Shown here: positions 1 to 33,624 of the stretch, in pieces
Layout: each line of letters opens with the position of its first letter
Numbering within the stretch: position 1 is the first letter of the stretch
Assembly (NCBI GenBank): GCA_963169235.1
Contig: CAUJCX010000037.1
Coordinates: forward strand, 1 to 33,624
Reading direction: 5' to 3'
DNA length: 33,624 bases
Source of the DNA: Actinomycetota bacterium
GTDB lineage: Bacteria > Actinomycetota > Thermoleophilia > Miltoncostaeales > Miltoncostaeaceae
Position numbers and translations under genes: made by a program
Notes under the pieces: generated by a model
Databases searched by the model: none
The model's input: the letters and a program-made list of their open reading frames with translations, nothing else
Told to the model about the DNA's origin: nothing

Positions 1-1560
1 GCCCTGGCCATCGCCGCGCCCGCGTCGGCCCAGACGCTCGACTACCAGTTGACGCCCCCGTACGTGCCCGGTGCCGCGGGCAACGGCGACAACGGCTGGT
101 TCCGCGTGCCCGTCACCGTGACGTACGTGTGCACGGCGCCCCCAGGCTACGTGGTCGTCGAGTGCCCCAAGGAGAAGCCCCCCGGGCAGGTGATCCCCGG
201 GCAAGAGACGTTCGACAATCGCGGTGGCAGCCCGCTGCGCCGCACCGCCACGTTCACCCCGGTGGATCCGGCGGCCCCCGCCATCGCGCCGGTCACGAAG
301 GTCCTTGAGGCGGCTCCCGGCGTGATGCTGAAGGGCTCCGACTCGCTGCCACCCGTTGTCTGGATCGCGTCGCCACGGAACGTCACGGCCTACGACGCCG
401 GCGTGCCCGTGACCGTCTCGTACGCGGCCCAGTCGGGACACGGCCCGTCGCCACAGACGGCCACGGGGCCGGTGCCGTCGGGCGGCCTGCTCGACGTCGG
501 CGTGGCCGGCGACCCGTCCACGTGGGGGCCGCGCACGTTCACCGTGACGGCCAGCGACGCCGCCGGCAACACCGCGACGCTGACGCACCAGTACTCCGTC
601 GACGACTTCCCCGGTAAGCCCGTTCTGCAATCGCCGGGCGACGCGGTCTCGGTGGCCAAGCGTCCCGTGCTGACGTGGCAGCTCACCGACCTGGGCGTGG
701 CCCCCACGCGGCTGCGCGTGACCGTGCAGCCCAAGGGGCAGAAGGTGCGCACGTACGACGGCGTGTCGTCGCCGTTCACGGTGCCCGAGGACATGCCGGC
801 CGGAGAGGCGACGTGGAGGGTGACGGCCATCGATGCGCAGGCGCCTGCGCCCGGCCACACCGTCAGCTCCGACTGGCGGCGCATGAACGTGGTGGTCGGC
901 GCCCTGCCCGGGCCCCCCACCAGCATCGCGCTGACGTCGGCCGCCGGGGCCGCGCGCCCGTCGTTCATCTGGAGCGGCGAGGCCGACGCCACGTTCGACT
1001 GGATGATGGTGCAGGGCGACCGCGTCGTGCTGGGGCCCGCGTCCGTGACGGTGGCGGCGCTGCAGGCGCCCGGCGACCTGCCACAGGGGGCGTACGCCCT
1101 GAGGGTGCGCCAGACCACGCCGTTCGGCGGTACCGGGCCGTGGAGTGGTGACTTCGCGTTCACCGTGTCGGCGGGTTCGTCGGGGGCGGCGCCCAGGCCC
1201 ACCATCGCCGCCGTGCAGGGGGCGTCGGGGCTGGCCCGGCCGAAGCCCCGCGCGGCGCGCTATCCCACCGTGCGGGCGAAGCGCCTCACGCCCAGGGCGG
1301 GGGTGCGTACGACGCGGCGCCCCGTGCTGCGATGGCCGCGGGTCAGGGGCGCATCGCTGTACAACGTCCAGGTGTTCCGTGTGGTGGGCACGCGCTACGT
1401 CAAGGTGGTGACGGCGTTCCCGCGCGCCAACCGCTACCGCGTGCCGCGCAACAAGCTGCGCCGCAACGCGGTGCACGTGTGGCGCGTGTGGCCGTACATG
1501 CGCACGGCCAAGCGGTACAAGACCGCGCCGGTGGGCGTCAGCTGGTTCCGCCCCCGGTGA
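1..1560 (+). CDS. Secreted Ig/Fn3-like repeat protein (5' end outside window)
   Basis: The reading frame is open from base 1, so the start lies upstream. The first residues read ALAIAAPASA followed by QTLDYQL, which is the end of a Sec signal peptide with an AxA cleavage site. The mature protein is about 510 aa. It begins with a domain carrying NGWFRVPVTVTYVC, followed by an Ig-like segment (about residues 120-210, with the phrase TASDAAGNTA typical of HYR/bacterial Ig domains) and two Fn3-like beta segments. A basic C-terminal domain runs from RRPVLRW to the final WFRPR. No sortase motif, lipobox or C-terminal helix is visible. The gene just downstream is a shorter paralog; the last 66 residues are identical at about 43 positions by eye. 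Probable role is an exported structural or adhesive protein; function unknown. A TTG at 49 is not a credible start because it lies after the signal peptide. Confidence 0.8.
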   Translation, partial: ALAIAAPASAQTLDYQLTPPYVPGAAGNGDNGWFRVPVTVTYVCTAPPGYVVVECPKEKPPGQVIPGQETFDNRGGSPLRRTATFTPVDPAAPAIAPVTKVLEAAPGVMLKGSDSLPPVVWIASPRNVTAYDAGVPVTVSYAAQSGHGPSPQTATGPVPSGGLLDVGVAGDPSTWGPRTFTVTASDAAGNTATLTHQYSVDDFPGKPVLQSPGDAVSVAKRPVLTWQLTDLGVAPTRLRVTVQPKGQKVRTYDGVSSPFTVPEDMPAGEATWRVTAIDAQAPAPGHTVSSDWRRMNVVVGALPGPPTSIALTSAAGAARPSFIWSGEADATFDWMMVQGDRVVLGPASVTVAALQAPGDLPQGAYALRVRQTTPFGGTGPWSGDFAFTVSAGSSGAAPRPTIAAVQGASGLARPKPRAARYPTVRAKRLTPRAGVRTTRRPVLRWPRVRGASLYNVQVFRVVGTRYVKVVTAFPRANRYRVPRNKLRRNAVHVWRVWPYMRTAKRYKTAPVGVSWFRPR

Positions 1561-1567
1561 CCCCGGG

Positions 1568-1587
1568 CGGCTGAGTTCGCCTCACCG
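1568..1587 (+). terminator. Weak hairpin after the first secreted protein gene
   Basis: Eight bases after the stop codon, CGG(C)TGAG and CTCACCG can pair around a TTCGC loop with one bulged C. There is no T-run. It is at best a weak intrinsic terminator. Confidence 0.25.
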
Positions 1588-1657
1588 CGGGCCCGTCTGG
1601 AACGCGGCGGGACCGCGGAGCGGGCGCGGGATGACGCGCGGCGGCGCGACGTCCGCG

Positions 1658-1686
1658 TTTGCGCCCCGTGTGAGTGGGGCTAAGAT
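1658..1686 (+). promoter_or_regulatory. Promoter of the second secreted protein
   Basis: A -35-like TTTGCG (1658-1663) and a -10 TAAGAT (1681-1686) are separated by exactly 17 bases. The -10 box ends 7 bases before the ATG at 1694, so the transcript would begin at or next to the start codon (leaderless). This spacing is why the ATG at 1694, rather than the one at 1685 that overlaps the -10 box, is taken as the start. Confidence 0.5.
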
Positions 1687-1693
1687 GCCCCCC

Positions 1694-2989
1694 ATGGCGC
1701 GCCCTTCCTCCGCCGGTGCAGCGCTTGCGCTCTCCACCGGGCTCGCGCTCGTGGCCGCGCCCGGCGCCGCACAGACCGTGACCCCGGTGATGATCCCGCC
1801 ATACGTGGAGGGGCTCACGGGCGTGAACGGGTGGCTGCGTACGCCCGCGCGGGTGGAGTTTCTGTGCACGCCCGACCGCGGTGGCGTGAGGGTGAAGTCG
1901 TGCCCCCCCGGGCTCACGCTCGCCGAGGGCGCCGTCGGCCCGTTCACCGGCACGGCGGTGTTCACCCAGGGCGGGGGCGACACCCCGGTGACCGTGACGG
2001 TTCCCGCCACCGATCAGACGCCGCTGCGGGGCGTCGACAGCCTGGCGCCCGCCATCGAGATCACGTCGCCGGCCGACGGTGCGACCCTGACGGCGGGGAC
2101 GCAGGGGATTCTGGCGTACACCGTCGATCCCCGCGGGCCTGCACCGCTCGTGACGGCCGTGCCCGCGTCGGGCAGCGTGTTCGACGTCGGGGCGGTGGGG
2201 CTGGGCGGCGTGACGGTCTCGGCGACCGATGAGGCCGGCAACACGTCGTCGTCGGTGCGTACGTACGCGGTGACCGCCGCTCCGCCGCCGCCTCCGCCGC
2301 CTCCACCTCCACCGCCGCTCGCTCCCCCGGCCCCGCCGCCCGCCGCCCCGGCGGCACCGCCCCCGCCCGTCTTGGTGGCCCCGTCGGGCGTCACGAGGAC
2401 GTCGGCCGACGGGGCGACGCGACCGTCGTTCCGGTGGGCCGGCGCGGACGGGGCCTCGTTCGAGTACCAGATCGCCGCGGCAGGACAGGCCGTGCTGGGC
2501 CCCACCACCACCGGCGCGCAGTCGGTCGCGCTGGGCGTGACGCTCGAGGCGGGCGCGTACGTGTTCCGCGTGCGCCAGACGACGGCGGCGGGCACGGGCC
2601 CGTGGAGCGCGGACCTGCCGTTCTCGGTCGCCCCGGCGGGCACCGCGGCCGGCGTCACGCCGACGGCCCGCACATCGCTGCGCGTCATCTACCCGACACA
2701 GCGCGCCCGCATGCTGCGGCCGAAAGCGGGCAGTCGCACGTCCCGCCGGCCGCTGTTGAGCTGGACCAAGCGCCGTGGCACCGTGCTGTACAACGTCCAG
2801 TTGTACCGGGTCAAGGGAGTGCGGTACCGCAAGGTGATGAGCGTGTTCCCGCGCACCAATCGCGTGCGCGTGCCGACCAAGCGCCTGGCCCGCAACGCCG
2901 TGTACGTGTGGCGCGTGTGGCCATACCTCAGCTCCACCAAGCGGTACGCCAAGGCCCCCATCGGCACCAGCTGGTTCCGGCCACGGTGA
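1694..2989 (+). CDS. Secreted Ig/Fn3-like protein with proline-rich linker
   Basis: About 431 aa. Residues 1-27 form a signal peptide (MARPSSAG, then a hydrophobic stretch, then APGAA before QTV). The N-terminal domain repeats the NGWLRTP...C...CPPG pattern of the upstream paralog. An Ig-like segment with TDEAGNTSS comes next, then a proline/alanine linker of about 35 residues (about 2278-2375) with an unbroken run of 12 prolines, an Fn3-like segment containing FRVRQTTAAGTGPWS, and the shared basic C-terminal domain ending WFRPR. It lies about 130 bases after its paralog with its own promoter. The proline linker probably spaces the domains across the wall. Function is unknown; an exported surface or wall-associated protein is the reasonable reading. 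An in-frame start at 1685 or 1631 is possible but would place residues ahead of a normal signal peptide. Confidence 0.78.
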   Translation: MARPSSAGAALALSTGLALVAAPGAAQTVTPVMIPPYVEGLTGVNGWLRTPARVEFLCTPDRGGVRVKSCPPGLTLAEGAVGPFTGTAVFTQGGGDTPVTVTVPATDQTPLRGVDSLAPAIEITSPADGATLTAGTQGILAYTVDPRGPAPLVTAVPASGSVFDVGAVGLGGVTVSATDEAGNTSSSVRTYAVTAAPPPPPPPPPPPPLAPPAPPPAAPAAPPPPVLVAPSGVTRTSADGATRPSFRWAGADGASFEYQIAAAGQAVLGPTTTGAQSVALGVTLEAGAYVFRVRQTTAAGTGPWSADLPFSVAPAGTAAGVTPTARTSLRVIYPTQRARMLRPKAGSRTSRRPLLSWTKRRGTVLYNVQLYRVKGVRYRKVMSVFPRTNRVRVPTKRLARNAVYVWRVWPYLSSTKRYAKAPIGTSWFRPR

Positions 2990-3011
2990 CGTCGGCGGGC
3001 GGGCGCTAGCG

Positions 3012-3470
3012 GTGGACCAGGCCTTGCGCGACCGGTGGCTGGCCCATGCCCGGCGCCGGATGTCCGGGGCGGGTCTGCGCACGGGCGCTGCCCGGGCGCG
3101 CGTGGTGGCGTTCATGGCCGAGGAGGGCCAGTGCCTGGTGGGCGCGCAGGAGATCGTCGACGGCCTCCGGGAGCGCGGCGGGGGCGGTGCGCAGGCGTCG
3201 GTGTACCGGGTGCTCGACGAACTGCACGGGCTGGGCCTTGTGCGGCGCAGCGTCGACGACCAGGGCGCCGCACGGTACGAGATCCACGACGACGATCACC
3301 ACCATCACCACTTCGTGGATGACGCCACCGGCGCCGTCACCGCGTTCGAGGACGCGGCCCTGGAGGACGCCCTGGCCGAGGCGGCCGAGCGCCTGGGCGT
3401 CGAGCTGAGCGGGCACGAGATCGTGCTGCGGGGCCGCAAGGTGCCTCGGGGGGCTCCTGCGGGCGACTGA
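3012..3470 (+). CDS. Fur-family metalloregulator lacking the CxxC zinc motifs
   Basis: 152 aa, GTG start, 22 bases after the preceding stop, so possibly cotranscribed with it. The N-terminal half has the Fur winged helix: GLRTGAARARVV, then QEIVDGLRERG and QASVYRVLDELHGLGLVRR, which is the recognition-helix region. The dimerization half has the histidine cluster HHHHHF followed by VTAFEDAALEDAL and GHEIVLRG, as in Fur/Zur proteins. In the usual family the histidines are followed by a CxxC, with a second cysteine pair at the C-terminus. Here these positions read DDATG and RKVPRG, and the only cysteine is in EEGQCLVG. The structural zinc site is therefore missing while the histidine-rich regulatory site remains. 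Fur, Zur or a divergent relative cannot be distinguished from sequence; a target gene is not obvious nearby. Confidence 0.82.
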   Translation: MDQALRDRWLAHARRRMSGAGLRTGAARARVVAFMAEEGQCLVGAQEIVDGLRERGGGGAQASVYRVLDELHGLGLVRRSVDDQGAARYEIHDDDHHHHHFVDDATGAVTAFEDAALEDALAEAAERLGVELSGHEIVLRGRKVPRGAPAGD

Positions 3471-3475
3471 GGCCC

Positions 3476-3492
3476 CGCGGTGCGTGCCCGCG
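3476..3492. terminator. Hairpin between convergent genes
   Basis: CGCGG and CCGCG pair around a 7-base loop in the 33-base gap between the Fur-family gene and the convergent membrane protein gene. It could terminate both, but there is no T-run on either strand. Confidence 0.3.
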
Positions 3493-3503
3493 TGGTGGAT
3501 GGG

Positions 3504-4301
3504 CTAGGAGGACGCCGGCGGGTCGTCGCGCAAGAGCCGCTCGCGGTCGGCGGCGCTGCGGATCTGCACGGGGCCTTCGTCCGTGGGCGGCGGTGCGTCG
3601 GTACCCGCATCGCGCGGTGCTCCGGCGTCGTCCGCGGCGGGGGGCGCGTCGGACGAGGACACGGGCACGACGCGCGTGTCGCCGGCCTCGCGGTGCGCGG
3701 GGTCGCCATCGGGCGCACGCTCGTCGCGCGCGGGCACGTCGGCCAGCGTGCGGGGTGCCTCCACCGGCTCGGCGGGGGTCGCGTCGGCGTCGGCGTCGCG
3801 CCCGGTCGTCACGGGCGCCGGCTCGCGGAACTCCAGCTCGCGGGTGCGCTCGCGGCGGGGCGACAGCACGTTCAGAAGCAGAAGCACGCCCCCCACGGCC
3901 CAGATGGCGGACGTGACCCAGTTGGCGGCCGCCAGTCCGAGCACGTCGCCGGTGACGAAGCCCAGCACCGCGGCCACCAGCATCGCGACGCCGACGATGG
4001 CCGACATCGCCTTGGCCAGGTGGTGCTGCGCCGCGCCGAACAGAAGCAGCGCGCCCGCCAGGATCGTGATCCAGCTGGTCCACCCGTTGATCTCGATGCC
4101 CCAGTGGGACGTGCCGACGGGATCGGCGTCCGGGAAGCCAGCGATGGCGGGGAACGACGCGTCGCGCAGCAGGCCCAGGAGGCCGGCGGCGGTGGCCAGC
4201 AGCCCGATGACCAGCGCGGGGCCCTTGGCGAGGGACACCCCCGGCTGGCGCACGGTGTGCCGGTGGACGTTGGGGTCGGAAGCAGGCCTCTTCCCGAACA
4301 T
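3504..4301 (-). CDS. Four-helix membrane protein with long acidic tail (DUF4383-like)
   Basis: 265 aa, ATG start. Four hydrophobic segments are visible: about residues 27-45 (GPALVIGLLATAAGLLGLL), 74-92 (SWITILAGALLLFGAAQ), 96-115 (AMSAIVGVAMLVAAVLGFV) and 126-145 (WVTSAIWAVGGVLLLLNVL). The hydrophobic core and spacing recall small DUF4383-type actinobacterial membrane proteins, but the match is only by pattern. From about residue 148 onward the chain is charged, rich in D, E, P and A, and probably disordered in the cytoplasm. A GGGGGTG Shine-Dalgarno-like run precedes the ATG. Function unknown. It is transcribed away from the ABC importer behind it. Confidence 0.7.
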   Translation of the reverse strand: MFGKRPASDPNVHRHTVRQPGVSLAKGPALVIGLLATAAGLLGLLRDASFPAIAGFPDADPVGTSHWGIEINGWTSWITILAGALLLFGAAQHHLAKAMSAIVGVAMLVAAVLGFVTGDVLGLAAANWVTSAIWAVGGVLLLLNVLSPRRERTRELEFREPAPVTTGRDADADATPAEPVEAPRTLADVPARDERAPDGDPAHREAGDTRVVPVSSSDAPPAADDAGAPRDAGTDAPPPTDEGPVQIRSAADRERLLRDDPPASS

Positions 4302-4437
4302 GTCGCACCCCCGTTTGGTGGTTTCGGTGGGTCGGCGTCCGTGCGGGCACCGACGTGGCCAGGCTACGTCACATGGTCCGAGGCGCGCGCAAGCGTAGGC
4401 GATGCGCGCCTCATGCGCGCGAAAAGGCGGGGAAGCG

Positions 4438-5178
4438 CTAGAGAACCCGCGACAGGAAGCGCTGCGTGCGCTCCTGCGTGGGCGCCGACAGCACGGCCGC
4501 CGGCTCGCCCTCCTCGATCACGACGCCCGCGTCGATGAACACCAGGCGATCGCAGACCTCGCGGGCGAACCCCATCTCGTGGGTCACCACCACCATGGTC
4601 ATGCCGGCGTCGGCCAGGCGACGCATCACCGCCAGCACCTCCACGACCAGCTCGGGGTCGAGGGCGCTGGTGGCCTCGTCGAACAGCATCACCTCGGGGT
4701 CCATGGCCAGTGCGCGGGCGATGGCGACGCGCTGCTGCTGGCCGCCGGACAGCGCGCGCGGCCGGGCCGTGGCCTTCTCGGACAGCCCCACGCTGCCCAG
4801 GAGGTCGAGTGCCTTCTCACGCGCCTGGGCGCGGCCCATGCCCTTCACGATCTGGGGCGGGCGCGCGACGTTGTCGAGCACGCTGTAGTGGGGGAACAGG
4901 TTGAAGCTCTGGAACACCATGCCCATGCGGCTGCGCAGCGCGTTGGTGTCGGCCTTCGGGTGCGTCAGCTCGTCGTCGTCGATGAACACGCGGCCCGACG
5001 TGGGCACCTCGATGAGGTTCATGCATCGCAGCAGCGTCGACTTGCCCGACCCCGACGGCCCGATGACGCACACCACCTCGCCGCGGCGCACGGCGAGGTC
5101 GATGCCGCACAGCACCTCGTGGTCGCCGTACGCCTTGTGCAGGCCCTCGACGCGCAGCAGCACGTCGCCGGTGCTCAC
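4438..5178 (-). CDS. Polar amino-acid ABC transporter ATPase
   Basis: 246 aa, the usual GlnQ/HisP-family length. It powers uptake through the permease encoded just upstream. Walker A is GPSGSGKST (about residues 38-46), the signature is LSGGQQQR, Walker B is [12 protein letters not shown], and the switch histidine lies in [18 protein letters not shown] and [10 protein letters not shown] are typical of the amino-acid importer subfamily. The GTG start overlaps the permease stop by 4 bases (GTGA), so translation is coupled. Exact substrate (glutamine, glutamate, cystine, arginine) cannot be read from the ATPase. Confidence 0.95.
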
Positions 5179-5915
5179 GGGATCACCACGGGGCCGCCGC
5201 CCGAGCGACGCCGATCGCGCTCGATGAAGTGGTCGACCAGGCGCGTCAGCGGCAGGGTGAACACCAGGTAGCAGATGGCCGCGGCGGTGAGGGGGGTGGA
5301 GTTGAGCGACAGCGACTGCGCATCACGGGCGGCACCCACCACCTCGGACACCGCGATGGTGGACAACAGCGACGTGTCCTTCGACAGGATGATGAACTCG
5401 TTCATCAGCGGCGGCACCACCCTCCGCACGGCCTGCGGCAGCACGATGCGGCGCATGGTCTGGCCGCCCGACATGCCGAGGCTGCGGGCGGCCTCCACCT
5501 GGCCGCGTTCCACCGACTCGATGCCCGCGCGGAAGATCTCGGCCAGGTACGCGGCGTACACCAGGCTGAGGGCCAGCACGCCGACCCCGAACGCGCCCAT
5601 GCCGCTGAAGTACGGCACGCCCATGAACGGCAGGCTGACGTACAGCAGCACGATCACCAGCAGGGCGGGCAGGCCGCGGAACAGATCGATGTACGTCACC
5701 GCCACGGCCCGCGCGATCCACGTCAGTACGCGGCGGGGACGGCTGGCGCGGCCGGTGCGCGTCTGGCGCAGCACCGCCAGCGTCATGCCGCCGGCCGCGG
5801 CGAACAGCAGCGCCGTGAACGTGACCTTGATGGTCAGCCAGAACCCGTGGAGGATCGGGCCGATGTAAGGGCGCACGTCGTCCCACGAGAAGAACAGCTC
5901 GCGGATGGTTCCCAC
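5175..5915 (-). CDS. Polar amino-acid ABC transporter permease
   Basis: 246 aa membrane subunit of the importer, in the HisM/GlnP family. It has about five membrane segments and the cytoplasmic EAA loop [20 protein letters not shown] that contacts the ATPase. [12 protein letters not shown] and [14 protein letters not shown] are family hallmarks. GTG start at 5915 preceded by GGGAG at 9 bases; 29 bases separate it from the upstream receptor gene, and the stop overlaps the ATPase start. One permease gene is present, so a homodimeric channel is expected. Confidence 0.93.
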
Positions 5916-5944
5916 GACGACGTGCTCCCTGTCGTCCTACCGGT

Positions 5945-6802
5945 TCAGTTGGCCGGGGGCTCCTCGTTGAACCACTTCTTGTAGAGCTTGGCGTACGTGC
6001 CGTCCTCCTTGATCTGCGCCAGCCCCTTGTTGAACGCCGCCTGCAGCTTGGTGCCCTCCTTGGGGAACGCGAAGCCGTAGCTCTCGGACGGGCTCACCTT
6101 CGCCACCATGGTCAGCTGCGGCTTCTTGGTGGTGGCGTACGCCGAGATGGCGTAGTCGTTCACCACCACGTCCACGCGCTTGGCGGCCAGGGCGTTGAAC
6201 GCGTCATCGATGATCTGGAACTGCTGCACGTCGGCGCCCGGCACCTTGGAGGCCAGGTCGGCGCCGGTGGTGCCGCGCTGCACGCCGATGATCTTGCCCT
6301 TCAGCGCGGTCTGCGCCTCCTCGGGCGTGATGGTCTTGCCGGTGAGCGAGTCGAGGCCCTTGGTGTCGTCGGTGCGCACCATGATCGACTGGTTGGCCTC
6401 GAAGTACGGGTCGCTGAACATCACCGTCTTCTCGCGCTCGGGCGTGATGGTGATGGACGATGCGGCCATGTCGAAGCGGCCCTGGGCCGTCGACGTGAAG
6501 ATGGTGTCGAAGCGCTCCTTCTTGAACTGCACGTCGGTGACGCCGAACGTGGCGGCGATCGCCTTCACGACGTCGACGTCGAAGCCCTGCACCTCGTCGG
6601 AGCCGGGTTCGGTGAACTCGAACGGGGCGTACGGGATGTCGCTGCCCACCAGCAGCGTTCCCGGGGTCTTGAGGCCCAGGTCCTGTGCGGCGGTGGTCGC
6701 CGTGTCGGCGCCCTTCTTCGCGTCGTCGTCCCCACCACAGCCGGCGAGCGCAAGCGTCGCCGCCATGGTCGCGGCGATACATGCCATGAGCAACTTACGC
6801 AT
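5945..6802 (-). CDS. Amino-acid-binding lipoprotein of the ABC importer
   Basis: 285 aa solute-binding protein, family 3. The N-terminus has a lipoprotein signal peptide with lipobox LALAGC, so the mature protein is tethered at Cys21 outside the membrane. The first lobe starts at TLLVGSDIPYAPFEF and contains GFDVDVVKAIA, FDTIFTSTAQGRFDMA and ITPEREKTVMFSDPYF, where the arginine normally binds the ligand carboxylate. KRVDVVVNDYAISAY in the second lobe supplies the aspartate that binds the amino group. It is the first gene of a three-gene minus-strand operon (receptor, permease, ATPase). The ligand is a polar amino acid; which one is not determinable here. Confidence 0.93.
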   Translation of the reverse strand: MRKLLMACIAATMAATLALAGCGGDDDAKKGADTATTAAQDLGLKTPGTLLVGSDIPYAPFEFTEPGSDEVQGFDVDVVKAIAATFGVTDVQFKKERFDTIFTSTAQGRFDMAASSITITPEREKTVMFSDPYFEANQSIMVRTDDTKGLDSLTGKTITPEEAQTALKGKIIGVQRGTTGADLASKVPGADVQQFQIIDDAFNALAAKRVDVVVNDYAISAYATTKKPQLTMVAKVSPSESYGFAFPKEGTKLQAAFNKGLAQIKEDGTYAKLYKKWFNEEPPAN

Positions 6803-6846
6803 GAGCCTGGAGCCCTCCCGGAGCCGGTGTGATCATTCAGTGACTC

Positions 6847-6882
6847 TGCGAAACCTACCCGGCCGTCACGGCGAGCGGAACC
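6847..6882 (-). promoter_or_regulatory. Possible promoter of the amino-acid importer with TTTCGCA half-site
   Basis: On the minus strand, TTCCGC and TAGGTT (6853-6858) are spaced 17 bases apart, 50 bases ahead of the receptor ATG. TTTCGCAGA lies directly over the predicted start region (6845-6853); the same 9-mer overlaps the -35 of the c-di-GMP operon. A GGGAGGG Shine-Dalgarno run follows, about 11 bases before the ATG. Confidence 0.35.
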
Positions 6883-6894
6883 GTCGCGCGCGCG

Positions 6895-9363
6895 TCACCC
6901 GCCGTTCGCGGCCTCGTCGGCACTCCCGGATCGCCAGTCTCCAAGCGTGTCGAGCGCCGTCAGCGACGCGTCGTCCTCGGGTCGGGCGTACCAGAACCCC
7001 TGGGCTCCGGCCACGCCCAGCTCGCACAGCTGGTCGTGCTGGGCGCGCGTCTCTACGCCCTCCACCACCAGGGGGACGGCGAGCTCGTTGGTGACCGTGA
7101 CGACCGCCTTCACCACGGCCCGGGCCGCACGGCTGCGGGTGAGCTCGGCCGTGAACGAGCGGTCGATCTTGACGCCGTCCACGGCGAAGCGGGTGAGGTA
7201 CGCCAGCGACGAGTAGCCGGTGCCGAAGTCGTCGAGCACCACGCGCACGCCGCGGGCGCGCAACGCGGCGACGGCGGCCAGGCTCTCGGCGCCGTGCGCC
7301 AGCATGGCGTCCTCGGTGATCTCCAGCACCAGCCGCCGCGGCGCGACGCCGTGATCGTGGAGCAGGGCGGCCACCTCGTCGTCCCAGCCGGGCTCCACGA
7401 TGACCGACGGGGGCACGTTGACCCCGATGGACCGCCACGAGTCGGGCGTGCGGGCCAGGCGCATCACCGCCTGCCGCGTGATCCACCGGGTGAGGGTGAG
7501 CATCTGCCCGGTGCGCTCGGCGAACTCGAGCATGTCGTCCGGGCCGCACACGGTGCCGTCGGGCAGCGTCCAGCGCAGGAGGGCCTCGCAGGCGAACACG
7601 TTGCGGCGGTGGGTACGCACCAGCGGCTGCAGGTACATGGCGATCGCCCCACGCCGCAGCGCCTCCGCGATGACGGCGTCGCGGTCGACCCGGGCGGTGG
7701 CCGCGGCGGTCATCTCGGGCGAGTAGTGGGCGTAGTCGGTCGCGGTCGCCTTGGCCTGGTACATCGCCGTGTCGGCCCGGCGCAGCATCTCGTCGGCGCC
7801 GACGCCCGGGGCCGACATCGCGATGCCGACCGATGCGCCGATGCGGAACGTGCGCCCGTCGGCGATGAACGGTTGCTCGAGGCCGGTGGTGATGCGGTGG
7901 GCCAGGGCGGTGGCCCCGGTGGCCCCTCCGGTGCGCACGACCACGAACTCGTCTCCGCCCAGGCGGGCCAGCGTGAGCCCGTCGCACTCGGCCAGCAGGC
8001 GCACGGCCACCTGGCGCAGCACGTCGTCCCCGGTGGCGTGGCCGGAGGCGTCGTTGATGTGCTTGAACCGGTCGAGGTCGACGAACAGCACCGCGACCGA
8101 TGCGCCGGCCGTCGCGGCTGCCGCGAGCTCGCGGTTGAGGGTGTCGAGCATCTGGACGCGGTTCGGGAGGCCGGTGAGGGGGTCGTGGTACGCCATGCGG
8201 TGGAGCGTCCGGCGCAGCTGGTCGCGCTCGGTGACGTCGCGCGCCGAGATCACCAGGCGGTCGCCACGGACGGCGATGGCGGCCTCGATCACCTGTTCGC
8301 CGCGCGTGCCCTCGATCACCAGGGGCCCATCGGCGGGGTCGCGCTCACTCACGCGCGCCAGGGCGTCGGCCGGCAGCCCCAGCACGTCCTCGAGCGCGGC
8401 GCCCTCGTACTGCCCGGGCCCGAACACGTGCTGCGACGCGGGGCTGCAGTACCGGACGAGCCCGGCGTCGTCGCCGATGAGGATGACGTCGCTGGAGTCC
8501 TGCACCAGCGTGCGGAAGTGGTGCTCGCGCTCGCGCATGGTGGCGTTGGCGTCCTCCAGGTCGGTGATGGTGACCGTGATGCGCAGCAGCATCGTCAGCA
8601 CCGACACGCCCACCAGGATCACCAGCGACGAGCGGATGATGCCGGGCTCCACCAGCAGGCCCACCATCACGACCGAGGCGGCCACGCCGGCGAAGGCGTA
8701 CACCCAGCCGCCGGTGCCGTGGTCGAGGGGCTGCCGCACCGGCACGACGCCCTGACGCATCAGCCGCACCAGCAGGGCGGCCAGAGAGACCCATCCGGCG
8801 ACCATCAGGGCCTGCGCCACCGCGTCGGGGGCCGCGGCGACACCGATGCTGGGCAACGCGACCACGGTCCACGACGCCGCCCACAGCAGGCCGAACGACG
8901 CCAGCAGCACGCGCTCGATGCGCGTCGGGAACACGATCCGGCGCGACAGCCCCACCAGCAGCGCGGCGAAGAACCAGGCGAGCGCCGCGCACAGCGCGTC
9001 GATGTTGTTGTGCGCGGTGTCGGGCGCACCCTGCACCACCAGCAGCGCCGTATAGACCGCCACGAACGGGGCGACGGAGATCAGCATGGTGTCGGCCAGC
9101 ATCTGGCGCCACGAGTCCTGGACGGTGGACGTCGCCAGGCACAACCCGCCGGTGGCGACGACCGCACCGGCGACGGACGGCCAGCGGGAGTCGGCCGGCA
9201 CGATCACGCGCGCCGCGCCGCCCCACAGGATGCCCAGCGCCATCGAGCCGGCGCCGACGCCGTACAGGCGCGGTGCGGCCGCGTCGACGCGGCGCAGGTA
9301 GAGCCACACCACGATCGCCGTGACGACCGCGAGCGCGACGCCCCAGACCAGCTCGTCGGTCAC
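6895..9363 (-). CDS. Membrane PAS-GGDEF-EAL cyclic-di-GMP enzyme (second copy)
   Basis: 822 aa from the GTG at 9363, the start giving a protein that matches its neighbour end to end. Residues 1 to about 270 hold roughly eight hydrophobic helices. A PAS domain follows (HFRTLVQDSSDVILIGDD...YCSPASQHVFG), then a diguanylate cyclase domain (DPLTGLPNR, FVDLDRFKHIND, GGDEF intact) and an EAL phosphodiesterase domain (EALLRW, NVPPS, LEITEDA, DDFGTGYSSL, KIDRSF, VEGVET, AQGFWYARP). All visible metal and general-base residues of EAL are present, so phosphodiesterase activity is expected. GGDEF is also intact, but the RxxD inhibitory site five residues before GGDEF is absent. It starts 40 bases after the stop of its paralog, so the two form an operon. 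Dual activity is plausible; which dominates is not predictable. Confidence 0.93.
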   Translation of the reverse strand: MTDELVWGVALAVVTAIVVWLYLRRVDAAAPRLYGVGAGSMALGILWGGAARVIVPADSRWPSVAGAVVATGGLCLATSTVQDSWRQMLADTMLISVAPFVAVYTALLVVQGAPDTAHNNIDALCAALAWFFAALLVGLSRRIVFPTRIERVLLASFGLLWAASWTVVALPSIGVAAAPDAVAQALMVAGWVSLAALLVRLMRQGVVPVRQPLDHGTGGWVYAFAGVAASVVMVGLLVEPGIIRSSLVILVGVSVLTMLLRITVTITDLEDANATMREREHHFRTLVQDSSDVILIGDDAGLVRYCSPASQHVFGPGQYEGAALEDVLGLPADALARVSERDPADGPLVIEGTRGEQVIEAAIAVRGDRLVISARDVTERDQLRRTLHRMAYHDPLTGLPNRVQMLDTLNRELAAAATAGASVAVLFVDLDRFKHINDASGHATGDDVLRQVAVRLLAECDGLTLARLGGDEFVVVRTGGATGATALAHRITTGLEQPFIADGRTFRIGASVGIAMSAPGVGADEMLRRADTAMYQAKATATDYAHYSPEMTAAATARVDRDAVIAEALRRGAIAMYLQPLVRTHRRNVFACEALLRWTLPDGTVCGPDDMLEFAERTGQMLTLTRWITRQAVMRLARTPDSWRSIGVNVPPSVIVEPGWDDEVAALLHDHGVAPRRLVLEITEDAMLAHGAESLAAVAALRARGVRVVLDDFGTGYSSLAYLTRFAVDGVKIDRSFTAELTRSRAARAVVKAVVTVTNELAVPLVVEGVETRAQHDQLCELGVAGAQGFWYARPEDDASLTALDTLGDWRSGSADEAANGG

Positions 9364-9403
9364 GGTTCCGGTCGGCTCCGGCCCGCGGCGCCCGGCGGTG
9401 AGG

Positions 9404-11863
9404 TCACCGTGCTTCCGCGGGGTTCGGGTGGCCGCTGGCCCAGCCGGTGAGGCGGGTGAGGTCGTCGAGGTCGCGGGAGTCCTCGGGCCGGGCGTACCAG
9501 AAGCCCTGGGCCAGGGGCACGCCCAGCTCGACCAGGATCTCGTGCTGACGGCGGGTCTCCACGCCCTCCGCCACCAGGTCGATGCCCAGCTCGCGGGTGA
9601 CGCCCACCAGGCCGCGCACCACCGACCGGGCGGCGCGGCCGGTGTCCAGCCCCTCCACGAAGCTACGGTCGATCTTGATGCCGTCGACCGGCAGCCGGGC
9701 CAGGTACGACAGCGACGAGAACCCGGTGCCGAAGTCGTCGACCACGATGCGGAAGCCGAGCCCGCGCAGCCGGGCGATCGCCTGGCGGCCGTGGTCGCCG
9801 TGGGCCACCATCGCCTCCTCGGTGATCTCCAGGTGGATGCGTTCGGGTGCCAGGTCGTAGCGGTCGAGCAGGCCCACCAGCTCGCCCACCAAGTCGGGCG
9901 TCGCCAGCACGACGGGGGGGACGTTGACCGCGATCGCGCCCCCGAACGCGGCGTCGTGGGCGAGGCGCTGGGCGGCCGCCTCCAGCATCCAGCGGGTGAT
10001 GGTGCCCAGCTGGTGGGTGTGCTCGGCGAACGCCAGCATGTCGACGGGGGCCTGCACCGTGCCGTCGCGCCGCACCCAGCGCAGAAGCGCCTCGCAGCCG
10101 CGCACCTCCACGGTGCCGGTGCGGACGAGCGGCTGCAGGTACATGCGCAGGGCCAGGCCGCGCAGCGCCTCGGCCACCTCGCTCTCGGTGTCGACGCGGG
10201 CCAGGGCGGCCTCGGCCAGCCGCGCCTCGTACAGCGACCACGACGTCCGCGTGCGCTTGGCCCGGTACATCGCCAGGTCGGCCCGGCGCAGCAGCTCGTG
10301 GGCGTCGGCGTCGTCGACGCTGGGGGCGATGCCCGTGGACGCGCCGATGCGGTACGAGCGCCCCCCGACCTCGAACGGGCGGCTGAGGTCCTGGCCGATG
10401 CGCTCGGCCAGCACCTGCGCATCGTCGGGGGAACCCATGTGCACCAGCACGAACTCGTCCCCGCCGAGGCGCGCCAGCAGGCCGTCGCCCACCGCGGCGT
10501 CCAGGCGGATGGCGACCTGGCGCAGCACGTCGTCGCCCACCGCGTGGCCGGAGGCGTCGTTGATGTGCTTGAAGCGGTCGAGGTCGACGAACAGCACCGA
10601 GAACGGCTCGTCGGGGGCGCGGGTCGCGATCATCGCGTCGACCCGGTCGATGAGCTGCAGCCGGTTGGGGAGGTCGGTGAGCGGGTCGTGGTAGGCCAGC
10701 CGGTGCAGCGTCTGGCGCAGCGCGGCGCGCTCGGTCACGTCGCGGGCCGAGATCACCAGCTTGTCGTCGCGACGCGCGATCGACGCCTCCAGCACCTGCC
10801 GTCCCCGGTTGCCCTCCACCACCAGCGGGTCGTCGTCGTCGCTCGCGGGCAGCGTCGTCACGGCGTCGGGGTCGATGCCCAGCAGCGTCCACACGTCGCG
10901 GCCGGGGGTGGCCCCGGAACCCAGGGTGCGCTCGGCGACGGGGCTGGCGTACTCCAGCGTGCCGGTGGGGGAGCTGATGAGGATGACGTCGCTTGAGGCC
11001 TGCACCACGTTGCGGAAGAAGCGCTCGCGCTCCTCCACCAGGGCCTTGGCGTCCTCGAGCGCGCCCACGGTGACGAGGATGCGCACGATCAGGGCGCAGA
11101 TCGCGATGCCTCCCAGCACCAGCAGCGACCAGCGCACGATCCCGGGCGAGATGCCCATCACGCCGAGCACGACCACCGTGACGCCCATGGTCACGAGGTA
11201 CGCCTGCGCGCCCGAGCCGTGCTCGGTGCGCTCGGCGATGGGCTGGATGCGCTTCAGCGACAGCCGCACCTGCACGGCGACCGCCAGCGCGCACGACACC
11301 AGCGAGGCGATCAGCCATGACGCCCGCGGGGTGCTGAACCAGCCGGCCGCGTCGGCGGCGGCCGCCACCCACGCGAGCGAGCGGGCGACGCCGAACAGCG
11401 TCATCATCACGCGGTCGGCGGGGCCGGACACCGGTACCACGGCGGCCATGCGCGCCAGCACGGTGGCGCAGAAGATGGTGAGCGCGGCCGAGATGATGTC
11501 CAGCTCGGCCGACGCGCCGCCCACCGGGGTGCGCCACGCCAGCGCGATGGACAGCGCCCCGATCACCGGGGCGCCGGTCACGAGGTAGGTGTCGCACAGA
11601 AGCGGCTTCCACGACGGGTTCACCGCCCGCACCAGCAGCACGAAGCCCACGGTGGCCAGCACGGTGCCCGCCAGCGCCAGCGCGGGCTGCGGCGTGGGCA
11701 GCGCGAAGCGCGCGAAGTCGGCCGTCACGATGCCCACCGTGATCGCCGAGAGGCCGACGCCGTACAGCGGCAGCGCGTGTGTCTTGTTCGTTCGGGCGAG
11801 GTACACGCCCATCGCGAAGAACGCGATGAGGCCACCGCCACCGCCGACCAGCCACCACATCAT
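9404..11863 (-). CDS. Membrane PAS-GGDEF-EAL cyclic-di-GMP enzyme (first copy)
   Basis: 819 aa from the ATG at 11863 (MMWWLVGGGGG). The frame stays open to 11965, but those 34 residues are charged and overlap the promoter, so they are rejected. Architecture equals the downstream paralog: about eight membrane helices, PAS (FFRNVVQASSDVILIS), GGDEF (LARLGGDEFVLV) and EAL (EALLRW, NVPPV, LEITEEA, DDFGTGFSSL, KIDRSF, AEGVET, AQGFWYARP). The catalytic motifs of both domains are intact and the RxxD feedback site is missing. The protein probably senses a membrane or PAS signal and sets c-di-GMP level. CCGGAACC stands just before the start codon in both paralogs, consistent with duplication of the whole unit. 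Confidence 0.93.
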   Translation of the reverse strand: MMWWLVGGGGGLIAFFAMGVYLARTNKTHALPLYGVGLSAITVGIVTADFARFALPTPQPALALAGTVLATVGFVLLVRAVNPSWKPLLCDTYLVTGAPVIGALSIALAWRTPVGGASAELDIISAALTIFCATVLARMAAVVPVSGPADRVMMTLFGVARSLAWVAAAADAAGWFSTPRASWLIASLVSCALAVAVQVRLSLKRIQPIAERTEHGSGAQAYLVTMGVTVVVLGVMGISPGIVRWSLLVLGGIAICALIVRILVTVGALEDAKALVEERERFFRNVVQASSDVILISSPTGTLEYASPVAERTLGSGATPGRDVWTLLGIDPDAVTTLPASDDDDPLVVEGNRGRQVLEASIARRDDKLVISARDVTERAALRQTLHRLAYHDPLTDLPNRLQLIDRVDAMIATRAPDEPFSVLFVDLDRFKHINDASGHAVGDDVLRQVAIRLDAAVGDGLLARLGGDEFVLVHMGSPDDAQVLAERIGQDLSRPFEVGGRSYRIGASTGIAPSVDDADAHELLRRADLAMYRAKRTRTSWSLYEARLAEAALARVDTESEVAEALRGLALRMYLQPLVRTGTVEVRGCEALLRWVRRDGTVQAPVDMLAFAEHTHQLGTITRWMLEAAAQRLAHDAAFGGAIAVNVPPVVLATPDLVGELVGLLDRYDLAPERIHLEITEEAMVAHGDHGRQAIARLRGLGFRIVVDDFGTGFSSLSYLARLPVDGIKIDRSFVEGLDTGRAARSVVRGLVGVTRELGIDLVAEGVETRRQHEILVELGVPLAQGFWYARPEDSRDLDDLTRLTGWASGHPNPAEAR

Positions 11864-11923
11864 GGTTCCGGCTGCGCCCTCCCGCGCCGCGCCCGCGCAT
11901 CCGTGATCGAACGCCTCGCCCCA

Positions 11924-11953
11924 AGGATAGGAGGTTTCGCAAGGTCTGCGAAA
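11924..11953 (-). promoter_or_regulatory. Promoter and palindromic operator of the c-di-GMP operon
   Basis: On the minus strand, -35 TTCGCA (11947-11952) and -10 TATCCT (11924-11929) are spaced exactly 17 bases, with the start of transcription expected about 55 bases ahead of the ATG at 11863. The perfect inverted repeat TTTCGCA-AGGTC-TGCGAAA (11935-11953) covers the -35 and most of the spacer, where a bound dimeric repressor would block polymerase. The regulator is unknown. Confidence 0.55.
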
Positions 11954-11982
11954 TCGCCGCCGCAACGCCCGGGGTGAGACGG

Positions 11983-12012
11983 CGTAAGGGCCCGCCGAGG
12001 CGGACCCTTACG
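11983..12012 (-). terminator. Strong hairpin after tRNA-Glu
   Basis: Two 14-base arms, CGTAAGGGCCCGCC and GGCGGACCCTTACG, pair with a single G-T wobble and a very tight loop. The hairpin starts 4 bases after the tRNA-Glu 3' end. There is no T-run, as is common in high-GC actinobacteria. It probably ends the tRNA transcript and insulates the c-di-GMP operon. Confidence 0.7.
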
Positions 12013-12016
12013 TGAG

Positions 12017-12089
12017 TAGCGCATACGGGATTCGAACCCGTGTTACCGCCGTGAGAGGGCGGCGTCCTAGGCCCCTAGACGAATGCGCC
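12017..12089 (-). tRNA. tRNA-Glu (anticodon CTC)
   Basis: 73 bases, read on the minus strand. The acceptor stem GGCGCAT pairs with ATGCGCT. The anticodon stem CCGCC/GGCGG encloses the loop CTCTCAC, giving anticodon CTC (codon GAG). The T arm has GGTTCGAATCC. The discriminator is A and the CCA end is not encoded. Confidence 0.95.
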
Positions 12090-12128
12090 ACGGCCTGGCG
12101 GGCATTATGCCCGATCGGCGACCGAAAG

Positions 12129-12199
12129 CTGGGGGAGGAGGATTCGAACCCCCGCTACCGGGGCCAGAACCCGGCGTCCTACCGCTAGACGATCCCCCA
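12129..12199 (-). tRNA. tRNA-Gln (anticodon CTG)
   Basis: 71 bases, minus strand. The acceptor stem TGGGGGA pairs perfectly with TCCCCCA; the U1-A72 first pair is typical of tRNA-Gln. The anticodon stem CCGGG/CCCGG encloses TTCTGGC, anticodon CTG (codon CAG). T arm GGTTCGAATCC; CCA not encoded. It lies 39 bases ahead of tRNA-Glu, so the two are probably one transcript. Confidence 0.95.
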
Positions 12200-12220
12200 T
12201 CAGCCCTTCGGACGTCGGCA

Positions 12221-12226
12221 AAACTA
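12221..12226 (-). promoter_or_regulatory. Possible -10 box for the tRNA pair
   Basis: TAGTTT on the minus strand, 21 bases before tRNA-Gln and inside the 66-base gap after the ABC exporter stop. No convincing -35 is visible, so the tRNAs could also be read through from the exporter operon. Confidence 0.25.
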
Positions 12227-12265
12227 GCACAGCACCTGAGCGTTGCGGCCAACGGACGGACATTG

Positions 12266-14080
12266 TCACGCGTCCACCTCGCCCACCAGGGAGTGCCAGT
12301 CGCCGTGCAACGCCGCGTAGCGCCCGCCGGCCGCGATCAGCTGGTCGTGCGAGCCCTGCTCGACGATGCGGCCGTGGTCGAGCACCACGATGCGGTCGGC
12401 GTTGCGGATGGTCGACAGGCGGTGCGCGATGAGGATGGACGTGCGGCCGGCCAGAAGGCGCGCCATGGCCTGCTCGATGCGCTGCTCGGTGCGCACGTCC
12501 ACCGACGACGTGGCCTCGTCGAGGATGAGGATGCGGGGGTCGGCCAAGAGCGCCCGGGCGAACGACACCAGCTGACGCTGCCCCGCCGACAGCCCGGAGC
12601 CGCGCTCGGTCACCTCGCTGGCGAGCCCGTCGGGGAGGGCGGCCAGCAGGTCGCCGCCGTCCACGGCCTCGAGCGCCGCCAGCATCTGGTCGTCGGTGGC
12701 GTCGGGGCGGCCGAAGCGCAGGTTGTCGGCCAGCGTGCCGGCGAACAGGTGTCCCTCCTGCGGCACCATCGCCATCTGCTGCCGCAGCGAGTCGACGGTG
12801 ACGGCGCGCAGGTCGTGGCCGTCGATGGCCACCGTGCCCTCCTGCGGGTCGTAGAACCGGGCGATCAGCTTGGCCAGCGTGGACTTGCCGGCGCCGGTGG
12901 CGCCCACCAGCGCGACGGTCTCGCCCGCGTTGATGTGCAGCGACAGGTCTTCGATGACGGGGCGGCCCGCCACGTACTCGAACGTCACGCCGGTGAGGTC
13001 GATGGCGCCTGCGACGGGGGGGAGCGGCGGCGCGCCGGGCTGGTCGGCCACGCGCGGGCCGGTCTTCAGCACCCCGTTGATCTTCTCCAGTGCCGCGGTG
13101 GCCGACTGCACGGTGCTGTACAGCTGCGACAGCTGCTGGATGGGGTCGAAGAAGTTGGACAGGTACCCGATGAACGCCACCATCACGCCCACGGTGAGGT
13201 CGCCGTCGAGCACGCGGTTGGTGCCCGACCACAGCACGGCCAGCGTGCCGCCCGCGGCCAGGAGCTCGATGCCGGGGAAGTACAGGCTCGACAGGTAGAT
13301 GGTGGCCATGTTGGCCTGGCGGTACTCGACGTTGGCCTCGTTGAACGTGGCCCGCGCGGCGTCCTGGCGCCCGAAGCCCTGCACGACGCGCATGCCCGAC
13401 AGGGTCTCCTGCAGCACCGCCAGCACGTGCGCCACCTTCTCGCGGGTGCGCCGGTACGCGCGCGACGATCCCACGCGGTACCACGCCGTGACGATCACCA
13501 GCAGCGGGAACACCGAGAAGCACATCAGCGCCAGCTGCGCGTCGTAGACGAACAGGATCACCACGACGCCCAGGAACGTCAGGCCGTTCAGCACCAGCGT
13601 GGTGACGCCCTCGGTGACCAGCTGGTTGAGGGCCTCGATGTCGCTGGTGAGGCGGCTGACGGTGCGGCCGGTGGGGACCTTCTCGTGGTAGCCCAGCTCC
13701 AGGTCCATGATGTGCCGGAACAAGCGATTGCGCAGGTCGAACAGCACCCGCTGGCCCAGCCACGTGGACGCGTAGATCTGCAGGCCCGCCGCGACGGCCG
13801 CGACGATGCCGGCGCCCACGAACAGGGCCACGCACCACACCAGCACGCTGCTGTCCTTGTCGCCGATGCCGTGGTCGATGGCGTACTGCGCCAGCGCCGG
13901 CTGGGCCAGCGACCCGGCGGTCACCGTCAGCATCAGCACGATGGTGACGGCGGTCTGCCACAGGTAGGGGCGGAAGTACGGGGCCAGCGTGCGCAGGCGC
14001 CGCCCCTCGGGGTCGGGAGCCTCGATCTCCTCGTCCTCGGCGCGGGGCGACAGGTGCCCCCAGGGGCCGCGCGTGCTCAC
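12266..14080 (-). CDS. ABC exporter half-transporter, second subunit
   Basis: 604 aa from the GTG at 14080, which overlaps the stop of the first subunit by 4 bases (GTGA). After a charged N-terminus, six membrane helices run from about residue 40 to 320, with the exporter coupling phrases TGRTVSRLTSDIEALNQL and TLSGMRVVQGFGRQ. The nucleotide domain has Walker A GATGAGKST, Q-loop MVPQEGHLF, signature LSAGQRQ, Walker B ILILDEATSSVD and switch histidine IAHRLSTI. The signature has alanine in place of the first glycine of LSGGQ, while the catalytic glutamate is kept. It likely pairs with the upstream subunit as a multidrug- or lipid-type exporter. The same frame is open far upstream (to 15754), but those codons belong to the other subunit in another frame. 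Confidence 0.93.
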   Translation of the reverse strand: MSTRGPWGHLSPRAEDEEIEAPDPEGRRLRTLAPYFRPYLWQTAVTIVLMLTVTAGSLAQPALAQYAIDHGIGDKDSSVLVWCVALFVGAGIVAAVAAGLQIYASTWLGQRVLFDLRNRLFRHIMDLELGYHEKVPTGRTVSRLTSDIEALNQLVTEGVTTLVLNGLTFLGVVVILFVYDAQLALMCFSVFPLLVIVTAWYRVGSSRAYRRTREKVAHVLAVLQETLSGMRVVQGFGRQDAARATFNEANVEYRQANMATIYLSSLYFPGIELLAAGGTLAVLWSGTNRVLDGDLTVGVMVAFIGYLSNFFDPIQQLSQLYSTVQSATAALEKINGVLKTGPRVADQPGAPPLPPVAGAIDLTGVTFEYVAGRPVIEDLSLHINAGETVALVGATGAGKSTLAKLIARFYDPQEGTVAIDGHDLRAVTVDSLRQQMAMVPQEGHLFAGTLADNLRFGRPDATDDQMLAALEAVDGGDLLAALPDGLASEVTERGSGLSAGQRQLVSFARALLADPRILILDEATSSVDVRTEQRIEQAMARLLAGRTSILIAHRLSTIRNADRIVVLDHGRIVEQGSHDQLIAAGGRYAALHGDWHSLVGEVDA

Positions 14081-15843
14081 GAGTCCCCCAGCACCAGCTC
14101 GGGGCGGGCCAGCCCGGTGCGGTGGATCTCGCGGTACAGGGGGCTGGTTCCGTAGAGCTCGTCGTGGGTGCCGCGCGCGGCGATGACGCCGCGGTCGAGC
14201 ACCACGATCTCGTCGGCCAGCTGGATGGTGGACAGGCGGTGGGCGATGATCACGGTGGTGCGTCCGGCCATCACGGCGCGCAGGGCGTCCTGGATCTGCC
14301 GCTCGGTGGAGGCGTCGACCGACGCGGTGGCCTCGTCGAGGATCAGCACGCGCGGGTCGGTGATGACGGCCCGGGCGATGGCCAGGCGCTGACGCTGCCC
14401 GCCGCTGAGCGTGAGGCCGCGCTCGCCGATGACCGTGTCGTATCCGTTGGGGAGCGCCTCGACGAACTCGTCGGCGGCGGCCAGGCGGGCCGCGGCGCGC
14501 ACCTGATCCAGGGTCGCGTCGGGACGCCCGTACGCGATGTTCTCGCGCACGGTGGTCGAGAACAGGAACGGCTCCTGCGACACCATCCCCACGGCGCGGC
14601 GCAGGTCGTCGAGGGCCAGGTCGCGGATGTCGACGCCGTCCAAGAGCACGCGTCCGCCGGTGGGGTCGTAGTAGCGGGCGATCAGCTCGGTGAGCGTCGA
14701 CTTCCCGGAGCCCGTCGCGCCGATCAGCGCGACCACGCGTCCGCCGGGGATGTCGAGGTCGACGCCCTGCAGCACCTCGCGGCCGAACGGGTCGGCGGCG
14801 TCGCCGGTGCCGTACGCGAAGTGCACGTGGTCGAACGTCACCCGGCCGTCGCCGTCGGGAAGCGGCACGGGGTGGGCGGGCTCGGGCACCTCGGTCTCGG
14901 CGTCGAGGATCTCGAAGATGCGGCGTCCGCCCGCCAGGGCCCGCTGTCCGCCGGCCACCAGGAACCCGAGCGATCGGAACGGCCCCATCAGCAGGGTGAG
15001 GTACAGGTAGAACTGCACGAACTGGCCCAGGGTCAGCGTGCCGTTCATCACCTGGTGGCCGCCGAGCATCAGGATCACGGCGAGCCCGGCGGTGGGCAGG
15101 AACCCCATCACCGGCTCGTACACGCCCTCCACGCGGGCGACGTCGAGGCCGCGGTTCATGGCCCCGTTGGCGACCCGCTCGAACGCGGCGCTGCGCTCGC
15201 GTTCGCGACCGAACGCCTTGATCACGCGGATGCCGGCGACGCTCTCCTCTCCGGCCTGGCTCACCTCGCCCAGGCGTTGCTGCAGGTCGATGCGCAGGGG
15301 GTTGGCGACCTGCCCGAAGCGGGTGGCGACGGCCAGCACGGCGGGGCCGACGGCCAGCGAGAAGATGGCCAGTTGCCAGTCGATGGTGATGAGCCACGCG
15401 GCCGCCATGAGCAGCGTGAACACCGTGGTGAACATGAACACCAGGCCGTAGCCCAGAAAGAACCGCACGGTCTGCAGGTCGCTGGTGGCGCGCGACATCA
15501 GCTGGCCCACGGGCATGTGGTCGAAGAACGCCAGCGACAGGCGCTGCACGCGCGAGAACACGGTGTCGCGCATGTCGTACTCGACGCCCAGGCTGATGTG
15601 GCCCGAGATCTGGCGCCGCACCAGGCCGAGGCCGAACCGCACGACCGCGACCGCGAACACGGCCCACAGCAGAGGGGCGAGCTCGCCGCGCTCGCCGTGG
15701 CGCAGCACGTCGTCGATGATGCGCCCCGTGAGGTACGGCAGGATGAGCGTGCACACCATGATGCCGCTGGCCGCCAGCCCGGTGACGATCACCAGACCGC
15801 GGTACGGGCGCAGAAACGCGAGTAGTCGCCAGAGATCCGTCAT
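14077..15843 (-). CDS. ABC exporter half-transporter, first subunit
   Basis: 588 aa from the ATG at 15843 (MTDLWRLLAFLRPYRGL); an in-frame start at 15897 would add 18 residues of weaker character. Six membrane helices (about residues 15-300) include PVGQLMSRATSDLQTVR and ESVAGIRVIKAFGRE, typical of type IV ABC exporters. The nucleotide domain has Walker A GATGSGKST, Q-loop MVSQEPFLF, signature LSGGQRQR, Walker B VLILDEATASVD and IAHRLSTI, all canonical. Together with the coupled downstream gene it forms a probable heterodimer. Substrate is not evident; drug, lipid or peptide export are all possible. Confidence 0.93.
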   Translation of the reverse strand: MTDLWRLLAFLRPYRGLVIVTGLAASGIMVCTLILPYLTGRIIDDVLRHGERGELAPLLWAVFAVAVVRFGLGLVRRQISGHISLGVEYDMRDTVFSRVQRLSLAFFDHMPVGQLMSRATSDLQTVRFFLGYGLVFMFTTVFTLLMAAAWLITIDWQLAIFSLAVGPAVLAVATRFGQVANPLRIDLQQRLGEVSQAGEESVAGIRVIKAFGRERERSAAFERVANGAMNRGLDVARVEGVYEPVMGFLPTAGLAVILMLGGHQVMNGTLTLGQFVQFYLYLTLLMGPFRSLGFLVAGGQRALAGGRRIFEILDAETEVPEPAHPVPLPDGDGRVTFDHVHFAYGTGDAADPFGREVLQGVDLDIPGGRVVALIGATGSGKSTLTELIARYYDPTGGRVLLDGVDIRDLALDDLRRAVGMVSQEPFLFSTTVRENIAYGRPDATLDQVRAAARLAAADEFVEALPNGYDTVIGERGLTLSGGQRQRLAIARAVITDPRVLILDEATASVDASTERQIQDALRAVMAGRTTVIIAHRLSTIQLADEIVVLDRGVIAARGTHDELYGTSPLYREIHRTGLARPELVLGDS

Positions 15844-15997
15844 AGATAGTTCACCGGTGAATCGTACTCCCGCGCGTGGGGCGGGCGCCCGTGCCACCGG
15901 CGACCCACGACGCTACCGGGCGCCGCGACCGGGGGCCCGTGGAACCGGCGACGCATCGTGGGATGCGGCAGCCGCGTCCGTTGCTCCGGGGCACGGG

Positions 15998-16003
15998 TAC
16001 GAT
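15998..16003 (+). promoter_or_regulatory. -10 box ahead of small membrane protein
   Basis: TACGAT in the context GGGTACGATC, close to the GGTACCATC boxes seen ahead of the genes at 30882 and 31690. It stands 36 bases before the GTG at 16040 in the divergent gap after the ABC exporter operon. No clear -35. Confidence 0.35.
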
Positions 16004-16039
16004 CTGCGCTTGGACGAGCCGCCGTGACGGGGAGTGGCT

Positions 16040-16462
16040 GTGGCGCGACGAGACGACGCGGACGAGACCGAGCTTCCTTCGCGCAGGTGGAGCGCCACGG
16101 TGCTCCTCGTCTGTGCCGCGGCGCTCGCCGCGTACCTCTGGTGGAGCCATGCGGAGACCCCGGAGTGGATCGCGTACCTGGTGATCTACGTCGTCATCGC
16201 GACGGCGGGATATCGCGTCGAGCGGCAGGTGGTTGTGACGGGGTCGGCGCGTGGCGATCGGCGGCGCGGCGTGTACCCCGGGTCTCGCATGGCACAGTCC
16301 ATCGACGATGGGGCGCATGTGGGACGACGCGCCCCACCAAGGGATGGGAGTGGGCACGGGGCACGAGTCGATTCCCCCGTCCTTCGTCGTTGTGCCAGCG
16401 GGCGTGGCGTCCGGCATGTCCCGTCTTCGCGTCCGGCATCGATCGGGTGCCGGGGCGCATGA
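16040..16462 (+). CDS. Small membrane protein; C-terminal half doubtful
   Basis: Up to 140 aa from the GTG at 16040, with GGGGAG 7 bases ahead; a GTG at 16034 is also in frame. Two membrane helices are clear: WSATVLLVCAAALAAYLWW and EWIAYLVIYVVIATAGY. Up to about 16260 the codons have the GC-rich third positions of a real gene. After that the bias is lost, with many third-position A and T, and the residues become arginine/glycine/serine-rich without pattern. Either the original gene ended or was frameshifted near 16240-16260 and the tail is read-through, or the tail is fast-evolving. The final TGA overlaps the ATG of the next gene, which would argue for coupling if the tail is real. No function recognised. 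Confidence 0.5.
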   Translation: MARRDDADETELPSRRWSATVLLVCAAALAAYLWWSHAETPEWIAYLVIYVVIATAGYRVERQVVVTGSARGDRRRGVYPGSRMAQSIDDGAHVGRRAPPRDGSGHGARVDSPVLRRCASGRGVRHVPSSRPASIGCRGA

Positions 16463-16737
16463 TGCGTAAACAGCCGCCCCTGTCGCCGTCGACGCAACGC
16501 GCATTCGTGTGGTTCGTGGCCGGCGCGCTGACCTCGTTCGTCGTGGCGGTGGCCTCGAGGGCTGTGCGCGGCCACCTCGCCCCAGACGGGGAGTGGAGCG
16601 CACGTATCGAGACCGTCGAGGCGGTGCTCTTTCCGGCGCTCGTCGTGACCATGGTGGCGCTCGCCGTGCGCCTCATGCTCGCGATGCGAAGGGATCGCGC
16701 CGAGTGGGCGCGAGGCCGAGAGCGACCCCCCACGTAG
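16459..16737 (+). CDS. Small two-helix membrane protein
   Basis: 92 aa from the ATG at 16459 (a second ATG follows at once). Two hydrophobic segments, FVWFVAGALTSFVVAVA and AVLFPALVVTMVALAVRLML, flank a short loop; the C-terminus RRDRAEWARGRERPPT is basic, consistent with a cytoplasmic end. Third-position GC is high here, unlike the 200 bases just before. Not recognised. Its start overlaps the stop of the preceding frame. Confidence 0.55.
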   Translation: MMRKQPPLSPSTQRAFVWFVAGALTSFVVAVASRAVRGHLAPDGEWSARIETVEAVLFPALVVTMVALAVRLMLAMRRDRAEWARGRERPPT

Positions 16738-16844
16738 CCGCGGCGCGGCGGCGTTGGTGGGTGGGCGCCCGGGTTCCGCGACGTCGGTCGGCGCCGGACG
16801 GACGAGATCTGCCTTCGTCTGCGTCTGGTCGTCGTGCCGCGGCC

Positions 16845-17042
16845 TCACGCACCCGGATACACGACGCGGCAGCGCAGCACGTTGGCCACCTCCGCATGCA
16901 GCAGGCCGGGCTCTGCCAGGTCACGCCCCCGCAGGGAGGCGGCAGCCCACCCCCCTGCGGCGCCGAGTTCGACGACGGGCCTGCGACCAACGTCGTCCAG
17001 CTCGCACCACCACACCTCGCCGCGCGCGGGCAGCGGGGTCAC
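16845..17042 (-). pseudogene. Truncated toxin remnant: MazF N-terminus joined to a PIN-domain piece
   Basis: 65 codons, GTG start overlapping the antitoxin stop (GTGA). The first 24 residues, including PARGEVWWCELD and GRRPVV, are the first strand and loop of MazF ribonucleases. From VVEL onward the text changes: ASLRGRDLAEPGLLHAEVANVLR matches the early part of VapC/PIN toxins, where LLHAEVANVLR carries the second conserved acidic residue. The rest of MazF is absent in all frames down to 16738, and the PIN piece lacks the first Asp strand and everything after NVLR. Neither toxin fold is complete, so it is read as a dead chimera left by recombination at the shared VV coding bases. An alternative is a novel small protein. 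Confidence 0.6.
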
Positions 17043-17272
17043 GACCGCCCAGCGGCCTCGCGGAACGAGGCCAGGTCACCCCACGCGTCCGGCTCATCGA
17101 CGGGATGCGCGTCGTAGGCGGCGTACGAGGCGTCGATGGATGCGGAGCGCATCCGTGCAAGCAACGCGCTGAGTGCGTCGTCGATGAGAGCGGCGTCGCG
17201 CTTGCCGGAGGCTGCCCGCGCTCGGGTGAGGAGATCCGCGTCCACCGTCGTGCTCAGGCGTATGCGAGTCAT
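17039..17272 (-). CDS. MazE-like ribbon-helix-helix antitoxin
   Basis: 77 aa. The N-terminus [19 protein letters not shown] is a ribbon-helix-helix DNA-binding start (strand then helix), followed by [17 protein letters not shown]. The C-terminal [21 protein letters not shown] is the toxin-wrapping tail that I know from actinobacterial MazE5-type antitoxins. It sits in front of and overlaps the MazF-like remnant, in the normal antitoxin-toxin order. With its toxin broken it may persist as a repressor or as a decoy against other MazF toxins, or be decaying. Confidence 0.75.
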
Positions 17273-17428
17273 GCCACGATCGTACTACGGAGCAGATTGT
17301 CGCTCGCTGCGCGAACGTGCGACGCGGTGCGAGATGGCGCTGCCTGGCGGTAAAGCCGGTGGCCGCGGGGCGGTGCGGCGGGTACCCGGAAGCGCCGCAC
17401 GACAGGCCGTGGAGCGTCGGTCGCGTGT

Positions 17429-17434
17429 GATACT
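17429..17434 (+). promoter_or_regulatory. Possible -10 box of vapBC
   Basis: GATACT in GTGTGATACTGC ends 6 bases before the ATG at 17441, so vapB would be leaderless. The 168-base gap between the divergent antitoxin genes (17273-17440) shows nothing else clear. Confidence 0.35.
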
Positions 17435-17440
17435 GCCGCT

Positions 17441-17686
17441 ATGGGTGACACATACACCGTCGTGGTGGGAGAAAAGGGCCGCGTGGTGGTGCCGGCCGAC
17501 GTTCGGCAGCGGATGGGCCTGGCCCCCGGCAGCCGGCTGGTGCTCGTCGATTCGCCCCAGGGCCTCGTGCTGTTGACACAAGCCCAGCTGCGCGATCGGG
17601 TGCGGGCCGGCCTGCACGGACGCGAGCTCGTCGGGGGCCTCCTCGACGACCGGCGCCAGGCGGCGCGCGCCGAGGACGCCGCCTAG
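17441..17686 (+). CDS. vapB: VapB antitoxin, AbrB/SpoVT type
   Basis: 81 aa. Residues 3-45 form the swapped-hairpin AbrB fold: YTVVVGEKGRVVVPADVRQRMGLAPGSRLVLV. The remaining tail (RVRAGLHGRELVGGLLDDRR) is the helix expected to bind and neutralise the toxin. The stop TAG shares its last base with the GTG of the PIN toxin, a standard antitoxin-first operon. It should also repress its own promoter together with the toxin. Confidence 0.85.
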   Translation: MGDTYTVVVGEKGRVVVPADVRQRMGLAPGSRLVLVDSPQGLVLLTQAQLRDRVRAGLHGRELVGGLLDDRRQAARAEDAA

Positions 17687-18051
17687 TGTGCGTGCTCGAC
17701 GCGTCCGCGCTGCTGGCGTACCTGGGCGGCGAGCCGGGCGGCGACATCGTCGAGGAGACGTTGGCGCGACCGGCCCACTGCGGCGCGGCCAACTGGTGCG
17801 AGACGGCTCAGAAGGTGCGGGCTGCGGGAGGGGACTGGCCGCTTGCACGCGCGCTGCTGCTGAGCTTCGACCTCACGATCGCGCCCGTCACCGTGGACGA
17901 CGCCGAGGAGGCCGCCCGCCTGTGGAAGCGGCACAGCGGACTGTCGCTGGGTGACCGGCTGTGCCTTGCCCTGGCAGGCCGTCTGGGGACGGTGGCCCTG
18001 ACAGCGGACCGTTCGTGGGGTTCCTCACCGACCGTCCGGCAGATTCGCTGA
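17686..18051 (+). CDS. vapC: VapC toxin, PIN-domain ribonuclease
   Basis: 121 aa, GTG start. The four PIN acidic positions are present: Asp in VLDASALLAYL, Glu in ANWCETAQKV, Asp in LSLGDRLCLALA and Asp in ALTADRSW. It should therefore be an active Mg-dependent endoribonuclease that cuts tRNA or rRNA when freed from VapB. Length is slightly short but complete. It lies next to a decayed mazEF-like pair, so this stretch is a toxin-antitoxin cluster. Confidence 0.87.
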   Translation: MCVLDASALLAYLGGEPGGDIVEETLARPAHCGAANWCETAQKVRAAGGDWPLARALLLSFDLTIAPVTVDDAEEAARLWKRHSGLSLGDRLCLALAGRLGTVALTADRSWGSSPTVRQIR

Positions 18052-18145
18052 CGCTGTGCGACGAAGCCCGGCGGGCCGACCGCACCGGGGCCACGCATCC
18101 TCCTGTGGCGCAACCGGACGCTGCGGGGCCGCGATCGTGGGATCG

Positions 18146-18691
18146 ATGAGGCTCCTGCACACGCGCCTCGCGCTCGCTCTTCTCGCCGTGGCCGTAGTGG
18201 CCGGGTGCGGCGGTGAGTCAACGAGTGGCGCGTCGAGCTCCACCGTTGAGGATCACGCCTATGCGGCGATGTCGCGACCCCTCGCGGGGCCGCCGCCGCT
18301 CTTCACCGCGCAGATTCCCGCGCCGGCGCGGCTTGAGGGCTCCACCTCGTATCGGGTCGGTCGCAGCCAGAAATACCCCGCCTACCTCGTGCGCACCGCC
18401 GACGGGGAGCTGTGCCTGTACGCACGCGGCGACGACGGCATCGGCGGGTCGTGCACGCGCGGCGGGTCGCCCGATCACGGGGTCGTGGCCCTCGGTGAGG
18501 TGCGCGCCGACGGCGGCTACGTGCTCACGATCGCCGTCCCCGACGACGTGACGGCGGTCACAGCAAAGGGACGCGCTCACGTTCCCGAGGACAACCTGGT
18601 GAGCCTCAACCTGCCGTACGAGCCGACGAGCATCGAGATGGCGTCCTCGCGCGGCGACTTCGCGTTTCCCGTCGTCCCCCGCCGCCCCTAG
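18146..18691 (+). CDS. Small lipoprotein of unknown function
   Basis: 181 aa from the ATG at 18146 (MRLLHTRLALALL), chosen because it begins a normal lipoprotein signal peptide with lipobox VVAGC; the frame is open 30 codons further upstream without a credible start. The mature part has a short serine/glycine linker, then a beta-rich region (YPAYLVRTADGELCLYARG, GGYVLTIAVPDDVTAV) with two cysteines that could form a disulfide. No family recognised. It is probably anchored outside the membrane. Confidence 0.72.
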   Translation: MRLLHTRLALALLAVAVVAGCGGESTSGASSSTVEDHAYAAMSRPLAGPPPLFTAQIPAPARLEGSTSYRVGRSQKYPAYLVRTADGELCLYARGDDGIGGSCTRGGSPDHGVVALGEVRADGGYVLTIAVPDDVTAVTAKGRAHVPEDNLVSLNLPYEPTSIEMASSRGDFAFPVVPRRP

Positions 18692-18733
18692 CGAGGATCG
18701 CGTCGCCCGGCACGGGCCCCGGACGCGGCTCGG

Positions 18734-19792
18734 GTGTGGCAAGGTAAAACCCGCACACCGACCACGATCCGCGGGGGCGCGACCATCGGCAGCCGAGCAT
18801 GGAACGAGGCACGCGACGGCGGGTTCGCCCCGCTGCCCATCGAGGACTTCGCGCCGCCCCAGGTGCTGGCCGTGCCCAACGTCAGCGAGGGCAGCGACCC
18901 CGGCATCATCGCCCGGCTCACCGAGGCCGCGTCGCTGCCGCGCGTGCGGGTGGTCGACGTGCACTCCGACGCCGACCACGACCGCACCGTCCTCACGCTC
19001 GTCGGGCCGCCCATGGAGATCCAGGACGCCCTGGTGGAGCTCGCCGGCGCGTGCATCGACCTCATCGACCTGCGCCGTCAGCGGGGAGTGCACCCCCGCG
19101 TCGGCGCGCTCGACGTCGCCCCCCTGGTGGCGCTCACGCCCGACGACGAGGCCCTCGCGTCCGAGGTGGCGCTGGTGGTCGCCGACCGCATCGGCAACGA
19201 GCTCAACCTGCCCGTGTTCCTGTACGGCGCCCTGGTGGCCGACCCGCAGCGCAACCGGCCCCACCACTTCCGCAGCGAGGGCATCGACGGCCTCGAGCGG
19301 GCGATGGAGGAAGGCCGCCTGCGCCCCGACGCGGGCCCCGAGCGCCTGCACCCCACGGCTGGGGCCGTGCTGGTGGGCATGCGTCCACCGCTGATCGCGT
19401 GGAACGTGGAGCTACCCGACGCGTCGCTGGCCGAGGCGCGGGCCATCGCCGACCGCATCCGCGAGACCAGCGGCGGCCACCCCGGCCTGCGGGCCCTGGG
19501 CCTCTACCTGCCCGAGCGCGGCGTCGCACAGGTGTCGATGAACCTGGAGGACTACCGGGTCACGTCGCCCGCGCGGGCCGTGCACGCCGTGCGCCGCGAG
19601 GCCGAGCGCCTGGGCGTGCGGGTAGGGTCGAGCGAGCTCGTGGGCATGATCCCGCGGGCTGCACTGCGCGGCACCAGCCCGCAGGCGCTGGGGCTCACGC
19701 GCTTCACGCCCGCGCAGGTGCTCGAAGCGCGTTGCCCCGACCTGCGCCGCCCCGACCCGGCCACCCGACGAACGCGAGACACCGACCGCTGA
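18734..19792 (+). CDS. ftcD: Glutamate formimidoyltransferase (formiminotransferase domain protein)
   Basis: 352 aa. VLAVPNVSEG, VDVHSDADHDRTVLTLVG and GVHPRVGALDVAPLVAL (with the catalytic histidine) are hallmarks of the N-terminal formiminotransferase subdomain; VSMNLEDYRVTSP and VGSSELVGMIPRAAL belong to the C-terminal one. The cyclodeaminase half of the fused mammalian enzyme is absent, as usual in bacteria. It transfers the formimino group from formiminoglutamate to tetrahydrofolate, or salvages 5-formyl-folate. The start is uncertain: GTG at 18734 gives about 43 residues before the family's normal beginning, and the GTG at 18863 sits right at VLAVPN but lacks a ribosome site. No other histidine-degradation gene is present. 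Its stop overlaps the next ATG (TGATG). Confidence 0.88.
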   Translation: MWQGKTRTPTTIRGGATIGSRAWNEARDGGFAPLPIEDFAPPQVLAVPNVSEGSDPGIIARLTEAASLPRVRVVDVHSDADHDRTVLTLVGPPMEIQDALVELAGACIDLIDLRRQRGVHPRVGALDVAPLVALTPDDEALASEVALVVADRIGNELNLPVFLYGALVADPQRNRPHHFRSEGIDGLERAMEEGRLRPDAGPERLHPTAGAVLVGMRPPLIAWNVELPDASLAEARAIADRIRETSGGHPGLRALGLYLPERGVAQVSMNLEDYRVTSPARAVHAVRREAERLGVRVGSSELVGMIPRAALRGTSPQALGLTRFTPAQVLEARCPDLRRPDPATRRTRDTDR

Positions 19793-20187
19793 TGGCGAAA
19801 CGACGCAAGCCCCGACCCACCGGCCCGCCCCCCGCGCGCAGCCCCAAGATGGAGCGCGTCGCCTCGGGCACCGAGCGCCCCAAGGCGTCCGGCCCGCGGG
19901 GCCCCGAGCCGCGGCCGCCGTCTTTCAAGGGCGTGCTGTTGCGCGCCGTGGTCATCGCCGCGTTCTACGGGCTGTTCCTGCTGGTGGTGCTGAAGGAGAA
20001 GCCGGCGACCACGCTCTTGGTGGCGCTGTTCGGGTTCGCGCTGATGGTGCCGCTGGGCATGCTGTTCGACCGCATGCGCTACCGCAGCCAGATGCGCCGC
20101 TGGAACCAGCGCAGCGGTGTTGCCGCGCCGTCCACCACCACCCGGGCCAAGGAGCAGCCGGCCGCGCCCGACGCCGACGACGCGTGA
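19792..20187 (+). CDS. Small basic two-helix membrane protein before hisS
   Basis: 131 aa. The first 45 residues are basic and proline-rich (MAKRRKPRPTGPPP...), probably cytoplasmic. Two hydrophobic segments follow: LLRAVVIAAFYGLFLLVVL and TLLVALFGFALMVPLGMLF, then a basic stretch FDRMRYRSQMRRW and a short acidic end. The ATG overlaps the ftcD stop by one base and its stop overlaps the hisS GTG by 4 bases, so it is translated within the same operon. Function unknown. Confidence 0.78.
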   Translation: MAKRRKPRPTGPPPARSPKMERVASGTERPKASGPRGPEPRPPSFKGVLLRAVVIAAFYGLFLLVVLKEKPATTLLVALFGFALMVPLGMLFDRMRYRSQMRRWNQRSGVAAPSTTTRAKEQPAAPDADDA

Positions 20188-21452
20188 GCGCCAAGGTCGA
20201 AGCCCCCAAGGGCACCCGCGACGTGCTGCCGCCCGAGAGCGTGCTGCGGGCCCGCATCCTCGCCGCCGCATCCGGGCTGTTCGACGCGTACGGCTACGGC
20301 CGCATCGCCACGCCCACGTTCGAGCAGACCGAGCTGTTCGTGCGCGGCGTGGGCGGCAGCACCGACATCGTGCGCAAGGAGATGTACACGTTCGACGATC
20401 TCGGCGGGCGCTCCATGACGCTGCGCCCGGAGGGCACCGCGCCCGTGGTGCGGGCGTTCGTCGAGCACGGCATGCACAAGCTGCCCCTGCCGGTGAAGCT
20501 CTGGTACACGGCGCCCATGTTCCGGTACGAGGCGCCCCAGGCCGGGCGCCTGCGCGAGCACACCCAGATCGGCGCCGAGGCCCTGGGCAGCGACGATCCG
20601 CTGCTTGACGCCGAGGCCATCGCCCTGCTGGGCGGCATCTACGCGCAGCTCGGCATCCCCGGCGTCCACCTGCGCATCTCAAGCCTGGGCGACGGGCCGT
20701 CGCGGGCCGCGTACCGCGACGAGCTCAGCGCGTACCTGCAGGCCCACGCGGCCGACCTGCCCGCCGACGCCCGCGAGCGGGCCGCCGAGAACCCCATGCG
20801 CCTGGTCGACGCCAAGGACCCCGCGGTGCAGGCGGTGATGACGGATGCGCCGCGCATCCTCGAGCGCCTCGGCGACGACGCCGCCGCCCACCACGCCACC
20901 GTGCTGGCGGCGCTCGACGCCGTGGGCATCGCGTACGTGGAGGACCCCACGCTGGTGCGCGGCCTCGACTACTACACCAAGACCGTGTTCGAGTTCACGT
21001 GCGACCGCCTGGGTGCCCAGAGCGGCATCGGCGGGGGAGGCCGCTACGACGGCCTGGTGGCCGAGCTGGGTGGCCCGCCCACGCCCGGCGTGGGCTTCGG
21101 ATCGGGCATCGAGCGCATCGTGCTGGCGCTCACCGCCGACGGCGACCCGCCGCCGGCGGGCGGCGCCGACGTGTACTTCGCCGCGCTGACGCCCGAGGGG
21201 CGGGCGGCCCTGTTCCCCGTGATGACGCGGCTGCGGGGCGCGGGCGTCGCATGCACCGGCGACCACCAGGGGCGCAGCATGAAGGGCATGATGAAGCAGG
21301 CGGCCGCGTCCGGCGCCGCCGCGTGCGTCATCCTGGGCGAGCGCGAGCTGGCCGAGGGCCACGCGACGCTGCGCGACATGACAAGCGGCGAGCAGCGCGA
21401 GGTGGCGCTGGCGCAGCTTGAGTCCGTACTTCTGAAGGAGCACCGCCCGTGA
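20184..21452 (+). CDS. hisS: Histidyl-tRNA synthetase
   Basis: 422 aa, the usual bacterial class II length, GTG start. APKGTRDVLP opens the family; motif 1 is around PTFEQTELFVRGVG, TLRPEGTAPVVRAFVEH follows, motif 2 is APMFRYEAPQAGRLREHTQIG, the histidine-specific motif is LVRGLDYYTKTVFEF and motif 3 is GFGSGIERI. The C-terminal anticodon-binding domain runs from about residue 325. In motif 2, most homologs have RQF where this protein has REH. It charges tRNA-His with histidine. It sits in a tightly overlapping run with aspS (GTGA overlap). Confidence 0.96.
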   Translation: MSAKVEAPKGTRDVLPPESVLRARILAAASGLFDAYGYGRIATPTFEQTELFVRGVGGSTDIVRKEMYTFDDLGGRSMTLRPEGTAPVVRAFVEHGMHKLPLPVKLWYTAPMFRYEAPQAGRLREHTQIGAEALGSDDPLLDAEAIALLGGIYAQLGIPGVHLRISSLGDGPSRAAYRDELSAYLQAHAADLPADARERAAENPMRLVDAKDPAVQAVMTDAPRILERLGDDAAAHHATVLAALDAVGIAYVEDPTLVRGLDYYTKTVFEFTCDRLGAQSGIGGGGRYDGLVAELGGPPTPGVGFGSGIERIVLALTADGDPPPAGGADVYFAALTPEGRAALFPVMTRLRGAGVACTGDHQGRSMKGMMKQAAASGAAACVILGERELAEGHATLRDMTSGEQREVALAQLESVLLKEHRP

Positions 21453-23236
21453 TCGGATCGACCCGCTACCGCACCCACACCTGCGTCGGGGCCGCCGACG
21501 CCGCCGGCGAGCGCGTGCGCGTGGCCGGCTGGGTGCACCGCCGCCGCGACCACGGCGGCGTCACGTTCATCGACGTGCGCGACCGCAGCGGCGTGCTGCA
21601 GCTGGTGTTCCACCCGGACGCCGCCGACGCCATCGAGGCGGCCAAGAGCCTGCATCCCGAGGACGTCATCACGGCCGAGGGGGAGCTGGTGCCCCGCGAC
21701 GCGGCCACCGTCAACGACAAGCTGCCCACCGGCGCGGTGGAGCTGCGCGTCGATCGCCTCGAGGTGCTCACCCACGCGGCCCCGATGCCGTTCTCGGTGG
21801 AGGACGAGGGCGCCGAGGCCAACGAGGAGCTGCGCCTCACGTACCGCTACGTGGAGCTGCGCCGCGAGTCCCGCCTGCGGGCGCTCGAACTGCGCGGCAC
21901 CGTGGTGCGGGCCATCCGCGGCGTGCTCGACGACGAGGGCTTCCTCGACGTCGAAACCCCCATGCTGACGCGGTCGACGCCGGAGGGCGCCCGCGACTTC
22001 CTGGTGCCCGCGCGCCTGCAGCGCGGCGCGTGGTACGCGCTGCCGCAGAGCCCGCAGCTGTTCAAGCAGCTCCTGATGGTGGGCGGCCTCGAGCGCTACT
22101 ACCAGATCGTCAAGTGCTTCCGCGACGAGGACCTGCGCGCCGACCGGCAGCCCGAGTTCACGCAGGTCGACATCGAGGCCAGCTTCGTCGAGCAGGACGA
22201 CATCATCGCGCTGGTCGAGAAGGTGCTGGTGGCCGCGTTCGCCGCCGGCGGCGTGACGCTGGAGGCGCCGTTCGCGCGCATGACGTGGGCCGATGCCATG
22301 CGCCGCTACGGCAGCGACCGCCCCGACCTGCGGTTCGGCCTCGAGATCCAGGACTGGTCGCAGGCCGCGGCCGCGTCCGGCCTGGGCGTGTTCGAGGGCG
22401 TCGTCGCGGCCGGCGGGGTGGTGCGCGGCATCGTGGTGCCGGGCGCCGGCGGCGGCATGTCGCGCAAGGACCTCGACGGCCTGGTGGCCGAGGCCCAGGA
22501 GATCGGGGCCAAGGGCCTGGTGTGGGCCGTCCCGGGCGAGGGGGGCGCGCTGCGCTCGTCGGTGAAGGCCGACTTCCTGGCCGGGCTGTCCGACGCGTTC
22601 GGGGCCGCGACGGGCGACCTCATCGCCGTGGTCGCCGACCAGGAGCCCGCCGCGCAGAACGTGCTGGGCGTGTTGCGCGGGCGCCTGGCCGAGCGCCACG
22701 GCCTCGTCCCCGAGGGGGCGTGGGAGCCGCTGTGGGTGGTCGACTTCCCGCTGGTGGAGTGGAACCCCGGCGAGAAGCGCTGGGACTCGCTGCACCACCC
22801 GTTCACGTCGCCGCGCGCCGACGACCTGGGCCTCATGGAGTCCGACCCGGGCGCCGTCACCGCGGTGGCGTACGACATCGTGATGAACGGCCTCGAGCTG
22901 GGCGGCGGAAGCATCCGCATCAACGACCCCGAGGTGCAGCAGCGGGCGCTGGCCATGATCGGCATGGACGCCGACGAGGCCGAGGCACGGTTCGGCTTCC
23001 TGTTGCGGGCGCTCGAGCTGGGCGCACCGCCGCACGGCGGGCTGGCGCTGGGCCTCGACCGCATGGTGATGCTGCTGGCAGGCGCCGCGTCCATCCGCGA
23101 CGTGATCGCGTTCCCGAAGACCGCGACGGGCGGCGACCCGCTCACCGGGGCACCCGCCGAGGTGGACGCCGTCCAGTTGCGCGACCTTGGCATCTCGGTG
23201 ACACCGCCGCCCTCGCCGCCGGCGCCCAAGGGCTAG
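21449..23236 (+). CDS. aspS: Aspartyl-tRNA synthetase, bacterial type
   Basis: 595 aa, GTG start overlapping the hisS stop. It has the N-terminal OB-fold anticodon domain (GWVHRRRDHGGVTFIDVRDR), the class II core with motif 2 FRDEDLRADRQPEFTQ and QSPQLFKQLLMVGG, the GAD insertion domain (about residues 280-410) characteristic of the bacterial type, and motif 3 GLALGLDRMVMLL. The histidine in RRRDHGG matches the residue associated with nondiscriminating enzymes in Pseudomonas, which also charge tRNA-Asn with aspartate; discriminating enzymes such as that of E. coli have RRRDLG. Whether this enzyme needs GatCAB to correct Asp-tRNA-Asn is an inference. Confidence 0.96.
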   Translation: MIGSTRYRTHTCVGAADAAGERVRVAGWVHRRRDHGGVTFIDVRDRSGVLQLVFHPDAADAIEAAKSLHPEDVITAEGELVPRDAATVNDKLPTGAVELRVDRLEVLTHAAPMPFSVEDEGAEANEELRLTYRYVELRRESRLRALELRGTVVRAIRGVLDDEGFLDVETPMLTRSTPEGARDFLVPARLQRGAWYALPQSPQLFKQLLMVGGLERYYQIVKCFRDEDLRADRQPEFTQVDIEASFVEQDDIIALVEKVLVAAFAAGGVTLEAPFARMTWADAMRRYGSDRPDLRFGLEIQDWSQAAAASGLGVFEGVVAAGGVVRGIVVPGAGGGMSRKDLDGLVAEAQEIGAKGLVWAVPGEGGALRSSVKADFLAGLSDAFGAATGDLIAVVADQEPAAQNVLGVLRGRLAERHGLVPEGAWEPLWVVDFPLVEWNPGEKRWDSLHHPFTSPRADDLGLMESDPGAVTAVAYDIVMNGLELGGGSIRINDPEVQQRALAMIGMDADEAEARFGFLLRALELGAPPHGGLALGLDRMVMLLAGAASIRDVIAFPKTATGGDPLTGAPAEVDAVQLRDLGISVTPPPSPPAPKG

Positions 23237-23245
23237 CGGACCCGC

Positions 23246-24178
23246 GTGTCGCGGCGGGCACGCGTGATCAAGGCGGGCGGCGTGGTGGTGGCCGCGGCGG
23301 CCGTCGGAGTCGCCATCTACAACGGCACCACCGGCGAGCGCCCGCCGCCGCAGGCGCTCGTGCCGGCCGCCACCGTGATGGCCGACGCCGGCCCGTCCGG
23401 CGTGGTGATCGTGCGCGACGGCGCGGTGATCCGCGTCGACGAGCAGTCGCCCCCCGGGCGACTGGTGATCCCGGCCCCGCGCCGGGCTCCCTGGCCCGAC
23501 GGCCTGGCGGTGGGGCGGTTCCGCGTGTGGGTGTCGGCCCAGGGCCTGGTGCGGGGCTACGCCCGCGGCGGGCGCAGCGTCCGGGCGGTGCGGGTGACGG
23601 GCAGCGAGGCCCTGCTGCTGGCCGAGGGCAATCGCCTGTTGTGGGCCGCGACGCCGTACTCGGACGTGGCCCGCTACGGCCGCCTGACGCAGAGGCCCAT
23701 GGTGTTCCGCGGAGTGCGGGTGCCCGGCGCGGTGCGCGACATCGAGGCGCGGGGCGAGGACGCGTGGGTGATGCTGGCCGCGCCCGGGCGGCGCACGGTG
23801 GTGGCGCGGGTCACGGCCGGCGGGGGCGTGCTGGTGGTGGCCGACCTGCCGGGGCGGTCCACCGGCATCGCCGCGGGCACCCGCACGCTGTGGCTGCTGA
23901 ACGACGCCGGGCTGTACCGCATCGACATGGACACGCTGCGGATGGCGGGGCCGCTGCCCGTGCAGCCCGGCTCCGACGAGCTCACGGCGGGGCCCGGTCG
24001 CGTGGTCACGGTGGACTCGCAGACCGGCATCGCGCTCGACCGCACGCTGGGCGGCCGGGTGTTCACGTACAACGTCGGCCGCCAGGCCCGCGCCATCGCG
24101 GGCGCCCGCCGCGGCTTCTGGGTGACCACCGGCGACCAGGCCACGCCCCGATTCGTGGAGTACCACTCCACCAGTTGA
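23246..24178 (+). CDS. Membrane-anchored beta-rich protein, propeller-like
   Basis: 310 aa from the GTG at 23246, nine bases after aspS. Residues 8-25 (VIKAGGVVVAAAAVGVAIY) form a single membrane anchor, leaving about 280 residues outside. The rest is alternating beta strands with recurrent phrases such as VWVSAQGLVRGYA, LLWAATPYSD, AWVMLAAPGRR, LWLLNDAGLYRID and GFWVTTGD, spaced about 45-50 residues apart, which suggests a beta-propeller. No catalytic motif is visible. It belongs to the ftcD-hisS-aspS run by spacing but has no evident link to translation. Confidence 0.7.
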   Translation: MSRRARVIKAGGVVVAAAAVGVAIYNGTTGERPPPQALVPAATVMADAGPSGVVIVRDGAVIRVDEQSPPGRLVIPAPRRAPWPDGLAVGRFRVWVSAQGLVRGYARGGRSVRAVRVTGSEALLLAEGNRLLWAATPYSDVARYGRLTQRPMVFRGVRVPGAVRDIEARGEDAWVMLAAPGRRTVVARVTAGGGVLVVADLPGRSTGIAAGTRTLWLLNDAGLYRIDMDTLRMAGPLPVQPGSDELTAGPGRVVTVDSQTGIALDRTLGGRVFTYNVGRQARAIAGARRGFWVTTGDQATPRFVEYHSTS

Positions 24179-24202
24179 TGCGTGTCAGCGTGTCACACCG
24201 CG

Positions 24203-24215
24203 CCCCGGGACGGGG
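24203..24215 (+). terminator. Short hairpin ending the aspS operon
   Basis: CCCCG and CGGGG pair around GGA, 25 bases after the stop at 24178. No T-run; a weak candidate. Confidence 0.25.
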
Positions 24216-24235
24216 TCGGGAGGCGCCGCCGCGGC

Positions 24236-24241
24236 TATGTT
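24236..24241 (+). promoter_or_regulatory. -10 box of the phosphoketolase operon
   Basis: TATGTT fits TANNNT and lies 60 bases before the ATG at 24302, giving a 5' leader of about 54 bases. No good -35 is visible. Confidence 0.3.
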
Positions 24242-24301
24242 CGGCGCACGGTCGGCCCATACGCCGCGCCCGGACCACGTCGCCCTCTCCAAGGAGGTGC
24301 C

Positions 24302-26695
24302 ATGCGCGCCCGTGAATTCCCGTACTCGGCCGAAGACCGCGCCGCCGATCTGGCGTGGTGGGACGCCTGCAACTACCTCACCGTGGGCCAGATCTACCTG
24401 CAGGACAACGCCCTCCTGCGGCGCCCGCTGGCGCCCGAGCACATCAAGCCGCGCCTGTTGGGTCACTGGGGCACCAGCCCCGGCCTGGCGATGATCTACG
24501 CGGTGCTCAACCGGGTCATCCGCGAGACATCGTCGCCGTGGCTCTACATCACCGGCCCCGGGCACGGCGGTCCGGCCCTGGTCGCCGCCGGCTACCTGGA
24601 CGGCGGCTACACCGAGGCGTACCCCGAGATCACGCGCGACGAGGCGGGCATGCGCGAGATGTTCCGGCGGTTCTCGTCGCCCGGCGGCATGCCCAGCCAC
24701 GTCAGCGTGCAGACGCCCGGCAGCATCCACGAGGGCGGGGAGCTGGGGTACGCGCTGGTGCACGCGGGGGGAGCGGCCATGGACAACCCGGCGCTCAACG
24801 TGGCCTGCGTCATCGGCGACGGCGAGGCCGAGACCGGGCCGCTGGCCGCGTCGTGGCGCCTGCCGAGCTTCCTCAACCCGTTGCGCGACGGCGCGGTGCT
24901 GCCGATCCTGCACCTCAACGGCTACAAGATCGCCGGGCCCACGGTGCTGGGGCGCACGTCCGACGACGACGTGGTGGCGTACCTCGCGTCGCAGGGCTGG
25001 GACCCCATCGTGGTGGCCGGCGACGACCCCGACACCGTGATCACCGACCTGTACCGGGCTGTGCGCACGGCCGACGCCCAGGTGCGCGAGCTGCGCGACG
25101 ACGTGGCGGCGGGCAGGGTGCCGCTGCAGCAGCGTCACGCCTGGCCCGCCATCGTGATGCGCACCCCCAAGGGCTGGACCGGACCCCATGAGGTGGACGG
25201 CGTACAGGTGGAGGGCACGTCCCGCTCCCACCAGGTGCCGCTGGCCGGCGTGAAGGACGATCCGGCCCACCTGGCGCTGCTGGACGAGTGGCTGCGCTCG
25301 TACCGTCCCGACGCGCTGTTCGATGCCGGCGGCGGGCTGGTGGAGGCGCTGCGCGCGCTGGCACCTGACGGTGACCTGCGCATGTCGGCCACGCCGTACT
25401 CCAACGGCGGGCGCCTCAGCACGCCGTTGCCCCTGCCGGCGCTCGACCCGTTCGAGGTGGCCGTCGACACCGCCGCCCGCGGCACCGGCGAGCACGGCAA
25501 CACCGAGCCGTTCGGCCGCCTGATGCGCGACGTGTACGCGGCCGACCAGGCCACGGGTCGCCCCGGCACGTTCCGCCTGTTCTGCCCCGACGAGACCGCC
25601 AGCAACCGCCTGCAGGCCGTGTTCGAGGTGTCCGACCGCTGCCTCATGGGGCCCCTGGAGCCCACCGACGAGGCGATCAGCGCCGACGGGCGCGTGATGG
25701 AGGTGCTGTCGGAGCACCTGTGTCAGGGCTGGCTGGAGGGCTACGCGCTGACCGGGCGCCACGGCGTGTTCGCCACGTACGAGGCGTTCGCGATGGTGTC
25801 GGTGTCGATGGCCGTGCAGCACGTGAAGTGGTTGCAGCACGCCCACGACATCGCGTGGCGGGCCCCGGTGCCGTCGCTGAACGTGCTGGTGACGTCGACG
25901 TGCTGGCGCAACGACCACAACGGGTTCTCGCACCAGGGCCCCGGCATGATCGATGCGCTCATCCCCCTCAGCCCCGAGGTGGTGCGGGTGTGGCTGCCTC
26001 CGGACGCCAACACCACGCTGTCGATCGCCGACCACTGCCTGCGCAGCAGCGACCACGTCAACCTGATCGTGGTCGACAAGCAGAAGCACCTTCAGTACCT
26101 GACGCTGGAGGAGGCCCACGCCCACTGCGCCGCGGGCGCGTCGGTGTGGGATTGGGCCGGCAACGAGCAGGGCGACCCCGACATCGTGCTGGCCTGCGCC
26201 GGCGACGTCGCCACCCAGGAGACGCTGGCGGCCGCGCGCCTGCTGGCCGAGTTCACGCCCGACCTGTCGGTGCGCGTGGTGAACGTGGTCGACCTGATGG
26301 CGCTGATCCCCGAGAACGACCACCCGCACGGCTTCAACGACAGCCGGTTCGACGCGCTGTTCACGCCCGACACGCACGTGATCTTCGCGTTCCACGGCTA
26401 CCCGCGGGCGGTGCACCAGCTGGTGCACGGACGCTCCGCGCCCGGGCGCTTCCACGTGCGCGGGTTCAGCGAGCAGGGGAGCACCACCACGCCGTTCGAC
26501 ATGCTGGTGCTCAACCGCATGAGCCGGTTCCACCTGGCCCTGGAGGCCCTGCGCAGGGCGGCGCGGCGCGTGAACGGCTGGGACCGCCTGCGCGAGCACT
26601 GCAACGACCGCCTGGAGGCCCACCGCGCGTACGTCACGACGCACCTGGCCGACATGCCGGAGGTGACGGACGCGCCCGTGGTGGTGGGCTCGTGA
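24302..26695 (+). CDS. xfp: Xylulose-5-phosphate/fructose-6-phosphate phosphoketolase
   Basis: 797 aa, the family length. The ATG at 24302 follows a near-perfect ribosome site AAGGAGGT; the open frame upstream to 24182 is not coding in character. Thiamine-diphosphate enzyme motifs are present: LLGHWGTSPG and GPGHGGPA with active-site histidines, GGMPSHVS, EGGELGYAL, GDGEAETGPLAASW (diphosphate/Mg site), PDETASNRLQAVFEVSDR with the conserved glutamate, and NGFSHQGPG. It splits X5P or F6P with phosphate into acetyl phosphate plus G3P or E4P. The downstream acetate kinase overlaps by 4 bases, so acetyl phosphate is turned into acetate with ATP gain. One deviation is SWR where most homologs have SWH. 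Confidence 0.96.
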   Translation: MRAREFPYSAEDRAADLAWWDACNYLTVGQIYLQDNALLRRPLAPEHIKPRLLGHWGTSPGLAMIYAVLNRVIRETSSPWLYITGPGHGGPALVAAGYLDGGYTEAYPEITRDEAGMREMFRRFSSPGGMPSHVSVQTPGSIHEGGELGYALVHAGGAAMDNPALNVACVIGDGEAETGPLAASWRLPSFLNPLRDGAVLPILHLNGYKIAGPTVLGRTSDDDVVAYLASQGWDPIVVAGDDPDTVITDLYRAVRTADAQVRELRDDVAAGRVPLQQRHAWPAIVMRTPKGWTGPHEVDGVQVEGTSRSHQVPLAGVKDDPAHLALLDEWLRSYRPDALFDAGGGLVEALRALAPDGDLRMSATPYSNGGRLSTPLPLPALDPFEVAVDTAARGTGEHGNTEPFGRLMRDVYAADQATGRPGTFRLFCPDETASNRLQAVFEVSDRCLMGPLEPTDEAISADGRVMEVLSEHLCQGWLEGYALTGRHGVFATYEAFAMVSVSMAVQHVKWLQHAHDIAWRAPVPSLNVLVTSTCWRNDHNGFSHQGPGMIDALIPLSPEVVRVWLPPDANTTLSIADHCLRSSDHVNLIVVDKQKHLQYLTLEEAHAHCAAGASVWDWAGNEQGDPDIVLACAGDVATQETLAAARLLAEFTPDLSVRVVNVVDLMALIPENDHPHGFNDSRFDALFTPDTHVIFAFHGYPRAVHQLVHGRSAPGRFHVRGFSEQGSTTTPFDMLVLNRMSRFHLALEALRRAARRVNGWDRLREHCNDRLEAHRAYVTTHLADMPEVTDAPVVVGS

Positions 26696-27939
26696 GCGTG
26701 CTGGTGGTCAACGCGGGCTCGTCGTCGCTGAAGTACGCGCTGGTCGCGCCGGACGGTCAGACGGAGGCGTCCGGCGTCGTCGACCGGGTCGGACAGGACG
26801 CGGGCGAGGCGCGGCACTCGGTGGAGGGGGAGGACTTCTCGCACCCGGCCGCCGTCGCCGACCACGACGCGGCGTTCGACGAGATGCTGCGGGCGTTCGA
26901 CCGGCACGGCCCCAGCCTCGACGCGGTCGAGCTGGACGCCGTGGGCCACCGGGTGGCGCACGGGGCCGACCGCTTCACGGGGCCGGTGCTGGTGGACGAC
27001 GCGGTGCTCGACGCGATCGCCGATCTCATCCCCCTGGCCCCCTTGCACAACCCCGCCAACCTGGCGTGCCTGCAGGCGTCCCGGCGGGCGTTCGGGCACG
27101 TGCCGCAGGTGGCGGCGTTCGACACGGCGTTCCACCACACACTGCCCGACCACGCCGCCACGTACGCCGTGCCCGCCCAGTGGCGCGACGAACTGGGCGT
27201 GCGGCGCTACGGCTTCCACGGCATCAGCCACCAGGACGCCGCCCGCCGCGCATGGGACCTCATGGGGCGCCCCCCGCGCAGCGCCATCGTGGTGTTGCAC
27301 CTGGGCAACGGCGCCAGCGCGTGCGCGGTGCGCGACGGGCACAGCGTGGACACCAGCATGGGCATGACGCCCCTGGAGGGCCTGGTGATGGGCACGCGCC
27401 CCGGCGACCTCGACCCCGGCGTGCTCGCGCACGTGTGCCGCGCCGCGGGCCTCACGTACGCGGAGGTCGACGACGCGCTGGTGCACGACAGCGGGCTGCG
27501 GGCGCTGGCCGGCGTGTCGGACTTCCGCGAGCTGTCGCGCCGGGCGGACGCCGGCGACGTCGCCGCCGTGCTGGCGCGCGACGTCTTCGAGTACCGCGTG
27601 GCGAAGTACGCGGGGGCGTACGCCGCGGGGCTGGGCGCCCTCGACGCCGTGGTGTTCACGGGCGCCATCGGCGCGCGCGCCGACGAGGTGCGTCGCCGGG
27701 TGTGCGAGCGCCTGGAGGTGATGGGCGTGCGCCTCGACCCCGGGGCCAACCGCGATCCGGCGGCCCGCGCCGGGAGGGTGTCGGTGGCCACCAGCCCCGT
27801 CGCGGTCTTCGCCCTGGAGGCCCAGGAGGAACAGGCGATCGCCGCGATGTGCCGCGACGTTCTGGGCCTCACCGTGCCGGACGTCCCCCGCGCCGACCTG
27901 GGGAGCCCCGCGGCGTCGTCCGCGGGCGCGGGCGCCTAG
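26692..27939 (+). CDS. ackA: Acetate kinase
   Basis: 415 aa from the GTG at 26692, overlapping the phosphoketolase stop (GTGA). Family motifs: VLVVNAGSSSLKYAL at the N-terminus, GHRVAHG with the substrate arginine, AAFDTAFHHTLP with the catalytic aspartate, RRYGFHGISH, VVLHLGNGASACAV, MGTRPGDLDPG with the second arginine, and VVFTGAIGARADEVR, where most homologs have GGIGENA. It converts acetyl phosphate and ADP to acetate and ATP. The first ATGs lie deep in the protein, so the GTG is needed to include the phosphate-binding loop. The C-terminus has a short alanine/serine extension. Confidence 0.96.
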   Translation: MSVLVVNAGSSSLKYALVAPDGQTEASGVVDRVGQDAGEARHSVEGEDFSHPAAVADHDAAFDEMLRAFDRHGPSLDAVELDAVGHRVAHGADRFTGPVLVDDAVLDAIADLIPLAPLHNPANLACLQASRRAFGHVPQVAAFDTAFHHTLPDHAATYAVPAQWRDELGVRRYGFHGISHQDAARRAWDLMGRPPRSAIVVLHLGNGASACAVRDGHSVDTSMGMTPLEGLVMGTRPGDLDPGVLAHVCRAAGLTYAEVDDALVHDSGLRALAGVSDFRELSRRADAGDVAAVLARDVFEYRVAKYAGAYAAGLGALDAVVFTGAIGARADEVRRRVCERLEVMGVRLDPGANRDPAARAGRVSVATSPVAVFALEAQEEQAIAAMCRDVLGLTVPDVPRADLGSPAASSAGAGA

Positions 27940-27942
27940 TCC

Positions 27943-28233
27943 CTAGTCGCGCCCGAAAAGGCGGGTGGACTCGCGCTGCAGGTCGCGTGAGAGCGTGAGC
28001 GTGGCCGCCTGTCCCACCGCGGCGGGCCAGCGCACAGTGAGCTTCCCGGCGTCCTCCAGGTCGCCCAGCGCGGCCAGCAGGGTCATGGTGCCCTGCCGCC
28101 CGTCGTCGAGACCCAGCTGGTCGAGGTCGGACGCGAGGTCGAGCGCCACCGCGCCGTCGTCGGGGCGGCCGTCGTCGAGCCACCGCAGTACCAACAGCAT
28201 CTCCACGCGCGCCGCGAGCCCGTCATCCGCCAT
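27943..28233 (-). CDS. Small hypothetical protein, possible winged helix
   Basis: 96 aa, ATG start, stop only 3 bases from the convergent ackA stop. Predicted helices ARVEMLLVLRWLDDG and ALDLASDLDQLGL are followed by LLAALGDLEDAGKLTVRWP and a short strand, an order compatible with a winged-helix fold. Third positions are GC-rich as in neighbouring genes. No family recognised. The -10-like TAACGT 7 bases before the ATG suggests a leaderless message. Confidence 0.6.
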   Translation of the reverse strand: MADDGLAARVEMLLVLRWLDDGRPDDGAVALDLASDLDQLGLDDGRQGTMTLLAALGDLEDAGKLTVRWPAAVGQAATLTLSRDLQRESTRLFGRD

Positions 28234-28240
28234 GCGGACA

Positions 28241-28263
28241 ACGTTACGGCACGGCGCGCCGTG
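28241..28263 (-). promoter_or_regulatory. Leaderless promoter with adjoining palindrome
   Basis: On the minus strand, -10 TAACGT (28241-28246) ends 7 bases before the ATG at 28233. A perfect 14-base palindrome CACGGCGCGCCGTG (28250-28263) lies directly upstream, within what would be the spacer, and could be an operator. It also sits 3 bases after the stop of the next minus-strand gene, so it could instead be part of that gene's end. Confidence 0.35.
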
Positions 28264-28266
28264 GAA

Positions 28267-28491
28267 TCAGACGCGCGGCGCGACCAGCTCGAGCATCAGC
28301 ATCGGGCCGATGGACGTCTCGAGCTCGATGACGACGTGGCGGTCGGTCCAGCCGAGGCTCGTGACCAGCGCGGTCTCGACGTAGCCGGACAGGCTGTGGA
28401 CGCAGCGCTCGATCGCGGCGAGCGTGGTGTCGTCGAGGTCATCGAGGGCCGGGCTGAGGGTGAATGCGGGAAGGGGAGAGGGGACGATCAT
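28267..28491 (-). CDS. Small hypothetical protein
   Basis: 74 aa from the ATG at 28491 (MIVPSPLPAFTLSPAL), chosen because AGGAG stands 9 bases ahead; an in-frame ATG at 28530 lacks such a site. The sequence is mixed alpha/beta, acidic (DDLDDTTLAAIERC) with hydrophobic strands near the end (HVVIELETSIGPMLMLELV). No membrane segment or known motif. It is on the minus strand with the preceding small gene downstream of it. Confidence 0.5.
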   Translation of the reverse strand: MIVPSPLPAFTLSPALDDLDDTTLAAIERCVHSLSGYVETALVTSLGWTDRHVVIELETSIGPMLMLELVAPRV

Positions 28492-28646
28492 GTCGGTGGG
28501 CTCCTGCCATCCGTGGCGGTGACGTGACACTCCTCGTGTCGGTGACGCGGCCCCGAGGCGCGACGGCTGCTAGAGCCACTGCCCACGTGGCCGTAGAGGC
28601 GCTGCCCACGCCGCCTGCGCCCCACCGTTCATGGACCCGCGCGTGT
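28492..28646. other. Divergent intergenic segment with direct repeat
   Basis: Together with 28647-28824 this forms a 333-base stretch without a gene. GGTGACG occurs twice as a direct repeat (28518-28524 and 28541-28547) flanking a GACAC-TCCTC-GTGTC hairpin (28526-28540). The hairpin and repeats lie just upstream of the minus-strand gene at 28491 and could bind a regulator. No reading frame here has coding character. Confidence 0.3.
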
Positions 28647-28675
28647 TTGCCGACAAACGGATGAGTGACTACCCT
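28647..28675 (+). promoter_or_regulatory. Promoter of the thioredoxin-like lipoprotein
   Basis: -35 TTGCCG (28647-28652) and -10 TACCCT (28670-28675) are exactly 17 bases apart. The predicted start, near 28682, leaves a leader of about 143 bases. GGAGG at 28676-28680 would be upstream of the transcript start, which argues against the GTG at 28690 as the start codon. Confidence 0.5.
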
Positions 28676-28681
28676 GGAGGT

Positions 28682-28824
28682 GCCCGACCGTGTTCGCCAC
28701 CGGCACGACGCCTGAGCCAACACGTACACAACGGGAAGTGGTGTCAGGACGGCTCTCAACCGAGTCCCGCCCGCCCGCATCCCACCTGCTTCGGCAGGTT
28801 CAGAGCTCCGACCGGAGCGGCACG
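28682..28824 (+). ncRNA. Structured 5' leader with a sequestered ribosome site
   Basis: The leader contains ACCTGC-TTCG-GCAGGT (28784-28799), a six-pair stem with a stable UUCG loop. Five bases later comes GCTCC-GACC-GGAGC (28805-28818). The second hairpin buries GGAG, which is 7 bases before the GTG at 28825. Upstream, GGAC(GG)CTC can pair with GAGTCC (28747-28766). Third-position GC across this stretch is about 70%, well below that of real genes here, so it is not coding. This arrangement is that of a translational switch; no known riboswitch class fits. Confidence 0.4.
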
Positions 28825-29349
28825 GTGGGGTTTCCTCCTGGGCGTCGCACGCGTGCGGCGCTGGCCGTCGCCACGGCCGGCCTGGCGCTGGCGCTGGCCG
28901 CATGCGGCGGTGACGGCGACGCGGCGGGCGTGGATCCCGCGGCCAGCCCGGACGTGCCCGCGATCGCGGCTGCTCCCGTGGCGCCCGCGCCCTCTGGACC
29001 GCTGACGCAGGGCGACGTCGTCACCCCCGGCAAGAAGACCCCCGCCGGCGTGAAGGCGGCGCTCGGCAAGCGCCCCGTGGTGCTGGCGTTCGTCTACGGC
29101 CGCTCGCGCGACGAGCAGGCCGTGCGCGCGGCCGTGGGCAAGGTGCGCGCGAGCTCCACCGGCACGGGCGTCGCGTTCTTCGTATACGACGTCTCGAAGC
29201 GCGGCGGGTTCGGCGACCTCACTACCCGCGTCGCGGTCACCGAGACCCCGGCCGTGGTCGTGATCGGCGCCGACGGTCGCGTGGCCAACCTGTGGACCGG
29301 CCTGGTGGACGCCGAGATGCTGACCCAGTCGGTGGCGGCCGCGAAGTAG
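28825..29349 (+). CDS. Thioredoxin-fold lipoprotein without the CxxC site
   Basis: 174 aa from the GTG at 28825, which has GGAG at 7 bases and starts a normal lipoprotein signal (MGFPPGRRTRAALAV... lipobox LALAAC). An upstream GTG at 28690 would add 45 residues of poor coding quality. After a proline/alanine linker, VKAALGKRPVVLAFVYGRSRDEQAVRAAVGKVR, TGVAFFVYDVSK and VTETPAVVVIGADGRVANLWTG follow the thioredoxin strand order, including the cis-proline (ETPAVVV). Where thioredoxins have WCxxC, this protein has YGRSRDE, so it cannot do dithiol chemistry; it may bind a partner or substrate outside the membrane. Confidence 0.75.
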   Translation: MGFPPGRRTRAALAVATAGLALALAACGGDGDAAGVDPAASPDVPAIAAAPVAPAPSGPLTQGDVVTPGKKTPAGVKAALGKRPVVLAFVYGRSRDEQAVRAAVGKVRASSTGTGVAFFVYDVSKRGGFGDLTTRVAVTETPAVVVIGADGRVANLWTGLVDAEMLTQSVAAAK

Positions 29350-29358
29350 CCGCCCGAC

Positions 29359-29387
29359 GCACCGGTGCCCGTCGCGGGCGCCGGTGC
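29359..29387 (+). terminator. Hairpin terminator before mnmA
   Basis: Arms GCACCGGTGCCC and GGGCGCCGGTGC pair across a GTCGC loop with one G-T wobble, starting 9 bases after the lipoprotein stop. It is strong but without a T-run. Confidence 0.65.
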
Positions 29388-29389
29388 CA

Positions 29390-29395
29390 TAACCT
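29390..29395 (+). promoter_or_regulatory. -10 box of mnmA (leaderless)
   Basis: TAACCT ends 6 bases before the GTG at 29402, so the message would begin at the start codon. There is no Shine-Dalgarno site. The -35 position falls inside the terminator stem. Confidence 0.4.
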
Positions 29396-29401
29396 GGGCG
29401 G

Positions 29402-30895
29402 GTGAGCGGCTACACCGCACAGGTGATGCGTCACCTCGTCGACCCGGTCGGCGCGGGCCCCTTGGACGCGGCGGACGCCGTGGGCGAGTCCGGCGCCGTC
29501 GCGTGCGGCGACCAGGTGCGCATCCAGCTGTCCATCCGCGGCCGGCGGGTCACCGCCGCCCGCTTCCTGGCGTTCGGGTGCCCCGCCGCCACCGCGGCCG
29601 CCAGCCTGGCCTGCGAGCGGCTCAGCGGGGCGACGCTCGACGAGGGGCTGTCGCTGTCGGCCACCGACCTCGACCGGGGCCTCGGGGGTTTGGGCGCCGC
29701 CCGCCGCCACGGCGCCGACCTGGTGGCCGACGCGGTGGCCCGGGCGTTCGAGGGGTGGTTCTCGGCGCGCCTCGGCGACGCCGGCATCCCCCTGCGCCGC
29801 GACCGCATCGCGGTGGCGATGTCGGGCGGGGTCGACTCGGCTGTCGCCGCGCTGCTGCTGCGCGATGCGGGCTGGGACGTGGTGGGCGTGACCATGCGGC
29901 TGTGGCACGATCCCGCCGCCGCGGCCGCCGAGCGCTCGTGCTGCTCGCCCGAGACCATGCGCATGGCCCGCGAGACGTCCCACGCGCTCGGCATCCCCCA
30001 CGTCGCCATCGACGCGGCCGACGCGTTCCGCCAGGGCGTGGTGGACGGGTTCATCGAGGGCTACGCCAAGGGGCTCACGCCCAACCCGTGCGTCGTGTGC
30101 AACGGCTCGGTGCGGTTCCGCCTGCTGGCCCAGGCGGCCGCGCTGGTGGGGGCCCGCGGCCTGGCCACCGGCCACTACGCCCGCGTGGTCCGCACGGGCG
30201 GGACGGCCACCATCGCCGCCGCCCGCGACGCCGCCAAGGACCAGAGCTACATGCTGGCGATGCTGCCGCCGGCCGTCGTCGCGCGCCTGCAGTTCCCCCT
30301 GGGCGACCTCACGAAGACCGAGGTGCGCGAGCGTGCCCGCTGCGCGTCGCTGGTGGCCGCCGAGGCGGTGGAGAGCCAGGAGGTGTGCTTCGTCGGCCAA
30401 GGCGGCTACGTGCCCTTCCTCGAGCGTAACGCGGGCCTGGCCGACCGCCCCGGCGACATCGTCGACGCCGACGGCGTGCCGGTGGGGCGCCACCACGGCT
30501 ACTGGCGGTTCACGGTGGGGCAGCGCAAGGGCATCGGCGTCGCCGGCCCTGAGCCCCTGTACGTGCTGGGCACCGACGCCGCCGCCAACCGCGTCACCGT
30601 CGGCCCGCGGACGGCGCTGGCGTCGCGGCGCGTCGAGCTGGTCGACGTGGTGTGTCACGCCCCGCTCGACCCCGGCCACGCGTTCGAGCTGCGCGTGCGG
30701 TACCGTGGTCGTCCCCTGGCGGGGCGTTCGCTCACGCCCACCGACGACGCGTCGGCCGTGATCGAGTTGGACGACGCCACCGACGGCGTCGCGCCCGGTC
30801 AGACCGCCGTGGTGTACCAGGACGGCCGGGTGATCGCGGCGGGTACCATCGCGACGTCACACTCCCCACACGAGGTGTCCTGTGGACTGGTCTGA
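29402..30895 (+). CDS. mnmA: NifU/IscU-like scaffold domain fused to tRNA 2-thiouridylase MnmA
   Basis: 497 aa; ordinary MnmA is about 360. Residues 1-120 are a NifU_N/IscU-type domain: YTAQVMRHLVDP, VACGDQVRIQLSI (Cys35, Asp37), FGCPAATAAASLACE (Cys60), TLDEGL, and RHGADLVADAV where IscU has HCS, so the third cysteine is Gly104 after His103. Residues 133-497 are MnmA: P-loop AMSGGVDSAVAAL, CCS at 180-182, TPNPCVVCN (Cys230, Cys233), GHYARV, DQSYML, SQEVCFV with catalytic-type Cys329, and the C-terminal beta domain. It thiolates U34 of tRNAs for Glu, Gln and Lys. The fusion suggests direct sulfur or Fe-S supply to the enzyme. Recent work describes some MnmA proteins as Fe-S dependent. The stop overlaps the next gene by 14 bases. 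Confidence 0.93.
   Translation: MSGYTAQVMRHLVDPVGAGPLDAADAVGESGAVACGDQVRIQLSIRGRRVTAARFLAFGCPAATAAASLACERLSGATLDEGLSLSATDLDRGLGGLGAARRHGADLVADAVARAFEGWFSARLGDAGIPLRRDRIAVAMSGGVDSAVAALLLRDAGWDVVGVTMRLWHDPAAAAAERSCCSPETMRMARETSHALGIPHVAIDAADAFRQGVVDGFIEGYAKGLTPNPCVVCNGSVRFRLLAQAAALVGARGLATGHYARVVRTGGTATIAAARDAAKDQSYMLAMLPPAVVARLQFPLGDLTKTEVRERARCASLVAAEAVESQEVCFVGQGGYVPFLERNAGLADRPGDIVDADGVPVGRHHGYWRFTVGQRKGIGVAGPEPLYVLGTDAAANRVTVGPRTALASRRVELVDVVCHAPLDPGHAFELRVRYRGRPLAGRSLTPTDDASAVIELDDATDGVAPGQTAVVYQDGRVIAAGTIATSHSPHEVSCGLV
30844..30849 (+). promoter_or_regulatory. Possible internal -10 box before the DUF948-like gene
   Basis: TACCAT in GGGTACCATCGCG, inside the end of mnmA and 32 bases before the GTG at 30882. 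It resembles the box ahead of alaS (GGTACCATC). Confidence 0.3.
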
Positions 30896-31406
30896 GGTTC
30901 TGAAAGCCGCGCTGTCGTTCTTCCTGGTGATCACCGGGCTGGCGCTGGCGTACCTGTTCGTCCGCATGGCCGGGGTGTTCTCGCGTCTCAGCATCACGAT
31001 GGTGCGGGTGACCGACGAGGTGGTGCCGATCCTCAACAAGGGCCAGACCACCATGGACGGCGTCAACCGCGAGATGGACCGCGTCGACGAGATCATGGTG
31101 TCGGCCGTGCACGGCGCGAAGGGCGCCGAGCAGACCATGGTGACGCTGACCAACGCGGTGTCGGCGCCCGTGCGCAAGCTGTCGGGCCTCGCGGCCGGCC
31201 TCAAGGAGGCGGGGCAGACGTTCCAGGCCCGTCGCCGCATCGACGCGATGGAGCGGGGCACCGCCCCCGGCCCCGGCGCCACGGCACCGCCCCCGCCCGC
31301 GCCGGCTGCGCCCATGGCGTCCGCGCCCACGCCCCCGGCGGGTCGGGGCTTCCGCACGACGGGGCAGGAAGTGCCGCCTCGGACCGTGCCCGGGTCGGAG
31401 GGCTAG
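30882..31406 (+). CDS. DUF948-like single-pass membrane protein
   Basis: 174 aa, GTG start with GAGG 7 bases ahead, overlapping mnmA by 14 bases. One N-terminal membrane segment (VLKAALSFFLVITGLALAYLFVRMA) is followed by a long helical, probably coiled-coil region (LSITMVRVTDEVVPILNKGQ, VNREMDRVDEIMVSAVHGAKG) and a proline/alanine-rich tail. This matches DUF948-type proteins encoded before alaS in many actinobacteria. Function unknown; the coiled coil would face one side of the membrane. Confidence 0.75.
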   Translation: MDWSEVLKAALSFFLVITGLALAYLFVRMAGVFSRLSITMVRVTDEVVPILNKGQTTMDGVNREMDRVDEIMVSAVHGAKGAEQTMVTLTNAVSAPVRKLSGLAAGLKEAGQTFQARRRIDAMERGTAPGPGATAPPPPAPAAPMASAPTPPAGRGFRTTGQEVPPRTVPGSEG

Positions 31407-31634
31407 ATGGCGCTCAAGAAGCTCGCTGCGCTGGGCCTCGTGGGGTGGATCTACTCCAAGGGGCCGCGCGACCCGCGCGAGTGGCCTGCATTCCTGGGCG
31501 AGCAGGTGGCGCTGCTCAAGGAGCAGGCGCGCGAGGCGGCCGACGCCGGCAAGCGGGCCAACGAGCGGCGCCAGCACCAGCTCGAGCGCGAGGTGGCCGA
31601 GGCGATGGGACAGGAGCCCCCGCCGCGTCCGTGA
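31407..31634 (+). CDS. Small helical protein between DUF948-like gene and alaS
   Basis: 75 aa, ATG immediately after the previous stop (TAGATG). Only the first residues are hydrophobic (LKKLAALGLVGWIYS); the rest is a charged helix, EQVALLKEQAREAADAGKRANERRQHQLEREVAEAM, probably coiled coil. The same small gene is commonly found in this position in actinobacteria. Function unknown; association with the DUF948-like protein is likely by context. Confidence 0.7.
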   Translation: MALKKLAALGLVGWIYSKGPRDPREWPAFLGEQVALLKEQAREAADAGKRANERRQHQLEREVAEAMGQEPPPRP

Positions 31635-31673
31635 CGGGCGGTGGGCGCGTCGTGACGGCGGACGGCGTGCTGG

Positions 31674-31679
31674 TACCAT
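31674..31679 (+). promoter_or_regulatory. -10 box of alaS
   Basis: TACCAT ends 10 bases before the ATG at 31690, giving a nearly leaderless message. No Shine-Dalgarno site is visible. Confidence 0.4.
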
Positions 31680-31689
31680 CGGCGGTCGC

Positions 31690-33624
31690 ATGAACTCGCA
31701 TCAGATCCGTCGGGCATACCTCGACTACTTCATCCGCAACGGCCACCGCGAGGTGCCGTCGGCGTCGCTCGTGCCGTTCGACGACGACCCGTCCGTGCTG
31801 CTGACCATCGCCGGCATGCAGCCGCTGAAGGCGTACTTCATGGGCACCGAGGACCCGCCCGCCCCGCGGCTGACCTCGTGCCAGAAGTGCTTCCGCACGG
31901 GTGACATCGACCAGATCGGGCACACCGCCCGGCACCTCACGTTCTTCGAGATGCTCGGCAACTTCTCGCTGGGCGACTACTTCAAGAAGGAGGCCATCCG
32001 GTTCGCCTGGGAGGTCTCCACCGAGGTCTACCAGCTCGACCCGGAGCAGATCTGGATCACGGTGTTCGAGGGCATGGACGGCGTGCCGGCCGACGACGAG
32101 GCCGTCGAGTACTGGGTCGAGCACGGCATGCCCCGCGAGCGCATCCAGCGCCTCGGCGAGGCCGACAACTTCTGGAAGGCGGGCCCCACCGGCCCGTGCG
32201 GGCCCAACACCGAGCTGTACGTCGATCGCGGGCCGTCGTTCGGTCCGGACGGGGGCCCCGTCGTGGGCGGCGACCGGTTCCTGGAGTACTGGAACCTGGT
32301 CTTCATGCAGTACGAGCGCGACCAGGACGGGCGCCTGAGCGACCTGCCCGCGCAGAACATCGACACGGGGGCGGGCCTCGAGCGCATCGCGGCCATCCTG
32401 CAGGACAAGGCGTCGGTGTTCGAGACCGACGCGTTCTGGCCGCTGATCGAGTGGGGCCAGCAGGCCGCGGGCGTCGGCTACGGCAAGGTGGAGCGGGTCG
32501 ACCGCAGCCTGCGCGTGCTGGCCGACCACGGCCGCGCGATGACGTTCTTGGCCACGGACGGCGTGCGCCCGTCCAACGAGGGTCGCGGGTTCGTGCTGCG
32601 CCGCATCACGCGGCGGGCCGTGTCGGAGGCCGCCCACCTGGGCCTCGAGCCCACGGCGGTGCTGGGCCTGGTGGATGTGGTCGCCGAGCGCTGGGGCGAC
32701 GCGTACCCCAGCCTGCGCGAGCGGCGCGAGGACGTGCGCGACACGCTGGGCGCGGAGGCGGAGCAGTTCGCCCGCACGCTGCAGGCGGGCCGGGCCCTCC
32801 TGGCCGACGTGGTCGAGCGCTCCGCGGCGACGGGTCAGGTGTCGGGCGACGACGCGTTCCGCCTGCACGACACGTACGGCTTCCCGCTGGACCTCACCCA
32901 GGAGGCGGCCAGCGACGCGGGCCTCACCGTCGACACCGACGGGTTCGAGGCGCTGATGGCCGACCAGCGAGAGCGCTCCCGGGCGGGCTCCGCCCAGGCC
33001 GGTCAGACCAGTCTGGCCGTGCGCGCCGCGGGCCTCGCCCGCCGGCAGCGCACCCGCTTCGTCGGCTACGACGAGCTGGCGGCCGACGCCGAGGTGGTGG
33101 GCGTGGAGGACCTCGAGGACGGCGAGCAGCTGGTGCGCCTCGACACGTCCCCGTTCTACGCGCAGGGCGGCGGCCAGGTGAGTGACGCCGGCCGGCTGGT
33201 GGCCGACGACGGCGTGCGCGACGTGCGCGACGTGCTGCGCGTCGGCGGCGACCAGGTGCTGCGGGTGGCCGGCGCTCCGCTGGCCGTGGGCACCCGCGTG
33301 CGGGCCGAGGTGGACGGCGCGGCGCGCGCGGCGACCCAGGGGCACCACACGGCCACGCACATCCTGCACTGGGCGCTGCGCGACCAGCTGGGCACCACGG
33401 TGCAGCAGGCGGGCTCGTACGTGGGGCCCGACAAGCTGCGCTTCGACGTCACCCACCGGGGCAAGATCCCGCCCGACGTGCTTGCCGAGGTCGAGCGCAT
33501 GGTGAACGCGCGCATCGACGAGGACGCCCCCGTGACGTGGAGCGAGATGCCCAAGGCCGACGCCGACGCCCGCGGCGCCATCGGCCTGTTCGGCGAGAAG
33601 TACGGCGACGTGGTGCGCGTGGTG
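31690..33624 (+). CDS. alaS: Alanyl-tRNA synthetase (3' end outside window)
   Basis: 645 codons to the window edge, still open; full AlaRS is about 870 aa. The catalytic domain starts MNSHQIRRAYLDYF and includes PSASLVP, TIAGMQPLKAYFMG, SCQKCFRTGDID, HLTFFEMLGNFSLGDYFKKEAI and GPTGPCGPNTELY. NIDTGAGLERI and GRGFVLRRITRRAV follow, then the editing domain with FYAQGGGQVSD and the zinc motif HHTATHILH. The second zinc motif and the C-terminal domain would lie beyond the edge. It charges tRNA-Ala and clears mischarged Ser or Gly. Confidence 0.97.
   Translation, partial: MNSHQIRRAYLDYFIRNGHREVPSASLVPFDDDPSVLLTIAGMQPLKAYFMGTEDPPAPRLTSCQKCFRTGDIDQIGHTARHLTFFEMLGNFSLGDYFKKEAIRFAWEVSTEVYQLDPEQIWITVFEGMDGVPADDEAVEYWVEHGMPRERIQRLGEADNFWKAGPTGPCGPNTELYVDRGPSFGPDGGPVVGGDRFLEYWNLVFMQYERDQDGRLSDLPAQNIDTGAGLERIAAILQDKASVFETDAFWPLIEWGQQAAGVGYGKVERVDRSLRVLADHGRAMTFLATDGVRPSNEGRGFVLRRITRRAVSEAAHLGLEPTAVLGLVDVVAERWGDAYPSLRERREDVRDTLGAEAEQFARTLQAGRALLADVVERSAATGQVSGDDAFRLHDTYGFPLDLTQEAASDAGLTVDTDGFEALMADQRERSRAGSAQAGQTSLAVRAAGLARRQRTRFVGYDELAADAEVVGVEDLEDGEQLVRLDTSPFYAQGGGQVSDAGRLVADDGVRDVRDVLRVGGDQVLRVAGAPLAVGTRVRAEVDGAARAATQGHHTATHILHWALRDQLGTTVQQAGSYVGPDKLRFDVTHRGKIPPDVLAEVERMVNARIDEDAPVTWSEMPKADADARGAIGLFGEKYGDVVRVV

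What the first reader, a model, noticed from the sequence alone, without database searches (positions are those of the whole stretch)
29402..30895. Fe-S scaffold (NifU/IscU-type) domain fused to MnmA, with the third cysteine ligand lost
Seen: one uninterrupted frame encodes a NifU_N-like domain with ACGD and FGC cysteines, followed by a complete MnmA with P-loop and all expected cysteines (CCS, CxxC, catalytic CF). The third ligand cysteine of IscU is replaced by glycine (RHGAD for the usual HCS), leaving Cys35, Asp37, Cys60 and His103. Known: MnmA normally receives sulfur from IscS directly or through a relay, and some MnmA and related thiolases carry a 4Fe-4S cluster. Inference: the fused domain is no longer a general scaffold. 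It either delivers persulfide or a cluster only to its own MnmA, or keeps a labile two-cysteine site completed by MnmA cysteines such as the CCS pair.
Basis: partly seen in the sequence, partly recalled or inferred. Interest (0 to 1): 0.75.

Follow-up and report, generated by a model that had tools for sequence, protein, structure and literature searches.

The report
Retired iron-sulfur scaffold fused to MnmA
In a group of poorly studied actinobacteria the enzyme that puts sulfur into the tRNA wobble base carries, as part of the same protein, an old iron-sulfur scaffold that has lost exactly the residue used to build clusters but keeps its metal-binding site, which suggests it was turned into a private docking or sulfur-delivery module for that enzyme.

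Summary
Window 29402-30895(+) is one open frame (497 aa): an IscU/NifU domain (residues 4-117) joined to a complete C-type MnmA (135-483), with Cys35, Asp37, Cys60 and His103 kept and the third scaffold cysteine replaced by Gly104. It is neither an artefact nor peculiar to this genome: the fusion is class-wide and recurs in other families of the phylum. In 90 fused domains found by whole-domain search, none keeps all five scaffold ligands; 14 of 14 unfused NifU proteins of the same phylum do. Two exclusive four-ligand solutions occur: Cys-Asp-Cys-His (78) and Cys-Asp-Cys-Cys (8). The first is the metal tetrad of free ISCU; the lost cysteine is the persulfide acceptor. Each genome tested has another general system: SUF, or a separate intact NifU where SUF is missing. 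So 'no longer a general scaffold' is well supported. A site completed by the MnmA CC pair is not: that pair is invariant in unfused MnmA too. The best mechanism is cis docking and sulfur hand-over by a metal-holding module (inferred, about 0.4). Cluster loading and a mere docking relic remain open. I found no published description. New variant of a known kind.

The parts
29402..30895 (+). fused gene nifU_N::mnmA, 497 aa, GTG start, TGA stop
   Evidence: same frame in many genomes of the class
29411..29752 (+). IscU/NifU_N-like domain, residues 4-117
   Evidence: Pfam PF01592 83 bits; fold match to A. fulgidus IscU 4eb5_C, Z 22.4
29504..29506 (+). Cys35 = E. coli IscU Cys37, ISCU2 Cys69; first Cys, the position that accepts persulfide in SufU
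   Evidence: codon read
29510..29512 (+). Asp37 = E. coli IscU Asp39, ISCU2 Asp71
29579..29581 (+). Cys60 = E. coli IscU Cys63, ISCU2 Cys95
29708..29710 (+). His103 = E. coli IscU His105, ISCU2 His137
29711..29713 (+). Gly104 in place of the third Cys (E. coli IscU Cys106, ISCU2 Cys138)
   Evidence: Ala or Gly in all fused proteins of the main groups that keep the His
29804..30850 (+). C-type MnmA, residues 135-483
   Evidence: NF001138 350 bits; fold match 2hma Z 41.2
29822..29839 (+). PP-loop SGGVDS, residues 141-146
   Evidence: invariant in 50 fused proteins
29939..29944 (+). Cys180-Cys181, CC motif of C-type MnmA
   Evidence: invariant in fused and unfused MnmA except three f16 proteins
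30089..30100 (+). Cys230-x-x-Cys233, putative cluster/catalytic motif
30386..30388 (+). Cys329, catalytic Cys (E. coli Cys199 equivalent)
30882..31406 (+). DUF948-like gene overlapping the 3' end of the fused gene; conserved neighbour
   Evidence: 30 bits, below Pfam cut-off
31690..33624 (+). alaS (runs off the window); conserved neighbour, same place in the unfused operon
28690..29349 (+). putative lipoprotein upstream; conserved neighbour in f1, f4 and the unfused f2 operon
   Evidence: no Pfam match above cut-off

Best explanation
The gene descends from an iscR-iscS-nifU-mnmA-alaS type operon in which nifU was joined to mnmA. Fe-S assembly for the cell is done elsewhere (SUF, or a separate intact NifU). 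The fused domain lost the fifth scaffold ligand, the cysteine that takes persulfide during cluster building, and kept a full four-ligand metal site (Cys35-Asp37-Cys60-His103 here). Most likely it works as a built-in, metal-holding docking and sulfur-relay module: a cysteine desulfurase docks on it, the first cysteine (Cys35) is released from the metal and takes the persulfide as in SufU, and the sulfur passes in cis to Cys329 (or the CxxC-C centre) of the attached MnmA, which thiolates U34. Shown: fusion, ligand pattern, operon ancestry, separate general Fe-S systems, selection on the domain. Inferred: metal identity, docking partner, Cys35 as acceptor, direction of sulfur flow.
For: Ligands in fused domains found by whole-domain search: 78 CDCH[AG], 8 CDCxC, 0 CDCHC; unfused NifU of the phylum 14/14 CDCHC. 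Within-genome control: G004, G016, G046 (f4) and G006 (f6) carry both an intact separate NifU and a fused copy that has lost ligands. SufB/D present in G000, G007 and in the f3, f5, f7, f9 and f23 genomes tested; not found in G004 and G006, which keep the separate NifU. Operon ancestry: f2 has IscR-IscS-NifU-MnmA-DUF948-AlaS unfused; f11 has IscS-[NifU:MnmA]-DUF948-AlaS; f1 and f4 have [NifU:MnmA]-DUF948-AlaS; f23 has an IscS with its PLP lysine directly upstream of the fusion. C69/D71/C95/H137 is the metal tetrad of free ISCU2 and Cys138 the persulfide acceptor (PMC11021402). In SufU the first Cys accepts persulfide after a zinc-ligand swap (PMC10216065). The HscA-binding LPPVK motif is lost. 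pTM 0.92 suggests a defined domain arrangement.
Against: No measurement of metal or sulfur transfer. In f6 and f16 the fused domain has lost even the tetrad, and two f4 members (L041, L066) have lost Asp and the third ligand, so metal-dependent relay cannot be the role everywhere. In ISCU2 Cys69 (the Cys35 equivalent) is not required for persulfidation (PMC11021402), so the SufU analogy is needed, yet the domain lacks SufU's last Cys ligand and SufS linkage. The desulfurase that would feed it in the window's family is unknown: the IscS homologue there has lost its PLP lysine.
Confidence: 0.4

Rival explanations
1. Docking relic: the IscU fold is kept only as a handle that brings a cysteine desulfurase (or tRNA) to MnmA, or for stability; its ligands are drifting away and its chemistry is not used.
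For: Stepwise loss: five ligands in unfused, four in most fused, fewer in f6 (second Cys gone), f16 (several gone) and two f4 members, while the fold persists; f3 MnmA may have a shortened cysteine-free remnant (the f3 homology is weak, 10-14 bits). dN/dS of the N domain is somewhat above that of the MnmA half in 8 of 10 pairs.
Against: In the main groups C35, D37 and C60 are almost invariant and a fourth ligand is nearly always kept; 86 of 88 fully readable fused domains found by whole-domain search keep a tetrad. Free drift would not keep exactly four.
Confidence: 0.27
2. Cluster loader: the domain holds or builds a [2Fe-2S] or [4Fe-4S] cluster and passes it to the CxxC-C centre of its own MnmA; a partner cysteine, for example of the lysine-less IscS homologue, supplies the missing ligand.
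For: C-type MnmA of T. thermophilus is a [4Fe-4S] enzyme (PMC8584467). In A. fulgidus an IscS without the PLP lysine gives a cysteine ligand to the cluster on IscU (PMC7585200), and that IscU (4eb5) is the best sequence and fold match to the domain. The window's family has an IscS homologue without that lysine but with its cysteine loop.
Against: The lost Cys is required for cluster synthesis in ISCU2 (PMC11021402). SUF is present for cluster supply. The lysine-less IscS lies next to tusA, not next to the fusion, and f5, f7, f9, f10 genomes with the same HA-type domain showed only SufS-type desulfurases. LPPVK is lost. A cluster requirement of MnmA is itself disputed (PMC11784392).
Confidence: 0.2
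3. Redox or metal sensor: zinc or iron on the domain tunes MnmA activity to oxygen or metal supply.
For: A kept four-ligand site with no obvious donor; an 'oxygen switch' has been suggested for MnmA (PMC11784392).
Against: Nothing specific; no regulatory partner seen.
Confidence: 0.07
4. One reading: Cys35/Cys60 are completed by MnmA cysteines such as the CC pair.
For: The CC pair is invariant in the main fused groups.
Against: It is equally invariant in unfused MnmA of f2, f13, f21, f29, f46, f51, and the domain needs no outside ligand for a tetrahedral site. Distance not testable here.
Confidence: 0.03

Closest known systems
C-type (CC-CxxC-C) MnmA, e.g. Thermus thermophilus MnmA
   Same: PP-loop, CC, CxxC and catalytic Cys all present; NCBIfam equivalog passed; solved MnmA folds superpose over about 350 residues
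   Different: carries an N-terminal IscU-derived domain in the same polypeptide
IscU / NifU_N scaffold (A. fulgidus NifU-1 4eb5, E. coli IscU 3lvl, human ISCU2)
   Same: fold (Z about 20-22), first and second Cys, Asp, His
   Different: third Cys (persulfide acceptor) lost; LPPVK lost; not free-standing
SufU zinc sulfurtransferase (B. subtilis, M. tuberculosis)
   Same: a four-ligand metal site around the same first Cys, Asp and second Cys; idea of a metal-masked acceptor cysteine
   Different: fourth ligand is His, not Cys, in the window and most relatives (Cys in f4, f8, f11, f55); not next to SufS; scores below the SufU equivalog cut-off
A. fulgidus IscS-IscU pair with a lysine-less IscS
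   Same: the window's genome also has an IscS homologue without the PLP lysine but with the Cys loop
   Different: there the IscU keeps all its cysteines; here the IscS homologue is beside tusA, on another contig than the fusion

Membership tests
C-type MnmA (tRNA 2-thiouridine(34) synthase) | curated equivalog score passed | tested here: met
   NF001138 350.4 vs 284 bits
C-type MnmA (tRNA 2-thiouridine(34) synthase) | PP-loop SGGVDS and CC-CxxC-C cysteines | tested here: met
C-type MnmA (tRNA 2-thiouridine(34) synthase) | fold of solved MnmA | tested here: met
   2hma Z 41.2 over 350 residues
C-type MnmA (tRNA 2-thiouridine(34) synthase) | thiolates U34; [4Fe-4S] dependence | not testable with these tools
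   needs enzymology
IscU/NifU Fe-S scaffold | NifU_N sequence family and fold | tested here: met
   PF01592 83 vs 22 bits; 4eb5_C Z 22.4
IscU/NifU Fe-S scaffold | three conserved cysteines plus Asp and His | tested here: not met
   third Cys is Gly104; 0 of 90 fused domains have all five ligands
IscU/NifU Fe-S scaffold | scaffold equivalog cut-offs (NifU_clost, NifU_proper, iscU) | tested here: not met
   78 vs 188, 63 vs 273, 50 vs 192 bits; for NifU_proper partly because only part of that long model is present
IscU/NifU Fe-S scaffold | LPPVK chaperone motif | tested here: not met
   GGLGAARRHG in place of ELPPVKIHCS
SufU sulfurtransferase | Cys-Asp-Cys-Cys zinc tetrad | tested here: not met
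   C35, D37, C60 present, then His103/Gly104; met in f4, f8, f11, f55 relatives
SufU sulfurtransferase | equivalog cut-off TIGR01994 and linkage to SufS | tested here: not met
   39 vs 92.5 bits; a true SufU lies beside SufS elsewhere in the genome, G000:C34
SufU sulfurtransferase | zinc binding, persulfide on first Cys | not testable with these tools
   needs protein

The most novel reading that the evidence does not exclude
A whole branch of actinobacteria feeds tRNA thiolation through an IscU domain that has been rebuilt, in cis, into a metal-masked sulfurtransferase. Fusion freed it from cluster building and led to two mutually exclusive four-ligand sites (Cys2-Asp-His or Cys3-Asp). In the window's family it is served by a separate relay made of an IscS homologue without its PLP lysine and a TusA encoded next to it.
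Probability: 0.17. Interest if true: 0.75.

Novelty: new variant of a known kind. Interest (0 to 1): 0.52.

Why it matters
How MnmA gets its sulfur, by persulfide or through an Fe-S cluster, is disputed (PMC11784392). Here the supply module is physically attached to the enzyme, and nature has made the point mutants: the same fused fold with C-D-C-H, C-D-C-C or no site. Testing three natural variants would show whether the attached domain moves persulfide, moves clusters or only docks the desulfurase. It also shows how a scaffold can lose its assembly role yet keep its metal site.

Tried and rejected
Frameshift or assembly artefact: rejected, same fusion in many independent genomes including cultured ones (Patulibacter minatonensis, P. 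medicamentivorans, Solirubrobacter soli, Svornostia abyssi). Window-specific loss of the third Cys: rejected, clade-wide. Apparent splits in f1 (L030, L031) and the short frame L025: an N run and contig ends, not real. First genome-contig query with a diverse alignment failed; repeated with closer sequences. Those loci were fetched with peptide patterns containing CGD or GC, so their Cys35/Cys60 conservation is partly by construction; the counts quoted use the whole-domain searches. Single origin of the fusion: not rejected (AU p 0.06 for all fused, 0.44 without f16 and f55), not shown either. Distance of Cys35/Cys60 to the MnmA active site: could not be measured, no coordinates returned. Literature: no held paper combines NifU or IscU with MnmA as a fusion (judged from titles and term counts); the key paper on C-type MnmA (Shigi 2020) is not held, so prior mention cannot be excluded. 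f3 remnant: too weak to claim.

Full report
What is there. The frame 29402-30895(+) is open for 497 codons. Its first 117 residues are a NifU_N/IscU domain (Pfam 83 bits, cut-off 22); residues 135-483 are an MnmA that passes the curated equivalog cut-off (350 vs 284 bits). It is the only full MnmA of the genome. AlphaFold2 on 50 fused homologues gives mean pLDDT 93.3 and pTM 0.92; the N domain matches A. fulgidus IscU (4eb5_C, Z 22.4, rmsd 2.1 over 134) and the rest matches 2hma (Z 41.2). No coordinates were returned, so inter-site distances are untested.

Ligands. Against E. coli IscU C37, D39, C63, H105, C106 the window reads C35, D37, C60, H103, G104.

Distribution. A search of 199 genomes of the class with the N domain alone found the ~500 aa fused frame in families f1 (the window's), f4, f5, f7, f9, f10, f11, and later f6 and f8. 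Outside the class, families f23, f16 and f55 have it. Named relatives are Miltoncostaeaceae, Patulibacter, Solirubrobacter, Thermoleophilaceae and Svornostia, so the class is Thermoleophilia (by record titles).

Ligand pattern. Among 90 fused domains found by whole-domain search in groups other than f6 and f16, 78 are C-D-C-H-(A/G), 8 are C-D-C-x-C, two f4 members have lost Asp and the third ligand (L041, L066), and two are incomplete in the alignment (L036 cut by a contig end; L051, whose ORF reads RRSC). None has all five. With the pattern-selected genome-contig loci added there are 132 different sequences, again none with all five. The 14 unfused NifU rows of f2, f4, f6, f29 and f51 all have all five. 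Four genomes carry both kinds: G004, G016, G046 and G006. So loss goes with fusion, not with the organism. The sequences are related, so the counts are not independent trials.

What the kept residues mean. In human ISCU2 the free protein holds metal through Cys69, Asp71, Cys95 and His137; Cys138 is the persulfide acceptor (PMC11021402). The window keeps exactly the first four and lacks exactly the last. In SufU the zinc is held by three cysteines and an Asp, and the first cysteine of the CGD motif accepts persulfide when SufS swaps in a His (PMC10216065). The f4, f8, f11 and f55 fused domains keep a Cys-Asp-Cys-Cys set. Both groups therefore keep a complete four-ligand set while losing the fifth ligand.

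Ancestry. f2 genomes of the same class have IscR-IscS-NifU-MnmA-DUF948-AlaS with all genes separate and all ligands present. f11 has IscS-[NifU:MnmA]-DUF948-AlaS. The window and f4 have [NifU:MnmA]-DUF948-AlaS with the same upstream ORF as f2 but no IscR or IscS. f23 has an IscS with its PLP lysine directly upstream of the fusion. The fusion thus most likely arose inside an isc-mnmA-alaS operon. One f23 genome (L243) has the two halves separated by TAA-TTG with the HA-type domain, either a re-split or an early state. The MnmA tree does not reject one origin (AU p 0.06; 0.44 without f16 and f55).

Who builds clusters. SufB/SufD are present in the window's genome and in the tested f1, f3, f5, f7, f9 and f23 genomes; they were not found in G004 (f4) and G006 (f6), which keep a separate intact NifU. 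The window's genome also has SufS-SufU with an intact Cys-Asp-Cys-Cys SufU. The fused domain is therefore unlikely to be the general scaffold anywhere it was checked. Its LPPVK chaperone motif is gone.

Constraint and decay. dN/dS of the N domain is 0.04-0.27 in ten pairs, mostly slightly above the MnmA half. C35, D37 and C60 are invariant in 50 fused proteins (partly by construction). But in f6 the second Cys is Ser, and in f16 several ligands are gone, while the domain is still recognisable; in f3 a short cysteine-free N-terminal stretch may be a remnant (weak). This fits a role that is metal-dependent in most lineages and can be reduced to docking.

Mechanism. I judge cis docking plus sulfur relay most likely (0.4), docking relic next (0.27), cluster loading third (0.2). 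Facts that separate them cannot be had from sequence. The sulfur source in the window's family is open: SufS is present; a second class-V protein next to tusA has lost the PLP lysine but kept the cysteine loop in all 12 genomes read. A. fulgidus IscS without this lysine lends a cysteine to the cluster on IscU (PMC7585200), which is the best argument for the cluster rival.

Novelty. No held paper was found that describes a NifU/IscU-MnmA fusion, but the library is open-access only and domain databases were not searchable for architectures. The parts are known kinds; the joined protein and the linked loss of the fifth ligand are the new variant.

Noticed in passing
G000:C10:12120-13283 (L116) and L117-L127: An IscS homologue present in most genomes of the window's family; in all 12 read, it keeps the His, Asp and the SPGSAC/SPGSTC cysteine loop but has lost the PLP Schiff-base lysine (SGHK to GGPA, GGTA, SGTP), and a tusA gene follows it directly.
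   Followed up: partly
L151, L152 (G080:C1:1978305-1979456, G046:C27:16259-17410): In f4 another IscS homologue has SGHK changed to SSND, like A. fulgidus IscS, beside a NifU_N protein frame of about 270 aa.
   Followed up: no
L176, L184, L185, L193 (Sedimentibacter, Aminicenantes); L210, L222, L223 (Castellaniella); L212 (Myxococcales); L234 (Dehalococcoidia): Free-standing NifU homologues that lack the first ligand cysteine (PADGD, ALGEV and similar, AAEGD, TRGVT), another and different erosion of the scaffold site.
   Followed up: no
L250-L253, L263, L264 (f16): Fused NifU-MnmA in which several or nearly all scaffold ligands are gone although the domain is kept; three of six also lack the MnmA CC pair.
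   Followed up: partly
L257, L258 (f3): MnmA with a short cysteine-free N-terminal extension that may be a shrunken remnant of the NifU domain (10-14 bits only).
   Followed up: partly
28690-29349 (+): 219-aa putative lipoprotein ORF, conserved upstream neighbour of the fusion in f1 and f4 and of the unfused operon in f2; no Pfam match above cut-off.
   Followed up: partly
30882-30895: The DUF948-like gene starts inside the end of the fused gene, suggesting translational coupling; the order fused gene-DUF948-alaS is conserved in f1, f4 and f11.
   Followed up: partly
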